A DNA stretch of 64,000 bases from Stenotrophomonas sp. 364 (GTDB lineage: Bacteria; Pseudomonadota; Gammaproteobacteria; Xanthomonadales; Xanthomonadaceae): NCBI RefSeq assembly GCF_009832905.1, contig NZ_CP047135.1, positions 2,520,001-2,584,000 on the forward strand, given 5' to 3'. Shown piece after piece: positions 1-64,000 of this stretch. The stretch's first letter is position 1. Each line of letters opens with the position of its first letter. The notes under the pieces are model-generated. The model was given only the letters and a program-made list of their open reading frames with translations, was not told the DNA's origin and did not search any database. The position numbers were made by a program, and so were the translations under genes.

Positions 1-117
1 GCTGCGCCGGCCGGTGCCGCACCGGACGCCGCGCCCAAGCCCGATGCCGCCGCCCCGGCCGACGCCGCCGCCAAAACGTCCGACGCCGCTTCGGCTGCCG
101 AACCGAACAAGCAATAA
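1..117 (+). CDS. C-terminal end of an RND efflux periplasmic adaptor (partial)
   Basis: Only the last 38 codons are present, ending at a TAA at 115-117. They encode an Ala/Pro/Lys-rich low-complexity tail (AAPAGAAPDAAPKPDAAAPA and onward, ending EPNKQ). Long Ala/Pro tails are common on RND membrane-fusion proteins, and the next gene, 15 bp downstream on the same strand, is the RND pump. The identification as the adaptor subunit is therefore an inference from context. No catalytic or structural domain is visible in the fragment. Confidence 0.6.
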   Translation, partial: AAPAGAAPDAAPKPDAAAPADAAAKTSDAASAAEPNKQ

Positions 118-132
118 CGGGAACCCTCCGTC

Positions 133-3100
133 ATGCCTAAATTTTTCATTGAACACCCGGTATTCGCCTGGGTGGTCGCGATCCTGATCTCGCTTTCGGG
201 CGTGATCTCGATCCTGGGTCTGGGCGTGGAGTCCTACCCGAGCATCGCACCTCCCCAGGTGACGGTGAGCGCCACCTACCCCGGCGCCAGCGCCGACACC
301 ACCGAAAAGTCGGTCACCCAGGTGATCGAGCAGCAGCTGACCGGTATCGATCACCTGCTGTATTTCAGTTCGTCCTCGGCCTCCAACGGCCGCGCCTCGA
401 TCACCCTGACCTTCGAGACCGGTACCGATCCGGACATCGCCCAGGTCCAGGTGCAGAACAAGGTGTCGCTGGCCACCCCGCGTCTGCCCACCGAAGTGAC
501 CCAGCAGGGCGTGGTGGTGGCCAAGGCCAACGCTGGCTTCCTGATGGTGGTGGCCCTGCAGTCGGACACCCCCTCGATCGACCGTGACGCCCTCAACGAC
601 ATCGTCGGTTCGCGCGTGCTCGACCAGATCTCGCGCATCCCCGGCGTTGGCAGCACCCAGCAGTTCGGTTCCGAGTACGCCATGAACATCTGGCTCAACC
701 CGGAGAAGATGCAGGGCTACGGCCTGTCGGCCAGCCAGGTGCTGGCGGCGATCAAGGCCCAGAACGTGCAGTTCGCGGCCGGTTCGCTGGGCTCGGACCC
801 GTCGCCGGACGGCCATTACTTCACCGCCACCGTGTCGGCCGAAGGCCGCTTCAGCTCGCCCGAGCAGTTCGAGCAGATCATCCTGCGCGCCAATGCTGAC
901 GGCTCGCGGGTGATGCTCAAGGACATCGCCCGGATCGCCTTCGGTGCAAACAACTACGGCTTTGACACCCAGTACAACGGCAAGCCGACCGGTGCCTTCG
1001 CGATCCAGCTGTTGCCGGGCGCCAACGCCCTGAACGTGGCCAATGCGGTCACCGCCAAGATGGACGAACTGTCGCCGAGCTTCCCGTCTGGTGTCAGCTG
1101 GTTCTCGCCGTACGACAGCACCACCTTCGTCAAGATCTCGATCGAGGAAGTGGTCAAGACGCTGATCGAAGCGGTGGTGCTGGTGTTCCTGGTGATGCTG
1201 ATCTTCCTGCAGAACTTCCGCGCCACCCTGATCCCCACCCTGGTCATCCCGGTGGCCCTGCTCGGCACCTTCCTGGGCATGAGCGTCATCGGCTTCACCA
1301 TCAACCAGCTGACGCTGTTTGCGATGGTGCTGGCGATCGGCATCGTGGTCGATGACGCGATCGTGGTGATCGAGAACGTCGAACGCATCATGACCGAGGA
1401 GAAGCTGCCGCCCAAGGCCGCTACCCAGAAGGCCATGACCCAGATCACCGGTGCGGTGGTCGCCATTACCGTGGTGCTGGCGGCAGTGTTCATTCCGTCG
1501 GCCCTGCAGGGCGGTGCGGCCGGTGAGATCTACAAGCAGTTCGCGCTGACCATCGCCATCGCGATGGGCTTCTCCGCGTTCCTGGCGCTGGGCTTCACCC
1601 CGGCCCTGTGCGCGACCTTCCTCAAGCCGACCCACTCCGACAAGCCCAACGTCGTCTACCGCACCTTCAACAAATACTACGACAAGATCAGTGGCACCTA
1701 CGTGGGCCACATCACCTCGGCGGTGCGTCATGCCCCGCGCTGGATGATCCTGTTCGTGGTGCTCACCGTGCTGTGCGGCTTCCTGTTCACCCGCATGCCG
1801 GGCAGCTTCCTGCCCGAGGAAGACCAGGGTTATGCGCTGGCGATCGTGCAGCTGCCCCCGGGCTCGACCAAGTCGCAGACCAACCAGGCCTTTGCGCAGA
1901 TGCGTGGCGTGCTCAAGGACCAGGAAGGCTTCGAAGGCATGCTGCAGGTGGCCGGTTTCAGCTTCGTCGGCTCCGGTGAAAACGTCGGCATGGGCTTCAT
2001 CCGGCTCAAGCCGTGGGCCGACCGCAAGGTGACCGTGCCCGAGTTCATCCAGAAGATGAACGGTGCTTTCTACGGCATCAAGGAAGCACAGATCTTCGTG
2101 GTCAACCTGCCCACCGTGCAGGGCCTGGGCCAGTTCGGCGGCTTTGACATGTGGCTGCAGGACCGTGGCGGCGCCGGCTATGAACAGCTGACGCAGGCAC
2201 GCAACGTGCTGCTGGGCAAGGCGGCCGAGGAAAGCGACCTGCTCACCGGCGTGCGCCCCAACGGCCTGGAAAACGCCCCGCAGCTGCAGTTGCACGTGGA
2301 CCGCGTGCAGGCCCAGACCATGGGGCTGTCGGTGTCGGACGTGTACAGCACCATCCAGCTGATGCTGGCCCCGGTGTACGTCAACGACTTCTTCTACGAA
2401 GGCCGCATCAAGCGCGTGACCATGCAGGCCGACGGCCCGTATCGCACCGGTGCCGAATCGCTCAACAGCTTCTACACGCCCAGCAGCCTGCAGACCAACG
2501 CAGACGGCACCCCGGCGATGATTCCGCTGAGCACCGTGGTGAAGTCCGAGTGGGTGTCCGCACCGCCGTCGCTGAGCCGCTACAACGGCTACTCGGCGGT
2601 CAACATCGTCGGTTCGCAGGCACCGGGGCGCAGCTCGGGTGAAGCGATGCAGGCGATGGAGCGGATCGTCAGCGACGACCTGCCGGCCGGCTTCGGCTAC
2701 GACTGGTCGGGCATGAGCTACCAGGAAATCCTGGCCGGCAACGCGGCAACGCTGCTGCTGGTGCTGTCCATCGTGGTGGTGTTCCTGTGCCTGGCCGCAT
2801 TGTATGAAAGCTGGTCGATCCCGGTGGCGGTGCTGCTGGTGGTGCCGCTGGGCGTGCTCGGTGCGCTGGCGTTCTCGCTGGCCCGCGGCCTGCCCAACGA
2901 TCTGTACTTCAAGATCGGCCTGATCACCGTGATCGGCCTGGCCGCCAAGAACGCCATCCTGATCGTGGAGTTCGCGGTGGAACAGCGTGCGGCCGGCAAG
3001 ACGCTGCGCGAGGCCACCATCGAGGCGTCCCGCCTGCGCTTCCGTCCGATCCTGATGACCTCCTTCGCCTTCATCCTCGGCGTGGTGCCGATGGCCATCT

Positions 3101-3306
3101 CCACCGGTGCGGGCGCCAATGCCCGCCACGCCATCGGTACCGGCGTGATCGGCGGCATGGTGTTCGCCACCTTCCTGGGCCTGCTGATGATTCCGGTGTT
3201 CTTCATCGTGGTCCGCCGCATGCTGGGCGACAAGCTGGACGAGCCGTCCAAGGAGTTCGTCGAGCGCCAGAGCGAAGCCAACGCGACGCACCGTCCGGAT
3301 CGTTGA
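133..3306 (+). CDS. RND multidrug efflux permease (HAE1 family)
   Basis: The 1057-residue product has the size and layout of AcrB/MexB/MexY pumps. An N-terminal membrane helix (MPKFFIEHPVFAWVVAILIS) is followed by a porter domain, then a membrane block around residues 340-560 containing GIVVDDAIVVIENVER, with the paired Asp of the proton relay. A second porter domain and a second membrane block (residues about 865-1035) follow. The protein would be the inner-membrane proton antiporter of a tripartite drug efflux system. The wording GAFAIQLLPGAN and SPYDSTTFVKISIEEV recalls AdeB/MexY-type pumps. Several Sme pumps occur in Stenotrophomonas, and I cannot say from sequence alone which one this is. 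No outer-membrane factor gene follows, so the pump may use a shared TolC. A strong terminator lies 60 bp downstream. Confidence 0.95.
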   Translation: MPKFFIEHPVFAWVVAILISLSGVISILGLGVESYPSIAPPQVTVSATYPGASADTTEKSVTQVIEQQLTGIDHLLYFSSSSASNGRASITLTFETGTDPDIAQVQVQNKVSLATPRLPTEVTQQGVVVAKANAGFLMVVALQSDTPSIDRDALNDIVGSRVLDQISRIPGVGSTQQFGSEYAMNIWLNPEKMQGYGLSASQVLAAIKAQNVQFAAGSLGSDPSPDGHYFTATVSAEGRFSSPEQFEQIILRANADGSRVMLKDIARIAFGANNYGFDTQYNGKPTGAFAIQLLPGANALNVANAVTAKMDELSPSFPSGVSWFSPYDSTTFVKISIEEVVKTLIEAVVLVFLVMLIFLQNFRATLIPTLVIPVALLGTFLGMSVIGFTINQLTLFAMVLAIGIVVDDAIVVIENVERIMTEEKLPPKAATQKAMTQITGAVVAITVVLAAVFIPSALQGGAAGEIYKQFALTIAIAMGFSAFLALGFTPALCATFLKPTHSDKPNVVYRTFNKYYDKISGTYVGHITSAVRHAPRWMILFVVLTVLCGFLFTRMPGSFLPEEDQGYALAIVQLPPGSTKSQTNQAFAQMRGVLKDQEGFEGMLQVAGFSFVGSGENVGMGFIRLKPWADRKVTVPEFIQKMNGAFYGIKEAQIFVVNLPTVQGLGQFGGFDMWLQDRGGAGYEQLTQARNVLLGKAAEESDLLTGVRPNGLENAPQLQLHVDRVQAQTMGLSVSDVYSTIQLMLAPVYVNDFFYEGRIKRVTMQADGPYRTGAESLNSFYTPSSLQTNADGTPAMIPLSTVVKSEWVSAPPSLSRYNGYSAVNIVGSQAPGRSSGEAMQAMERIVSDDLPAGFGYDWSGMSYQEILAGNAATLLLVLSIVVVFLCLAALYESWSIPVAVLLVVPLGVLGALAFSLARGLPNDLYFKIGLITVIGLAAKNAILIVEFAVEQRAAGKTLREATIEASRLRFRPILMTSFAFILGVVPMAISTGAGANARHAIGTGVIGGMVFATFLGLLMIPVFFIVVRRMLGDKLDEPSKEFVERQSEANATHRPDR

Positions 3307-3330
3307 TCCGGCGGTGATGCGACCCCGCCG

Positions 3331-3357
3331 GTAGGTGACCACCGCTGGTGGTCACGC
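3331..3357. repeat. SMAG/REP-type palindrome
   Basis: A GTAG head is followed by the stem GTGACCACC, a GCT loop and GGTGGTCAC. It sits between the RND pump stop codon and its terminator. This is one of many GTAG-headed palindromes in the window, a family described in Stenotrophomonas as SMAG and resembling REP elements. Confidence 0.7.
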
Positions 3358-3368
3358 TGAAACGAGGA

Positions 3369-3395
3369 AGCCCCGGCGCGAGCCGGGGCTTTTTT
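3369..3395 (+). terminator. Rho-independent terminator after the RND pump gene
   Basis: A perfect 9-bp stem AGCCCCGGC/GCCGGGGCT with a four-base loop (GCGA) runs directly into six T residues (3390-3395). It is correctly oriented for the RND operon. Confidence 0.9.
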
Positions 3396-3466
3396 GTGGG
3401 CGGTGCATTGCCAAGTGGTACAGCCTTTCATCGGCGGGCGCGTGTTCGGATGCATGCCTCGATCCG

Positions 3467-3546
3467 GTAGTGCCGGCCGCTGGCCGGCTCCTCCGGATAC
3501 GTGCCATGCACGGACCGCCTGGTTGCCGGCCAGTGGCCGGCACTAC
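3467..3546. repeat. Inverted pair of SMAG palindromes
   Basis: GTAGTGCCGGCCGCTGGCCG (from 3467) and its facing partner GCCGGCCAGTGGCCGGCAC ending in CTAC (3525-3546) form a head-to-head pair about 80 bp long. Paired GTAG/CTAC ends are the usual dimer arrangement of these elements. The pair lies downstream of both converging genes. Confidence 0.75.
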
Positions 3547-3549
3547 CGC

Positions 3550-3843
3550 TCAGCGCAGCAGCGCCACCGCCGCGCAGACGACCACGATCACCAGCGACGG
3601 CCACTGCATCGGCACGAAGAAGAAATGATGGCGGGCACGCTCGCCCGGCGCACGTGGGCCGCGATTGAGCACCAGGCCCAGCACCACATTGATCGCTGCG
3701 CCGATGCCGAATCCGATCAACAGCTGCGCCAGCGAGGTGTTGCCTTTGGCGACACTCGGATCCGGCCACAGCCACATCAACAGCATCAGGGCCGCGATGG
3801 GCGTGAGCAGCGTCAGGAACCCTGCGCCTCGATAGATCACCAT
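3550..3843 (-). CDS. Small inner-membrane protein of unknown function
   Basis: The 97-residue protein begins MVIYRGAGFLTLLTPIAALM. It has two strongly hydrophobic segments in its first 60 residues, a charged loop (RGPRAPGERARHH) and a third hydrophobic segment near the C-terminus (WPSLVIVVVCAAVALL). The start at 3843 is chosen because AGGAGA sits four bases upstream, whereas the longer frame to 3882 has no ribosome binding site. I do not recognise a named family. It is a single-gene unit between SMAG repeats, transcribed away from the acyl-CoA dehydrogenase gene. Confidence 0.7.
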   Translation of the reverse strand: MVIYRGAGFLTLLTPIAALMLLMWLWPDPSVAKGNTSLAQLLIGFGIGAAINVVLGLVLNRGPRAPGERARHHFFFVPMQWPSLVIVVVCAAVALLR

Positions 3844-3887
3844 GGAATCTCCTGCAGAACGGAACCGTACATTCTGCACCACCCCGC

Positions 3888-3912
3888 GTGCCGACCAACG
3901 GTCGGCACCTAC
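3888..3912. repeat. SMAG palindrome
   Basis: The sequence GTGCCGACCAACGGTCGGCAC followed by CTAC is the complement of the GTAG-headed form GTAGGTGCCGACC. It lies between two minus-strand genes. Confidence 0.75.
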
Positions 3913-3972
3913 CAGGATGCGACGCTAAAGCGTCCGCAACGCATCGAGGCCGCTCAAAGGCCCCGGATGGAG

Positions 3973-3997
3973 CAGCGGCGCCAAACTGGCGCCGCTG
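3973..3997 (-). terminator. Hairpin just downstream of the acyl-CoA dehydrogenase gene
   Basis: A perfect 11-bp stem (CAGCGGCGCCA/TGGCGCCGCTG) with a three-base loop lies 9 bp past the stop codon. There is no T tract on either side, so it may be a Rho-assisted or mRNA 3'-end-stabilising hairpin rather than a classical intrinsic terminator. Confidence 0.5.
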
Positions 3998-4006
3998 CCC
4001 TGTAAA

Positions 4007-5155
4007 TCAGCGCAAACCAGTCTCGTTGCGCGCAATCACCAGCCGCTGGATCTCTGAGGTGCCCTCGTAGATCTCGGTGATCTTGGCATCACGGAAGTAC
4101 CGCTCCAGCGGCATTTCCTTGGAATAACCCATGCCGCCGTGGATCTGCACGGCCTGGTGGGTGATCCACATTGCCGCTTCGGAGGCGGTCAGCTTGGCGA
4201 TGGCCGCTTCATTGCTGAAACGCTTGCCCTGGCCCTTCACCCATGCCGCGCGCAGGGTCAGCAGCAGCGCTGCGTCCAGCTTGCACTTCATGTCGGCGAT
4301 CTTGGCCTGGGTCATCTGGAAGGTCCCGATGGCCGCACCGAAGGCCTTGCGGTCCTTCACGTACTCCAGGGTCGCTTCATACGCCGCGCGGGCAATACCG
4401 ATTGCCTGCGAGGCGATGCCGATGCGGCCGGCATCCAACACGCCCATGGCGATCTTGAAGCCCTCGCCTTCCTTGCCCAGCACGTCGTCGGCGCTGGCCA
4501 CGTAATCCTGGAACTCGATCTCGCAGGTGGCCGAGGCACGGATACCGAGCTTGGGCTCGGTCTTGCCACGGTGGAAACCAGCGTTGTCGGTGTCGATCAT
4601 GAAGGCGGTGATGCCGCGCGCGCCCTGGTCGGGGTCGGTCATCGCAAACAGCACGATGTACTTGGCGACCGGGCCGGAGGTGATCCAGCTCTTCTTGCCG
4701 TTGATCACAAACGTGCCGTCGGCCTGCTTGACCGCGCGGCAGCGCATGGCCGTGGCGTCCGAACCGGACTGCGGCTCGGTCAGCGCGAACGCGCCGATGG
4801 CCTCACCTTCGGCGATGGCGCGCACGTACTTCTGCTTCTGCGCTTCGCTGCCATGGGTCAGGATGCCGTTGCAGAACAGCGAGTTGTTGACCGACATGAT
4901 GGTCGAATGCGCAGCGTCACCGGCGGCGACCTCCACCATCGCCAGCACGTAGGCAATCGGGTCCATGCCCGCGCCGCCGTATTCGGCCGGCACTTCGATG
5001 CCCATCAGGCCGTTTTCACCCAGCAGGCGGATGTTGTCCAGCGGGAATTCGCCGGTACGGTCGTGATGTTCGGCGCTCGGGGCGATCTTTTCCTGCGCGA
5101 TCCGGCGCGCAACGTCCTGCAGCATCAGCTGCTCTTCGGTAAAACTGAAATCCAC
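4007..5155 (-). CDS. Acyl-CoA dehydrogenase
   Basis: The 382-residue flavoprotein would catalyse alpha,beta-dehydrogenation of an acyl-CoA with electron-transfer flavoprotein as acceptor. Family marks are the FAD/substrate segment FALTEPQSGSDATAMRCRAV, the helix bundle with GIASQAIGIARAAYE, the FAD motif IHGGMGYSKEMPLERYFRDA and the C-terminal IYEGTSEIQRLVIAR. In the last motif the Glu near residue 364 is the usual catalytic base of short-chain members. Length is standard. The start is GTG at 5155: GGGAGG lies five bases upstream and the mature N-terminus reads VDFSFTEEQLML, as in the family. The short/branched-chain subgroup fits best, but the exact substrate is not readable. It is divergent from the metH regulator. 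Confidence 0.93.
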   Translation of the reverse strand: MDFSFTEEQLMLQDVARRIAQEKIAPSAEHHDRTGEFPLDNIRLLGENGLMGIEVPAEYGGAGMDPIAYVLAMVEVAAGDAAHSTIMSVNNSLFCNGILTHGSEAQKQKYVRAIAEGEAIGAFALTEPQSGSDATAMRCRAVKQADGTFVINGKKSWITSGPVAKYIVLFAMTDPDQGARGITAFMIDTDNAGFHRGKTEPKLGIRASATCEIEFQDYVASADDVLGKEGEGFKIAMGVLDAGRIGIASQAIGIARAAYEATLEYVKDRKAFGAAIGTFQMTQAKIADMKCKLDAALLLTLRAAWVKGQGKRFSNEAAIAKLTASEAAMWITHQAVQIHGGMGYSKEMPLERYFRDAKITEIYEGTSEIQRLVIARNETGLR

Positions 5156-5246
5156 AACACCCTCCCGGGAACATGGTTGTTTTATGGCCACGCAACGCGC
5201 GTCCAAGTGGGGCGATTGTACCGGGGGGCAGGCAATACCGGCTGAC

Positions 5247-5303
5247 TTGACCCCACCCGGCCCAGGGACGAAAATATCTCTATATCGCGATAGGTAGATA
5301 TTT
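5247..5303 (+). promoter_or_regulatory. Candidate promoter and concentric palindromic operator of the arsR/metH genes
   Basis: Two nested palindromes share one centre. The outer arms AAATATCT (5272-5279) and AGATATTT (5296-5303) are perfect complements, and the core TATCGCGATA (5283-5292) is a perfect 10-bp palindrome centred on the same point. The right arm ends at the base before the ATG of the regulator. TTGACC at 5247-5252 with an AT-rich segment near 5272 could form a promoter. The architecture suits a dimeric winged-helix repressor, and autoregulation by the ArsR protein next door is the natural inference. Confidence 0.6.
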
Positions 5304-6233
5304 ATGGATCTTGAGGACTGGTCGATCCGGCTGAAAGTGTTCGCCGACGCCACCCGCGTACGCCTGCTGGCACTGCTGGAGCAGGAAGAACTGACCGTGG
5401 CCGAGCTGTCGGCCATCACCACGCTGGCCCAGCCACGCGTGTCCACCCACCTGGCCCGGCTCAAGGAGGCCGGCTTGGTGCGCGACCGCCGGGCCGGCGT
5501 GTCGGCCTACTACCGCTTCGACGACGCCGCCCTGGACCCCGCGCAGCGTGCATTGTGGCACGCGCTCAGCACCGGTAGCGACGACCCGCTGCTGCGCCAG
5601 GATGCCGAACGCGTGGCCGCCGTGCTGGCCAGCCGCGCTGCCGACCAGAACTGGGCCGACAGCGTCGCCGGCGACATGGAGCGCCATTACTCGCCCGGTC
5701 GCACCTGGGAGGCACTGGCGCGCACCGCACTGCCGCTGCTGGAAACCGGCGACGTGCTCGATATCGCCTCCGGCGACGGCGTGCTGGCCGAGCTGGTCGC
5801 CCCGCATGCCAAACGCTACGTGTGCATCGACACCAGTGCGCGCGTGGTGGCCGCCGCCAGCGAGCGCCTGCGCCGCCTGGCCAACGTGGAAGTGCGCGAA
5901 GGCGACATGCATGCCCTGCCGTTCAAGGACCGCAGTTTCGACCTGGTGGTGCTGATGCACGCCCTCACCTATGCGACCAAGCCCGCCCAGGCCGTGGCCG
6001 AAGGTGCGCGCGTGCTGCGCTCGGGCGGGCGCCTGCTGCTGTGCAGCCTGGCCCGCCACGAGCACAAGGCGGCCGTGGACGCCTACGGCCACGTCAACCT
6101 GGGCTTCTCGGACAAGGAACTGCGCAAGTTCGCCGAGAAGGCCGGGCTGGTGGTCTCCAACCTGGAAACGGTGACCCGCGAAAAGCGCCCACCGCATTTC
6201 GAAGTGATCTCGCTGATCGCCACCAAACCCTGA
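5304..6233 (+). CDS. ArsR-family regulator fused to a SAM-dependent methyltransferase domain
   Basis: The 309-residue protein has two parts. Residues about 5-90 form an ArsR-type winged helix ([20 protein letters not shown], recognition region [19 protein letters not shown]). Residues about 150-309 form a class I methyltransferase domain with motif [16 protein letters not shown] and motif II-like [20 protein letters not shown]. No metal-binding Cys motif of classical ArsR sensors is visible. The gene lies 8 bp before metH, so the likely role is control of methionine/SAM-cycle genes, with the methyltransferase fold perhaps sensing SAM or SAH. That ligand is inference. The start abuts a palindrome with only a weak AGG upstream, so the mRNA may have a very short leader. 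Confidence 0.85.
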
Positions 6234-6241
6234 GGCCCGCC

Positions 6242-7351
6242 ATGTCGTCCCTGCCCTGGTTGCACCCCGATCGCGTCCACGCCCTGCAGGAAGCGCTTGC
6301 CCGGCGCATCCTGATCATCGACGGCGCGATGGGCACGATGATCCAGCGCCACGGGCTGCAGGAAGAGGACTACCGGGGCGCTCGCTTCGTCGACGGCTAC
6401 GACAGCACCCACGCGGCGCACGTGCATGGTGCCGGGTGCGACCATGCCGTCCCCGAAGGCCACGACCTGAAGGGCAACAACGACCTGCTGCTGCTCAGCA
6501 AGCCGGAGGTGATCGCCGGCATCCACACCGCCTACCTGGAGGCGGGCGCGGATCTGGTGGAAACCAACACATTCAATGCCACCTCGGTCAGCCAGGCCGA
6601 TTACCACCTGGAGCACCTGGTCTACGAGCTCAACAAGGCCGGCGCGGCCGTCGCCCGTGCGTGCTGCGACGCGGTTGCCGCGACCACCCCGGACAAGCCG
6701 CGCTTCGTGATCGGGGTGCTGGGCCCCACCAGCCGCACCGCCTCCATCAGCCCGGACGTGAATGACCCCGGGTTCCGCAATACCAGTTTCGATGCGCTGC
6801 GCGAGACCTACCGCGAAGCCATCGACGGGCTGATCGACGGCGGCGCCGACACGCTGATGGTGGAAACCATCTTCGATACCCTCAATGCCAAGGCCGCCCT
6901 GTACGCCATCGAAGAAGCGTTCGACGACCGGGGCGCGCGCCTGCCGATCATGATCTCCGGCACCATCACCGATGCCTCCGGGCGCACCCTGTCCGGGCAG
7001 ACCGCCGAGGCGTTCTATGCCTCGGTGGCGCACAGCCGGCCGCTGTCGGTCGGGCTGAACTGCGCACTGGGCGCCGACGACATGCGCCCGCATGTGGAAA
7101 CCCTGTCGATCGTGGCCGACTGCCTGGTCAGCGCGCATCCCAACGCCGGCCTGCCCAACGCGTTCGGTGAGTACGACGAGACCCCCGAGGAAATGGCCGG
7201 CACCCTGCGCGAGTTCGCCAGCGCTGGCCTGCTCAACCTAGTGGGCGGCTGCTGCGGCACCACCCCCGCGCACATCCGCGCCATCGCCGAGGCGGTGGCT
7301 GGCCTGCCGCCGCGCGCCCTGCCCGGCCCCGCCCTGGAGGATGCCGCGTGA
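6242..7351 (+). CDS. metH: Methionine synthase, homocysteine-binding half (split MetH)
   Basis: The 369-residue protein matches only the first module of E. coli MetH, the zinc-dependent homocysteine S-methyltransferase barrel. It begins [15 protein letters not shown], contains [19 protein letters not shown] and [15 protein letters not shown], and carries the zinc ligands in GLNCALG (first Cys) and GGCCGTTP (Cys pair). It ends after this barrel, and the remaining modules are encoded by the next gene 57 bp downstream. The two polypeptides must act together to move a methyl group from methyltetrahydrofolate through cobalamin to homocysteine. ATG at 6242 follows the regulator stop by 8 bp. This split arrangement is known in Xanthomonadaceae. 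Confidence 0.93.
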
Positions 7352-7408
7352 GCGCATCCGCCGCCCGTTGTCGTTGACCCTCCCCCGCCAGCACGTGCCA
7401 GCCCGCCC

Positions 7409-10093
<2,685 letters not shown>

Positions 10094-10099
10094 GGGCGT

Positions 10100-10124
10100 C
10101 ACCCGACCAACGGTCGGGTGCTAC
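10100..10124. repeat. SMAG palindrome after metH
   Basis: CACCCGACCAACGGTCGGGTG followed by CTAC lies 6 bp after the metH stop codon, where it could act as a 3'-end hairpin for the metH transcript. Confidence 0.7.
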
Positions 10125-10183
10125 CGGCATAATGTCGCGGTTGGTACCCACCGTTGATGGGTGCGCGCGCACCGAGATTCCGC

Positions 10184-11377
10184 ATGACCGCCCCCACCCG
10201 CGACGCTGTACCGGTCGTCCGCCTCTCCTCGTTCTACCTGGTCTACTACGCCGCGCTGGGCGCGTTCACCCCGTACTGGTCGCTGTTCCTGACCTCGCGC
10301 GGGATGAGCGTCACCGCGATCAGCGTGATGATGGGCATCTGGTATGCCACCCGCATCGTCGCGCCCACCACGTGGACCTCGCTCGCCGCCGCTTCGCCGC
10401 GGCCGATTTTCTGGCTGCGGCTGGGCTGCGCGCTGACCCTTCTCACGTTCTGTGCCTTCCTGCTGCCGCTGCCGCAACCGTGGCTGTACCCGGCGATGAT
10501 CGCGTTCTGCTTCTTCTACAACGCGGTGATGCCGCAGTTCGAATCGATCACGTTGACCCACCTGGGCAGCGACAGCCATCGCTACGGATTGATCCGGGTC
10601 TGGGGCTCGCTGGGCTTCATCGCGGTGGTGATGCTGTTTGGCTGGATCATCGAAGGCGACGGCGGCGCGGGCAACGCACACCTGCTGCCATGGCTGATGC
10701 TGCCGCTGTTCGGCCTGCTCGCCGCCTCGGGGTTCGCCAACTCCTACGCGCGCAACCTGCCGCGCAGCGACGGCGACGCGACCGGCTTCTGGCAGATCGT
10801 GCGCAAGCCGCAGGTGCTGGCGTTTTTCCTGGCCGCGTTCATGGAGCAGCTGTCGTTCGGGCCGTACTACACGTTCTTCTCTGTCTACATGGACCACCAC
10901 GGCTATGCCACCTCTACGCTCGGGCTGCTGTGGACCATCGGGGTGGTGTTCGAAGTAGGCGTGTTCTTCACCATCGGTCGCTTCTTCCGTCGCTATGACG
11001 CCAGCTGGATGCTGCTGATCGCGCTGCTCAGTTCCACCGTGCGCTGGGCGATCACCGCGTTGTTCCCGGACAACCTGCCGGTGATGCTGCTGGCGCAGAC
11101 CGCGCACGCCCTCGGGTTTGCCGCATTCTTCGCGGCCGCGATGCAGATGCTGGCCACCTATTTCCCCGGTCGCCTCAACGGCCATGGCCAGGGCCTGCTG
11201 TACGGCTTCTCCTCCGGCGTGGGCGGCGTGCTGGGCGCACTGATCGCCGGCCAGCTGTGGGGCATCGACCAGGGCCGTACTGCCTTCCTGGCAGGCAGCG
11301 GCTTCGCGCTCGTCGGCGCGCTGCTGTGCTTCTTCGCCATCAGCCTTCCCCTGCTGCGCGCCCACAGGCGCAGATGA
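10184..11377 (+). CDS. MFS transporter, HcaT/nucleoside-permease-like subgroup
   Basis: The roughly 397-residue membrane protein has about 12 hydrophobic segments and an N-terminal segment VVRLSSFYLVYYAALGAFTP. That segment and FYNAVMPQFESITLTHLG, GLIRVWGSLGFIAVV and ARTAHALGFAAFF-type helices recall the HcaT/MFS_1-like group of E. coli (3-phenylpropionate and nucleoside-type permeases). Substrate cannot be inferred. The ATG at 10184 (MTAPTRDAVPVV) is preferred. An upstream TTG/ATG at 10154-10157 would add ten residues, but neither start has a good ribosome binding site. It is probably a single-gene unit. Confidence 0.85.
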   Translation: MTAPTRDAVPVVRLSSFYLVYYAALGAFTPYWSLFLTSRGMSVTAISVMMGIWYATRIVAPTTWTSLAAASPRPIFWLRLGCALTLLTFCAFLLPLPQPWLYPAMIAFCFFYNAVMPQFESITLTHLGSDSHRYGLIRVWGSLGFIAVVMLFGWIIEGDGGAGNAHLLPWLMLPLFGLLAASGFANSYARNLPRSDGDATGFWQIVRKPQVLAFFLAAFMEQLSFGPYYTFFSVYMDHHGYATSTLGLLWTIGVVFEVGVFFTIGRFFRRYDASWMLLIALLSSTVRWAITALFPDNLPVMLLAQTAHALGFAAFFAAAMQMLATYFPGRLNGHGQGLLYGFSSGVGGVLGALIAGQLWGIDQGRTAFLAGSGFALVGALLCFFAISLPLLRAHRRR

Positions 11378-11451
11378 TCGCAGGCCGCTGGCCGGCAACG
11401 CGACCCGCCCGATGGGGTAGGCTCAACCTTCCCCCAAGACTGGAGCCGCCG

Positions 11452-12786
11452 ATGCGAACGAGCCGCCTGTGGGCACTACTGCTTGCCACCGTCGCCCTGC
11501 CTGCCGCCGCCGAGCCGATCCTGCTGGAGAACGCGCGCGTCTTCGATGGCCAGCGCGATCGCGGCATCACCCCGGTGCTGATCGATGGCGCCCGCATCGT
11601 GCATATCGGCACGCCCCTGCCCGCTGCCGCCACCGGCGCGCGCCGCATCGATTACACCGGCAAGACGCTGCTGCCTGCGCTGGTCAGCGACCACGCGCAT
11701 GTGGGCAACACCCAGGGACTGGAGCACGGCGACCGCTACTACACGCGCGACAACGTGGTGCGCGACCTGCGCCAGTTCCAGCGCTACGGCATCACCACCG
11801 TCACCGCGCTGGGCATGAATGGGGCGGATTTCTTCGCCATCCGCACGGAAGTGAACGCCGATCCCGCCCTGGGCGCGCAACTGTACGGTGCTGGCGGCGG
11901 GATCGGCGCGCCCGATGGCGCACCATCTGCGGACAGCATGGGCCTGCGCCACGACCCGGTCGCGCGCCCGCGCACCGCCGAACAGGCGCGCGCGGCGGTG
12001 GCCACCCAGCACGCCGACGGCGTGGACCTGATCAAGCTGTGGGTGGACGACCTTGGCGGCAAGCGCCCGATGATGACCCCGGAGGTATACCGCGCCGCGA
12101 TCGCCGAAGCGCACGCGAGGGGCCTCACGGTGGCCGCGCACATCCACGACCTCGATCAGGCCCGCGACCTGGTCGATGCCAAGGTGGACATCCTGGCCCA
12201 CGGCATCCGCGACCGCGCGGTCGACCCGATGCTGGCCAGGAAAATGCGCGACCAGGGCACGTGGTACATCCCGACGGTGGCCATCGACGAGGCCAACTAC
12301 TGGTACGCCGAACACCCGCAGGCGCTGCAGCAGCCGTTCCTGCGCCAGGCCCTGCACCGCGACGTGCTGGCCCGTTGGTCGCAGCCGGCGTGGCAGCGCG
12401 CGCAACTGGCCGGCAGCGGCATTCCGGCCGCGCGGGCGGCCGTGGCGACCAACCTGGAGAACGTGCGCCGCCTGCAGGCGGCCGGGGTCAAGCTGGGTTT
12501 CGGCACCGATGCCGGTGCGATGCCGCAGCGGGTGATCGGCGTTGCCGAGCACCGCGAGCTGCAGTTGCTGGTGCAGGCCGGGCTTACGCCTGCGCAGGCA
12601 CTGCAGATCGCCACGTCGCAGGCGGCGGACCTGCTGGGCCTGGCCGACCGTGGCCGGATCGCCGCCGGCAAGCGCGCCGACCTGCTGGTGCTGGACGCCG
12701 ACCCGCTCACCGACATCGCAAACACCCAGCGCATCGGCGCGGTCTGGCAGGCCGGGCAGGAAGTGGCCGGTCCGATCACGGAGTAA
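11452..12786 (+). CDS. Secreted amidohydrolase-superfamily metal-dependent hydrolase
   Basis: The 444-residue protein has a cleavable signal peptide (MRTSRLWALLLATVALPAAA, cut near residue 21). The TIM-barrel amidohydrolase marks are the N-terminal metal pair DHAHVG, the candidate bridging Lys in LIKLWVDDLGG, the metal His in VAAHIHD and ILAHGIRD, and the catalytic Asp in GFGTDAGAM. The C-terminal small beta domain ends GRIAAGKRADLLVLDADPLT. It resembles imidazolonepropionase-like or prolidase-type secreted amidohydrolases. The natural substrate is unknown. It starts 74 bp after the MFS gene, so the two may be co-transcribed. Confidence 0.88.
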   Translation: MRTSRLWALLLATVALPAAAEPILLENARVFDGQRDRGITPVLIDGARIVHIGTPLPAAATGARRIDYTGKTLLPALVSDHAHVGNTQGLEHGDRYYTRDNVVRDLRQFQRYGITTVTALGMNGADFFAIRTEVNADPALGAQLYGAGGGIGAPDGAPSADSMGLRHDPVARPRTAEQARAAVATQHADGVDLIKLWVDDLGGKRPMMTPEVYRAAIAEAHARGLTVAAHIHDLDQARDLVDAKVDILAHGIRDRAVDPMLARKMRDQGTWYIPTVAIDEANYWYAEHPQALQQPFLRQALHRDVLARWSQPAWQRAQLAGSGIPAARAAVATNLENVRRLQAAGVKLGFGTDAGAMPQRVIGVAEHRELQLLVQAGLTPAQALQIATSQAADLLGLADRGRIAAGKRADLLVLDADPLTDIANTQRIGAVWQAGQEVAGPITE

Positions 12787-12848
12787 TCCCCGGGTTCTTC
12801 GCCCCTACGCGAGGTAAGCAGAAACTGCCTTGACGCTTTCCAGGCGCA

Positions 12849-12980
12849 GCTGTCGGCGGGTCGGGCGCTGGGCCCCATGCCCTTTCCGGCGAATGTCCCC
12901 CGGCGTCGGCCTGCGGCCGCCACCTCCTCCTTTATTTCGCCTCCAAGGGCATGGGGCCCAGCGCCCGACCCACCGACAGC
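12849..12980. repeat. Long hairpin element A (45-bp arms around a 42-bp core)
   Basis: The arms 12849-12893 and 12936-12980 are near-complete reverse complements, sharing GTCGGGCGCTGGGCCCCATG with one mismatch in the first 35 bp and a small bulge near the loop. The enclosed core 12894-12935 begins TGTCCCCCGG and ends CCTCCTCCTTTAT. The same core, inverted, lies inside element B 42 bp away with different arms. No coding sequence spans it. Function unknown. Confidence 0.85.
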
Positions 12981-13021
12981 CATCCCAAAAGCGTGGCTTC
13001 CATCTGCGCACCGCAAGCCGA

Positions 13022-13120
13022 GCCCCGTAGCAGCCGGTAGGCGCCTGGGCAAAATAAAGGAGGAGGCCGCCCCGCGGCCGGGGGACATTTGCGCCAGGGG
13101 CCTACCGGCTGCTACGGGGC
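13022..13120. repeat. Long hairpin element B (same core as element A, inverted; different arms)
   Basis: The arms 13022-13053 and 13088-13120 pair over about 32 bp (GCCCCGTAGCAGCCGGTAGG and its complement). The core 13054-13087 reads ATAAAGGAGGAGG through GGGGGACA, which is the reverse complement of the ends of element A's core. A and B thus share a core but have unrelated arms. On the plus strand the core carries an AAAGGAGGAGG run resembling a Shine-Dalgarno sequence. Confidence 0.85.
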
Positions 13121-13235
13121 CCTCACGCTCGCGACCGGCCCGATCGGAGACGCCAGCCGATCCAAACGGCGCCTGCACACACGGCAACCCGCGTCGCGTC
13201 ATGCTCACTCTGCGACGGCTCGGGAAAAGAACCAC

Positions 13236-13264
13236 AAAAAGAAGGGCGCCGTTCGGCGCCCTTC
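13236..13264 (-). terminator. Intrinsic terminator of the DUF2058/slyX/ugd group
   Basis: A perfect 10-bp stem GAAGGGCGCC/GGCGCCCTTC with a four-base loop lies 20 bp past the DUF2058 stop. Read on the minus strand it is followed by five T residues. Confidence 0.88.
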
Positions 13265-13284
13265 TTCGTCGCGCGATCGACCGC

Positions 13285-13998
13285 TTACCAGACCAGGTCG
13301 TCGGGCACCTGGTAGGCCGGGTCGGCGTACGGGTCGGCATCGGCGGTGGCATTGGGATCCACGCGCAGCGCCACCGACGGCGCGAAGATGGCTTCGGCCT
13401 CGTCGAGCACGGCCGCGGTTACCAGCAGGTAACGGCCGTTCTGCTGCAGCACGCCCAGCTCGCCGGCGTTGAGCGCCTTGAGCTGGTCGGCGGTGACGTA
13501 CACGCGCTTGATCTTGCCGCCGTAGTTGAAGTGACGGGCAATCTCGGCGCCGGCGTCATTCAACGACTTGCCGTCCAGCAGCACGTCCAGCTTGGCCTTG
13601 GCTTCGCGGCGCAGGCGCGCTTCTTCCTGCTTCAGGCGCTCGGCTTCGATGCGGTCGTCTTTCTCCTTCTGCGCACGGATCGCGTAGGCCTTGGCCAGGT
13701 CGATGTCCTCGCGCGAACGCGGCTTGCCCTGGCCGGCGTTCTGGCCCTGGCCGGGACGCGGGCCACCGCCCGGGCGGCCCTTGCCGTGCGGTGCGCGGCG
13801 CGAGGCATCGCCCTCGCGCGGCGGACGCCCCGGGGCACCCTCACGCGGCGGGCGCGCTTCGCCGGGCTTGCCCGGGGGACGTGCACCGTGGGGTTTGTTG
13901 CCCGGCCGGCCGTCACGGCGGGCATCGGGTTTGCGTTCTGGCTTGGGCGCGGATTTGAAACCCAGGCCCAGCAGCTGGTCGCGGAGTGTATCGCTCAT
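13285..13998 (-). CDS. DUF2058 (YaiL-like) protein
   Basis: The 237-residue protein begins MSDTLRDQLLGLGFKSAPKP, a typical DUF2058 N-terminus. A Pro/Arg/Gly-rich basic linker (about residues 18-95, several PPREG-type repeats) follows, then a charged helix (EKDDRIEAERLKQEEARLRREAK) and the conserved domain (ARHFNYGGKIKRVYVTADQL). E. coli YaiL is described as nucleoprotein/polynucleotide-associated, and the basic linker is consistent with nucleic-acid contact, but no activity is established. The linker is longer than usual. It is the last gene of a minus-strand group with slyX and ugd. Confidence 0.85.
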   Translation of the reverse strand: MSDTLRDQLLGLGFKSAPKPERKPDARRDGRPGNKPHGARPPGKPGEARPPREGAPGRPPREGDASRRAPHGKGRPGGGPRPGQGQNAGQGKPRSREDIDLAKAYAIRAQKEKDDRIEAERLKQEEARLRREAKAKLDVLLDGKSLNDAGAEIARHFNYGGKIKRVYVTADQLKALNAGELGVLQQNGRYLLVTAAVLDEAEAIFAPSVALRVDPNATADADPYADPAYQVPDDLVW

Positions 13999-14011
13999 GA
14001 CGTGGAATCGA

Positions 14012-14251
14012 TCAGTAGTGCGGGGGCGGCGGTTCTTCGCCCGAATCGGAATACAGCGCGTTGCGGACCTTGCCCAGGTCCTCCAGCAGCAGGCGGGTCA
14101 GGTCGGCGTTGCGGCTGCCTTCGATGCGTGCATCGGCCAGTGCTTCACTGAGCTCGGCCAAGGCCTGTTCCTGGAAGGACACGCGCATTTCCAGCTCGAT
14201 CAGGCGCGCTTCCAGCGCCTGCTCACGCGGTGTGGGGGTGGAATCATGCAT
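14012..14251 (-). CDS. slyX: SlyX family protein
   Basis: The 79-residue protein has the SlyX pattern. A coiled-coil core ([20 protein letters not shown] followed by [12 protein letters not shown]) leads to a proline-rich end, EEPPPPHY, matching the characteristic PPPHY terminus of SlyX. The start at 14251 overlaps the last 8 bases of ugd, which suggests translational coupling. Function is unknown in the family. Confidence 0.88.
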
Positions 14252-15593
14252 GCAGCGAACGTCCCCGGCCAATGCCGTAGTAGGCCAGGCCCGCGGCTTC
14301 GATTTCCTGCGGGTCGTACAGGTTGCGGCCGTCGAACACGACCGCATCGTTGAGCACCTCGCGCAGGCGGACGAAATCCGGGCTGCGGAACTGCTTCCAT
14401 TCAGTCACCACAACCAGCGCATCGGCGCCGTCCAGCGCGTCGTAGGCGTTGTCGCAGAACACCAGGTCATCGCGCTCACCAAAGATGCGGCGCGCTTCGT
14501 CGGTGGCTTCGGGATCATAGGCGCGCACGCTGGCACCGCCTTCCCACAACTGGGCCAGCAGGCGCCGGCTGGAGGCTTCGCGCATGTCGTCGGTGTTGGG
14601 CTTGAAGGCCAACCCCCATACCGCAAAGGTCTTGCCACGCACGCCTTCGTCCTCGCCACGGTCATAGTGGCGCTGGATCAGCTGGTAAAGATGCCCCTTC
14701 TGCGCTTCGTTGACCGCCTCCACCGCGTTCAACAGCGTCGGCTCATGGCCATGCTGCTGCGCGGTGCGGGCCAACGCCTGCACGTCCTTGGGGAAACACG
14801 AGCCGCCGTAACCGGCGCCCGGGTAGATGAAGTGCCAGCCGATGCGCGGATCCGAGCCGATGCCCTGACGGACCTGCTCGATGTCGGCACCGACCTTCTC
14901 GGCGATGTTGGCAATTTCGTTCATGAACGAAATCTTGGTCGCCAGCATCGCGTTGGCGGCGTACTTGGTCAGCTCCGCCGAGCGCACGTCCATTTCCACC
15001 ACGCGGTCGTGGTTGCGGTTGAACGGTGCGTACAGGCGGCGCATCAGCGCCACCGAATCGGGGTTGGAGGCCCCCACTACGATGCGGTCGGGCCGCATGC
15101 AGTCGGCAACCGCGTCGCCCTCCTTCAGGAATTCTGGGTTGGAGACCACGTCGAACGCGATCTCCACCCCACGCGCCGCCAGCACCTCGGCAATGGCTGC
15201 ACGCACCTTGTCGGCCGTGCCTACCGGCACGGTCGACTTGTTCACCACCACGGTCGGCACGGCCATGTGCGTGCCGATCGTGCGGGCCACCGCCAGCACG
15301 TACTGCAGGTCGGCGCTGCCGTCCTCGTCCGGAGGCGTGCCCACGGCGATGAAGATCACCTGGCCATGCGTGATCGCGCTGGCGGCATCGGTGGTGAAGG
15401 CCAGCCGCGATGCGGCGTGATTGGCCTTGACCATCGGCTCCAGGCCCGGTTCGTAGATCGGGATGACGCCACGGTTGAGGCCGTCGACCTTGGCCTGGTC
15501 GATATCGACGCAGACCACCTGGTGGCCGACATCGGCCAGGCAGGTACCCGTGACCAGACCGACGTAACCGGTACCGAAAATCGCTACACGCAT
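14244..15593 (-). CDS. ugd: UDP-glucose 6-dehydrogenase
   Basis: The 449-residue enzyme oxidises UDP-glucose to UDP-glucuronate in two NAD-dependent steps, supplying precursors for exopolysaccharide and lipid A modification. The N-terminal Rossmann domain starts [16 protein letters not shown]. The catalytic Cys is Cys266 in [16 protein letters not shown], and the C-terminal UDP-binding domain carries [18 protein letters not shown]. Length matches bacterial UGDs. It follows the FKBP gene by 23 bp and overlaps slyX. Confidence 0.96.
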
Positions 15594-15616
15594 GTCCGTG
15601 GGGACTCCAGTTTCGC

Positions 15617-16597
15617 TTACGGCAGGACGTTGAGCAGTTCGACGTCGAAGGTCAGCGTCGCGTTCGGACCGATCGGACCGCCCGGCGTGCCCTGTTCGCC
15701 GTAGGCCAGCTCGCCCGGGATCCAGAAGCGGTACTTGGACCCGGTCGGCATCAGCGAGACGCCTTCGGACCAGCCCTTGATCACCTGGTCCAGGCCGAAT
15801 TCGATGGGCTGGCCACGCTCGTAGCTGCTGTCGAAGACGGTGCCGTCCAGCAGCTTGCCTTCATAGTTGACGCGGACCTTGCTGGTCGGCATCGGGCGCT
15901 CGCCCGAACCCGGACGCAGCACCTGGTACTGCAGGCCCGAAGCGGTGGTGACAACGCCCGGCACGGTCTTGTTCTTGGCCAGGAACGCATTGCCTTCGGT
16001 GCGGTTGGTACCGGCCTTGGCGGCCGCCTGGGCCTGCATTTCAGCCTGCTTGCCGGCCATGAAGCCTTCCAGCGTGGCCTTGGCCTGCTCCGGGGTCATC
16101 TTGGCGGTGCCACCGTTGAAGGTGGTGGTGACGGCGTCGAACAGCGCGTCCAGGTCCAGGTCCGCCTTCAGCGGGGCCAGCGACGGACCCACGGCGTAGG
16201 TGCCCAGCATCAGGCCGACCTTCTCGCGGTCCACCTTCGGCGGCGGGGTACCCGGGGCCACGCCCGGCACCGGCTGGCCGCTCTTGGCCATCATCGCCTG
16301 ACGCAGGGCGGCGTCGGTCTTCTGCGCCTCGTCCTGCGACATCAGCGGCGGCTTGCCTTCAAAGGCATTGGTCACGCCGCGGCGCAGCGCAGCCAGGTCG
16401 ATCTCGCTGGAGATCGGGGCGAACGAGTTGGCCACGTCGATACCGATGGCGTAGCCGAGCTTTTCCCGTTGGGAGTTCAAAGCGGAAGTCTCCTTGACGG
16501 CCGCACGCGCGGCCGGTTGTTGCGACATCACGGTACCGGTGGCACCCATCGCCAGAATCAGAACCGACGCCGCGGCGCCGCGCATTCCCATCTTCAT
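15617..16597 (-). CDS. Secreted FKBP-type peptidyl-prolyl cis-trans isomerase with duplicated N-terminal domain
   Basis: The 326-residue protein has an N-terminal signal sequence ([18 protein letters not shown]) and a C-terminal FKBP domain (residues about 215-326: [40 protein letters not shown]). Between them are two copies of the FKBP_N-type helical dimerisation unit. The first is near residues 48-110 ([13 protein letters not shown]) and the second near 127-190 ([14 protein letters not shown]). Mip/FkpA-type isomerases normally have one such unit in about 230-270 residues, so the duplication explains the extra length. It acts as a periplasmic foldase/chaperone. Confidence 0.9.
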
Positions 16598-16681
16598 TCG
16601 CTACTTTCCTGGAAGTGACTGGACGCCGACGTCGGCGCGAAAGCGATCATTGTCGCACGCACATGCGAGATGTCGAGGTTG

Positions 16682-17290
16682 TCAGTGTTTGGCGGGTATG
16701 ACAGACAGCTCACGTTCGATCGCGGCGACCAGCGCCTTGTCGTCCGGCGTGACCTTGCTGGGGAACTGCGCCACCACCCGGCCGTCCCGGCCGACCAGGT
16801 ACTTGTGGAAATTCCAGCCCGGCGCCACCCCGGTCGCGGCGGTCAGCCGCTGGTACAGCGGCGTGGCCTGCGGCCCGGTGACCTGCACCTTCTGGAACAT
16901 CGGGAACTTGACCCCGTAGGTCAGCGTGCAGAATTCCTGGATCTGGGTCTCGTCGCCCGGCTCCTGGCCCTTGAAGTCGTTGGAGGGGAAGCCCAGCACC
17001 GAGAACCCGCGCCCGGCGTACTTCTGCTGCAGCGCCTCCAGGCCTTCGTACTGCGGGGTGAAGCCGCACTTGCTGGCGGTGTTGACCACCAGCAGCACCT
17101 TGCCGCCGTACTGCTTCTGCAGGTTGACCTGGGTCTTGCCGGCCAGCGGTCGATAGGACACGTCCAGCAACCCGGCCGCCTGGGCCCCGCTGGCAGCCAG
17201 CAACCCGCCCAGCAGCAGCGTCACGCCCCAACGGCGCACCCGCACGGTGGCCGCACGGCGCGGGGACGACTCAAGGTGGGTCAGGGGCAT
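16682..17290 (-). CDS. Exported glutathione-peroxidase-family protein
   Basis: The 202-residue protein has a basic N-terminus and hydrophobic core (VTLLLGGLLAASGAQA) typical of an exported precursor, then the GPx fold. The active-site Cys is in NTASKCGFTPQYEGL, the Gln region is FPSNDFKGQEPG, and the Trp-Asn motif is WNFHKYLVG. The Cys replaces selenocysteine, as usual in bacteria, where such enzymes often use thioredoxin. It would reduce peroxides in the periplasm. A second, cytosolic copy is at 62475-62960. CTGGAG lies eight bases before the start. Confidence 0.9.
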   Translation of the reverse strand: MPLTHLESSPRRAATVRVRRWGVTLLLGGLLAASGAQAAGLLDVSYRPLAGKTQVNLQKQYGGKVLLVVNTASKCGFTPQYEGLEALQQKYAGRGFSVLGFPSNDFKGQEPGDETQIQEFCTLTYGVKFPMFQKVQVTGPQATPLYQRLTAATGVAPGWNFHKYLVGRDGRVVAQFPSKVTPDDKALVAAIERELSVIPAKH

Positions 17291-17700
17291 CGGAACACTC
17301 CAGGAAAGGGATCAAAAGGGTTGTTTCGGACTATATCACCGGCACTTTTGCCGCTGCGTGGCGTGGCCGCAGCGCCCTGCCCTGCTACAGGCAGGCAGGC
17401 CTCTCGACCCGGCATCCAGCGGTCGCCGAGCCGCCGATCCGCACCGGCTTGCCGAGTGTGGCGGTCTGCCGCATTACCTGAATAGAGGTGTCAGCTCACC
17501 TACCATTGACCAGACTGAATGGACGATGGCCCACCGAGCCGTCAGGAAACCAGAACATCGCTATAGAAATCAATCAGTTGAAATCACAGCGCGTCCGCTG
17601 TCATACCCCTGCCATCAGTTGGGGGTGGTCAGCTGTTGCACTCCGGCGTGCCGGTGTTATAGTTGCATACAACACCAGTCACCTGATGCAGGGGAAGCCC
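17291..17700. other. Intergenic region ahead of the YtrA operon
   Basis: This 410-bp stretch separates the divergent glutathione peroxidase gene and the YtrA operon. Apart from the operon promoter and palindrome near its right end and an AGGTG/CACCT inverted repeat near 17486-17501, I see no conserved repeat, RNA gene or convincing coding frame. Confidence 0.5.
17636..17675 (+). promoter_or_regulatory. Promoter with overlapping palindromic operator of the YtrA operon
   Basis: TTGCAC (17636-17641) and TATAGT (17658-17663) are separated by 16 bp and form a good sigma-70-type promoter. The 22-bp imperfect palindrome 17654-17675 has perfect outer arms GTGTT and AACAC plus matched TA/TA steps inside, and it covers the -10 element. 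A dimeric GntR repressor bound there would block RNA polymerase, and the operon encodes such a protein 280 bp downstream. Autorepression is inferred. Confidence 0.65.
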
Positions 17701-17955
17701 ATGAACCGCATGCGCCGCCGCCAGTCCGCCAAAGCTGTCACCGCCGCCTCCGCGCTGTTGCTGCTCGGCTGGCTTGGCACCCCCGCCGGTGACATAGGCA
17801 GCGCCGCTGCCACCGGTGCGTTTGAAAGCCCGCAGGACGCAGGCGTACTCCAGGCAGGGAACGCCAACGGCGCCCCCACGCCCCCCCGCCGGCTGCACAG
17901 CTCCCTGTCCATGCCTTACTTCTCATTCGCACAGTCGCTGAACCCACGGAGCTGA
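17701..17955 (+). CDS. Small exported or membrane-anchored peptide, first gene of the YtrA operon
   Basis: The 84-residue product starts MNRMRRRQSAKAVTAASALL, a basic N-terminus followed by a hydrophobic stretch (ALLLLGWLG), so it is probably exported or anchored. The rest is Ala/Gly/Pro-rich and ends SMPYFSFAQSLNPRS. AGGGGAA precedes the ATG at 17701. The gene is 2 bp ahead of the GntR gene and directly behind the operon promoter. I recognise no family. Confidence 0.65.
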   Translation: MNRMRRRQSAKAVTAASALLLLGWLGTPAGDIGSAAATGAFESPQDAGVLQAGNANGAPTPPRRLHSSLSMPYFSFAQSLNPRS

Positions 17956-17957
17956 CC

Positions 17958-18320
17958 ATGAGCGATATCCAATGGAGCGATGGTGCTCCGATCTACCGTC
18001 AGCTGAAAGAGCGCGTGATTGCCATGATGCTTGACGGCATCATCAAGCCTGGCGACGCCCTGCCTTCGGTCCGACAGGTCGCCGCCGAATACCAGCTCAA
18101 CCCCATCACCGTTTCGCGCGCCTACCAGGAACTGGCTGACGAAGGCCTGGTCGAGAAGCGCCGCGGGCTGGGCATGTTCATGACCGAGGAAGCGGCCACG
18201 CAGCTGCGCAGCAGCGAGCGCGACCGGTTCCTCAATGAAGAATGGCCACTGGTGCTGGAGCGCATCCAGCGCCTGGGCCTGAATCTCGACGAATTGCTGC
18301 CCCAGGGGAAATCCTCATGA
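17958..18320 (+). CDS. GntR-family transcriptional regulator, YtrA subfamily
   Basis: The 120-residue protein consists of a GntR winged helix (APIYRQLKERVIAMMLDGII, then LPSVRQVAAEYQLNPITVSR, then AYQELADEGLVEKRRGLGMF) and only a short helical tail (about 45 residues). The short C-terminal region is the mark of the YtrA subfamily, whose members usually repress their own ABC-transporter operon. The stop codon overlaps the ATG of the ABC ATPase (ATGA), so translation is coupled. The palindrome over the upstream promoter is its probable target. Confidence 0.92.
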   Translation: MSDIQWSDGAPIYRQLKERVIAMMLDGIIKPGDALPSVRQVAAEYQLNPITVSRAYQELADEGLVEKRRGLGMFMTEEAATQLRSSERDRFLNEEWPLVLERIQRLGLNLDELLPQGKSS

Positions 18321-19192
18321 ATGTCGTTGCAAGTGATGTCGTCATTTCCGCCCGAGGCCTGCGCAAGGCCTACAAGCAGACCGTGGCGCTGGACAACACC
18401 AGCTTCACCATCGCCCCGGGCCGGATCACCGGCCTGATCGGCCCCAACGGCGCCGGCAAGACCACCCTGCTCAAGGCGCTGCTGGGCCTGACCACGGTGG
18501 AAGGCGAACTGCAGGTGCTGGGGCTGGACCCGGCGGTGCAGCGCAACGCGCTGATGAACGATGTGTGCTTCATCGCCGACGTGGCGGTGCTGCCGCGCTG
18601 GATGAAGGTGCGCGAAGCGATCGACTTCGTTGCCGGGACCCACCCGCGCTTCGACCGCGCCCGGTGCGAGCGCTTCCTGGCCTCGACCAAGCTGCAGCCC
18701 AAGCAGCGCGTGCGCGAGCTGTCCAAGGGCATGATCGTGCAGCTGCACCTGGCGCTGGTGATGGCCATCGATGCCAAGGTGCTGGTGCTGGACGAGCCGA
18801 CCCTGGGCCTGGACATCCTGTACCGCAAGGAGTTCTACCAGCGCCTGCTGGAGGATTACTTCGACGAGCAGAAGACCATCATCGTCACCACCCACCAGGT
18901 GGAAGAGATCGAGCACATCCTCACCGATGTGATGTTCATCCGCGACGGCCGCATCGTGCTCACCACCGACATGGAAGACATTGGCGAGCGCTACAGCGAA
19001 GTGCTGGTGTCGGCCGAGTCGCTGGACGCCGCCCGCGCCCTGCAGCCCATCGACGAGCGTGCCCTGCCGTTCGGCAAGACCGTGCTGTTGTTCGACGGGG
19101 TGCCGCGCGCCCAGCTCACGCCCCTGGGCGAGATCCGCAGCCCGGGGCTGGCGGACCTGTTCGTGGCCATCATGAAGGGAACCTACGCATGA
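18317..19192 (+). CDS. ABC transporter ATP-binding protein of the YtrA operon
   Basis: The 291-residue ATPase shows Walker A GLIGPNGAGKTTLLKALL, Walker B VLVLDEPTLGLD and the switch His in IIVTTHQVEEIEH. The signature motif is ELSKGM instead of LSGGQ, as in some YtrB- and ABC-2-type exporters. About 80 residues follow the ATPase core. It overlaps both neighbours by four bases (ATGA junctions), so regulator, ATPase and permease are translated as a unit. In homologous systems these transporters respond to cell-envelope-active compounds; the substrate here is unknown. Confidence 0.93.
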   Translation: MNVVASDVVISARGLRKAYKQTVALDNTSFTIAPGRITGLIGPNGAGKTTLLKALLGLTTVEGELQVLGLDPAVQRNALMNDVCFIADVAVLPRWMKVREAIDFVAGTHPRFDRARCERFLASTKLQPKQRVRELSKGMIVQLHLALVMAIDAKVLVLDEPTLGLDILYRKEFYQRLLEDYFDEQKTIIVTTHQVEEIEHILTDVMFIRDGRIVLTTDMEDIGERYSEVLVSAESLDAARALQPIDERALPFGKTVLLFDGVPRAQLTPLGEIRSPGLADLFVAIMKGTYA

Positions 19193-20220
19193 ACACCGTC
19201 CACTACCACCCCATCAGCAAGGCCAGCACCTTCAAGTGGATGCTCAAGCGCGAGTACTGGGAGAACCGCGGTGGGTTCCTGTACGCCCCGCTGATCGCCG
19301 GCGCGATTTCGCTGGTGATGAGCCTGATCGGCATTCTGTTCGGGCTGCTGGCCATGAACCGCGCGGCCAAGAGTGGCAGCCTGGTGATCGACAATGAAAG
19401 CGTCAACGTCAACGGGCTGGACCTGGCCCTGCTGACGAAGAAGCTGGACGCCGAGGCGCTGCACAACCTGGCCAACGGCCTGGACCTGACCCTGCTGCTG
19501 AGTTCGCTGTGGCCGTTCATCGTGCTGGCCTTCGTGGTGTTTTTCTACTGCCTGGGCGCGTTGTACGACGACCGTCGCGACCGCAGCATCCTGTTCTGGA
19601 AGTCGCTGCCGCTGTCGGACACCCAGACCGTGCTGTCCAAGGCATTGAGCGCATTGCTGGTGGCACCGGTGATCGCGGTGATCGCCTCGATCCTGACCAT
19701 GTTCGGCTTCCTGCTGATCATCAGCGTGGTGGTGCTCAGCCACGGCGGCGACCCGATGACCCTGATCTGGGGTCCGGCCAGCCCGCTGGCCATCGCGGCC
19801 GGTCACCTGTCCTGGCTGCCGGTGTACCTGCTCTGGGCACTGCCGAGCGTGGGCTGGCTGCTGATGTGCTCGGCCTGGGCCAAGACCAAGCCGTTCCTGT
19901 GGGCGGTGATGCTGCCGCTGTTTGCCGGCATCATCGTCAGCAGCACGCACCTGATGAATGCCTTCGACAGCACCAGCGGCTGGTTCTGGAAGCACATCGT
20001 CGGCCGCCTGTTGCTGGGCACTCTGCCGGGAAGTGACGTGTTCTACCGCGCCGATGAGCTGCGCGCGGTGATCGGCGACCGTGACAACCTGGTGGCCGCG
20101 CTGGCCCCGGCCAACCAGCTGACCGCGTTGAGCCTGCCCGATATCTGGATCGGTGCCGCAGTGGGCGTGGTCTTCATCATCGTCGCCATCCGCCTGCGCC
20201 GCCGCGCCGGCGAGATCTGA
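19189..20220 (+). CDS. ABC-2-type transporter permease of the YtrA operon
   Basis: The 343-residue membrane protein has about six hydrophobic segments. The first is FLYAPLIAGAISLVMSLIGI, followed by a large extracytoplasmic loop with NESVNVNGLDLALLTKKLDA. Then come WPFIVLAFVVFFYCLGALYD and the cytoplasmic DDRRDRSILFWKSLPLSDTQ, which is typical of ABC-2 permeases. It is translationally coupled to the ATPase upstream. As a single permease it probably works as a homodimer. Confidence 0.9.
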   Translation: MNTVHYHPISKASTFKWMLKREYWENRGGFLYAPLIAGAISLVMSLIGILFGLLAMNRAAKSGSLVIDNESVNVNGLDLALLTKKLDAEALHNLANGLDLTLLLSSLWPFIVLAFVVFFYCLGALYDDRRDRSILFWKSLPLSDTQTVLSKALSALLVAPVIAVIASILTMFGFLLIISVVVLSHGGDPMTLIWGPASPLAIAAGHLSWLPVYLLWALPSVGWLLMCSAWAKTKPFLWAVMLPLFAGIIVSSTHLMNAFDSTSGWFWKHIVGRLLLGTLPGSDVFYRADELRAVIGDRDNLVAALAPANQLTALSLPDIWIGAAVGVVFIIVAIRLRRRAGEI

Positions 20221-20243
20221 TCGATTCACTCAAGGAGCCGCAC

Positions 20244-21131
20244 ATGATCCGCATGCTCGCTGTTGCTTCCCTGCTGTTGCTGCCGCTGTCGGCCCTGGCC
20301 GAACAGCCGCAGTGCAAGTTCAATGAACCGCGTGACCTCAAGCTCGACCTGGCCGGTGCCAAGGCGGTGGTGTTCGAGGTCAACCAGCACGACCTGGTGC
20401 TCACCGCCGGGGGCGGTGCCGCACAGCTCAGTGGCCGCGCCTGCGCCTCCAACGCGGACTGGCTGCGCCAGCTGACCGTGACCCAGCAGAAGGTGGGCGA
20501 CAAGCTGGTGGTGCGCCTGCAACGCGAGAAGCAGAACCTCAGCATCAACATCGGCGGTAGCAACTACGCCTACCTGGACCTGCGCGGCAGCGTGCCGGAT
20601 ACCCTGCTGGTGCAGCTGAAGGTCGGCTCGGGCGACGTCAGCGTCACCGGTGCGCACTCACTGAGCGCCGACGTCGGCTCGGGCGACATCGCCCTGCACA
20701 ACATCAAGGGCCCGGTCACCGCCGCGATCGGCTCCGGCGATGTGACCCTGGACGGCGCCGGTTCGCTCAACCTGTTGTCGGTGGGTTCGGGCGACTTCAA
20801 GGCACGCAACCTGCGCGGCAACGCGAAGGTCGGCACGGTGGGTTCGGGCGACCTCGAACTGGACGGCGTGCAGGGCAACGTCACGCTGGAAACGCTGGGT
20901 TCCGGCGACGCCGACGTGCGCCAGGTCAAAGGCAACGTCAGCATCGGTAACGTGGGCTCGGGCGATGTCGAACTGCGCGGCGTGGGCGGCAACGTCAGTG
21001 TCGAACGGCATGGCTCCGGTGACGTCACCGCGCGCGATGTCAGCGGCGACCTGACCGTGGCCCACAGCGGCAGTGGCGATGTGAACCACAGCGGTATCGG
21101 CGGTCGCGTGCAGCTGCCGCGCGGCAAGTAA
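20244..21131 (+). CDS. Secreted GSGD-repeat protein (DUF4097/GIN-like)
   Basis: The 295-residue protein has a signal peptide (MIRMLAVASLLLLPLSALA). From about residue 125 to the C-terminus it is made of nine repeats of roughly 17-20 residues, each built around GSGD (VGSGDVSV, VGSGDIAL, IGSGDVTL and so on). Repeats of this kind form a right-handed beta-solenoid, as in DUF4097/DUF2807 'head GIN' proteins. The residues before the repeats include one Cys pair (QCKF, RACAS). It is the fifth gene of the YtrA operon (AAGGAG before the start), so an envelope role beside the ABC transporter is likely. No enzymatic motif is visible. Confidence 0.8.
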   Translation: MIRMLAVASLLLLPLSALAEQPQCKFNEPRDLKLDLAGAKAVVFEVNQHDLVLTAGGGAAQLSGRACASNADWLRQLTVTQQKVGDKLVVRLQREKQNLSINIGGSNYAYLDLRGSVPDTLLVQLKVGSGDVSVTGAHSLSADVGSGDIALHNIKGPVTAAIGSGDVTLDGAGSLNLLSVGSGDFKARNLRGNAKVGTVGSGDLELDGVQGNVTLETLGSGDADVRQVKGNVSIGNVGSGDVELRGVGGNVSVERHGSGDVTARDVSGDLTVAHSGSGDVNHSGIGGRVQLPRGK

Positions 21132-21155
21132 TCCCCCCCTTCCAGGAACCTGCGC

Positions 21156-21752
21156 ATGACCACCCGACTGCTGCTGCCCACCCTGCTGCTGTGCCTGCCG
21201 CTGGCAGCCTGCAACAACCACGACGCCGCCCGGACCGACCCGGGTACCGGCAAGGCCACGTCGCCGGCCGCTGAAGCCAGCACCGTTGGCAAGACCGTGC
21301 AGGACGCCACCGACAAGGCCCGCAAGGAACTGGCGGAGAGCAATATCAGCGTGTCCAACGGCCAGTCGATCAAGGCCGAAATCACCCCGCAGGGGGAACT
21401 GCTGATCAACGGCACCGCCGTGGCCACCGACGCCCACCAGCGTGAACTTCTGCTGGACTACCGGAAGCAGGTGGAAGCGGTGGCCGGCGCCGGCATGGAG
21501 ATCGGCGTGGCCGGGGCCAACCTGGGCGTGAAGGCGGCCGGCGAGGCGCTGAAGGGCATCTTCTCCGGCGATACCCAGGGCATCGAGGGGCGGGTGAACG
21601 CCGAAGCCAGCAAGATCGAGGCCCAGGCCAAGCAGCTGTGCACCCTGCTGCCGGGCATGATGGCCAAGCAGCAGGCGCTGGCCGCCGCCGTGCCCGAGTT
21701 CAAGCCCTACGCCACCATGGACCAGAGCGACATCGACGACTGCGGCAAGTAA
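21156..21752 (+). CDS. Lipoprotein, DUF2884/YggN-like
   Basis: The 198-residue product has a lipoprotein signal (LLLCLPLAAC, lipobox LAAC near residue 19). A Thr/Ala-rich linker follows, then a helical domain with two Cys residues (KQLCTLLPGMMAKQQ and DDCGK) that could form a disulfide. The pattern ITPQGELLINGTAVATDAHQ followed by a helical region recalls DUF2884/YggN proteins, though similarity is moderate. AGGAA precedes the start. It is probably part of the YtrA operon or read through from it. Confidence 0.7.
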   Translation: MTTRLLLPTLLLCLPLAACNNHDAARTDPGTGKATSPAAEASTVGKTVQDATDKARKELAESNISVSNGQSIKAEITPQGELLINGTAVATDAHQRELLLDYRKQVEAVAGAGMEIGVAGANLGVKAAGEALKGIFSGDTQGIEGRVNAEASKIEAQAKQLCTLLPGMMAKQQALAAAVPEFKPYATMDQSDIDDCGK

Positions 21753-21844
21753 TTGCCGGGCCTGCGACGTTCGGTCGCAGCCGGGTCCGCACGCACGGGG
21801 GGAGGACTAGAATGGTCCTCCCCCTTTTCATGCCTGCGCTCACC

Positions 21845-22270
21845 ATGAAGAAGCTGTGCCTGCTGCTGTTTGCCCTGTTCTGGCTGGCCGCCACCGGCTG
21901 CGACCAGGAATACCGCAACCATCGTGCCGAGCGCGGCAAGCCGAAGATCACCGTCAGCGACGGCATGCTCACGGTGCGCCGCGCGCCGGCGCCGAACATC
22001 ATTGTGCTGCCCAACGGCCACATGAAGATCGACGAGATCGAAATTCCGCTCGATCCCAGCCAGCAGGCCCTGCTGCAGGGCATGTTCGGCCAGTTGCAGG
22101 TGCTGCGCCAGAACACCCTCACCGACGCCCCGCCGGACCCGGCCAAGCGTTCGGTCAAGATCCAGGTGCCGGCCGGCATGCAGCCGATCCCGCCGGACCT
22201 GGTGCAGCGCATCCCGGAGTTCAAGGACTACACCGAGACCTTCGACAACCTGCAGGCCGATCGGCACTGA
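21845..22270 (+). CDS. Small lipoprotein of unknown function
   Basis: The 141-residue protein starts MKKLCLLLFALFWLAATGCD, with lipobox AATGC. The mature part contains VSDGMLTVRRAPAPNIIVLP and NGHMKIDEIEIPLDPSQQAL, a layout resembling the beta-rich start of the upstream lipoprotein (QGELLINGTAVATDAHQREL). The two may be distant paralogues. It is 92 bp after that gene on the same strand. No enzymatic motif is seen. Confidence 0.7.
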   Translation: MKKLCLLLFALFWLAATGCDQEYRNHRAERGKPKITVSDGMLTVRRAPAPNIIVLPNGHMKIDEIEIPLDPSQQALLQGMFGQLQVLRQNTLTDAPPDPAKRSVKIQVPAGMQPIPPDLVQRIPEFKDYTETFDNLQADRH

Positions 22271-22293
22271 CGATTGACGGCGCGGCGCGTCGA

Positions 22294-22320
22294 TGGGTCG
22301 GGCGCTGGGCGCCCGACCCA
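22294..22320. repeat. Palindrome with a 12-bp stem
   Basis: TGGGTCGGGCGC and GCGCCCGACCCA are perfect complements around a three-base loop. The stem is related to part of the arms of hairpin element A (GGGTCGGGCGCTGGG), suggesting exchange of stem modules between repeat types. Confidence 0.6.
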
Positions 22321-22344
22321 CCGACGGCCACTGAGCCAGTCCCC

Positions 22345-22439
22345 GTAGAGCCGGGCTCTGCCCGGCTGCCCCTGAATTTCCGGCCACCGAACGGCTTGCT
22401 CGCGGCGGGAACGAAGCGCCGGCCAGCGGCCGGCACTAC
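22345..22439. repeat. Inverted pair of SMAG palindromes
   Basis: GTAGAGCCGGGCTCTGCCCG begins at 22345, and GCCGGCCAGCGGCCGGCAC ending in CTAC runs 22418-22439. The pair faces inward and fills the space between the lipoprotein gene and the shared terminator with fumC. Confidence 0.7.
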
Positions 22440-22448
22440 CGGCGGAAC

Positions 22449-22475
22449 AAAAAACGGGCCTTTCGGCCCGTTTTT
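22449..22475. terminator. Bidirectional intrinsic terminator
   Basis: The stem AAAACGGGCC/GGCCCGTTTT with a four-base loop has A residues before and T residues after it. It can serve both the plus-strand lipoprotein genes and the minus-strand fumC, which converge here. Confidence 0.9.
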
Positions 22476-22499
22476 CGTTGTTGCCGCTACCTGTATCGA

Positions 22500-23915
22500 T
22501 CAACCACCGCCACCGCCGCTACCCGCATGGATACCACCGGCCGTCAGCGCCGCCGGGTCCAACAGCTTGCGCAGCTCCGCCTCGGACAACCCGCTGTCTT
22601 CCAGCGCCACGTCCAGCACCGGGCGCTGCTCCTTGTAGGCGCGCTTGGCAATCGCTGCGGCCTTTTCATAGCCGATGATCGGGTTCAGCGCGGTCACCAG
22701 GATCGGGTTGCGGTCCAGCGCCTCGCGCACCCGGTCTTCGCGCACCGTCAGGCCGGCGATCGCAGTATCGGCCAGCAGCCGCGAGATGTTGGACAGCAGG
22801 CCGATCCCATCGAGCAGGTTGGCCGCGATCAGCGGCAGCGTCACGTTCAACTGGAAATTGCCGGTCTGCCCGGCCACCGTGATCGCGGTGTGGTGGCCGA
22901 TCACCTGCGCGCACACCATCACCGTGGCCTCCGGAATCACCGGGTTGACCTTGCCCGGCATGATCGAGCTGCCCGGCTGCAGCGCCGGCAGTTCGATTTC
23001 GCCCAGGCCAGCCAGCGGACCGGCATTCATCCAGCGCAGGTCGTTGGCGATCTTGATCAGGGCCACCGCCAGCGCGTTGAGCTGGCCGGACAGTTCCACC
23101 GCATCGTCCTGCGCAGCCAGGCCTTCGAACTTGTTCTCGGCGCTGTCGAACTTGACCCCGGTCTGCTGCTTGAGCAGTTTGGCCACGCGTTCGCCAAAGC
23201 GCGGATCGGCGTTGATGCCGGTGCCGATCGCCGTGCCGCCCAGCGGCAGCCGACGCAGGCGCTTGAGGCTGTCTTCGATACGCTCCTGCGCCGAGGCCAA
23301 CTGCGCCGACCACGCACCGAACTCCTGCTCGAAGGTCAGTGGCATGGCGTCCATGAGGTGGGTGCGCCCGGTCTTGACCACCTTGCGCAGGCTGCGGCCC
23401 TTCTTGTCGATGGTCTTGCGCAGGTGCACCAGCGCCGGCAGCAGCTGTTCGTGCACGCCCAGCAGCGCCGAGACGCGCAGCGCGGTGGGAATGACATCGT
23501 TGGAGCTCTGGCCCTGGTTGACGTGGTCGTTGGGATGCACCGCCAGCTTGCCCGCCTTGCCCGCGCGGTTGGCCAGGGTGGCAATCACCTCGTTGGCATT
23601 CATGTTCGACGACGTGCCCGAACCGGTCTGGTAGACATCAATCGGGAAGTGCGCATCGTGCTGGCCGTCGGCCACTTCGGCCGCGGCTGCCTCGACCGCC
23701 TTGCCGATGTTCTTCGGCAGATGACCCAGCTCGACGTTCACCGCCGCCGCTGCGCCCTTGACCAGGCCCAGCGCGCGGATGAAGCCGCGCGGCATGCGCT
23801 GCCCGGACACCGGGAAATTGTTCACGGCCCGCTGCGTCTGCGCGCCCCACAACGCATCGCTGGGCACCTGCAGTTCGCCCATGCTGTCGTGCTCGATCCT
23901 GAAACCCTTGCTCAT
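22500..23915 (-). CDS. fumC: Fumarate hydratase, class II
   Basis: The 471-residue oxygen-stable fumarase converts fumarate to L-malate in the TCA cycle. Marks are the N-terminal IEHDSMGELQVPSDALWGAQ, the substrate segment TGSGTSSNMNANEV, the HPNDHVNQGQSSNDV block, the catalytic-His region KTGRTHLMDAMPLT and the family signature GSSIMPGKVNP. The C-terminus carries an unusual Gly-rich tail (AGSGGGGG). An unrelated class I iron-sulfur fumarase is encoded at 54772-56289. Confidence 0.96.
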   Translation of the reverse strand: MSKGFRIEHDSMGELQVPSDALWGAQTQRAVNNFPVSGQRMPRGFIRALGLVKGAAAAVNVELGHLPKNIGKAVEAAAAEVADGQHDAHFPIDVYQTGSGTSSNMNANEVIATLANRAGKAGKLAVHPNDHVNQGQSSNDVIPTALRVSALLGVHEQLLPALVHLRKTIDKKGRSLRKVVKTGRTHLMDAMPLTFEQEFGAWSAQLASAQERIEDSLKRLRRLPLGGTAIGTGINADPRFGERVAKLLKQQTGVKFDSAENKFEGLAAQDDAVELSGQLNALAVALIKIANDLRWMNAGPLAGLGEIELPALQPGSSIMPGKVNPVIPEATVMVCAQVIGHHTAITVAGQTGNFQLNVTLPLIAANLLDGIGLLSNISRLLADTAIAGLTVREDRVREALDRNPILVTALNPIIGYEKAAAIAKRAYKEQRPVLDVALEDSGLSEAELRKLLDPAALTAGGIHAGSGGGGG

Positions 23916-24203
23916 TGCATCAACTCCGCGATTCTTTCGGTAGGGAAAGGGAACCTGCGGCTGGCAACGGGCCTGATTCCCTGGCTGGCGGCTCTACGCA
24001 CAATACTCCCACCGTGCACCGAACCCAACAGCGCGGGTGATCGGCTAGACTCGGGATTCGTGTCCATTCAGAAAGACTGCCGCCCCCATGGGTGACGACC
24101 CTCACTGTAGTTTCTGGCGCGCCACTGCGCGCATGCCCCTGCCCGCGCACCCCGCCGGCGCCGACGCCCCCCTGCCTGCTGCGGCCACGCCGCGGGGCGC
24201 GCG

Positions 24204-25526
24204 ATGATCGGCAACCTCCTTCTGCTGCTGTTGGCCCTGGGCCTGGTGCTGCTCAACGGGTTCTTCGTGGCCGCCGAGTTCGCCCTGGTCAAGCTGCGCC
24301 ATACGCAGGCCGTCGGCCTGGCCGAACGCCACGGTTGGCGCGGCCGCCTGCTGCTCAACGTGCACTCCCATCTGGATGCCTATCTGTCGGCGTGCCAGCT
24401 GGGCATCACCCTGTCGTCGCTGGGCCTGGGCTGGGTCGGCGAGCCGGCCTTCGCGCACCTGCTGCAGCCGCTGTTCGATGCCTTCGGCATGAGCGCCGAC
24501 GCCTCGCGCCTGACCGCTTTCATCATCGCCTTCAGCGTGATTTCCTTCCTGCACATCGTGCTGGGCGAACTGGCCCCCAAGTCGATGGCGATCCGCCGCC
24601 CGGACCGCATGTCGCTGTGGACCGCCGCGCCGCTGTACCTGTTCTACTGGGCCATGTACCCAGCCATCTGGCTGCTCAACAACAGCGCCAATGCGCTGCT
24701 GCGGCTGGCCGGCTGGGGCGATGTTGAACATGCCTCGCACCGCTATTCGCGCGAGGAACTCAAGCTCATCGTCGGCCGCCAGCAGCCCACCGACAGCGCG
24801 CCCGACCACGGCCTGACGCTGATGAGCCATGCACTGGAACTGCCCGAGCTGGTCGCCGGCGACCTGATGCGCCCGCGCGACCATATGCGCGCGTTCCGCG
24901 AGGGCATGGATCTGGCCGACGTCATGGCCGAGTTCGCCGAGAGCCGTTACAGCCGCTACCCGTGGTTCGACCGCGACGGCGAGGACGTGCTCGGCATCCT
25001 GCACATGAAGGACCTGCTGGTGGAGATCGCCCGCGGCCAGCCCACCGACGACCTGCGCGCACTGCTGCGCCCGGCCAACCTGATCGCACTGGAAACGCCA
25101 GTTCCCAGCGTGCTGGAACGCTTCCGCACCGGCACCACACACCTGGCGCTGTGCGTGGAGGAACATGGCCGCATCCTGGGGTACTTCACTCTGGAGGACG
25201 TGCTGGAAGTGGTGGTCGGGGACATCGAGGACGAGCACCCGCATATCGTCAAGGACGCCCCCACCCGCGGCGCCGATGGCAGCCTGCTGGTGGCCGGCTC
25301 GACCTCGATCTTCCGGCTGGAGCGCCTGCTCGGGCATGACCTGGAGGCCCCGGACCACCTCAATTCGGTCGGCGGGCTGATCGTCCACCAGTTGCAGCGG
25401 CTGCCGGAAGAAGGCGAGCAGCTGGTGATCGACGGCCACCAGTTCACCATCAAGCGCATGGCCGGCCACCGCATCCAGGCCGTCACCGTACGCATGGCAC
25501 AGGCCGAGGCCCCCGGGGCAGCGTAG
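24204..25526 (+). CDS. CNNM/CorC-HlyC-type membrane protein with CBS domains
   Basis: The 440-residue protein has an N-terminal DUF21 membrane domain. Its helices include LLLLALGLVLLNGFFVAAEF and AFIIAFSVISFLHIVLGELA, with the conserved PKSMAIRRPDRM motif. A CBS pair (about residues 205-330: SRYPWFDRDGEDVLGILHMK) and a C-terminal CorC_HlyC domain (GSLLVAGSTSIFRLERLLGH) follow. Homologues take part in magnesium/cobalt efflux or resistance. Length is typical. It starts 37 bp before purB's reading direction partner ends, and purB follows it by 36 bp, but a shared function is not evident. Confidence 0.88.
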   Translation: MIGNLLLLLLALGLVLLNGFFVAAEFALVKLRHTQAVGLAERHGWRGRLLLNVHSHLDAYLSACQLGITLSSLGLGWVGEPAFAHLLQPLFDAFGMSADASRLTAFIIAFSVISFLHIVLGELAPKSMAIRRPDRMSLWTAAPLYLFYWAMYPAIWLLNNSANALLRLAGWGDVEHASHRYSREELKLIVGRQQPTDSAPDHGLTLMSHALELPELVAGDLMRPRDHMRAFREGMDLADVMAEFAESRYSRYPWFDRDGEDVLGILHMKDLLVEIARGQPTDDLRALLRPANLIALETPVPSVLERFRTGTTHLALCVEEHGRILGYFTLEDVLEVVVGDIEDEHPHIVKDAPTRGADGSLLVAGSTSIFRLERLLGHDLEAPDHLNSVGGLIVHQLQRLPEEGEQLVIDGHQFTIKRMAGHRIQAVTVRMAQAEAPGAA

Positions 25527-26930
<1,404 letters not shown>

Positions 26931-26956
26931 GGATCGCGCCACCTGCATGACGCCAG

Positions 26957-26988
26957 AAGGGACGCCGGCACTGCCCGCGTCCCTTTTT
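26957..26988 (+). terminator. Intrinsic terminator after purB
   Basis: The stem AAGGGACG/CGTCCCTT with a GC-rich interior is followed by a run of T residues to 26988. Confidence 0.85.
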
Positions 26989-27005
26989 CGTTGTGGGGGC
27001 GAGGA

Positions 27006-27030
27006 GCAGCCGGGCAGAGCCCGGCTCTAC
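27006..27030. repeat. SMAG palindrome
   Basis: GCAGCCGGGCAGAGCCCGGC is followed by TCTAC, the complement of the GTAGAGCCGGGC form that recurs at 22345 and 60773. Confidence 0.7.
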
Positions 27031-27204
27031 GGGGCGTTTCATTGCAATGGGCTAGCGGATCCGGACACGGCATCGGCAGTCGGTTGGGACCCGACCCTAC
27101 CAAAGCAACACATCACCGCTGTCCAACTTCGGTTAACGCGCACGTCACGTAACAACGCAGGCTACTGACCCGCCTTACCTGCCGCCCAGACCGCATACCG
27201 TCCA

Positions 27205-27313
27205 GAGGTGGCCGGGCAGCCTTGCCCAGGACCGTGTGTTGCCATGGATGGCAACATCGAGCCCCCAGGGACGGGTTTACGGCGTGTCCTGGGCAAGGCT
27301 GCCCGGCCACCTC
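27205..27313. repeat. Hairpin element E1 (perfect 28-bp arms, ATGGAT core)
   Basis: The arms 27205-27232 and 27286-27313 are perfect reverse complements over 28 bp (GAGGTGGCCGGGCAGCCTTG and onward). The core holds a nested hairpin TTGCC-ATGGAT-GGCAA, then GAGCCCCCAGGGACGGGTTT and GGCGT. The element at 63125-63234 has the same total length and a related core but completely different arms. It lies in the 586-bp gap between purB and the cupin gene. Confidence 0.85.
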
Positions 27314-27336
27314 CCGCCGCAGTCAGTCAAGGCGCT

Positions 27337-27372
27337 GCTTTGGACGTCGCTTTGGACGTAGCTTTGGACGTG
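27337..27372. repeat. Three tandem 12-bp repeats
   Basis: GCTTTGGACGT plus one variable base occurs three times in direct tandem (27337, 27349, 27361), about 145 bp upstream of the cupin gene. It could be a regulator site array or a slippage-prone microsatellite. No function is assigned. Confidence 0.7.
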
Positions 27373-27516
27373 GCATTACGCTTTCAAACTTCCCCCCACA
27401 CCCCGCGACACCCCACCGCAGGTGCACATCGGCCCCAACCAGCGGACAATGGCCCCGCTCGCGCCGGCCACCTGCCGCGCCCCCGCTTTCCGTCTACACG
27501 CTCCAAGGATTCCCCC

Positions 27517-28950
27517 ATGGCTGCCCGCACCACCAAGACCCCCGTCATCGAAATCCAGGCCCGCCCCGGCCTGCCGCTCGGCATGCCCGCCGCCGTCTTC
27601 CTGCGCGACTACTGGCAGAAGCGCCCGCTCCTCATCCGCGGCGCCTTCCCCGATTTCGAAACCCCCGTCCAGCCCGAAGACCTCGCCGGCTTGGCCTGCG
27701 AAGAAACCGCCCTGTCGCGCCTCATCACCCATGACCGTGCCACCGACGGCTGGAGCGTACGCACCGGCCCGTTCCAGGAAGACGAATTCCCCGGCATGCC
27801 CGACCACGACTGGACCCTGCTCGTCCAGGACGTCGACAAGTGGGACGCCGACGTCCGCGCCCTCGTCAACCACTTCGACTTCCTGCCGCGCTGGCGCATG
27901 GACGATGTGATGATCAGCTTCGCCGCCACCGGCGGCTCCGTCGGCGCCCACGTCGACCAGTACGACGTCTTCCTGCTGCAGGCCTACGGCCACCGCCGCT
28001 GGCAGATCGACGCCAGCGAATCCACCAAGGGCAAGCGCCCCCCGCTCGACTTCCGCGACGACGTCGAGCTCAAGCTCCTGCGCCGCTTCAAGCCCACCCA
28101 CGACTGGGTGCTTGAACCGGGCGACATGCTCTACCTGCCGCCCAACGTCCCTCACAACGGCGTCGCCGAAGACCCCTGCCTCACCTTCTCCTTCGGCATG
28201 CGCGCACCGGCCTCGGCCGAACTCATCAGCGATTACCTGGACACCCTCATCGAAGGCGCCGACGAATCGATCCGCTACCAGGATCCGGATCTCAAGCTGC
28301 CCGAAGACCCCCACGAAATCGACGTACTGGCCATGAACCGCGTGGTCGAGGCGCTCAATGCCATCCGCATGAACGACCCCGACAAGCTCGGTGACTGGTT
28401 CGGCCGCTTCATCACCACCTACCGCGCCGCCGGCGAAGTGGTGGCCGGCGCCGAGCCGCTGCCGCGCGAAGAGATCGAGGCCGCGCTGTCCGCCGGCCTG
28501 GACCTGCAGCGGCACCCGTGGGCACGCGTGGCCTGGCGTCGCGCCAAGCGCGGGGCCAGCCTGTACTGCAGCGGCCTGGAGTTCGCCCTGCCGGTCAAGG
28601 ATGCGCAGGTCCTGGCGGCCACCGAACAGCTTGGCGGCGCGGTCTACGGCAAGCTCTCGGCCAAGGGGCGCGACGCCGTGCAGGCCTTGATTGCTGGCGG
28701 CTACTACCAGCTGTTCGACCCCAACGCCCGCGACGAAGCGTTCGACGACGAGGCGTTCGATGACGAAGCGGACGCCGACGATGGCCACGCCGCCGGGAAC
28801 GCCGTCGTCGACGGCACCGACAGCATCGAGGTCATGCACGACGCCACGGTCGAGGCCGACGTGCACGAAGTGACCATCCACGAAGACGGTATCGAAGTCA
28901 TCGTCGATTTCGACGACAGCGACGACCAGGACGACGGCAAACCGGCCTGA
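27517..28950 (+). CDS. Cupin/JmjC-like 2-oxoglutarate oxygenase of the RoxA (YcfD) type
   Basis: The 477-residue protein resembles E. coli RoxA/YcfD, a 2-oxoglutarate- and Fe(II)-dependent oxygenase that hydroxylates an arginine of ribosomal protein L16. The N-terminus has FLRDYWQKRPLLIRGAFPDF. The iron ligands are His145 and Asp147 (SVGAHVDQYDVF) and His213 (LPPNVPHNGVAEDP). The dimerisation and winged-helix regions follow (about 225-390). It is longer than the usual 370-405 residues because of an acidic tail of about 80 residues (ARDEAFDDEAFDDEADADDG, ending DFDDSDDQDDGKPA). The ATG at 27517 begins MAARTTKTPVIEIQ. Confidence 0.85.
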   Translation: MAARTTKTPVIEIQARPGLPLGMPAAVFLRDYWQKRPLLIRGAFPDFETPVQPEDLAGLACEETALSRLITHDRATDGWSVRTGPFQEDEFPGMPDHDWTLLVQDVDKWDADVRALVNHFDFLPRWRMDDVMISFAATGGSVGAHVDQYDVFLLQAYGHRRWQIDASESTKGKRPPLDFRDDVELKLLRRFKPTHDWVLEPGDMLYLPPNVPHNGVAEDPCLTFSFGMRAPASAELISDYLDTLIEGADESIRYQDPDLKLPEDPHEIDVLAMNRVVEALNAIRMNDPDKLGDWFGRFITTYRAAGEVVAGAEPLPREEIEAALSAGLDLQRHPWARVAWRRAKRGASLYCSGLEFALPVKDAQVLAATEQLGGAVYGKLSAKGRDAVQALIAGGYYQLFDPNARDEAFDDEAFDDEADADDGHAAGNAVVDGTDSIEVMHDATVEADVHEVTIHEDGIEVIVDFDDSDDQDDGKPA

Positions 28951-28952
28951 GC

Positions 28953-29858
28953 ATGACGGCCCGCGTCCAGGTCGAGCCGGTGGACTACCCGACGCAGCGC
29001 GAGGCGCTGCATCGGGTCCGGCAGCGCGTGTTCGTCGAGGAGCAGCAGGTCCCGGCGGCGTTGGAAATCGACGCGCTGGACCCGCTCAGCGTGCATGTAC
29101 TGGCCCGTGGCAGCGACGGCGAACCGATCGGTGCCGGGCGGCTCACCCCGGACGGCCGGATCGGCCGCATGGCGGTGCTGGCCGACTGGCGGGGCCGCGG
29201 CGTCGGGGAAGCGCTGCTGCTGGCCCTGATCGAGGCCGCGCGCGGCCGTGGCTGGCGCGAGGTGAACCTGCACGCCCAGTTGCCGGCCCGGGTGTTCTAT
29301 ACCCGCCAAGGCTTCCTGCCCGAGGGCGAGGTCTTCACCGAGGCCGGCATCGCCCACCAGCACATGCGCCTGGTGCTGGATGGCGCGGTGGCCATCGACC
29401 GTGCCGACCAGGCCGTGGCGATCACCACCGCCCTGGTCCACCGCGCCCGACGCCAGCTGTGGCTGCACAGCCGTCAGCTCGACCCCGGGGTGCTGGATGC
29501 CGCGCCGGTGCTGGAGGCGCTGCGCCGGTTCGCCACCGCCCGACACGACAAGCAGGCGCTGCTGATCGTGCACGACGCCGCCGCCATCGCCCAGGCCGGC
29601 TCACCGCTGCTGGGGCTGCTGCAACGCCTGCCCAGCGTGTTCCGGATCCGCCAGGTCAGCGACCCGATCGACCGCGCGACGGCGTCGGCCTGCCTGCTCA
29701 ACGATGCCGGCGACTACTACTTTCGTCTGAGCGGACACCGTTTCGACGGCGAAGCAGGGCTCGCGCAGCGAGCACGTTCGCGACCGTTGCAGGACGGTTT
29801 GCAGCGCGTATGGGAACGTTCGCGCGAATGCAGGGAACTGCGGGCAATCGGCCTGTAG
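28953..29858 (+). CDS. GNAT acetyltransferase fused to a C-terminal domain of unknown function
   Basis: Residues 1-145 are a GNAT N-acetyltransferase of the ElaA/YjcF type (REALHRVRQRVFVEEQQVPA, acetyl-CoA loop LADWRGRGVGEALLLALIEA, ending FYTRQGFLPEGE). Residues about 155-301 form a separate domain (LVHRARRQLWLHSRQLDPGV, LPSVFRIRQVSDPIDRATAS, DAGDYYFRLSGH) that looks like the DUF7931-type companion domain found in gamma-proteobacterial fusions; that assignment is tentative. It starts 2 bp after the cupin gene stop, so the two are probably one operon. Substrate unknown. Confidence 0.82.
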   Translation: MTARVQVEPVDYPTQREALHRVRQRVFVEEQQVPAALEIDALDPLSVHVLARGSDGEPIGAGRLTPDGRIGRMAVLADWRGRGVGEALLLALIEAARGRGWREVNLHAQLPARVFYTRQGFLPEGEVFTEAGIAHQHMRLVLDGAVAIDRADQAVAITTALVHRARRQLWLHSRQLDPGVLDAAPVLEALRRFATARHDKQALLIVHDAAAIAQAGSPLLGLLQRLPSVFRIRQVSDPIDRATASACLLNDAGDYYFRLSGHRFDGEAGLAQRARSRPLQDGLQRVWERSRECRELRAIGL

Positions 29859-29945
29859 CTCACGCCACGGGCTCGAACCTGTCTGGGAATGACACCGCAG
29901 GTCCTGCCCAGGCCCCTGCGGCGCCCCTTCCTGTCCCGATGGGGG

Positions 29946-29951
29946 TACAAT
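29946..29951 (+). promoter_or_regulatory. Candidate -10 element for the sucA operon
   Basis: TACAAT, one base from the consensus TATAAT, preceded by GGG, lies 92 bp upstream of the sucA start. No good -35 element is present at the expected distance, so this is a weak candidate. Confidence 0.3.
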
Positions 29952-30043
29952 TTGGGGAGTTAGATACCGCCCGCGCAGGGCTATTCACGTTTCCCTGCCG
30001 GATCATCGAAGCCTTACCCCACAAGCGAATCCGACCCTCCATC

Positions 30044-32875
30044 GTGGACAATCTACTGAAGCAGTTTGCGCAGTCTTCGCAGCTCGCCGGCGGCAACGCC
30101 TCCTATATCGAGGATCTGTACGAGCAGTACCTCGTTTCTCCGGACAGTGTCGATCCCAAATGGAAGACCTACTTCGACGGCTTCAAGGGCCGCGAAGCCG
30201 GTGACATTCCGCACTCGGCCGTCATCGCCCACATCACCGAAGCCGCCAAAAACGCTGGCAACAGCGCCACGGCCACCGGTGCCGGCGACGAGCGCGAGCG
30301 CAATGTCGGCCGTCTGATCACCGCCTACCGTTCGCGTGGCCACCTCGGTGCCCGCCTGGACCCGCTGGGCCTGACCCCGCCGACCAACCCGCCGGACCTG
30401 GGGCTGCCGTTCCACAGCCTGTCCGAGAGCGACCTGGGCAGCGAGTTCAGCACCGGCGGCATCGCCGGCCAGCCGCGCATGAAGCTGCGCGACCTGCTGG
30501 AGCGCCTGAAGAAGACCTACACCGGCTCCATCGGTGCGGAATTCATGCACATCTCCGAGGTCGAGCAGCGCCAGTGGCTGTACCAGCGCCTGGAAACGGC
30601 CGGTGGCAACTACAACCTGGATGCCGACACCCAGCGCCGCACCCTGGAACGCCTGACGGCGGCCGAGGGTCTGGAGCGCTACCTGCATACCAAGTACGTC
30701 GGCCAGAAGCGTTTCTCGCTGGAAGGCGGCGATGCGCTGATCCCGATGATGGACACCATCATCCGTGACGCCGGCAAGGATGGCGTCAAGGATGTGGTGA
30801 TCGGCATGGCCCACCGCGGCCGCCTGAACGTGCTGGTCAACACGCTGGGCAAGAGCCCGCGCAAGCTGTTCGACGAGTTCGAAGGCAAGTTCGAGCACGA
30901 CGAGCACGCCTCGGCCGGCGACGTGAAGTACCACATGGGCTTCTCGGCTGACGTGTCCACCCCGGGCGGCGCCGTCCACCTGGCGCTGGCCTTCAACCCG
31001 TCGCACCTGGAAATCGCCGACCCGGTCGTGGCCGGTTCGGTGCGTTCGCGCCAGGAGCGCCGCGGCGACACCGCGCGCAAGCAGGTGATGCCGATCCTGA
31101 TCCACGGCGACGCGGCCTTCTCCGGCCAGGGCGTGGTCATGGAACTGTTCCAGATGTCCCAGGCCCGCGGCTTCGCCGTTGGTGGCACGGTGCACATCGT
31201 GGTCAACAACCAGGTCGGCTTCACCACCTCCAACCCGCTGGATACGCGCTCCACGCGCTATGCCACCGACGTGGCGAAGATGATCGCCGCCCCGGTGCTG
31301 CACGTGAACGGCGATGATCCCGAGGCGGTGGTGTTCGCGGCCCAGCTGGCTTTCGAGTTCCGCCAGAAGTTCGCCAAGGACGTGGTCATCGACCTGATGT
31401 GCTACCGCCGTTGGGGCCACAACGAGGCCGACGAACCGGCGATCACCCAGCCGCTGATGTACCAGGTGATCCGCAAGCACCAGACCACCCGAGAGCTGTA
31501 CGCGGCCAAGCTGGAAGCCGCCGGCGTGATCCCGGCCGACGCTGGCAAGGCGCTGGTCGATGCCTACCGCAACAAGCTCGATGCCGGTGAAGTGACCACC
31601 GAGCTGGCGGCGGTCGAGAAGACCCCGGCCACCAGCAGGATGTACGTCGACTGGCCTGCGCTGCTCAACGGCAAGCTGTCCGATCCCATCTCCACCGCGG
31701 TGGGCATGGAGAAGGTCAAGCAGCTGGCCAAGCTGATCAACACCGTGCCCGAAGGCGTGGAGCTGCACTCGCGTGTGGCCAAGGTGTACGACGACCGTCG
31801 CAAGATGGCCGCCGGCGAGATTCCGGGCGACTGGGGCTTTGCCGAGAACCTGGCCTACGCCACCGTACTGGACGAAGGCAACAGCCTGCGCCTGGTCGGC
31901 CAGGACGTCGGCCGCGGTACCTTCACCCACCGCCACGCGATCCTGCACGACCAGAAGACCGACAACTACTACCTGCCGCTGCGCCAGCTGGTCGAGTCGC
32001 CGGAACAGGCCACCATCATCGATTCGCTGCTCAGCGAAGAAGCGGTGATGGCCTATGAGTACGGCTTCTCCACCACCGATCCGAACACCCTGTGCATCTG
32101 GGAAGGCCAGTTCGGCGACTTCGCCAACGGCGCCCAGGTCGTGATCGATCAGTTCATCGCTGCCGGCGAAGCCAAGTGGGGCCGCATCAGCGGTTTGACC
32201 CTGCTGCTGCCGCACGGTTACGAAGGGCAGGGTCCGGAACACAGCTCGGCGCGCCTGGAGCGTTTCCTGCAGCTGTGCGCGCTGGAGAACATGCTGGTGT
32301 GCGTGCCGTCGACCCCGGCGCAGGCGTACCACATGCTGCGTCGCCAGATGCGCATGACCACCCGCAAGCCGCTGGTGGTGATGTCGCCCAAGTCGCTGCT
32401 GCGCCACAAGCTGGCCGTGTCGAGTCTGGAAGAGCTGGCCGATGGGCAGTTCCAGCACCTGATCGGCGATGCCAACGCAGACGCCAAGAAGGTCAAGCGC
32501 GTGGTGCTGTGCTCGGGCAAGGTCTATTACGACCTGCTGGAAGACCAGACCAAGCGTGGCCAGGACGATGTGGCCATCATCCGCGTCGAACAGCTGTATC
32601 CGTTCCCGCGCGCGCTGCTGGCTGCCGAACTGAAGAAGTACGGCAAGGCTGCCGATGTGGTGTGGACGCAGGAAGAACCGCAGAACCAGGGGGCGTGGTA
32701 CCAGATCCGCCACCACCTGCAGTTCTGCCTGGCCGATGGCCAGAGCCTGCACTACGCCGGTCGCGCCCGTTCGGCATCGCCGGCCGCTGGACACATAGCT
32801 GACCACATCATCGAACAGCAGAAGCTGATCGCCGATGCGCTGGTCAACCCGTTCAACGACTCGGTTGCTGAATAA
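30044..32875 (+). CDS. sucA: 2-oxoglutarate dehydrogenase E1 component
   Basis: The 943-residue thiamine-diphosphate enzyme decarboxylates 2-oxoglutarate and transfers succinyl to the E2 lipoyl group in the TCA cycle. The N-terminus ([39 protein letters not shown]) is the E2/E3-binding peptide. Core motifs are [38 protein letters not shown], the ThDP segment [15 protein letters not shown]...[11 protein letters not shown] and the C-terminal [20 protein letters not shown]. The start is GTG at 30044, giving an N-terminus that aligns with the family; no strong ribosome binding site is seen. It is the first gene of sucA-sucB-lpdA, with sucB 44 bp downstream. Confidence 0.97.
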
Positions 32876-32919
32876 CCTCTCCCCCTCATTCTAGAAAAGA
32901 CAAACCAGGAAGCTCCCGC

Positions 32920-34125
32920 ATGGCCACCGAAGTCAAAGCCCCGGTACTGCCCGAATCCGTCGCCGACGGCACCATCGCCACCTGGCACAAGAAAGTCGGC
33001 GATGCCGTCAAGCGCGATGAAAACCTGCTTGATCTGGAAACCGACAAGGTCGTCCTGGAAGTGCCGTCGCCGGTCGATGGCGTGCTGAAGGAGATCAAGT
33101 TCGAGGTGGGCGCCACCGTGACCTCCAGCCAGGTCGTGGCCATCATCGAAGAAGGTGCGACCGCTGCTGCCGCGCCGGCCGAAGAGAAGAAGGCCGACGC
33201 CCCGGCGGCGGCTCCGGCTCCGGCCGCTGCTGCTCCGGCCGCTGCTGCCCCGGCGCCGGCGGCCAAGTCGGCTGCCGACGGCCTGCCCCCGGGCGCCCGT
33301 TTCTCGGCGATCACCGAAGGCGTGAACCCGGCCGACGTGTCCGGCACCGGCCGTCATGGCGCGGTGACCAAGGAAGACATCGTCAACTTCGCCCGCAGTG
33401 GCGGCGCTGGCAAGGCGGCCGGTGCACGTCCGGAAGAACGCGTGCCGATGACCCGCATCCGCAAGCGCATCGCCGAGCGCCTGATGCAGTCCAAGAACAG
33501 CACGGCCATGCTGACCACCTTCAACGAGGTCGACCTGTCCAAGGTCTCGGCCGCGCGCAAGGAGCTGCAGGACGAGTTCGTCAAGGCCCACGGCATCAAG
33601 CTGGGCTTCATGAGCTTCTTCGTGAAGGCCGCCGCCAACGCGCTGCAGCGCTTCCCGCTGGTCAATGCCTCGATCGACGGCGACGACGTCATCTATCACG
33701 GCTACTCGGACATCTCCATCGCCGTGTCGACCGACAAGGGCCTGGTGACGCCGGTGCTGCGCAACGTCGAGCGCATGTCGTTCGCCGACATCGAAAAGAC
33801 CATCGCCGACTACGCCAAGAAGGCCCGTGACGGCAAGCTGGGCCTGGAAGAACTGCAGGGCGGCACCTTCACCGTGACCAACGGCGGCACCTTCGGCTCG
33901 CTGCTGTCCACGCCGATCATCAACCCGCCGCAGAGCGCCATCCTGGGCATGCACGCCATCAAGGAACGTCCGATCGCCCAGAACGGCCAGGTCGTGATCG
34001 CGCCGATGATGTACCTGGCACTGTCCTACGACCACCGCATCATCGATGGCAAGGATTCGGTGCAGTTCCTGGTGGACATCAAGAACCAGCTGGAAAACCC
34101 GGGCCGCATGCTGTTCGGCCTGTAA
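32920..34125 (+). CDS. sucB: Dihydrolipoyl succinyltransferase, E2 of 2-oxoglutarate dehydrogenase
   Basis: The 401-residue protein has one N-terminal lipoyl domain (lipoyl Lys43 in [11 protein letters not shown]), an Ala/Pro-rich flexible linker (about residues 85-115), an E3/E1-binding domain ([17 protein letters not shown]) and the acyltransferase domain. The active site is [19 protein letters not shown], His372 and Asp376. AGGAAG lies eight bases before the ATG. Length matches E. coli SucB (405). Confidence 0.97.
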
Positions 34126-34133
34126 GACCCGCC

Positions 34134-34168
34134 ACCCCTCCGCGCCTGCGCGGAGGGGTGTTGGTTTT
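34134..34168 (+). terminator. Hairpin between sucB and lpdA
   Basis: A perfect 11-bp GC-rich stem ACCCCTCCGCG/CGCGGAGGGGT with loop CCTG is followed by GTTGGTTTT. The T run is short and interrupted, so the hairpin may attenuate rather than stop transcription. That would make the E3 gene partly independent of sucAB, which fits E3 serving several complexes. Confidence 0.65.
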
Positions 34169-34260
34169 ACGGCATTGCACCGCACTGCCCTGCTCTCTCC
34201 CCGGCGCCTGCGCGCCACCGGCTTCGACCGAAGCTCGGGAATGCAACAAGGACTATTTCA

Positions 34261-35697
34261 ATGGCTGAACAATTCGACGTCGTCGTCATCGGTGCCGGTC
34301 CGGCCGGCTACCACGCCGCCATCCGTGCCGCGCAGCTGGGTCTGAAGACCGCCTGCATCGACGCGGCCCTGGGCAAGGACGGCAAGCCGGCCCTCGGTGG
34401 CACCTGCCTGCGCGTGGGCTGCATCCCGTCCAAGGCGCTGCTGGATTCCTCGCGCCAGTTCTGGAACATGGGCCACATCTTTGGCGACCACGGCATCAGC
34501 TTCAGGGACGCCAAGATGGACGTCGAGGCGATGGTTGGCCGCAAGGACAAGATCGTCAAGCAGTTCACCGGCGGCATCGGCATGCTGTTCAAGGCCAACA
34601 AGGTCGCTGCCTACTACGGCTTCGGCGAACTGCAGCCGGGCAACGTGGTCAAGGTCACCCAGCATGACGGTTCGATCGTCGAGCTGAAGGGCACCAACGT
34701 CATCATCGCCGCCGGTTCGGACTCGATCGAACTGCCGTTCGCCAAGTTCGATGGCGACACCATCGTCGACAACGTCGGCGGCCTGGACTTCACCGAAGTG
34801 CCGGCCCGCCTGGCCGTGATCGGCGCCGGCGTGATCGGTCTGGAACTGGGCAGCGTGTGGAAGCGCCTGGGTTCGGAAGTGACCATCCTGGAAGCGCTGC
34901 CGGAGTTCCTGGCGGCCGCCGATACCGAAGTGGCCAAGGCGGCCGCCAAGGAGTTCAAGAAGCAGGGCCTGGACATCCGCCTGGGCGCCAAGGTCTCCAA
35001 GGCCGAAGTGACCAGCAAGGGCAAGAAGAAGGAAGTCGCGCTGACCTACGCTGACGCGGAAGGCGAAAAGAGCCTGATCGTGGACAAGCTGCTGGTGGCC
35101 GTTGGCCGTCGCGCCGCCACCAAGGGCCTGCTGGCCGAAGGCACCGGCGTCAAGGTCAACGAGCGTGGCCAGATCGAAGTGGACGACCACTGCCATACCG
35201 GCGTCGACGGCGTCTGGGCCGTGGGTGACTGCGTGCGCGGCCCGATGCTGGCGCACAAGGGCTTCGAGGAAGGCATCGCGGTTGCCGAGCTGATCGCCGG
35301 CCTGCCGGGCCACGTCAACTTCGACACCATTCCGTGGGTCATCTACACCGAGCCGGAGCTGGCCTGGGTCGGCAAGACCGAGCAGCAGCTGAAGGCCGAG
35401 GGCATTCCGTACAAGGCCGGCAGCTTCCCGTTCGCCGCCAACGGCCGTGCCGTGGCCATGATCGAGCCGGCCGGCTTCGTCAAGGTGCTGGCCCACGCGG
35501 AAACCGACCGCGTGCTGGGTATGCACCTGGTGGGTGCCAACGTGTCCGAACTGGTCCACGAAGGCGTGCTGACCATGGAGTTCAACGGCTCCTCCGACGA
35601 TCTGGCGCGCATCTGCCACGCCCACCCGTCGCTGTCCGAAGCGGTGCACGACGCGGCCATGGCCGTGACCAAGCGCGCGATCCACAAGGCGAACTGA
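34261..35697 (+). CDS. lpdA: Dihydrolipoyl dehydrogenase (E3)
   Basis: The 478-residue flavoprotein reoxidises dihydrolipoyl groups with NAD. It begins with the FAD Rossmann motif DVVVIGAGPAGYHAAIRAAQ, has the redox disulfide Cys49/Cys54 in GGTCLRVGCIPSKALL, the NAD motif AVIGAGVIGLELGSVWKRLG, and the catalytic pair His455/Glu460 in CHAHPSLSEAVHDAA. AAGGA lies nine bases before the start. It closes the sucA-sucB-lpdA group and is followed by a strong terminator. Confidence 0.97.
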   Translation: MAEQFDVVVIGAGPAGYHAAIRAAQLGLKTACIDAALGKDGKPALGGTCLRVGCIPSKALLDSSRQFWNMGHIFGDHGISFRDAKMDVEAMVGRKDKIVKQFTGGIGMLFKANKVAAYYGFGELQPGNVVKVTQHDGSIVELKGTNVIIAAGSDSIELPFAKFDGDTIVDNVGGLDFTEVPARLAVIGAGVIGLELGSVWKRLGSEVTILEALPEFLAAADTEVAKAAAKEFKKQGLDIRLGAKVSKAEVTSKGKKKEVALTYADAEGEKSLIVDKLLVAVGRRAATKGLLAEGTGVKVNERGQIEVDDHCHTGVDGVWAVGDCVRGPMLAHKGFEEGIAVAELIAGLPGHVNFDTIPWVIYTEPELAWVGKTEQQLKAEGIPYKAGSFPFAANGRAVAMIEPAGFVKVLAHAETDRVLGMHLVGANVSELVHEGVLTMEFNGSSDDLARICHAHPSLSEAVHDAAMAVTKRAIHKAN

Positions 35698-35719
35698 TCG
35701 CCCTGCGGACCGTGTAACG

Positions 35720-35747
35720 AAAAACCCCGCCAAGGCGGGGTTTTTTT
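35720..35747 (+). terminator. Intrinsic terminator after lpdA
   Basis: The stem CCCCGCC/GGCGGGG is preceded by A residues and followed by seven T residues (35741-35747). It lies 27 bp past the lpdA stop. Confidence 0.93.
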
Positions 35748-35842
35748 GTGCGTGCTTGCGCGGTGGCAACCACTGCCGGCGGGCGCCTCGACCATCGCTC
35801 CGGTGGGACGGCTCGCTGGGACTCCCCTCGACCATCGATCCG

Positions 35843-35908
35843 GTAGTGCCGGCCGTTGGCCGGCTCTACGTAGCGCCGATCGAGGAGCCGGCCAGCGGCC
35901 GGCACTAC
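35843..35908. repeat. Inverted pair of SMAG palindromes
   Basis: GTAGTGCCGGCCGTTGGCCG starts at 35843, and the facing copy GCCGGCCAGCGGCCGGCAC with CTAC ends at 35908. They lie between the converging lpdA and YwqG-family genes. Confidence 0.75.
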
Positions 35909-35921
35909 CGGGGCGGTTCCG

Positions 35922-36797
35922 TCAGCAACACTGCAAGCCCAGCCAGGTCTGCGACAGATCCCGCGCGGTCAGGTCCTGCCGGCGGACCCAGGCGTACAGC
36001 ATTCCCGAATCGCCCCACATCGCTTCGTCGTCCGAATCCAGCTGCAGCAGCAGCGTCCAGTCGGCCACACCGGCCGCCAGCGCAGCGGCGCGGGGATCGC
36101 CATATCCGCTCGGGTCGCCGCAATACAGGCCATGGCTGACCAGCTGCGCTTCCAGTGCCATGTCGCCCTGTACGTTATGCGACCAGCCGCCCATACCGTG
36201 CCGCTCGCCCGGCGTCGGGGAGCCCAGGTCGGCAACCTCCTCCACCAGCGCGTAGTAGCCCTCCTCCGCGTCGTCATCCCAGCTCAACCCCGCGTCACGC
36301 AGCGCCTGCGCCACCTGCTCGCCCTCGGACGAAAACGGATGCGGCAGGCTCCAGGACTGATGGAACGCCAACGCGGACGGTGCCAACGCGGTCTCCGCAT
36401 CCGGCGCAGGCAAACGTTGCAACCCGTCCGCGTCGAACAGGCGGACGCCATGCCCACCGCGATCGGCCGGGTCATAACCCCACGGTTGCGTGTCGGTGTC
36501 GTAGAAGAACGACAGCACGCCCTGTGCGGGCAGATCCAGCCCACACTGCAGGCCCTGCACGTCGGCCAGGTTGATCTGCAGCAGGAAATCCAGCGGCCTG
36601 CCCTTGTGGGTGGGCCATGTGAAGCCGGCGGGCACATCCGGCCCGCCACCGATCCGTGAGGCGCCGATCGGTGCATCCGCCTCCGCCCGGCGGCTGAATC
36701 CCACGCGCGGCCGCAGCCACGGCAGCAGCACGCCGGCATGCGCGCCGAACCCATGCGATGCGCAGAGCGCGGTGAATTCCTGTTGAGTCAGCGTCAT
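35922..36797 (-). CDS. YwqG family (DUF1963) protein
   Basis: The 291-residue cytoplasmic protein has YwqG/DUF1963 marks: SRIGGGPDVPAGFTWPTHKG, LDFLLQINLADVQGL, GVLSFFYDTDTQPWGYDPAD, and the C-terminal LLLQLDSDDEAMWGDSGMLY. The start at 36797 is supported by GGGAGG seven bases upstream (MTLTQQEFTALC). The family has no established biochemical function. It is a single-gene unit flanked by palindromes. Confidence 0.85.
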   Translation of the reverse strand: MTLTQQEFTALCASHGFGAHAGVLLPWLRPRVGFSRRAEADAPIGASRIGGGPDVPAGFTWPTHKGRPLDFLLQINLADVQGLQCGLDLPAQGVLSFFYDTDTQPWGYDPADRGGHGVRLFDADGLQRLPAPDAETALAPSALAFHQSWSLPHPFSSEGEQVAQALRDAGLSWDDDAEEGYYALVEEVADLGSPTPGERHGMGGWSHNVQGDMALEAQLVSHGLYCGDPSGYGDPRAAALAAGVADWTLLLQLDSDDEAMWGDSGMLYAWVRRQDLTARDLSQTWLGLQCC

Positions 36798-36853
36798 GGC
36801 CACCTCCCTGTGTGAAAGCAGACAGCAGTCTAGGCGCAGCACCCACAAGCCCG

Positions 36854-36921
36854 GTAGAGCCGACCGTTGGTCGGCTGCCCTTTTTGCCGGCCACACGAAG
36901 AGCCGGCCAGCGGCCGGCACT
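36854..36921. repeat. Inverted pair of SMAG-type palindromes
   Basis: GTAGAGCCGACCGTTGGTCG begins at 36854 and GAGCCGGCCAGCGGCCGGC ends near 36921, just ahead of the YwqG-family gene on its upstream side. Confidence 0.65.
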
Positions 36922-36950
36922 GCCCCGGCCGCCCCGCGCGGCAACCGACA

Positions 36951-37223
36951 TCACGTACGCGTGGGGCGCTTCTCCGGCGCGGCCGCAGCCGGCGCCTTCG
37001 GCGCGTCCTCGCAGACCCGATGCTGCGCGACCACCTCGCCCACCTTCCATTCCTTCACCACCCGGCACTGTTGCGTCGGCGCTTCCTTGCGAGCCGCAGA
37101 CTCGGCACCCTCCTGACCAGGATTCTGCCGCTCCACCCACGCCTTGGGCGGTTCGGCGGCGAACGCAGGCGCCGCCAACCACAGCGCGACCAGTCCAGCG
37201 CACAGTCGGCTCATGCGGCTCAT
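36951..37223 (-). CDS. Small exported protein of unknown function
   Basis: The 90-residue product has a signal peptide (MSRLCAGLVALWLAAPAFAA) and a short mature domain with two Cys residues (TQQCRVVKEWKVGEVVAQHR followed by VCEDAP) that could pair. It ends in an Ala/Pro/Lys-rich tail. Its ATG at 37223 overlaps the stop of the next upstream small gene (ATGA); a second in-frame ATG follows at 37214. I recognise no family. Confidence 0.7.
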   Translation of the reverse strand: MSRMSRLCAGLVALWLAAPAFAAEPPKAWVERQNPGQEGAESAARKEAPTQQCRVVKEWKVGEVVAQHRVCEDAPKAPAAAAPEKRPTRT

Positions 37224-37432
37224 GCGGCCACCGGTCCGCCGCCCAGCAGCCGTGCCGGCAGCATGAACAGCGCGCGCAGGAAGGCGAACACGGCCGAGAA
37301 GGTGATGCCGACCAGGCGGAACGGCAGGCTCAGCAGCCACACGAACGGCCAGGCGAGCAGCGCCAGGACCGCCAGCGGCCAGCACAGCACGAACAGCAGG
37401 CACCACACCCCCAGCGCGAACAGCGTCTTCAT
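37220..37432 (-). CDS. Small inner-membrane protein
   Basis: The 70-residue product MKTLFALGVWCLLFVLCWPL and onward consists of two or three hydrophobic stretches with Leu/Phe/Trp-rich composition and ends GGGPVAA. It overlaps the following exported-protein gene by four bases, so the pair is translationally coupled. No named family is recognised. Confidence 0.7.
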   Translation of the reverse strand: MKTLFALGVWCLLFVLCWPLAVLALLAWPFVWLLSLPFRLVGITFSAVFAFLRALFMLPARLLGGGPVAA

Positions 37433-37586
37433 CGTCGGTCTCCACCGGCACCGGGCGACAATGCCCGCAGGCTCACGTTGCCGTTGCAGCGCCCGCGCGG
37501 CAAGCGGGATGCGACGAACACCAACCTCGGCCGACGAAACCGGGAATACGCCGATGAGTGCCCACGGTCGGTGATGACGCCGCGAT

Positions 37587-37848
37587 GGTAGAGCGGAGCG
37601 TTGCCCGGCTGAACGGCCAGGATCGCCGCTTCGGTAGAGCCGAGCGTTGCTCGGCTGAGCGGCCAGGATCGCCGGCCGCAAGAGCAGCCGACCAACGGTC
37701 GGCTCTACCCCGTTCCGGGCCCAGGCGTACCGAGCCATCGCCAAGGCGTACCGACCCATGCCGGGCGCACCGGCCAACGGCCGGTACCTAATCCGTTACG
37801 GGGCCAGGGCCAAGCGCCGGTAGCACACGACCGTTGGTCGCGTGCCCC
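37587..37848. repeat. Cluster of five SMAG-type palindromes
   Basis: Five palindromes are packed into about 260 bp between dnaB and the small membrane gene. They are GTAGAGCGGAGCGTTGCCCG (37587), GTAGAGCCGAGCGTTGCTCG (37634), GCAGCCGACCAACGGTCGGC with CTAC (37683), GCACCGGCCAACGGCCGGTAC (37768) and GTAGCACACGACCGTTGGTC (37819). Their stems differ, so they are not simple local duplications. The rest of this gap shows no gene. Confidence 0.65.
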
Positions 37849-37851
37849 AGG

Positions 37852-39276
37852 TCATTCGAACGAACCCACCGAATCGTGCGACAGGTTGTCGAAGCGGGTG
37901 TACTCACCGAAGAACTTGAGCTTGCACGAGCCGGTCGGGCCGCCTCGGTGCTTGCCGATGATGATCTCGGCCAGGCCCTTGTCGGGCGAGTTTTCCTTGT
38001 TGTAGTAGTCGTCGCGGTAAATGAACACGATCATGTCCGCGTCCTGCTCGATAGCGCCGGATTCGCGAAGGTCGGCCATCACCGGGCGCTTGTCGGTACG
38101 GGTTTCCAGCGAGCGGTTGAGCTGGGACAGCGCAATCACCGGCACGTTGAGTTCCTTGGCCAGGCCCTTCAACGAACGCGAGATTTCCGAAATTTCGGTT
38201 GCACGGTTTTCGCTGTTGCCCGGCACGCTCATCAGCTGCAGGTAGTCGATCACGATCAGGCCCAGGTCGTGCTCGCGCTTGAGGCGACGGCATTTGGAGC
38301 GCAGGATCTCCGGCGACACGCCCGGCGTGTCGTCGATGAAGATCTTGGTTTCCTTCAGCATCCGGATCGCGCCGGTGACCCGGCTCCAGTCTTCGTCTTC
38401 CAGCTGGCCGGTACGCAGGCGCTGGGCATTGATGCGGCCGTTGGAGGAAATCAGACGCATCGCAAGCTGCGAAGCCGACATTTCCATCGAGAACACCGCC
38501 ACGCCCTTCTTGGACTTGATCGCCGCGTACTCGGCGATATTCAGCGCGAACGTGGTCTTGCCCATCGCCGGGCGCGCGGCCAGGATGATCAGGTCGGTCG
38601 GCTGCAGGCCGGAGGTCATTGCGTCGAAATCAGCGTAGCCGGTCGGCAGACCGGTGATGTTGCCGCCGTTCTCGAAGCGGTTGCGCAGTTCTTCGAACGC
38701 GTCTTTCAGCGCGCCGGGCATCGCCACGAAATCGGTGCGGCCACGCGCGCCCTGCTCGGCGATGGCGAACACCGACTTTTCCGCCGCCGACAGCAGTTCG
38801 CTGCTCTCGCGGCCTTCGGGCTGGAAGCCGTCGTTGACGATGTCGGTGCCCACCTGGATCAGCTGGCGCAGCACCGCCTTGTCACGCACGATTTCGGCGT
38901 AGGCGGCGATGTTGGCCGCCGACGGCGTGGTGCTGGCCAGTTCGATCAGGTAGGCGCCATCGCCCACCAGTTCCATCCGGCCCTGCGACTCGAACCACTC
39001 GCCCAGGGTGACCGCATCGAACGGGCGGTCGCGCTCGGACAGCTCGCGGATCGCGCGGTAGATCATCTGGTGGTCGCGACGGTAGAAGTCGGTCTCGGTC
39101 AGCTGGTCGTTGATGCGGTCGTAGCTTTCCGGCGCCAGCATCAGCCCGCCCAGCACCGCCTGTTCGGCCTCGATCGAATGCGGCGGCACGCGCAGCTGGT
39201 CGATCCGCGATTCATCGCGGTCGAAGCGGTCACCGCGGTCTTTGCGGTCGGAACGGAAGCCAGAGCGGGCGGACAT
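37852..39276 (-). CDS. dnaB: Replicative DNA helicase DnaB
   Basis: The 474-residue hexameric helicase unwinds DNA at the replication fork. After a charged N-terminus (MSARSGFRSDRKDRGDRFDR) come the DnaB N-terminal domain (VPPHSIEAEQAVLGGLMLAP) and the RecA-like domain. That domain has Walker A ARPAMGKTTFALN, the segment VFSMEMSASQLAMRLISSNG, Walker B DLGLIVIDYLQLM and the C-terminal IIGKHRGGPTGSCKLKFFGE. The start at 39276 was chosen over an in-frame ATG at 39312 on family length; neither has a strong ribosome binding site. No intein is present. Confidence 0.96.
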   Translation of the reverse strand: MSARSGFRSDRKDRGDRFDRDESRIDQLRVPPHSIEAEQAVLGGLMLAPESYDRINDQLTETDFYRRDHQMIYRAIRELSERDRPFDAVTLGEWFESQGRMELVGDGAYLIELASTTPSAANIAAYAEIVRDKAVLRQLIQVGTDIVNDGFQPEGRESSELLSAAEKSVFAIAEQGARGRTDFVAMPGALKDAFEELRNRFENGGNITGLPTGYADFDAMTSGLQPTDLIILAARPAMGKTTFALNIAEYAAIKSKKGVAVFSMEMSASQLAMRLISSNGRINAQRLRTGQLEDEDWSRVTGAIRMLKETKIFIDDTPGVSPEILRSKCRRLKREHDLGLIVIDYLQLMSVPGNSENRATEISEISRSLKGLAKELNVPVIALSQLNRSLETRTDKRPVMADLRESGAIEQDADMIVFIYRDDYYNKENSPDKGLAEIIIGKHRGGPTGSCKLKFFGEYTRFDNLSHDSVGSFE

Positions 39277-39467
39277 GTGAAGGCGTACTTCCTGCGGTGC
39301 GGGCGTGGGCATGGTAGGCACGGCGCGCGCGCCGCAACCACGCACAACCCTGTGGATAAGCAGTGGATGAGCTGGGTATAACGGCGCTTGCCGGTCGGTG
39401 CGGCGGCAGCGCGTGGCGCACGACGCCGGGCCGTGCGCCGCACCGCATTATCGCAGATGCACCCTGC

Positions 39468-40028
39468 TCAATGCTGACCGCCGTGGGTGGCGATCCAGGC
39501 GAGGAATGTGTCCACGAAGCCCTGCAGGAACGTCCGCGTGCCCTCGCTGCTGATGGTGCCCGCGTCGTCGATCAGGCCTTCCTTGAAGTGCAGGAACACC
39601 TCCGGCTGGCCCAGGACCGGCATGTCCAGGTAGGACAGCACGTTGCGCAGGTGCTGCTGGGCCAGCGCGGTGCCGATCACCCCTATCGAGGCCCCGACCA
39701 CCGCCGCCGGCTTCCCGGCGAAGGCACTGTCGCCGTAGGGCCGCGAGCCCAGGTCGATGGCGTTCTTGAGCACCCCGGGGATGGACCGGTTGTATTCGGG
39801 GGTGACGAACAGCACCGCGTCGGCGTCACGGATCTGCTTTTTCAGGCGCACGCCCTGCGCCGGGTAGTCCGTGTCGAAATCCTGGTTGTAGAGCGGCAGG
39901 TCGCCGATCTCCACATGCTCGAAACGCGCCCTGCCGGCCGCCAGCTTCTCCAGCGCATGGGCCAGCGCCTTGTTGTGCGAGCCCTTGCGCAGGCTGCCAA
40001 CCAGTACCGCAATCTTCAGTTCGGCCAT
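39468..40028 (-). CDS. NADPH-dependent FMN reductase (chromate/quinone reductase type)
   Basis: The 186-residue flavodoxin-like protein has the FMN phosphate loop VGSLRKGSHNKALAHALE, the ring-contact motif FVTPEYNRSIPGVLKNAIDL and the SRPYGDSAFAGKPAAVVGAS segment. These are typical of ChrR/YieF-like reductases that transfer two electrons to quinones, chromate or azo compounds. GGAG lies about seven bases before the start. It is probably a single-gene unit. Confidence 0.88.
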   Translation of the reverse strand: MAELKIAVLVGSLRKGSHNKALAHALEKLAAGRARFEHVEIGDLPLYNQDFDTDYPAQGVRLKKQIRDADAVLFVTPEYNRSIPGVLKNAIDLGSRPYGDSAFAGKPAAVVGASIGVIGTALAQQHLRNVLSYLDMPVLGQPEVFLHFKEGLIDDAGTISSEGTRTFLQGFVDTFLAWIATHGGQH

Positions 40029-40127
40029 GGGATGTCTCCGTTGGGGGAAAGCCCAAGCCTAGGCGGGCGGCCCTTCGGTCGTGGTGAAGGGTGGCTACCC
40101 CTCAATCCCACATCGCCCCGCACATCA

Positions 40128-40225
40128 GCCACCCATGGGGTGGCTCTACCGGTGCGCCGGGTCGTTGGTTCGTCGGGCGGCGCAGGTTGATGGCGCCTGC
40201 ATGCCGACCAGCAGTCGGCACCTAG
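40128..40225. repeat. Two palindromes between the FMN reductase and asnB-like genes
   Basis: CAGCCACCCATGGGGTGGCTCTACC lies at about 40128-40152, and GCATGCCGACCAGCAGTCGG with CACCTAG ends at 40225. The second one contains the stop codon of the asparagine-synthetase-like gene. Confidence 0.6.
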
Positions 40226-42165
40226 CCGCCCTTGACGGTGGCGCGCACGTCGCGCCAATGCGCCTGCCAGGCCTGGAACATCAACACGTTCCACAGGTGC
40301 GTGTGCCACTTGCGCTCGCCCTGCTGGAACTGCTGCCACAGCGGCACCACCGCCTCGACGTTGAACACGCCCTCGGCGGCCAGCCGGGACGGGTCCAGCA
40401 GTGCATCGGCCCAGCCGCGCAGGTCGCCCTTCAGCCAGGCGCTGACCGGTGCGCCGAAGCCGCGCTTGGGCCGGTGGACCATGTCCTGCGGCACGTAACG
40501 GCCCAGCACCTGTTTCAGCAGGTACTTGCTCACCCCGTCGCGCTGCTTCATGCCCAGCGGCAGCGACCAGGCGAACTCGGCCACGCGCCAGTCCAGCAGC
40601 GGGGCGCGCGCCTCCAGGCTCACCGCCATGCTGGTACGGTCCACCTTGCACAGCAGGTCGTCGGGCAGGTAAGTGTTGAAGTCGGCCAGCATCATCGCGT
40701 CGGCCGGCGAGCCGGCGCCGTGCAGCGGGTCGGCCAGGTCATAGAAGCTGCCTGCCCCGGTGGCCCCCTTCACCGCCGCCACCGGGTCGCGCCAGCGCGA
40801 GATGCGGTTGCGGTACACATCGCCGATGCCGCGTGCGCCGGTCTCGGCCAGCAGCGCGGCCAGGCCACCGGTGCGCGAAGCCTCGCCCTGGGTCTGCGAA
40901 TGCGCTGCCATCCAACGCCGCAGCGGCGCCGGCACCTTGCCCAGCATCGCCCAGTTGCGCAGCGCGCGCTGGTACCGGCTGTAGCCGAAGAACAGCTCGT
41001 CGCCGCCGTCGCCCGACAACGCCACCGTGACCGACCCGCGCGCCAGCTTCGCCACCAGCGCGGTGGGCACCTGCGAGGCATCGGCGAAAGGCTCGTCGAA
41101 CATGGCCGGCAACTGCGGCACCACCGCCAGGGCATCGGCGCCACTGACGTACAGCTCGGTGTGATCGGTGCCCAGGTGCTGCGCCAGCGCCTTGGCCAAC
41201 GGGGCTTCGTCGTGATCCGAGCCCTGGAAGCCGATGCTGAAACTGTGGATGGGCGACGCCGACTGCGCCTGCATCAATGCGGCCACGACCGACGAATCGG
41301 TGCCACCGGACAGGAACACGCCGACCGGCACGTCGGCCACCATGCGCAGCGCCACCGCATCGCGCAGCACCGCGTCCAGCTGCGCCTCCGCCTCGTCGTC
41401 GCTGCCGCGGAACGGCTGCGCGAGTGCCTGCTGCATGCGCTCGCGCGCATTCCAGAACGGCACCTGCTGCTGGTCCGGCCGGTGCGCCGCCGCACCGGCC
41501 GCGACCGCCGCCGCGTCCAGCCGCAGCGCGCGGCCGGGCATCAGCTTGAAGCAGCGCTCGTGGATGCAGTGCGGGGCAGGAATGTAGTCCAGCCGCAGCA
41601 GCAGGGTCAGCGCGTCGCGGTCGATGTCGTTGTCGAAGTCCGGGTGCTGCCACAGCGCTTTCAGCTCCGAACCGAACACCAGCGCATCGCCGGCCCAGCC
41701 GTAGTACAGCGGCTTCTTGCCCACCCGGTCGCGGGCCAGCCACAGGCACTGCTCGGCGTGGTCCCACAGCGCGATGGCGAACATGCCGTTGGCGCGCTGC
41801 AGGGTCTCGTCCAGCCCCCAGGCCACGAACGCGGCCAGCAGCACTTCGGTATCCGAATGGCCGCGGAAGCTGTGCCCCAGCACTTCCAGCTCGGCACGCA
41901 GGGCGGCGAAGTTGTACACCTCGCCGTTGTAGGCCAGCACGTACCGGCCGTCATTGGACGCCATCGGCTGGTGCCCCAGCGGCGACAGGTCCAGGATGCT
42001 CAGCCGCCGGTGCGCCAGGGCGATGCCGCGGCCGGCATCGGCCCACACCCCGCTGTCATCCGGGCCACGATGGACCAGCGCGTCGCCCATGCGCCGCGCC
42101 AAGCCTTCCAGTGCTGCCTGTTCCGTTACCGGAGCCGGCAACAGCATTCCTGCCAATCCACACAT
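40222..42165 (-). CDS. Asparagine-synthetase-like glutamine amidotransferase
   Basis: The 647-residue protein has a class II glutaminase domain with the N-terminal nucleophile Cys2 (MCGLAGMLLP, LVHRGPDDSGVW, YNGEVYNF). The synthetase domain has the pyrophosphate loop SGGTDS (286-291), FSIGFQGSDHDEAPLAKAL and VALSGDGGDELFFGYSRY. It would activate a carboxylate with ATP and amidate it using ammonia from glutamine. It matches the longer type often found in polysaccharide or secondary-metabolite clusters rather than E. coli AsnB (554 residues). It begins 3 bp after the fused E1 gene stop, so the two are coupled. The substrate may be aspartate or something else, so no symbol is given. Confidence 0.85.
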   Translation of the reverse strand: MCGLAGMLLPAPVTEQAALEGLARRMGDALVHRGPDDSGVWADAGRGIALAHRRLSILDLSPLGHQPMASNDGRYVLAYNGEVYNFAALRAELEVLGHSFRGHSDTEVLLAAFVAWGLDETLQRANGMFAIALWDHAEQCLWLARDRVGKKPLYYGWAGDALVFGSELKALWQHPDFDNDIDRDALTLLLRLDYIPAPHCIHERCFKLMPGRALRLDAAAVAAGAAAHRPDQQQVPFWNARERMQQALAQPFRGSDDEAEAQLDAVLRDAVALRMVADVPVGVFLSGGTDSSVVAALMQAQSASPIHSFSIGFQGSDHDEAPLAKALAQHLGTDHTELYVSGADALAVVPQLPAMFDEPFADASQVPTALVAKLARGSVTVALSGDGGDELFFGYSRYQRALRNWAMLGKVPAPLRRWMAAHSQTQGEASRTGGLAALLAETGARGIGDVYRNRISRWRDPVAAVKGATGAGSFYDLADPLHGAGSPADAMMLADFNTYLPDDLLCKVDRTSMAVSLEARAPLLDWRVAEFAWSLPLGMKQRDGVSKYLLKQVLGRYVPQDMVHRPKRGFGAPVSAWLKGDLRGWADALLDPSRLAAEGVFNVEAVVPLWQQFQQGERKWHTHLWNVLMFQAWQAHWRDVRATVKGG

Positions 42166-42168
42166 GCG

Positions 42169-44448
42169 TCAGAGATCCTGCGCCAGTACCCGGGCGGCGC
42201 TTACCAACGCATTGTCGCTTGGAAGCACGCACATTGCTGCCCCCGCCAGCGGGGTGTAGGTGTCGGCGCCGCACACCCGCTGCAACGGCAGGTGGCCCAG
42301 CCCGGCCTCGACCAGCGCGGTAATGACGCCCTCGCCCACCCCGGCGCTGTGCCGGCCTTCGTCCACCACCAGCACGCGCTGGGCGTCGGCCGCCTGTTCG
42401 GCGATGAAGCTGGCATTGAGCGGCACCAGCCAGCGCAGGTCTACCACCCGCACCTGCCAGCCCAGCTCGGCCTGGATGGCGCGCGCCGCGCGCAGGCTCA
42501 TCGGCACGCCGTTGCCGTAGCTGAAGATCACCAGGTCGTTGGCCTCCGGCGCGTACACCCGGCCCTCGCCCGGCCGCATGGTCTGTGCGGGCGGCGGGTA
42601 CGGGAACAGCCACTGGCCATCGCCGGGCTCGTACAGGTCCTTGGTCATGTACAGCGCGATCGGCTCCAGGAACACCGACACGCGCCCGTCCACCTGGGCC
42701 AGTGCCGCCAACGTGCGCAGCATCATCGCCGCATCGTCGCCGCGCGACGGGCACCCCACCACCAGGCCGGGGATGTCGCGCAGCGCGGTGATCGAGTTGT
42801 CGTTGTGGAAGTGCCCGCCGAAGCCCTTCTGGTAACCCAGCCCGGCGATGCGCACCAGCATCGGGTTGCGGTACTGGTCGTTGGAGAAGAACTGCAGCGA
42901 ACAGGCCTCGCCGCGCAGCTGGTCGGCGGCGTTGTGCAGGTAGGCTAGGTACTGGATCTCCGGGATCGGCAGCATGCCCAGGTTGGCCAGGCCCTGGGCC
43001 ATGCCCAGGATCATGGTTTCATCCAGCAGCGTGTTGAACACCCGGCGCGGCCCGAAGGCCTTGAGCAGGCCCTTGCTGACCGTGTACACGCCGCCCTTCT
43101 GCGCCACGTCTTCGCCGAACAGCAGCGTGGACGGGTATTTGGCCATCAATTCGTGCAGGCCCTGGTTGATCTGGATGGCCAGGTGCCGCGGCGGCAGCTG
43201 CTCGGGCAGCTGCGCCTCGCTGCCGAAGGCGGCCACGCGCGCCTGCGGATCGGCCACGCGTGCGGCTTCGGCCTGCACCGCCGCCGGCGAGTAGGGGGCC
43301 AGCGGCGCCATGATCTGCGCCAGCCCGTCGAGCTTGGGCCGACGGTCGGCTTCTTCGGCCGCGGCGAAACAGCGTGCGCGCATCGCTTCGTAGCGCTGCA
43401 GCAGCTGTTCGGGCGTCATCCAGCCCGAATCCAGCGCAATCTGCGCCGAGCGCAACAATGGATCGGCTGCCTCGGCCGCGCACAGTTCCGGCAAGGGCCG
43501 CCACTCGATCTCGAAATCGGTGCCGGCGTGGCCCATCAGCCGCGTAGTGCGCAGGTGCAGGAAGGTGGGCCGTCGGCTGCGCCGGCAGTGCTCGAGCGCG
43601 CGTTGTACCTCACCGTGGCCGGTGGCCAGGTCCAGGCCGTCGGCGAAGAAATAGTCCAGCCCGGGGCGCTGGCGGAAGGCCTGCGCGATCCAGCCGTCAG
43701 GCGTCTTCACCGAAATGCCGATGCCGTTGTCTTCGCACACGAACAGCACCGGCGCCGGCAGCCGCTGGTAGGCCGCCCAGGCCGCCGTGTTGAACGCGGT
43801 CTGCGCGGTAGCGTGGTTGGACGAGGCGTCGCCGAAGGAGCAGATCACCACGCTGTCGTCGGGAATCGGCAGTGCGTGGTTGATGCGGCGTGCGCTTTCG
43901 ATGGCCATCGCCGTGCCCAGTGCCTTGGGCAGGTGCGAAGCGATGGTGGAGGTCTGCGGCAGCACCCACAGCGGTTTGCTGCCCCACACCTTGTGCCGGC
44001 CGCCGCTGGCCGGGTCGTCACAGCTGGCGGCGAACGACAGCGCCGCGTCGAGCACCGGGTCCATGCCCGGCAACTGGCGGAAGCGTTCGGCCATGAACGC
44101 CCCGGAGCGGTAATGCAGGAACGCCGGATCGGTGTGCCGGGCCAGCCGCGCCACCAGCGCGTTGCCCTCGTGGCCGGACGAGCCGATGGTGTAGAAGACC
44201 TTGTTCTGGACGCGCAGCACGCGCGCCATCAGGTCCAGGTGGCGGCTGATCAGCTGCGACTCCAGCAGCGCATCGAACCCGGCGGCGTCGAGCGTGCTGC
44301 CAGGCAGAATCGGCGCGTCAGCGGCCGGACGCGGCGCGGGATCGCCCCGCCACTGCTGCACGAATTCAGTGAAGTTGGTATCGCAGACCTCAGCCCGGTT
44401 GAGGGCCTTCATGCGTGCGGGAATCGGATCGGGAACAACGGCAAACAT
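42169..44448 (-). CDS. Fused alpha-beta 2-oxoacid dehydrogenase E1 component
   Basis: The 759-residue protein joins the two halves of a branched-chain/pyruvate-type E1. Residues about 55-400 are the alpha part (SRHLDLMARVLRVQNKVFYT, IGSSGHEG, thiamine-diphosphate segment FGDASSNHATAQTAFNTAAW to FVCEDNGIGIS, residues 205-245). From about 418 onward it is the beta part (AIQINQGLHELMAKYPSTLL, FGEDVAQKGGVYTVSKGLLK, C-terminal VVDLRWLVPLNASFI). The GD...EDN thiamine motif departs from GDG...NN but is the form I associate with fused E1 proteins. No E2 or E3 gene is adjacent. GGAGG precedes the start. It heads a two-gene unit with the amidotransferase. Confidence 0.85.
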   Translation of the reverse strand: MFAVVPDPIPARMKALNRAEVCDTNFTEFVQQWRGDPAPRPAADAPILPGSTLDAAGFDALLESQLISRHLDLMARVLRVQNKVFYTIGSSGHEGNALVARLARHTDPAFLHYRSGAFMAERFRQLPGMDPVLDAALSFAASCDDPASGGRHKVWGSKPLWVLPQTSTIASHLPKALGTAMAIESARRINHALPIPDDSVVICSFGDASSNHATAQTAFNTAAWAAYQRLPAPVLFVCEDNGIGISVKTPDGWIAQAFRQRPGLDYFFADGLDLATGHGEVQRALEHCRRSRRPTFLHLRTTRLMGHAGTDFEIEWRPLPELCAAEAADPLLRSAQIALDSGWMTPEQLLQRYEAMRARCFAAAEEADRRPKLDGLAQIMAPLAPYSPAAVQAEAARVADPQARVAAFGSEAQLPEQLPPRHLAIQINQGLHELMAKYPSTLLFGEDVAQKGGVYTVSKGLLKAFGPRRVFNTLLDETMILGMAQGLANLGMLPIPEIQYLAYLHNAADQLRGEACSLQFFSNDQYRNPMLVRIAGLGYQKGFGGHFHNDNSITALRDIPGLVVGCPSRGDDAAMMLRTLAALAQVDGRVSVFLEPIALYMTKDLYEPGDGQWLFPYPPPAQTMRPGEGRVYAPEANDLVIFSYGNGVPMSLRAARAIQAELGWQVRVVDLRWLVPLNASFIAEQAADAQRVLVVDEGRHSAGVGEGVITALVEAGLGHLPLQRVCGADTYTPLAGAAMCVLPSDNALVSAARVLAQDL

Positions 44449-44541
44449 CCATCAGCCTCCGTGACGCGCGGCCCAGGCGGCCACGCCGGGAGCATGGCCG
44501 CAACCTGCGCAGGTTGCCAAGCGCGGGTGCAGCATGGGCGA

Positions 44542-45087
44542 TCACGTGCGGCGGCGGTGCTGCCATTGGTCGCGCGACTGGCCCCAGATCTCGATCGGCT
44601 TGCCGTCATGCGGCGGCGGCAACTCGCCCATGCGCAGCAGCGTGCTGCCGAGCTTGCGCGCCACGATCTTGGAGTTCTCGTTGGCCGCGTCGATGGTGTG
44701 GATCACCTCTTCCCAGCCCAACGCATTGAACGCCCAGTCGATGCTGGCCACCGCCGCTTCCGGGGCATAACCCTTGCCCCAGCTTTCGCGGCGGATGCTC
44801 CAGCCCACTTCGGTGCCGGGCCAGTCCAGCGGCTGCCACGGGCCCATCCGCCCGACCCAGTCGCCACTGCTTTTTTCGATCACCGAGAACATCGAAAAAC
44901 CGTACAGGTGCCAGCTACCGGCCAGGCAGCTGAAACTGCGCCACGCCTGCGACGGCGCCTGCACGCCGCCCAGGTGCTGCATGACCTCCGGGTCGGAACA
45001 GAACCGCAGGAACGCGTCGAAGTCCTCCACGCGGGGCGGGCGCAGGATCAGGCGGTCGGTTTCCAGCTGCAGGTCGAAGATGCTCAT
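44542..45087 (-). CDS. GNAT N-acetyltransferase (RimJ/RimL type)
   Basis: The 181-residue protein begins MSIFDLQLETDRLILRPPRV, as in RimJ/RimL acetyltransferases. It has the acetyl-CoA region VGWSIRRESWGKGYAPEAAV and the conserved VIHTIDAANENSKIVARKLG near the C-terminus. The start at 45087 gives the normal family length. It may modify a protein N-terminus or a small molecule; substrate unknown. Confidence 0.85.
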   Translation of the reverse strand: MSIFDLQLETDRLILRPPRVEDFDAFLRFCSDPEVMQHLGGVQAPSQAWRSFSCLAGSWHLYGFSMFSVIEKSSGDWVGRMGPWQPLDWPGTEVGWSIRRESWGKGYAPEAAVASIDWAFNALGWEEVIHTIDAANENSKIVARKLGSTLLRMGELPPPHDGKPIEIWGQSRDQWQHRRRT

Positions 45088-45215
45088 GGCGATGGCCGTC
45101 GGAAAACAGGCAGAAATCATCGCAGAAGGCCGGGCTGCGCGCTGTGGCGGGCCCCGCAAAACGCAACAGGCCGGACGACGCCGGCCTGTTGCTCGCACGA
45201 TCCATCCGCGCGGAG

Positions 45216-46046
45216 TTACTGCTTGTTCGAATCCAGCGCGGCGGTCTGGGTCACCAGTTGGCCGTCGATGACCGGCAGTCGGTCGCTGCTCGGCTTGTTG
45301 TCCATCTTCACGGTCTTTTCCACGCCATCGTAGCGGTAGGTCACGTTGTACCCGGTGACCGCATTGCTGGTGCCCATCGGGATGCGGTTGCCCGGCTTGC
45401 TGGCCATGCGCATGGTGCCGGTGGTGCCATCTTCATTGCGGTAGGTGACGTTGTAGCCGGTGACCTTGGTCGACTCGGAGGTCGCCGTTTCGGTGTGGCA
45501 TTGGCGCTCGGTCCGGTTGACCACGCGGCCACCCACGTGGCGCTTGTCCACCTGGTTGCCGATCAGGCCGCCCGCCACGGCACCGGCCGCGGTTGCTGCC
45601 TTCTTGCCGTTGCCGCCGCCCACCTGGTTGCCCAGCAGGCCGCCGATGACCGCACCGGCGACGGTGCCACCGACGTTGCCGTCACGCTCGGGCAGGCGCT
45701 CCTGCACCACGACGTCCTGGCAGACTTCATGCGGGGTCTGGGTGGTGGAGGTCTGGCGTACCGGTTCGGTGCCGATCACCGTGGCGTAGGCCTTCTCTTT
45801 CTTCGTCAGCGGATCCACCTTGACGATGTCGGCATACTCCAGCTTGCCGGCCTTGTCTTCGATGGCAACGGCATCGGTGCGCGCACCATCGTCGGCCAGC
45901 GGGGTGGTGTCCAGGGTCGGCCGGGTCTGCGTCGCGGCTACCGGATCGGCGGCGGACGAGCCACTCTTCATGAAAGCAGCCGTGGCGATGCCGCCGACGA
46001 GCAGCGCGCCAGCGGCGACCAAAGCAGTGGTAGTAGTACTTTTCAT
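45216..46046 (-). CDS. Glycine-zipper 2TM envelope protein
   Basis: The 276-residue protein starts with a signal or anchor sequence (MKSTTTTALVAAGALLVGGI). Its centre holds two glycine-zipper segments (GNVGGTVAGAVIGGLLGNQV and KKAATAAGAVAGGLIGNQVD, about residues 125-170), the Rick_17kDa_Anti/2TM pattern of outer-membrane-associated proteins. C-terminal to it are two similar beta repeats (TGYNVTYRNEDGTTGTMRM and TGYNVTYRYDGVEKTVKM). The start at 46046 follows family practice. It may influence envelope integrity; no enzymatic activity is expected. Confidence 0.82.
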   Translation of the reverse strand: MKSTTTTALVAAGALLVGGIATAAFMKSGSSAADPVAATQTRPTLDTTPLADDGARTDAVAIEDKAGKLEYADIVKVDPLTKKEKAYATVIGTEPVRQTSTTQTPHEVCQDVVVQERLPERDGNVGGTVAGAVIGGLLGNQVGGGNGKKAATAAGAVAGGLIGNQVDKRHVGGRVVNRTERQCHTETATSESTKVTGYNVTYRNEDGTTGTMRMASKPGNRIPMGTSNAVTGYNVTYRYDGVEKTVKMDNKPSSDRLPVIDGQLVTQTAALDSNKQ

Positions 46047-46207
46047 AACCGGCTCCCTGCGGACGATCCGCAACGTTCTTGAGCGGGATTCCAGCATGCG
46101 GTGCCTGAACGGAATCTCCACACGGCGTGCACGCCCTCCTTACCCATTCAGGTTCTGTGTCATTGCAGGCCGTGATAGCGTTTACAGCTTCTGTCGAGGA
46201 GCGCGTC

Positions 46208-46432
46208 ATGGCCAATCCCCTGTTGTTGCCGGTGCTGGAATGGGCACGCCGGCTGCGCTACCCCACCCTGTTCAAGCTTACCGCCGGCCTGTTCACGCTG
46301 ACGCTGTTCATTCCCGACCCGGTGCCGTTCGTGGACGAGATCCTGCTGGGCCTGGGCACCCTGCTGCTGGCCAACTGGAAGAACCGAAGCGCCGCACTGC
46401 CGCCGGTGCTGCCGGGCAAACGCCGCGCGTGA
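46208..46432 (+). CDS. Small membrane protein, DUF6116-like
   Basis: The 74-residue product MANPLLLPVLEWARRLRYPT has a hydrophobic helix (LFKLTAGLFTLTLFI), a short PDPVPFVDEI turn and a second hydrophobic segment. GAGGAG precedes the ATG. The stop overlaps the GTG start of the TatD gene (GTGA), so the two are translationally coupled. The DUF assignment is by overall look and is tentative. Confidence 0.72.
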   Translation: MANPLLLPVLEWARRLRYPTLFKLTAGLFTLTLFIPDPVPFVDEILLGLGTLLLANWKNRSAALPPVLPGKRRA

Positions 46433-47193
46433 CCCTGGTCGACAGCCACTGCCACCTGGATGCGAGCGAGTTTGATGCCGATCGTTCCGATGTGATCGCG
46501 CGCGCCCGCGCCGCGGGCGTGCAGGTGCAGGTGGTGCCCGCGGTCACTGCGGCCAGCTGGCCCAAGCTGCGCGAGACCTGCCGGATGGCCGACGGCCTGT
46601 ACCCCGCCTACGGGCTGCATCCGATGTTCCTGGATGCGCACCGGCCTGAGCATCTGGACCACCTGGGCGGCTGGATCGAGCGCGAACGCCCGTGCGCGGT
46701 GGGCGAATGCGGTCTGGATTTCTTCGTGGCGGGGCTGGACGCGGAGCTGCAGCAGCAGTACTTCATGGGACAGCTGCGGATCGCGCGTGAGTTCGACCTG
46801 CCGGTGATCGTGCATGCCCGTCGTGCGGTGGATGCGGTGATTGCCGCGATCAGGCAGGTGGGCGGCCTGCGCGGCGTGGTGCACAGCTTCCCGGGCAGCC
46901 CCGAACAGGCTGCGCAGCTGCACAAGCTCGGATTCCTGCTGGGCCTGGGCGGCCCGCTGACCTACGACCGCGCCCAGCGCCTGCAGCGGCTGGTGGCAAC
47001 GATGCCGCTGGAGCAGTTGCTGCTGGAGACCGACGCGCCCGACCAGCCGGACGCGGGCATCCGCGGCGAGCGCAATGAACCGGCACGCCTGCCGGTGGTC
47101 TTGGAGACGGTGGCGCGGCTGCGCGGGCAGCCGGCAGAGGACATCGCCGCGCAGACCACCGCGAATGCGAAGCGGCTGTTCGGCCTGCCCTGA
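46429..47193 (+). CDS. TatD-family metal-dependent deoxyribonuclease
   Basis: The 254-residue TIM-barrel hydrolase has the metal-binding N-terminus VDSHCHLDASEF, the carboxylate in GECGLDFF, LPVIVHARRAVD, the His in GVVHSFPGS and the final Asp in LLLETDAPDQPD. These match TatD/YcfH nucleases, which may act in DNA repair or turnover. The start is GTG at 46429, overlapping the upstream stop. Confidence 0.92.
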   Translation: MTLVDSHCHLDASEFDADRSDVIARARAAGVQVQVVPAVTAASWPKLRETCRMADGLYPAYGLHPMFLDAHRPEHLDHLGGWIERERPCAVGECGLDFFVAGLDAELQQQYFMGQLRIAREFDLPVIVHARRAVDAVIAAIRQVGGLRGVVHSFPGSPEQAAQLHKLGFLLGLGGPLTYDRAQRLQRLVATMPLEQLLLETDAPDQPDAGIRGERNEPARLPVVLETVARLRGQPAEDIAAQTTANAKRLFGLP

Positions 47194-47234
47194 CGGCGCC
47201 GCACAACGACACACGCACACCAACCCTCCCCCCG

Positions 47235-48165
47235 GTAGAGCCGACCGTTGGTCGGCTGCTGTTGGTGGTGCCCGCCGTTGGTCGGCTTCCAAAGGAGGGA
47301 TGGGTTGGCGGTGCCGGGTTTCCAGGCAGCTGACCAACGGTCAGCTCTGCCGGCGCTAGAGCCGACCGTTGGTCGGCTGCTCTTGACCGTACCAACCGAT
47401 CAACCCAACGCTGGGCCGCAATGCGCCGGGACGGATGGGCTGGTGGTGCCGGGTTTCCGGGCAGCTGACCAACGGTCAGCTCTACCGGCCGTAGAGCCGA
47501 CCGTTGGTCGGCTGCTCTTGGCCGTAACGACCGGTCGACCCAACGCTGGGCCGCAATGCACCGGGACGGATGGGCTGGCGGTGCCGGGTTTCCGGGCAGC
47601 TGACCAACGGTCAGCTCTGCCGGCGGTAGAGCCGACCGTTGGTCGGCTGCTCTTGACCGTACCAACCGATCAACCCAACGCTGGGCCGCAATGCGCCGGG
47701 ACGGATGGGTTGGCGGTGCCGGGTTTCCGGGCAGCTGACCAACGGCAGCTCTGCAGGCGGTAGAGCCGACCGTTGGTCGGCTGCTCTTGGCCGTACCAAC
47801 CGATCGACCCAACGCTGGGCCGCAATGCACCGGGACGGATCGGTTGGCGGTGCCGGGTTTCCGGGCAGCTGACCAAACGGTCAGCTCTACCGGCGGTAGA
47901 GCCGACCGTTGGTCGGCTGCTCTTGGCCGTGACGACCGGTCGACCCAACGCTGGGCCGCAATGCGCCGGGACGGATCGGTTGGCGGTGCCGGGTTTCCGG
48001 GCAGCTGACCAAACGGTCAGCTCTGCCGACGGTAGAGCCGACCGTTGGTCGGCTGCTCTTGGCCGTACCAACCGATCAACCCAACGCTGGGCCGCAATGC
48101 GCCGGGACGGATGGCCTGGCGGTGCCGGATTTCCGGGCAACCGACCAACGGTCGGCGCTACGCGG
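47235..48165. repeat. Seven tandem ~135-bp units made of paired SMAG palindromes
   Basis: Units begin at 47235, 47356, 47491, 47626, 47760, 47896 and 48032, with spacings of 121, 135, 135, 134, 136 and 136 bp. Each contains GAGCCGACCGTTGGTCGGCT, a conserved middle (CCCAACGCTGGGCCGCAATG, then CGGGACGGAT and GTGCCGGGTTTCCGGGCAG) and a second facing palindrome GCTGACCAACGGTCAGC. The first unit is shorter and divergent, and the others differ by a few bases. The last unit ends inside the tcdA stop codon. No coding function is apparent, and the 964-bp gap holds nothing else. Confidence 0.92.
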
Positions 48166-48964
48166 GGGTGGCGCTCTTTTTGGGCTTCATGAGCATTTCC
48201 AGCGCCTTGCCTACGGCGGCGAAGGCGAAGGCGCCGGTGATGTGGGTGGCCGCGCCGAGGCCGGCGCCGCAGTCCAGCTTCAATGCCGCGTCCGCACCGA
48301 GGTTCGGGCGGATGCCACAGACGCTACCGTCGGCCTGCGGGTACTTCACGTTCTCCAGCGAATACACCGCCGGCACGCCGAAGTAGCGCGAGGCGTTCTT
48401 CGGGAAGTTGAAATCGCTGCGCAGCTTCTTGCGGATCAACGCCATCATCGCGTCGTGTTCGGTGCGCGATACGTCGCGGATCCGCACCAGGGTGGGATCG
48501 GTGCGCCCGCCCGCCGCGCCCACGGTCAGGATCGGCAGCTTGCGGCGACGGCACCAGGCGATGGTTTCCACCTTGACCCGGAAACTGTCACAGGCATCGA
48601 TCACCAGATCGAAATCGCGGTCCAGCAGCTCCACCATGTTCGACACGGTCAGGAACGCGGCGATCGGCTCTACCTGGATGTCCGGATTGATCGCCCGGCA
48701 GCGCTCGGCCATCGCCTCTGCCTTGTTGCGGCCGTACTGCCCGGCCAGGGCCGGCAGTTGCCGGTTGGTGTTGGACACGCAGATGTCGTCGGCATCAATC
48801 AGGGTCAGGTGGCCCACCGCCGTGCGTGCCAGCGCCTCCACCACCCACGAGCCCACCCCGCCCATGCCGACCACCGCCACCCGGCGGGTCGACAGCAAGT
48901 CCACGGTGCCCACCCCATACAACCGGTCAATGCCGGCAAATCGTTCGCGCAGTACGTCGTTCAT
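48158..48964 (-). CDS. tcdA: tRNA threonylcarbamoyladenosine dehydratase TcdA
   Basis: The 268-residue E1-like enzyme would cyclise t6A37 of ANN-decoding tRNAs to ct6A using ATP. The nucleotide-binding motif is VAVVGMGGVGSWVVEALART, followed by LIDADDICVSNTNRQLPAL, the domain with DLVIDACDSFRVKVETIAWC, and ENVKYPQADGSVCGIRPNLG near the C-terminus. Length matches E. coli TcdA (268). The TAG stop (48160-48158) is formed by the GTAG head of the adjoining palindrome. Confidence 0.93.
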   Translation of the reverse strand: MNDVLRERFAGIDRLYGVGTVDLLSTRRVAVVGMGGVGSWVVEALARTAVGHLTLIDADDICVSNTNRQLPALAGQYGRNKAEAMAERCRAINPDIQVEPIAAFLTVSNMVELLDRDFDLVIDACDSFRVKVETIAWCRRRKLPILTVGAAGGRTDPTLVRIRDVSRTEHDAMMALIRKKLRSDFNFPKNASRYFGVPAVYSLENVKYPQADGSVCGIRPNLGADAALKLDCGAGLGAATHITGAFAFAAVGKALEMLMKPKKSATPA

Positions 48965-49057
48965 CGGCGCATTTTACCGGGGCGCAGGCCGTCGCGAACG
49001 CCGCATGGACAGGACGCACCGTAAGATCGACCGCAGCCCCCAACAGGACGCCACTGC

Positions 49058-49495
49058 ATGAGCCAGCCCGCCACGCCCCACCGCCCCTCCGCCGCCTACC
49101 GCTATCTGTTGGTCGGCGTGCTCGGCGTGGTGGTCGGTCTCATCGCCACGGTCATGGTGTCGCGTGCCATCCAGGCCCGCCAGGATCCGTTTCCCGATGC
49201 CCTCATGCACGTCATGAACCGCCAGGTGCAGCTGCTGCAGGACGCCCAGGCACAGAACCGCTGCACCCTGGCCGACAGCGTGCCGCGCCTGCAGACCCTG
49301 CGCTCGTTGTCCAACGACGTGGACCTGGCCTTCCCCGGCCTCAAGGACAGCCAGGGCTTCCAGCAGCATGCCAGCGCACTGCGCGCCACCCTCAACCAGG
49401 CCCTGGCCGCCCCGCCCACCGACTGCGTCGGCATGGGCCAGCTGGTGGAGAAGATCCAGAACGACTGCAAGGCCTGCCACCAGGATTTCCGCTGA
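49058..49495 (+). CDS. Membrane-anchored c-type cytochrome (class II-like)
   Basis: The 145-residue protein has an uncleaved-looking N-terminal membrane segment (YRYLLVGVLGVVVGLIATVM) and a helical domain. The single heme-attachment motif CKACH (Cys137, Cys140, His141) sits four residues from the C-terminus, the position used by class II cytochromes such as cytochrome c'. Two further Cys residues (NRCTLA, TDCVGM) could form a disulfide. It would carry electrons in the periplasm; partner unknown. AGGA precedes the start. Confidence 0.8.
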   Translation: MSQPATPHRPSAAYRYLLVGVLGVVVGLIATVMVSRAIQARQDPFPDALMHVMNRQVQLLQDAQAQNRCTLADSVPRLQTLRSLSNDVDLAFPGLKDSQGFQQHASALRATLNQALAAPPTDCVGMGQLVEKIQNDCKACHQDFR

Positions 49496-49613
49496 TTCAT
49501 CTGGCAGCCACGCTCGGGCCCCGGGATTGGCGCGCTGTTCACGGACTACAGGACACGATCTGCGGCATGCGCCCCAGACGCATTCGACCACCCCTCTGGC
49601 CAGGAGAACCACC

Positions 49614-50102
49614 ATGAAGATCCAACTCATTGCTGCAGCCGCCGTCGCCACCGTCGCACTGGCCGGCTGCGCGACCACCTCGCCCGGCTATGGCAGCGGC
49701 GGTTACAACAACGGTTATGGCAACAACGGCGGCTACAACAACACCAACAACCGCTGCGCCGATTGCGGCATCGTCACCCGCATCAACCAGGTTGCCTCTG
49801 GCCGTACCGCGCCCTCGGCCACCGGCGCGATCCTGGGCGGCCTGGTCGGTGCGGTCGCCGGCCATGAAATCTCCGACCACACCGGCGGCAGCAAGGGCAA
49901 CCAGAACATCGCCGCCGCCGCGGGCGCCGTGGGTGGCGCACTGGCCGGCAACCAGATCCAGAAGAACGTCACCAGCGACACCTTCGACATCACCGTGCGC
50001 ATGGACGATGGCCGCACCGTGGTGGTCAACCAGCGTGATCTGGGCGGTATCCGCGAAAACACCTACGTCCGCGTAGTGAACGGCAAGGTGATCCTGCGCT
50101 GA
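49614..50102 (+). CDS. Glycine-zipper 2TM lipoprotein
   Basis: The 162-residue lipoprotein (signal MKIQLIAAAAVATVALAGC, lipobox LAGC) has a Gly/Asn/Tyr-rich linker (GYGSGGYNNGYGNNGGYNNT), a CxxC motif (RCADCG) and a glycine-zipper segment (TGAILGGLVGAVAGHEISDH, AAAAGAVGGALAGNQIQ). A beta domain follows (TFDITVRMDDGRTVVVNQRD). It resembles SlyB/PcP-type outer-membrane lipoproteins. AGGAGA precedes the start, and a strong terminator follows the stop. Confidence 0.85.
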   Translation: MKIQLIAAAAVATVALAGCATTSPGYGSGGYNNGYGNNGGYNNTNNRCADCGIVTRINQVASGRTAPSATGAILGGLVGAVAGHEISDHTGGSKGNQNIAAAAGAVGGALAGNQIQKNVTSDTFDITVRMDDGRTVVVNQRDLGGIRENTYVRVVNGKVILR

Positions 50103-50126
50103 TTACGACGCGCCCCAACGCGACGT

Positions 50127-50157
50127 AAAAAAAGGGCCCGCGCAAGCGGGCCCTTTT
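50127..50157. terminator. Bidirectional intrinsic terminator
   Basis: The stem AAAGGGCCCGC/GCGGGCCCTTT with loop GCAA is flanked by A and T runs. It can end the lipoprotein transcript on the plus strand and the cold-shock gene transcript on the minus strand. Confidence 0.9.
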
Positions 50158-50187
50158 CGTGTTTCATCCGCTGACGTCGGTGTGCGC

Positions 50188-50391
50188 TTAGAGCGGCTTC
50201 ACCTTGTCTGCCTGCAAGCCCTTCTGGCCGGTCACGACTTCGAACTCGACCGCCTGGCCTTCCTTCAGGCTCTTGAAGCCCTGGGACTCGATCGCGCGGA
50301 AATGCACGAACACGTCCTCGCCGCTTTCACGGCTGATGAAACCAAAACCCTTAGCGTCGTTGAACCACTTGACGGTGCCCTTCTCAGCCAT
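50188..50391 (-). CDS. Cold-shock domain protein (CspA family)
   Basis: The 67-residue single-domain protein carries both nucleic-acid-binding motifs, GFGFI (RNP1-type) and VFVHF (RNP2-type), in [20 protein letters not shown]. It would bind single-stranded RNA/DNA as an RNA chaperone. GGGAG lies nine bases before the start. The predicted promoter gives a leader of about 170 nt, as in cold-induced csp genes. Confidence 0.95.
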
Positions 50392-50569
50392 CTCAGCTAC
50401 TCCCTAACTGTCTGTCTTGTTGTTGGATACGCCCTGACAGGCGGCTGACAGCAAGGGGGAAGCGAGGTGCAACGATGCAGCGGATCAGAAGATCTACCAT
50501 CATCAGGCCACGATCCACGGTGACCTTGCCAAGCTCAGCGAGGTCAACTTAACCCGAGCAAAACGAAAA

Positions 50570-50598
50570 ATCAACTGTGAAAAGCTTTCACATGTCAA
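50570..50598 (-). promoter_or_regulatory. csp promoter with a palindromic spacer
   Basis: On the minus strand TTGACA (50598-50593) is a perfect -35 element. The 17-bp spacer after it is the perfect palindrome TGTGAAA-GCT-TTTCACA (50592-50576), and GTTGAT (50575-50570) is a weak -10. The palindrome therefore exactly fills the promoter spacer. Transcription from here would give a 5' leader of about 170 nt before the csp start at 50391. Confidence 0.55.
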
Positions 50599-50626
50599 CC
50601 CTATTTCCCACACCATACCGGACAGC

Positions 50627-51112
50627 ATGGACTATTCATTCATCTTCTACCTGCTAGCCGCCCTTCTGGTGCTGACGGGCATCGCAGGCATCGTGCTGCC
50701 GGCCCTGCCCGGCATTCCCCTGGTCTTCGCCGGTCTGCTGGTGGCCGCCTGGACCGACGGCTTCGCCCACGTGGGCTGGGTGCCCCTGACCCTGCTCGGG
50801 ATCCTGACCCTGCTCTCCTTCGCCGTGGACATCCTGGCCACGGTGGTGGGCGCGCAGCGGGTCGGGGCCAGCCGCAAGGCACTGTGGGGCACGGTCCTGG
50901 GCAGCATCGCCGGGCTGTTCTTCATGCCGATCGGGCTGCTGGCGGGCCCGCTGCTGGGTGCGTTGGCCGGCGAGTACTGGCACACGCGCGAACTGGGCCG
51001 CTCCACCAAGGTGGGCCTGGCGACCTGGCTCGGGATCCTGCTCGGGGTGGCCCTGAAAATGGCGCTGGTGGTGGCGATGCTTGGCCTGTTCGCCTTTGCG
51101 TGGTTCTTCTGA
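50627..51112 (+). CDS. DUF456 family membrane protein
   Basis: The 161-residue protein has about four hydrophobic segments with many small residues. These include LLAALLVLTGIAGIVLPALPGIPLVFAGLL-type helices, a central AVDILATVVGAQRVGASRKA segment characteristic of DUF456, and GLFFMPIGLLAGPLLGALAG. Function is unknown. It is divergent from the cold-shock gene and shares the 235-bp region between them. Confidence 0.87.
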   Translation: MDYSFIFYLLAALLVLTGIAGIVLPALPGIPLVFAGLLVAAWTDGFAHVGWVPLTLLGILTLLSFAVDILATVVGAQRVGASRKALWGTVLGSIAGLFFMPIGLLAGPLLGALAGEYWHTRELGRSTKVGLATWLGILLGVALKMALVVAMLGLFAFAWFF

Positions 51113-51254
51113 GGCCCGCGCTTTTCACACCCCGCGCACGGGCCTGACCGGCATAAATCCCGCTGCGGGACCATGGCGGGCGCTGGCAGGATCGGCGGGC
51201 AACGGCCACACTGTTCCGAAAACCCCATTCATCTTTGCCACCTGGCCTGCTTTC

Positions 51255-52421
51255 ATGACCTCTTCGCGCCCACGCTCCGCCCTGTTCACCGCCTTGGCTT
51301 TGGCCTCTGCCAGCCTGCCTGTGGCCGCCCAGGAAGCGGCCCCCACCCCGGCCTCGCCGGAGGCGTGTGCGCTGGTCGATACCGACGCCGCGCGGCTGAC
51401 CTGCTACGACAAACTGTTCGGCCACACCCGCGGGGTGACCGAGGCCGCCGATGCCGCCGCGGTTGCCGCGCAGCAGGCCCGTCGCGACGAACGCCAGGCC
51501 GCGCGCACGGCCGAGGCCGATGCACCGGCAACGCAGCGCGCCAAACAGCGTATCGGCGAGCTGTTCAAAAGCGACGGCCACGAAGATGCACTGGCCAACG
51601 CGGGCAAGGGCTCGCTGCTGGACAGCCGTTGGGAACTGGCGCAGGACTCCAAGCTGGGCGCGTTCCAGCTGCGTGCCTACAAGCCGGTGTACCTGCTGCC
51701 GGCGTTCTGGACCAGCGACAAGAACCAGACCCCGCAGTCACCCAACCCGGCCAACACGGTCACCACCCCGCAGCTGCTGGACAGCAACGAGCTGAAGTTC
51801 CAGCTGAGCTTCAAGACCAAGGTGGTGGAGAACCTGTTCGGCGACAACGGCGACATCTGGGCCGGCTATACCCAGAGCTCGCGCTGGCAGGCCTACAACG
51901 CCGAAAACTCGCGCCCGTTCCGCGAAACCAACTACGAACCCGAAATGATGCTGCTGTTCCGCAACGGCTATTCGATCGGCGGCTGGCGCGGGCGCATGAG
52001 CGGGATCAGCGTCAACCACATGTCCAACGGCCGCCCCGACCCCTTGTCGCGCAGCTGGAACCGGGTGATCGCCACCATCGGCCTTGACCGCGAAAACTGG
52101 GCACTGGTGCTGCGCCCGTGGTATCGCCTGCCCGAAGATCGCAAGGACGACAACAACCCGGATATCGAGGATTACATGGGCCGCGGCGACGCCACCCTGA
52201 CCTGGAACCGGAATGGCCACGAAGTCTCGCTGATGGCGCGCCATTCGCTGCGCGGCGGCGACCGTTCGCACGGGGCGGTGCAGCTGGACTACGGCTTCCC
52301 GATCAGCAACCTGCTGCGTGGCCACGTGCAGGTGTTCGATGGCTATGGCGAGAGCATGATCGACTACAACCACAAGGCCACCTACATCGGCCTGGGCGTG
52401 TCGCTGCTGGAGTGGTACTGA
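51255..52421 (+). CDS. pldA: Outer-membrane phospholipase A1 (OMPLA)
   Basis: The 388-residue precursor has a signal peptide (cut near residue 26 after LPVAAQ). An N-terminal extension of about 95 residues follows, containing CALVDTDAARLTCYDKLFG and an Ala/Arg-rich helix, and then the beta-barrel phospholipase. The catalytic triad appears as His255 and Ser257 in NHMSNG plus Asn269, the same 14-residue His-Asn spacing as in E. coli PldA. It hydrolyses phospholipids that reach the outer leaflet. It is about 100 residues longer than E. coli PldA because of the extension. The stop overlaps the next gene (TGATG). Confidence 0.9.
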   Translation: MTSSRPRSALFTALALASASLPVAAQEAAPTPASPEACALVDTDAARLTCYDKLFGHTRGVTEAADAAAVAAQQARRDERQAARTAEADAPATQRAKQRIGELFKSDGHEDALANAGKGSLLDSRWELAQDSKLGAFQLRAYKPVYLLPAFWTSDKNQTPQSPNPANTVTTPQLLDSNELKFQLSFKTKVVENLFGDNGDIWAGYTQSSRWQAYNAENSRPFRETNYEPEMMLLFRNGYSIGGWRGRMSGISVNHMSNGRPDPLSRSWNRVIATIGLDRENWALVLRPWYRLPEDRKDDNNPDIEDYMGRGDATLTWNRNGHEVSLMARHSLRGGDRSHGAVQLDYGFPISNLLRGHVQVFDGYGESMIDYNHKATYIGLGVSLLEWY

Positions 52422-52774
52422 TGGCGGTAACGATCTGGCACAACCCGCGCTGCAGCAATTCGCGCGGGGCGTTGCAGATCCTGCGTGAGCACGGGATCCA
52501 ACCCACCGTCATCGCCTACCTGGACACCCCGCCGGACGTGGCCACGCTGACGGCGCTGGTGGCGGCGATGGGCACCGGCGCACGTGCGCTGCTGCGCACC
52601 AAAGAAGCCGCCTACGCCGACCTCGGCCTGGACGATCCGACCCTGGACGACGCCGCCCTGATGGCGGCGATGCACACGCACCCGGCGCTGATCAACCGCC
52701 CGATCGTGCGCACCCCGCGCGGCGTGCGGCTGTGCCGGCCGCCGGAAACCGTGCTGGAGATCCTGCCGGCCTGA
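52421..52774 (+). CDS. ArsC-family arsenate-reductase-like protein (thioredoxin fold)
   Basis: The 117-residue protein begins MAVTIWHNPRCSNSRGALQI, with the active Cys11 in the NPRCSNSR loop of glutaredoxin-dependent ArsC proteins. The family's RTKEAAYADLGLD and NRPIVRTPRGVRLCRPPE segments follow. It may reduce arsenate with glutathione/glutaredoxin, though many ArsC/YfgD-like proteins outside ars operons have other or unknown roles. The ATG overlaps the pldA stop by one base. Confidence 0.85.
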   Translation: MAVTIWHNPRCSNSRGALQILREHGIQPTVIAYLDTPPDVATLTALVAAMGTGARALLRTKEAAYADLGLDDPTLDDAALMAAMHTHPALINRPIVRTPRGVRLCRPPETVLEILPA

Positions 52775-52791
52775 CGCCGGCGTGCGGCGGG

Positions 52792-53139
52792 TCAACCGCC
52801 GCAGCGGCTCACGCAGCGGTCGCGTTCTTCACCGCAGCGCAGCGCCGGCGAACGGTTGCGGCAGAAGTCGGCACTGGCCTGGCACGAACGGCGCAACTCC
52901 GGGTTGTCGATCTTGTCGCAGCGACCGTCGCGCTGGGTGGCCACCCCGGTGCCGCAGGTATCGCTGCTGGCACCGCCCAGTGGGCTGGCCGAGCAGCTGT
53001 CGTAGCGACTCTGGCAGAGCGCCATGCACTGGTTGGCGGCGGTCACCTCGCGCAGGCTGGGGGCCGAGTAGGTATCGCCGTCGCTGCTGCAGGCAGCAAG
53101 CAGCAGGGTCAGCAGCATCACAGACAGCATCCGTGGCAT
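52792..53139 (-). CDS. Cys-rich lipoprotein of unknown function
   Basis: The 115-residue precursor MPRMLSVMLLTLLLAACSSD has a lipobox LAAC. The mature domain has ten further Cys residues arranged partly as CxxxC motifs (QCMALCQSRYDSC, RCDKI, FCRNRSPALRCGEERDRCVS), suggesting a small disulfide-stabilised domain. AAGGAG precedes the start at 53139. I recognise no named family. Confidence 0.75.
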   Translation of the reverse strand: MPRMLSVMLLTLLLAACSSDGDTYSAPSLREVTAANQCMALCQSRYDSCSASPLGGASSDTCGTGVATQRDGRCDKIDNPELRRSCQASADFCRNRSPALRCGEERDRCVSRCGG

Positions 53140-53236
53140 GGTCGTGCTCCTTGTTGGTCGGTGCGGATGCACCCTGCGCATCCCAGGTAAAGGTAACACC
53201 GCTGGCGTCGCGGTCGCTGCACCGCCAGACCGCGCA

Positions 53237-53872
53237 TCACCGCCAGTCGGTGATGCCTTCGCGCCGGTACACTTCGATGAAGGCCGGGCGCGCCTTGAGC
53301 CGGTCGGCGTAGGCCTTGAGCACCGGCCAGGTGTCGCTCGGCACGGGCATGTTGCGCGACCAGCGCAGCAGCATCACCAGCATCAGGTCGACCACGCTCA
53401 GCTGCGCGCCCAGCATGTATGGGCCGCCCGCCTGCAGGTGGTCGGACAGCCGCTGCCACGCCGCTTCCAGGCGTTGCCGCGCATGCTCCCGGGTGTCGCC
53501 GGCATTGTCCGGTCCGGCCATTTCATGGGCGTAGAACCACGCGCGGTACGCCGGCTGCACGGTATTGGCACACCAGAACATCCAGCGATAGGCCTCGCCG
53601 CGTTCCGGGCTGCCCACCGCCGGCAGGAAACCCGCCTGCGGATGCAGGTCGGCCAGGTGCAGCGCAATCGCCGCCGCTTCGGTCAGCACCTGCCCGTCCA
53701 TGACCAGCGTGGGCACCACACCGGCGGGGTTGAGCGCCAGGTAGTCGTCCGACTTGTGCTGCCGGGTTTCGAAATCGAGCAGCACCAGGTCGTGCTCGAC
53801 GCCCAGTTCGATCAGCAGCCAATGCACCACCAGCGAGGCGGTACTGGGGGAACCATACAAGGTGGTGAGCAT
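53237..53872 (-). CDS. Glutathione S-transferase
   Basis: The 211-residue protein has a thioredoxin-fold N-terminal domain (LTTLYGSPSTASLVVHWLLI, LALNPAGVVPTLVMDGQVLT, and the glutathione-contact region TEAAAIALHLADL). An all-helical C-terminal domain follows (GPYMLGAQLSVVDLMLVMLL). Subclass and substrate are not evident. No strong ribosome binding site is seen before the start. Confidence 0.9.
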   Translation of the reverse strand: MLTTLYGSPSTASLVVHWLLIELGVEHDLVLLDFETRQHKSDDYLALNPAGVVPTLVMDGQVLTEAAAIALHLADLHPQAGFLPAVGSPERGEAYRWMFWCANTVQPAYRAWFYAHEMAGPDNAGDTREHARQRLEAAWQRLSDHLQAGGPYMLGAQLSVVDLMLVMLLRWSRNMPVPSDTWPVLKAYADRLKARPAFIEVYRREGITDWR

Positions 53873-54023
53873 GCGCGGCGCCTGTCAGGGGAAGCCTTCG
53901 ATTATGCGCCGTCCGGCGGTCTGCAATGGATACAGATGCACGCCTGCGCAGGGCGGCGCTGTGGCTGTTGCGTCGCGCCACGCAGGCCTAGCATGCGCCG
54001 CACCTATCCCCCGGAGTGCGGCG

Positions 54024-54659
54024 ATGCCCGAGCTGTCCCACCTGCTGGCATTCGGCCTGATCTCGCTGGGCATGGTGCTCACCCCCGGGCCGAACATGAT
54101 CTACCTGGTGTCGCGCTCGATCTGCCAGGGGCGCGCCGCCGGTCTGGTGTCGCTGGGCGGCATCGCGCTCGGGTTCCTGGTCTACCTGCTGTGCGCGGCG
54201 CTGGGCATTACCGCATTGTTGATGGCCGTGCCGCACGCGTACGACGCCCTGCGCATCGCCGGTGCGCTGTACCTGCTCTACCTGGCCTGGCAGGCGCTGC
54301 GTCCGGGCGGGCCGTCGCCGTTCCAGCTGCGCGACCTGCCGCGCGACAGCCCGCGCCGGTTGTTTGCGATGGGCCTGTTCACCGCCCTGCTCAACCCGAA
54401 GATCGCGGTGATGTACCTATCGCTGCTGCCGCAGTTCATCCAGCCCAGCAGACATGGCAGCGTGATGGCGCAGTCGGTGGTGCTGGGGCTGGTGCAGATC
54501 GCCACCAGCCTCGGCGTCAATGCGTTGATCGTGCTGGCCGCCGGCAGCATTGCGGCCTTCCTGGCGAGGCGGCCGCGCTGGCAGGCGGTGCAGCGCGCGC
54601 TGATGGGCACGGTGCTGGGTGCGCTGGCGGTGCGGATGTTGGTGGACGTGCGACGGTGA
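54024..54659 (+). CDS. LysE/RhtB-family amino-acid exporter
   Basis: The 211-residue membrane protein has the LysE/RhtB N-terminal motif LISLGMVLTPGPNMIYLVSR, about six hydrophobic segments, LRIAGALYLLYLAWQALRPG, and FAMGLFTALLNPKIAVMYLS. These proteins export amino acids or homoserine lactones. GGAG lies before the ATG. A terminator follows 46 bp after the stop. Confidence 0.92.
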   Translation: MPELSHLLAFGLISLGMVLTPGPNMIYLVSRSICQGRAAGLVSLGGIALGFLVYLLCAALGITALLMAVPHAYDALRIAGALYLLYLAWQALRPGGPSPFQLRDLPRDSPRRLFAMGLFTALLNPKIAVMYLSLLPQFIQPSRHGSVMAQSVVLGLVQIATSLGVNALIVLAAGSIAAFLARRPRWQAVQRALMGTVLGALAVRMLVDVRR

Positions 54660-54666
54660 GGATGCG

Positions 54667-54689
54667 CCGACCAACGGTCGGCGGCTACC
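54667..54689. repeat. SMAG palindrome
   Basis: GCCGACCAACGGTCGGCGGC followed by TACC lies 8 bp after the LysE-family gene stop codon. Confidence 0.65.
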
Positions 54690-54705
54690 GGGATGTGCGG
54701 CAACG

Positions 54706-54733
54706 AAAAACGGCGCCCTCGGGCGCCGTTTTT
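54706..54733. terminator. Bidirectional intrinsic terminator
   Basis: The stem AACGGCGCCC/GGGCGCCGTT with a two-base loop is flanked by A5 and T5. It separates the converging LysE-family and fumarase genes. Confidence 0.9.
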
Positions 54734-54771
54734 CGTGTCTGGGTGCCAACCGAGGGCCGGTATCCAGAAGA

Positions 54772-56289
54772 TCAGGCCACCACCACCGGAATCTTGCCGA
54801 TGCGGGCCTGCCATTCGCGCGGGCCGGTGACGTGCACCGATTCGCCGGTGGAATCCACCGCCACGGTCACCGGCATGTCCTGCACGGTGAACTCGTAGAT
54901 CGCTTCCATGCCCAGGTCGGCGTAACCGACCACCTTGGCCGCCTTGATCGCCTTGGACACCAGGTAGGCCGAACCGCCGACCGCCATCAGGTAGGCCGAC
55001 TTGTTGTCACGGATCGCCTCGATCGCCGCCGGGCCGCGCTCGGCCTTGCCGACCATGCCCAGCAGGCCGGTCTGTTCCAGCACCTGGCGGGTGAACTTGT
55101 CCATGCGCGTGGCAGTGGTCGGACCGGCCGGGCCCACCACTTCGTCGCGCACCGGATCGACCGGGCCCACGTAGTAGATGAAGCGGCCCTTGAGGTCGAC
55201 CGGCAGCGGCTCACCCTTGTCCAGCATTTCCACCATGCGCTTGTGCGCGGCATCGCGGCCGGTGAGCAGCTTGCCGTTGAGCAGCAGGGTCTGGCCCGGT
55301 TTCCAGCTGGCCACGTCTTCGGGGGTGATCGTGTCGAGGTCCACACGGGTGCCCTTGGAGGCGTCGTAGGTGATCTGCGGCCAGTCTTCCAGCGACGGCG
55401 GATCCAGCATCACCGGTCCGCTGCCGTCCAGGGTGAAGTGCGCATGGCGGGTGGCCGCGCAGTTGGGGATCATCGCCACCGGCAGGTTGGCCGCGTGGGT
55501 CGGGAAGTCCTTGACCTTGATGTCCAGCACCGTGGTCAGGCCGCCCAGGCCCTGCGCACCGATGCCCAGCGCGTTGACCTTGTCGAACAGCTCCAGACGC
55601 AGTTCTTCGGCGCGGTTGGAGGCGCCACGGGCCTTGAGCTCGTTGATGTCGATCGGCTCCATCAGCGATTCCTTGGCCAGCAGCATCGCCTTTTCGGCGG
55701 TGCCGCCGATGCCGATGCCGAGCATGCCCGGCGGGCACCAGCCGGCGCCCATGGTCGGCACGGTCTTGAGCACCCAGTCCACGATCGAGTCGGACGGGTT
55801 GAGCATGGCGAACTTGCTCTTGGCTTCCGAACCGCCGCCCTTGGCGGCGACGATCACCTCGACATGGTCACCCGGCACCACCTTGACGTTGACCACGCCC
55901 GGGGTGTTGTCCTTGGTGTTGGTGCGCTTGCCGGCCGGGTCGGCCAGCACCGAGGCGCGCAGCTTGTTGTCCGGGTGGTTGTAGGCGCGGCGCACGCCTT
56001 CGTTGGCCATGTCTTCGACGCCCATGGTGGCATCGTCCCAGCGGACGTTCATGCCGATTTCCAGGAACACGGTGACGATGCCGGTGTCCTGGCAGATCGG
56101 GCGGTGGCCTTCGGCGCACATCCGTGAATTGATCAGGATCTGGGCCATCGCTTCCTTCGCGGCCGGCGATTCCTCGCGCTCGTAGGCGGCGGCGAGGCTC
56201 TTGATGTAATCGACCGGGTGGTAGTACGAAATGTACTGCAGCGCGTCGGCGATGGACTGGATGAGGTCTTCCTGCTTGATCGATGTCAC
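54772..56289 (-). CDS. Fumarate hydratase, class I (iron-sulfur)
   Basis: The 505-residue enzyme catalyses the same reaction as FumC but with an oxygen-sensitive [4Fe-4S] cluster. It has the class I motifs ICQDTGIVTVFLEIGMNVRW, WCPPGMLGIGIGGTAEKAML, the cluster Cys in PNCAATRHAHFTLDGSGPV, LGIGAQGLGGLTTVLDIKVK, and VGPAGPTTATRMDKFTRQVL. The start is GTG at 56289 (VTSIKQEDL). Having both fumarase classes may let the cell keep TCA flux with or without iron and oxygen stress. Confidence 0.94.
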   Translation of the reverse strand: MTSIKQEDLIQSIADALQYISYYHPVDYIKSLAAAYEREESPAAKEAMAQILINSRMCAEGHRPICQDTGIVTVFLEIGMNVRWDDATMGVEDMANEGVRRAYNHPDNKLRASVLADPAGKRTNTKDNTPGVVNVKVVPGDHVEVIVAAKGGGSEAKSKFAMLNPSDSIVDWVLKTVPTMGAGWCPPGMLGIGIGGTAEKAMLLAKESLMEPIDINELKARGASNRAEELRLELFDKVNALGIGAQGLGGLTTVLDIKVKDFPTHAANLPVAMIPNCAATRHAHFTLDGSGPVMLDPPSLEDWPQITYDASKGTRVDLDTITPEDVASWKPGQTLLLNGKLLTGRDAAHKRMVEMLDKGEPLPVDLKGRFIYYVGPVDPVRDEVVGPAGPTTATRMDKFTRQVLEQTGLLGMVGKAERGPAAIEAIRDNKSAYLMAVGGSAYLVSKAIKAAKVVGYADLGMEAIYEFTVQDMPVTVAVDSTGESVHVTGPREWQARIGKIPVVVA

Positions 56290-56423
56290 GACTTGCTCGC
56301 TTGCTGGAGGCTGGCGGGGGTTCAGCCCATCATTTTACCCCCCTCGCGCCGCCAAGGGGCATCGGTCGTGGTCCGAGACCCGGCATCGCGCCCGCACGGC
56401 GTCTGCGGCACAGTGGCGGTACC

Positions 56424-56450
56424 TGTCACAACCGCTCCCCCGGCGGCGTC
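56424..56450 (+). promoter_or_regulatory. ECF41-type promoter in front of the sigma factor gene
   Basis: TGTCACA (56424-56430), 16 bp, CGTC (56447-56450) reproduces the promoter described for ECF41 sigma factors (TGTCACA-N16-CGTC). A start site about seven bases further on would fall at 56457, leaving only a couple of bases before the ATG at 56459, so the mRNA would be leaderless or nearly so. Confidence 0.85.
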
Positions 56451-56458
56451 CTCCCGGC

Positions 56459-57355
56459 ATGACCCCGACCGATACCTTCCAGACCCACCGCCCCCGCCTG
56501 TTCGCCCTGGCCTACCGCCTGCTGGGCAGCCGCAGCGATGCCGAGGACGTGGTCCAGGACGCCTGGCTGCGCTGGCAGGACGCCAACATCGCCAGCATCC
56601 GCGATCCGGAGGGCTGGCTGGTGACCGCCACCACGCGCCTGGGGCTGGACCGCCTGCGGGCGCGGCGCAACGCCCGCATCGAGTACGTGGGGCCGTGGCT
56701 GCCCGAACCGCTGGAGATCGCCCTGGACCCTGATCCGCTGCACGACCCGGCCCAGCGGCATGCGCTGGCCGACGAGGTGTCGATGGCCTTCCTGGCCATG
56801 CTGGAGCAGCTGGGGCCGGACGAGCGCGCCGCCTTCCTGCTCAAGGACGTGTTCGATTACGACTACCCCGACATCGCCCCCCTGCTCGATCACAGCCCGG
56901 CCAACTGCCGGCAGCTGGTGCACCGCGCCCGCCAGCGGCTGCAGGCCGGCAAGTCCCGCTTCGCGGTCAGCGCCGGGCAGCACCGCGACCTGCTGACCCG
57001 CTTCATGGATGCCTCCCAGCGCGGCGACCAGGCGGCCATTCTGTCGCTGCTGCATGCCAATGCCGAGATGGTGTCCGACGGCGGCGGCCGGGTCACGGCG
57101 GCCATCCGCCCGTTGCTAGGCGCCGAACGCATCGCCCAGCTGTACTGGGCGATCGCGCGACGCAACGGGGCGCACCCGGCCCGCATCGGCTACGTCAACG
57201 GCGAACCGGCCATCCTGCGTTTCCAGGGTGAGCAGCTGCACTCGGTGACCCTGGTGAGCATCGACGGCGATCGCATCACGCGGGTGCTGAGCGTGCTCAA
57301 TCCGGAAAAACTCACCGCACTCGTCACAGCGTGCGAGGCGGGCGCGTCCTCCTGA
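56459..57355 (+). CDS. ECF41-family RNA polymerase sigma factor with SnoaL-like C-terminal domain
   Basis: The 298-residue protein has sigma region 2 (RLFALAYRLLGSRSDAEDVV and DAWLRWQ) and region 4 (LGPDERAAFLLKDVFDYDYPD and SPANCRQLVHRARQRLQ). A SnoaL-like extension of about 120 residues replaces an anti-sigma factor. All three ECF41 hallmarks are present: WLPEP at 80-84, DGGGR at 207-211 and NPEK at 281-284. In this family the extension regulates the sigma factor directly, and the partner gene encodes a carboxymuconolactone-decarboxylase-like, oxidoreductase or epimerase protein, here the first kind. A promoter match precedes the gene and a second lies within its 3' end. Confidence 0.95.
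   Translation: MTPTDTFQTHRPRLFALAYRLLGSRSDAEDVVQDAWLRWQDANIASIRDPEGWLVTATTRLGLDRLRARRNARIEYVGPWLPEPLEIALDPDPLHDPAQRHALADEVSMAFLAMLEQLGPDERAAFLLKDVFDYDYPDIAPLLDHSPANCRQLVHRARQRLQAGKSRFAVSAGQHRDLLTRFMDASQRGDQAAILSLLHANAEMVSDGGGRVTAAIRPLLGAERIAQLYWAIARRNGAHPARIGYVNGEPAILRFQGEQLHSVTLVSIDGDRITRVLSVLNPEKLTALVTACEAGASS
57322..57348 (+). promoter_or_regulatory. Second ECF41-type promoter inside the end of the sigma factor gene
   Basis: CGTCACA (57322-57328), 16 bp, CGTC (57345-57348) differs from the TGTCACA-N16-CGTC motif at a single base. It lies in the last 12 codons of the sigma gene, 43 bp before the start of the AhpD-like gene, and would let the sigma factor transcribe its partner directly. 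Confidence 0.75.
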
Positions 57356-57390
57356 TGAAGACGGCCAACGGGGCCGTCATGGAGTCCACC

Positions 57391-57834
57391 ATGTCCGCTT
57401 CTCCCCGCGTTCCTTATTTCCGCCTGGCCAATGAGGCCATCAAGGGCCTGCTGGCCACCAGCAAGGTCGTGCATGACAGTTCGATCGACCCGACGTTGAT
57501 GGAGCTGGTGTTCCTGCGCGTGTCGCAGATCAATGGCTGCGGTTACTGCATGGACATGCACGGCACCGCGCTGCGCAAGGGCGGTATCGAGCCGCGCAAG
57601 CTGGACACGCTGCCGGCGTGGCACGAAAGCCGTTTCTTCGAGGCCCGCGAGCGCGCCGCGCTGGGCTGGGCCGAAGCACTGACCCGCCTGCCCGACGGCG
57701 CGCCCTCGGACGCGGCGTTCGATGCGCTGGCACCGCACTTCGATGAAAAGGGCATCAGCGACCTGAGCGTCGGCGTGGCCGTGATCAATGCCTGGAACCG
57801 TCTGGGCGCGGGGCTGTTGCCGCCGCTGCCGTAA
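57391..57834 (+). CDS. Carboxymuconolactone-decarboxylase/AhpD-like protein, ECF41 partner
   Basis: The 147-residue protein has the CMD/AhpD core with the redox motif CGYC followed by MDMH (INGCGYCMDMHGTALRKGGI), plus the helical surround LMELVFLRVSQINGC and LSVGVAVINAWNRLGAGL. Members with CxxC-H act as alkylhydroperoxidase-type or redox enzymes, and the true substrate of ECF41-linked ones is unsettled. The start at 57391 (MSASPRVPYF) is chosen because GGAG lies about eight bases upstream; an ATG at 57379 would add four residues. Confidence 0.88.
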   Translation: MSASPRVPYFRLANEAIKGLLATSKVVHDSSIDPTLMELVFLRVSQINGCGYCMDMHGTALRKGGIEPRKLDTLPAWHESRFFEARERAALGWAEALTRLPDGAPSDAAFDALAPHFDEKGISDLSVGVAVINAWNRLGAGLLPPLP

Positions 57835-57876
57835 CCCGGCACATCCATCCCGCCCGGTAGCGCCGTGCTGCTGTGT

Positions 57877-57901
57877 GCCGACCAACGGTCGGCACCTACC
57901 G
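57877..57901. repeat. SMAG palindrome
   Basis: GTGCCGACCAACGGTCGGCAC followed by CTAC lies between the AhpD-like gene and the ABC exporter gene. Confidence 0.7.
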
Positions 57902-57983
57902 GTTGGGATGGGTGCGGCTTTGGTGTCATGGCATGCAACGCATTCATCCCTCCGCCACGGCGCGGGCGCGCACAATACCGCCC

Positions 57984-59855
57984 ATGCCTGCCTCCCCCGC
58001 TGCCGGTGCGCCCGGCCAGAAGAATCCCAGCCTGCGCGAACGTTTCCAGGCGATGCGCAACCTGCCCCCGTTCCTGCGCCAGGTGTGGCAGACAAGCCCC
58101 GCCCTGGCCAGCGCCAGCCTGGGCCTGCGCCTGATCCGTGCGTTGCTGCCGGTGGCGATGTTGTACGTGGGCAAATTGATCATCGACGCGGCCCTGCACC
58201 TGAGCCAGCACGAGGCCGGCTTCCCGCCGTTCGGCGAGGCGTTGTCCAGCGGCCTGCTCAACCCCTTGCTCGGTCTGCTGGCGCTGGAGTTCGGCCTGGC
58301 GATCGTCTCCGATCTGCTGGGCCGCGCGGTCAACTACGCCGACAGCCTGCTCTCGGAACTGTTTACCAACGTCACCAGCGTGCGGCTGATGGAACATGCC
58401 GCCGAGCTGGACCTGGAAGATTTCGAAGACCCCGACCTGCAGGACAAACTGGACCGCGCGCGGCGCCAGACCATGGGCCGGATGAACCTGATGAGCCAGC
58501 TGTTCGGCCAGGTGCAGGACGCCATCACCGTGGCCAGCCTGGCGGTGGGCCTGCTGGTGTACGCGCCGTGGCTGATCCTGTTGCTGGCCGTCGCGCTGGT
58601 GCCGGCTTTCATCGGCGAATCGCATTTCAACGCGGCCGGTTACTCGCTCAATTTCCAGTGGACGCCCGAACGCCGCCAGCTGGACTACCTGCGCCAGATC
58701 GGGGCCAGCGTGGAAACCGCCAAGGAGGTGAAGATCTTCAACCTCCACCGGTTCCTGATCGAGCGCTACAAGTACCTGGCCGACAAGTTCTTCCACGCCA
58801 ACCGCGCACTGGCGCGCAAGCGTGCGTTCTGGGGCACGCTGCTGGCCGCGCTGGGCACACTGGGCTACTACACCGCCTACGCCTACATCGCCTGGCGCAC
58901 TGTGCGCGGCGACTTCTCCATCGGCGACCTCACCTTCCTGGCTGGGAGCTTCCTGCGCCTGCGCCAGCTGCTGGAGGGCCTGCTGATCGGGTTCTCGCAG
59001 GTGGCCGGCCAGGCGCTGTACCTGGACGACCTGTTCTCGTTCTTCCAGATCCAGCCCGAAATCCACTCGCGTACCGACGCCGTGGCGATCCCGCAGCCGA
59101 TCACCCAGGGCTTTGTGTTCGAGAACGTCGGCTTCCGCTACCCCGATGCCGAATCGTGGGCGGTGCGCCACCTGGACTTCGAATTGCGTGCCGGCGAAGT
59201 GCTGGCCCTGGTGGGCGAAAACGGGGCCGGCAAGACCACCTTGGTGAAGCTGCTGGCGCGCCTGTACGACCCCGACGAGGGCCGCATCCTGCTCGACGGG
59301 CGTGACCTGCGCGACTACGACCTGGACGACCTGCGCGCCAACATGGGGGTGATCTTCCAGGACTTCGTGCGCTACAACCTGAGCGCAGGCGAGAACATCG
59401 GCGTGGGCCTGGTCGAGGCGATGACCGACGATGCACGCATACGCGATGCCGCCCGCCGCGGCATGGCCGACGAGGTCATCAACGCGCTGCCCAACGGCTA
59501 CGAACAGCTGATCGGCCGCCGCTTCAAACAGGGCGTGGATCTGTCCGGCGGGCAGTGGCAGAAGATCGCCATCGCGCGGGCCTACATGCGCGACGCGCAG
59601 GTGATGATTCTGGATGAGCCCACCGCCGCGCTGGACGCGCGCAGCGAATTCGAGGTATTCCAGCGCTTCAAGGAACTGTCCGACAACCGCACCGCGGTGT
59701 TGATCTCCCACCGGTTCTCGTCAGTGCGCATGGCCGACCGCATCCTGGTGCTGGCCGACGGCCGGATCGAGGCCAGCGGCACCCATGCCGAGCTGATGAC
59801 CCAGGGCGGCCGCTATGCCGAACTGTTCGAGCTGCAGGCCGCTGGTTACCGCTGA
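57984..59855 (+). CDS. ABC exporter with fused membrane and ATPase domains
   Basis: The 623-residue half-transporter has a six-helix exporter domain (about residues 50-330; LGLRLIRALLPVAMLYVGKL, LVYAPWLILLLAVALVPAFI, KRAFWGTLLAALGTLGYYTA). The ATPase has Walker A LVGENGAGKTTLVKLLA, Q-loop MGVIFQDFVRYNLS, signature DLSGGQWQKIAIARAYMR, Walker B VMILDEPTAALDARSEFE and switch His VLISHRFSSVR. It belongs to the ABCB-like lipid/peptide/drug exporters and would function as a homodimer. Substrate not evident. The start at 57984 (MPASPAAGAPGQ) gives a 25-residue cytoplasmic lead. Confidence 0.93.
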   Translation: MPASPAAGAPGQKNPSLRERFQAMRNLPPFLRQVWQTSPALASASLGLRLIRALLPVAMLYVGKLIIDAALHLSQHEAGFPPFGEALSSGLLNPLLGLLALEFGLAIVSDLLGRAVNYADSLLSELFTNVTSVRLMEHAAELDLEDFEDPDLQDKLDRARRQTMGRMNLMSQLFGQVQDAITVASLAVGLLVYAPWLILLLAVALVPAFIGESHFNAAGYSLNFQWTPERRQLDYLRQIGASVETAKEVKIFNLHRFLIERYKYLADKFFHANRALARKRAFWGTLLAALGTLGYYTAYAYIAWRTVRGDFSIGDLTFLAGSFLRLRQLLEGLLIGFSQVAGQALYLDDLFSFFQIQPEIHSRTDAVAIPQPITQGFVFENVGFRYPDAESWAVRHLDFELRAGEVLALVGENGAGKTTLVKLLARLYDPDEGRILLDGRDLRDYDLDDLRANMGVIFQDFVRYNLSAGENIGVGLVEAMTDDARIRDAARRGMADEVINALPNGYEQLIGRRFKQGVDLSGGQWQKIAIARAYMRDAQVMILDEPTAALDARSEFEVFQRFKELSDNRTAVLISHRFSSVRMADRILVLADGRIEASGTHAELMTQGGRYAELFELQAAGYR

Positions 59856-59887
59856 AACCCCCTTCCCCCGCCGCTTCCCGGCCAGTC

Positions 59888-59915
59888 AATGAGAATTTAT
59901 CTCATTTGAGATAAA
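59888..59915 (+). promoter_or_regulatory. Overlapping palindromes upstream of the ferredoxin-NADP reductase gene
   Basis: Two perfect inverted repeats share half-sites: AATGAGA-N5-TCTCATT (59888-59906) and TTTATCTCA-TT-TGAGATAAA (59896-59915). They give three alternating TGAGA/TCTCA boxes. The AT-rich overlapping array 35 bp before the ATG looks like a Fur-type or other repressor operator. The regulator is not identified. Confidence 0.55.
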
Positions 59916-59949
59916 CTGGGCGGGACAAAACAGATCAGACCCCACCCCC

Positions 59950-60729
59950 ATGTCTTCCGCTTTCGGCGCCGAAACGGTGCTCGAGGTCCGTCACTGGACC
60001 GACGCCTACTTCAGTTTCACCACGACCCGCGACAGCGGTTTCCGCTTCGAGAATGGCCAGTTCGTGATGATCGGCCTGGAAACCGAAACGCGGCCGCTAC
60101 TGCGTGCCTATTCGATCGCCAGCGCCAACTGGGAAGAGAACCTGGAGTTCTTCAGCATCAAGGTACAGGACGGCCCGCTGACCTCGCGCCTGCAGCACAT
60201 CCAGCCCGGCGACAAGGTGCTGGTCGGCAAGAAGCCCACCGGCACCCTGGTGATCAGCGACCTGCACCCGGGCAAGCACCTGTACCTGCTGGGCACCGGC
60301 ACCGGCCTGGCGCCGTGGCTGTCGGTGATCAAGGACCCGGAAACCTACGAACGCTTCGACAAGGTGATCCTCACCCACGGCGTGCGTTACGAAAAGGACC
60401 TGGCCTACCGCGACCTGTTCGAGAAGGAACTGCGCGAGCACGAGTTTCTCGGCGAGATGATCGGCGACAAGCTGCTGTACTACCCGGCCGTCACCCGTGA
60501 GGCGTTCCCCAACCAGGGCCGCCTGACCTCGCTGATGGAAAGCGGCGAGATGCAGAAGACCCTCGGCCTGCCGCCGCTGGACCCGGAAAACGACCGCGCC
60601 ATGATCTGCGGCAGCCCGCAGATGCTGGCCGACCTGCGCACCGTGCTGGACAGCCGAGGCTTCCAGACCTCGCCGCGCATCGGCACCCCCGGCCACTACG
60701 TGTTCGAGCGCGCGTTCGTCGAGAAGTAA
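59950..60729 (+). CDS. fpr: Ferredoxin/flavodoxin-NADP+ reductase
   Basis: The 259-residue flavoprotein transfers electrons between NADPH and ferredoxin or flavodoxin. The FAD-binding region has LLRAYSIASANWEENLEFFS, the NADP region LYLLGTGTGLAPWLSVIKDP, and AMICGSPQMLADLRTVLDSR followed by the C-terminal FERAFVEK. This matches the bacterial subclass of E. coli Fpr (248 residues). It supports iron-sulfur and redox homeostasis, consistent with the palindromic operator upstream. Confidence 0.94.
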   Translation: MSSAFGAETVLEVRHWTDAYFSFTTTRDSGFRFENGQFVMIGLETETRPLLRAYSIASANWEENLEFFSIKVQDGPLTSRLQHIQPGDKVLVGKKPTGTLVISDLHPGKHLYLLGTGTGLAPWLSVIKDPETYERFDKVILTHGVRYEKDLAYRDLFEKELREHEFLGEMIGDKLLYYPAVTREAFPNQGRLTSLMESGEMQKTLGLPPLDPENDRAMICGSPQMLADLRTVLDSRGFQTSPRIGTPGHYVFERAFVEK

Positions 60730-60733
60730 CCGC

Positions 60734-61040
60734 GGCGCCGGGCTCCGCCCGGCTGATCAAGCTGCGCCAACCCGTAGAGCCGGGCTCTGCCCGGCTGATC
60801 GACCAACCTGCGCGCCAGCCGGGCAGAGCCCGGCTCTACGGGGCTGATGCGCCAACCGGCGCGCTAGCCGGGCGGAGCCCGGCTCTACGGGGCTGATGCG
60901 CCAACCGGCGCGCTAGCCGGGCAGAGCCCGGCTCTACGGGCTGATTCGCCAACCTGCGCGCCAGCCGGGCAGAGCCCGGCTCTACGGGCTGATTCGACGA
61001 TCGCGGCCCTGCCGGGTAGAGCCGACCGTTGGTCAGCTCC
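60734..61040. repeat. Cluster of seven SMAG-type palindromes, four in tandem at 48-49 bp
   Basis: GCCGGGCTCCGCCCGGC (60736), GTAGAGCCGGGCTCTGCCCG (60773) and then four inverted copies of AGCCGGGCAGAGCCCGGCT with TCTACGGG start at 60817, 60866, 60915 and 60963. They are followed by GTAGAGCCGACCGTTGGTCA (61017). The four inner copies, with GCTGAT and CGCCAACC between them, are near-identical tandem units. The following 350 bp to 61391 contains no gene or repeat that I can see. Confidence 0.8.
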
Positions 61041-61391
61041 CGCGATCAGAGCGTCCCCTGGCGCCCGGGCACTCCCGGCGCCATGCGCCGGAGATGGACC
61101 GTTGCAGGTCGTCACGTGCACATTTTCGTCTCCGCACGGAACCGGCCCACGCGCATCGCCAGCTGCATGCGTCACCCGCGCCTGACCGATGCTCGACCGA
61201 CCTGGCGGCATCCGCCCCGCGCCAGAACCCGGACGCGCCAAGGTTTGCGCCGGGCAACAGGCCCGCTGCGACACCTCGGGCGGGCCGTACACGCCACCAC
61301 CAGCCGCGCGGCGAAGGGCCGCCACCTAGACTGCATGGGCTGTTTTCTGCGGCGACCACAGCACGCCGCCCCCACGCATGAGACATCCCCC

Positions 61392-61637
61392 TTGAAGAAG
61401 TATCTGCTCCCCGCATTGCTGGTGTCCCTGTCCACGATGGCCGCTGCATCGGCGGCACAGGCGGCGTCGTTCACCTGCTCGGCCAAGATCAGCCCGTCGG
61501 GCAATGGCGGCAGCCTGTTCTTCAGCCCGTCCATCAGCGCACCGGACGTCGGCGCCGCGGAGGCACAGTTCATCGCCGTGATCGCATCGCTGCCGGGCCG
61601 CTTCCGCTACAACAGCCTGAAGTGCACGGAAAACTGA
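61392..61637 (+). CDS. Small secreted protein of unknown function
   Basis: The product, read from TTG at 61392, is 81 residues. A signal peptide (KKYLLPALLVSLSTMAAASA, then AQA) is followed by a mature part of about 57 residues with two Cys residues (SFTCSAKISPSGNGGSLFFS and LKCTEN) that probably form one disulfide. The TTG start is inferred because the signal peptide begins there and no ATG or GTG fits; the ribosome binding site is weak. No family recognised. Confidence 0.6.
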   Translation: MKKYLLPALLVSLSTMAAASAAQAASFTCSAKISPSGNGGSLFFSPSISAPDVGAAEAQFIAVIASLPGRFRYNSLKCTEN

Positions 61638-61810
61638 TCCGGCGCCTCTACGCTTGATACAGGCAGCAGCATCGCGCAAGCGCGCTGCTGTTCTGCTCTT
61701 CCGCCGCCCGGCCGGCGCTCACTGCAGGCCAGCGGCAGCCCGGCAACGGCTGGGGACAGCTGGGGTATAGTCGACCGCAGCCCGGCGTCTGCCCGGCGCT
61801 CAACGGAGCC

Positions 61811-62362
61811 ATGCCGATGATCAGGACGATCCGCCCCGCCCTCGCCTGCCTGCTGCTCGCCATGAGCCTGGCCGCCAGCGCCGCCGCGCCCGCAACGGCC
61901 TCACCGAAAGCCGGCGATACCCCGCCGCAGATCCTGGGCAAGGACCGCAATGGCGACGTGGTCGACCTGGCCCGCCAGCGCGGCAAGATCGTCATCGTCA
62001 CCTTCTGGGCCTCGTGGTGCGGCCCGTGCCGCAAGGAACTGCCGATCCTGGGCCAACTGCAGAAGGTCATCGGGCATGACGCACTGCAGGTCTACGCGGT
62101 GAACCTGAAGGAACCGCGCGCCGATTTCGTCGCCATCGCCCGCAGCCGCAACGCCCCGCCGCTGGATTACATCCACGATGCCAAGGGCGTGGTCAGCGAC
62201 CAGTACGGCATCCAGACCATCCCGCACATGTTCATCATCGGCCACGACGGCAGCATCGCCCGCGTGCATCGCGGCTATTCCGAGCAGAGCCTGCCGAACA
62301 TCGTCGACGACATCCTCGCCCTGCTGCCCGAAGATGTGCGCAACCGCCAGGCCGGCGGCTGA
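61811..62362 (+). CDS. TlpA/ResA-like exported thioredoxin
   Basis: The 183-residue precursor has a signal peptide (ALACLLLAMSLAASAAA) and a thioredoxin domain with the active site WASWCGPCRKELPIL, cis-Pro loop GIQTIPHMFIIGHDG and the AlkA/TlpA-type inserted region (DALQVYAVNLKEPRADFVAI). It would reduce disulfides in the periplasm, as in cytochrome c maturation or stress repair. A second ATG at 61817 sits at a better distance from GGAG, so the true start may be there (181 residues). Confidence 0.88.
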   Translation: MPMIRTIRPALACLLLAMSLAASAAAPATASPKAGDTPPQILGKDRNGDVVDLARQRGKIVIVTFWASWCGPCRKELPILGQLQKVIGHDALQVYAVNLKEPRADFVAIARSRNAPPLDYIHDAKGVVSDQYGIQTIPHMFIIGHDGSIARVHRGYSEQSLPNIVDDILALLPEDVRNRQAGG

Positions 62363-62376
62363 TTTCCCCCGGCCGC

Positions 62377-62454
62377 GGTAGAGCCACGCCATGCGTGGCT
62401 GGGACATGTGGCCCTCCCGTAATGCGAGGAGCCGGCCAGCGGCCGGCACTACCG
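62377..62454. repeat. Two SMAG-type palindromes
   Basis: GTAGAGCCACGCCATGCGTG begins near 62377, and GAGCCGGCCAGCGGCCGGCAC with TACC ends near 62454. They lie between the thioredoxin and glutathione peroxidase genes, which converge here. Confidence 0.65.
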
Positions 62455-62474
62455 GGACGCAGTGCCGGCCGGTA

Positions 62475-62960
62475 TCAGCCAGCCAGCGCGGCTTCGATAT
62501 CGCCGCGCAGCGACGCGGGGGTGTCGGTCGGCGCATAGCGCTGCAGCACCTGGCCATTGCGGCCGATCAGGAACTTGCTGAAATTCCACTTGATCCCGCG
62601 CGTGCCCAGCAGCCCGGACTTCTCCGCCTTCAGCCACTGCCACAGCGGGTGCGCGCCGTCGCCGTTGACCTCCACCTTGTCCGACAGCGGGAAATCCACC
62701 GCGTAGGTCAGCGAACAGAAACTGCGGATCTCCTCGGCGTTGCCCGGCTCCTGGTGACCGAACTGGTCGCACGGGAACCCGATCACCACCAGCCCGCGCG
62801 CGGCGTACTCCCGCCACAACGCCTCCAGCCCTTCGTACTGCGGGGTAAACCCACACTTGCTGGCCACGTTCACCACCAGCAACACCTTGCCCCGGTACTG
62901 CTCCAGCGCCTGCGGCTGGCCGTTGAGGTCCACGAACGAGAAATCGAAGGCGGTGGTCAT
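62475..62960 (-). CDS. Cytosolic glutathione-peroxidase-family protein
   Basis: The 161-residue protein MTTAFDFSFVDLNGQPQALE has the GPx active-site Cys in NVASKCGFTPQYEGL, FPCDQFGHQEPG and IKWNFSKFLIGRNG. There is no signal peptide, unlike the copy at 16682-17290. It likely reduces peroxides with thioredoxin or glutathione in the cytosol. AGGAG precedes the start at 62960. Confidence 0.93.
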   Translation of the reverse strand: MTTAFDFSFVDLNGQPQALEQYRGKVLLVVNVASKCGFTPQYEGLEALWREYAARGLVVIGFPCDQFGHQEPGNAEEIRSFCSLTYAVDFPLSDKVEVNGDGAHPLWQWLKAEKSGLLGTRGIKWNFSKFLIGRNGQVLQRYAPTDTPASLRGDIEAALAG

Positions 62961-63025
62961 GGCCGGGCTCCTGCGCAAAAACCCATCTTAGCGCCGTGAT
63001 CAGGATGAACGTGGCAGCGGGCCGT

Positions 63026-63036
63026 GGGGGGGGGGG
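63026..63036. repeat. G11 homopolymer tract
   Basis: Eleven consecutive G residues lie 66 bp upstream of the minus-strand glutathione peroxidase start, within the likely promoter or leader region. Confidence 0.8.
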
Positions 63037-63060
63037 TGCTGGCGCGGTGGGGTTGATGGG

Positions 63061-63086
63061 GAGCCGGCCAGCGGCCGGCACTACCC
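63061..63086. repeat. SMAG palindrome
   Basis: AGCCGGCCAGCGGCCGGCAC followed by CTACC lies between the G11 tract and hairpin element E2. Confidence 0.65.
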
Positions 63087-63124
63087 TCTGATGCGGCACT
63101 CGGCGATGCGCCGACCAAGTGTCC

Positions 63125-63234
63125 CGCGCGGGGCGGGTGGGGGTTGGCGGGGCCGTTGGGCGCCATGGATGGCGCCCACGAGCCTACAGGGATGTACTTG
63201 CAGCGTGCCCCGCGAACCCCCACCCGCCCCGCGC
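63125..63234. repeat. Hairpin element E2 (27-28-bp GC-rich arms, ATGGAT core)
   Basis: The arms 63125-63152 and 63208-63234 pair over about 27 bp (GCGCGGGGCGGGTGGGGGTT and its complement, one mismatch). The core contains a nested hairpin GGCGCC-ATGGAT-GGCGCC, then GAGCCTACAGGGATGTACTT and GCAGCGTG. It has the same length and core plan as element E1 at 27205-27313, with unrelated arms. It lies upstream of the M3 peptidase gene. Confidence 0.82.
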
Positions 63235-63349
63235 ACGTGGGACTCCGACCGCCGCCTTCCGCTCCACGCGTTCAACATGCCTTTCGACACAAGCCCCACC
63301 CCGTCCCCCCGGGTTACCCTCGGGCACTTGTCTGACCGGAGAATTCCCC

Positions 63350-64000
63350 TTGACCACCCGTCTTGCCCTTGCCGTCGCCGTGACCCTCGGCCTTGCCCTG
63401 CCTGCCTATTCCGCCGTCGCCGCCACCCCCGCCGCCGCGAACGCCCAGCAGGCCAACCCGTTCTTCGCCGACAGCCCGCTGCCGCTGCATTACCCGCAGT
63501 TCGACAAGATCAAGGACAGCGACTTCGCCCCCGCCTTCGACGCCGGCATGGACCAGCAGCTCAAGGAAGTGGAGGCCATCGCCAACAACAAGGCCAAGCC
63601 CACCTTCGACAACACCCTCATCGCCCTGGAAAAGAGCGGTGACACCCTGGATCGCGCAACGACCGTCTTCTTCAGCCTGGTCGGCGCCGACACCAACGAC
63701 ACCCGCAAAAAGCTCCAGGCCGACTATTCCGCCAAATTTGCCGCCCACAGCGACGCCATCGCCCTCAACGGCAAGCTGTTCGCCCGCATCCAGACCCTGT
63801 ACGACACCCGCGCCCAGCTCGGCCTCGACGCCGAAGGCGTGCGCCTGGTCGAAAAGTATTACGAAAGCTACGTCCGCGCCGGCGCCAAGCTCAACGATGC
63901 CGACAAGACCAAGCTCAAGGCCATGAACGCCGAGCTGGCCAACCTCGGCACCACCTTCAGCCAGAACGTGCAGAACGAGGTGAATGCCTCGGCCGTCGTC
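63350..64000 (+). CDS. M3-family peptidase (Dcp/oligopeptidase A type), 5' part
   Basis: 217 codons are present and the frame runs off the window. The start is TTG at 63350, with GGAG eight bases upstream and no in-frame ATG near it. A signal peptide (TRLALAVAVTLGLALPAYSA, then VAA) is followed by the N-terminal region NPFFADSPLPLHYPQFDKIK, PTFDNTLIALEKSGDTLDRA, and LGTTFSQNVQNEVNA, as in exported M3 peptidyl-dipeptidases. The HExxH zinc motif lies beyond the window, so activity cannot be confirmed here. Confidence 0.87.
   Translation, partial: MTTRLALAVAVTLGLALPAYSAVAATPAAANAQQANPFFADSPLPLHYPQFDKIKDSDFAPAFDAGMDQQLKEVEAIANNKAKPTFDNTLIALEKSGDTLDRATTVFFSLVGADTNDTRKKLQADYSAKFAAHSDAIALNGKLFARIQTLYDTRAQLGLDAEGVRLVEKYYESYVRAGAKLNDADKTKLKAMNAELANLGTTFSQNVQNEVNASAVV

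Follow-up and report, generated by a model that had tools for sequence, protein, structure and literature searches.

The double hairpin is placed between the convergent 3′ ends of a plus-strand amidohydrolase gene, ending upstream at 12786, and a minus-strand DUF2058 gene (13285-13998) downstream, positions being those of the window (the whole 64,000-nucleotide stretch of DNA analysed). Hairpin A (12849-12980, with its purine-loop strand being the minus strand) has arms of 45 nt each (12849-12893 and 12936-12980) that are 91% complementary and enclose a minus-strand core at 12894-12937, which contains an inner stem and reads TGTCCCCC...CTCCTCCTTTATTT on the plus strand and AAATAAAGGAGGAG...GGGGGACA on the minus strand. 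A spacer that has no strand (12981-13021) separates it from hairpin B (13022-13120, purine loop on the plus strand), in which arms of 34 nt (13022-13055 and 13087-13120) are 88% complementary and the plus-strand core (13052-13087) runs from AAATAAAGGAGGAG through an inner stem to GGGGGACA, such that the cores of A and B are inverted copies of one sequence. The fold of region 12840-13130 has a free energy of -199 kcal/mol, where shuffled sequences average -139.3 kcal/mol (z -10.46) and none of 200 is as low. The initial annotation described two adjacent hairpins with a shared inverted core and unrelated self-complementary arms, which the arm complementarity and z score confirm; the 45-nt arms given for A stand, while those of B are 34 nt rather than about 32. 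The genome contains 23 exact matches to the core pattern TGTCCCCN{8,38}TCCTCCTTTATTT versus none for the reversed control, and covariance model R1 matches 12862-12966 on the minus strand, inside hairpin A. No Rfam family reached its gathering score in 12300-13700, the best match lying below threshold, and no sigma-70 promoter-like site was detected in 12700-13320.

The repeated feature is larger than the 12849-13120 originally delineated. The 272-bp double hairpin is present in the genome as 12 full-length copies, including that in the window, plus partial ones, at unrelated places, and when the 12 full copies were aligned with their flanks conservation ran past the hairpins to short inverted repeats, GGTTCTTCnCCC. 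The whole mobile unit is a gene-free MITE of 441 bp (12793-13233, no strand), with a left terminal inverted repeat GGTTCTTCGCCC on the plus strand (12793-12804) that matches ISL3-family element ends in the congener G310 and a right terminal inverted repeat on the minus strand (13222-13233), reading GGTTCTTTTCCC on that strand. The orthologous site in G330 breaks at the same ends, with a related unit in the opposite orientation and similarity ending at query positions 443/444 and 870/878. In-place inversion of the whole element at this site was rejected as the left junctions differ, a difference which probably indicates a separate insertion into the same place. At another copy in the window's own genome (G000, position 4703597) empty sites were found in G334, G328 and G332, the insertion being common to G000 and G330. 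The filled site reads ...CGCG-CTTTTTTT-GGTTCTTC...GAAGAAC-CTTTTTTT-CCGG... and the empty sites ...CGCG-ATTTATTT-CCGG (G334) and ...TGCA-CTTTATTT-CCGG (G328), with CTTTTTTT flanking the copy on both sides as a target duplication of 7-8 bp, depending on the counting of one shared C. At the remaining G000 copies the flanks match only in part. A record titled Bacillus subtilis SK7B5 (L138, JAHREJ010000002.1) carries Stenotrophomonas-type hairpins and ends and is probably contaminated or mislabelled.

Five complete 1310-bp ISL3-family copies are found in G310, with ends GGTTCTTCACCCAACTCC and GGTTCTTCTCCCATCTGAGGGGAGAAGGCGCA and 8-bp target duplications that are perfect in four of the five and agree at 7 of 8 bases in the fifth. 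The MITE end sequence GGTTCTTCnCCCATCTGAG is common to the MITE and these five copies. In G334 many contigs break off about 55 nt into a repeated element that has the same ends as the G310 copies (GGTTCTTCTCCCATCTGAGG and GGTTCTTCACCCAACTCCGG), the latter end matching annotated ISL3-family transposase elements in plasmids, and an ISL3 copy in X. sacchari has TTTTTTTT on either flank. The shared ends and the target duplication indicate that the unit is an ISL3-type MITE in this Stenotrophomonas-like genus. At 441 bp with no gene the MITE is without its own transposase, and a genome search found ISL3 transposase (PF01610) absent from G000, such that the mobiliser must be supplied, now or in the past, by another source. 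None was found in the contigs searched of G330 and G334, and a search of 25 genomes gave a match in seven, over the cut-off in five. From these sequence comparisons the unit is predicted to be moved in trans by an ISL3-type transposase in Stenotrophomonas. At two G334 contig ends (L296, L307) an ISL3 element is inserted in the A/T-rich TTTATTT part of the hairpin core.

The 266 hairpins collected from these and other core copies fall into 48 arm families by greedy clustering, an alternative clustering having chained 252 of the 266 together. It had been proposed from the two hairpins in the window that arms vary while pairing persists, and this holds for most of the other core copies, with arms self-pairing better than 99% of between-family swapped arms in 44 of the 48 families (those below this mark being L071, L096, L145 and L164). 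RNAalifold analysis of 54 representatives gave 34 pairs, 30 of them with changes on both sides, with 89.3% of cells paired versus 59.4% when shuffled. The covariation was 0.705 versus 0.181 for shuffled alignments (0 of 500 shuffles reaching it) and at most 0.178 when slid, the slide control favouring the structure because this was derived from the same alignment. Among same-locus orthologues (15 comparisons), 22 double changes keep a pair and four do not, while 32 single changes keep a pair and 39 break one, 12 of the 39 falling in one comparison that is apparently indel-shifted; on these counts pairing is kept on balance, not perfectly. Two explanations had been offered for the changing arms, selection on the fold or an unusual amplification mechanism that rewrites arms symmetrically. 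The former is the better reading, and the latter is not needed since the full-length copies within the genome have near-identical arms and are ordinary transposition copies. Purine-purine mismatches (A.G, G.A) at columns 24/84 and 26/82 of alignment A1, adjoining GCGAA/TTCGC pairs, seem to be kept in many Comamonadaceae hairpins.

Oppositely oriented hairpin pairs have different arm families in 85 of 86 cases (the exception being L084), while random re-pairing within groups gave an expectation of 16.4 same-family pairs with a minimum of seven in 1000 trials. The two hairpins of a pair probably differ in their arms because equal inverted arms would pair together, destroying both. Cores without complementary flanks, which would speak against a kept fold, do exist, as a few hairpins only (L091, L134, L145, L176); with their mismatched arms, these appear to have arisen by recombination between the paired hairpins of one unit. 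The inside of hairpin A is inverted, with its arms kept, in 2 of the 12 full copies in G000 (L021 at 3472012 and L014 at 2136639), as would be expected of recombination between its arms.

The mismatches tolerated within the arms differ by strand. On the AAATAAAGGAGGAG strand G.U exceeds A.C in 36 families, with A.C exceeding G.U in one and 11 tied (p 5.5e-10), and the family-weighted totals are 76.9 versus 11.6. In keeping with this, purine-purine mismatches exceed pyrimidine-pyrimidine mismatches in 34 families, with the reverse in two and 12 tied (family-weighted totals 69.5 versus 11.3), and the opposite strand has, unweighted, 390 A.C and 66 G.T. Of the 54 representatives, 53 reach a lower minimum free energy on the AAATAAAGGAGGAG strand. 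The asymmetry speaks for selection acting on a single-stranded form of one strand, whether RNA or, as in HUH transposition, strand-specific ssDNA, and it falls short of proving RNA since a strand-specific ssDNA fold would likewise favour G.T over A.C. The ssDNA reading is less likely, at least in Stenotrophomonas, because of the target duplication and the lack of any link to Y1_Tnp genes (see below), and as such the fold of one strand is most likely kept as RNA.

The internal loop on the AAATAAAGGAGGAG strand is AUAAAGGRGGA opposite GGRGGACA, the inner part being GGRGG/GGRGG. Across the 266 hairpins the two R positions are A/G in 232, G/A in 22, A/A in seven and G/G in none, with the loop one base shorter in five. 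The 22 hairpins are those in which AAAGGGGGAG replaces AAAGGAGGAG with a matching change across the loop, which points to structure rather than to a string for binding the ribosomal anti-Shine-Dalgarno, as had been suggested for the core. The G/A state is mainly that of one Stenotrophomonas hairpin lineage and so represents few independent events. Likewise, the invariance of the core is in part built in, most loci having been retrieved by means of the core pattern itself, and copies without an exact core were reached only by the genus-wide DNA search and the covariance search. Judged from what is kept and what varies, the loop is likely the functional part, for recognition or tertiary structure, with the stems only holding it. 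With quadruplexes allowed, ViennaRNA predicted them in 8 of 54 purine strands and in none of 54 pyrimidine strands.

The intrinsic terminator of the minus-strand neighbour (13238-13267, minus strand) has a T-tract that reaches the right end of the unit in the window and is of the insertion target type. By a mechanical terminator test, the T-tract of an intrinsic terminator abuts an end in 15 of 20 copies, and a terminator is present at 15 of 33 recognised unit ends (up to three mismatches being accepted, so that some are doubtful) versus 39 of 4000 random positions. The ISL3 copies in G310 themselves show the same T-tract and terminator habit, and as such ISL3 target choice accounts for the location of units next to terminators. 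Gene context was assessed with a home-made gene finder for loci among the core matches listed from named records, in which the 84 units with both neighbours called lie in 53 tandem, 25 convergent and six divergent gaps versus 147, 52 and 69 for other gaps. Units are depleted in divergent gaps (p 1.2e-4), the convergent excess is marginal (p 0.05), and 4 of 110 units lie inside a predicted gene. This avoidance of divergent gaps (6/84) and the adjacency to terminators would also be consistent with units acting only as transcription-end devices, either extra terminators or 3′-end stabilisers in which the loop letters are incidental, and long helices do suit RNase III action or exonuclease barriers. 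Terminators and barriers need no kept internal loop, however, let alone one showing paired A/G to G/A changes, and the adjacency already follows from a target choice seen for the insertion sequence itself, making this unlikely to be the whole explanation.

In their inverted arrangement the hairpin pairs recall REP dimers and REPINs, GTAG repeats have been reported to contain wobble pairs, and S. maltophilia has TIRYTs with self-complementary TIR families (PMC3733652). Each is in keeping with REP/BIME/REPIN-like elements moved as ssDNA hairpins by a RAYT/TIRYT (Y1 HUH) transposase, in which the strand asymmetry would reflect ssDNA folding. Yet no core is present, even with mismatches allowed, at any of the 24 Y1_Tnp loci searched (PF01797; two in G000 and 22 in 17 core-positive family genomes), and Y1_Tnp is absent from 4 of these 17 genomes, including G169, a single contig that is 99% complete and has 21 cores. 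The ends of the Y1_Tnp genes carry GGGGTCAG-type or GTAG-type repeats, and the 7-8 bp target duplication at the empty site also counts against such movement. A RAYT/REP link is disfavoured in Stenotrophomonas on the absence of cores near Y1_Tnp, and overall this explanation is improbable. The hairpins had been set apart from SMAG/REP repeats from the outset, a distinction upheld by the Y1_Tnp loci and by the lack of a GTAG head; no GTAG/CGTC tag is kept at the arm foot in alignment A1, the GTAG letters in hairpin B belonging to one arm family only. Both Y1_Tnp genes in G000 (L039, L040) lie within GTAG-type REP arrays unrelated to the hairpins.

Correction of quasi-palindromes by template switching is an established process that rewrites both arms, and it could generate the 22 same-locus double changes with no selection on the fold. 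It predicts, however, no preference for G.U over A.C, for which 36 families to one were seen, would tend to bring the internal loop into pairing, whereas it has stayed unpaired, and does not predict that the hairpins of a pair differ, all of which make neutral correction a very improbable account. Strand-biased mutation without selection, drawing on the known C-to-T bias on the non-template strand of transcribed DNA, is the most doubtful source of the G.U excess (76.9 versus 11.6), as transitions do not explain the purine-purine excess (69.5 versus 11.3) beside it.

The hairpins extend beyond the Stenotrophomonas MITE. The core pattern is present in 18 of 297 family genomes and 6 of 54 genera, with none for the reversed control, and the core matches listed include named Variovorax, Ramlibacter, Hydrogenophaga, Rhodoferax, Lysobacter, Pseudoxanthomonas and Stagnimonas records. 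The exact core is absent from the 16 other genomes of the same genus in that search, yet a DNA search identified relatives of the unit at 69-90% across the genus, and the covariance model, run over 369 class genomes, matched six at E <= 0.001, of which G401 and G490 are weak. On these matches the hairpin module is wider than the MITE, occurring in Lysobacteraceae, Comamonadaceae and others. Among the matches listed, 55 of 59 neighbouring core pairs less than 300 bp apart face each other. No plasmid copies of the core were found, while viral core matches occur in five stretches, the two examined (L189, L190) being without paired arms. In two loci units occur in tandem with alternating A and B hairpins in a BIME-like arrangement, three units in L260 (G301:C1:1090300-1092000) and two in L259 (G341).

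An ISL3-like end lies within 250 bp of 8 of the 117 non-Stenotrophomonas units among the matches listed. Scanning for an end plus a duplication outside Stenotrophomonas gave 1 of 66 versus 1 when shuffled, in a scan that also missed known G000 copies and so had little power. Variovorax-type units (L078, L097 and L125, for example) have ends TGTTCAGGGCG...CGCCCTGAACA, unlike ISL3 ends, and to judge from these a different mobiliser is likely. No mobiliser for these units was found, no clean empty site was readable in their loci, and reading frames clustered around cores (clusters judged by size and position) include no recurring recognisable transposase. None of the matches listed has a convergent core pair 300-6000 bp apart, as in an autonomous version.

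Taken together we consider it probable that the unit is a non-autonomous transposable element with paired structured hairpins, moved in trans by an ISL3 transposase and with the fold of the AAATAAAGGAGGAG strand kept, most likely in RNA. Movement in Stenotrophomonas would involve an ISL3-family transposase recognising the GGTTCTTCnCCC ends and inserting at 8-bp A/T-rich sites, often in the T-tract of an intrinsic terminator; as the duplicated target is itself a T-tract, T-runs are left on both sides of the element. Maintenance, as comparison suggests, would be of each hairpin as a single-strand fold of the AAATAAAGGAGGAG strand, in which about 30 base pairs of nearly unconstrained sequence make up the outer helix, followed by an asymmetric purine internal loop and then by an inner stem that is likewise free to vary. 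Because the hairpins face opposite ways, each strand would carry one purine-type hairpin in either orientation of the unit. One guess is that the loop is read on transcripts extending beyond gene ends, by an RNA-binding protein or a nuclease of the host. More tentatively, the symmetric GGRGG/GGRGG loop could conceivably form a compact non-canonical core (for example a two-layer G-quadruplex, or G.G and A.G pairs) between freely varying helices, in a natural RNA module that transposons of more than one kind would have spread over two bacterial orders, always as hetero-pairs so that each strand has one. Fluorogenic aptamers obtained by selection, Spinach among them, are known to have this layout.

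The usual view of bacterial MITEs is that they are insertion-sequence debris. Here most other letters of a small module have changed across Lysobacteraceae and Comamonadaceae, yet its purine loop and its strand-specific fold are retained. The 48 arm families amount to a set of natural variants with which to ask what reads the loop, and hetero-pairing offers a simple reason for unrelated arms in inverted hairpin pairs. The portions of the literature returned by searches on the core sequence, on REP with Variovorax, on ISL3 with MITE, Stenotrophomonas or terminators, and on Xanthomonadaceae MITE hairpins contain no description of the element.

ERIC/RU and NEMIS/Correia are bacterial MITE-like repeats giving stable RNA hairpins; by their general descriptions, they are not known to include members with free arms around a kept purine loop or with hetero-paired hairpins. 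The TIR families of S. maltophilia TIRYTs come from the same genus group and are likewise self-complementary repeats lying close together with a GGGG-containing motif, which is given as GGGGWSAS for the TIRYT-linked repeats (Di Nocera and colleagues, PMC3733652). That motif, as described there, does not fit GGGGACAT, and no TIRYT gene lies beside the cores searched. REP dimers, BIMEs and REPINs are similarly short, non-coding inverted pairs, intergenic and in many copies, with varying arms and pairing kept. The unit differs in having arms of 30-45 pairs versus small stems, kept letters in the internal loop rather than at the foot, terminal inverted repeats with a target duplication, and no link to Y1_Tnp. 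With ISL3 MITEs and insertion sequences the unit shares the GGTTCTTCnCCC ends, the 8-bp A/T-rich target duplication and insertion in T-tracts, with no gene inside the unit. As far as seen, its interior does not represent a deleted transposase gene; it is a hairpin pair that also occurs in other orders without ISL3 ends. What appears to be new, on these comparisons, is an ISL3 MITE carrying as cargo a hairpin module kept by its fold.
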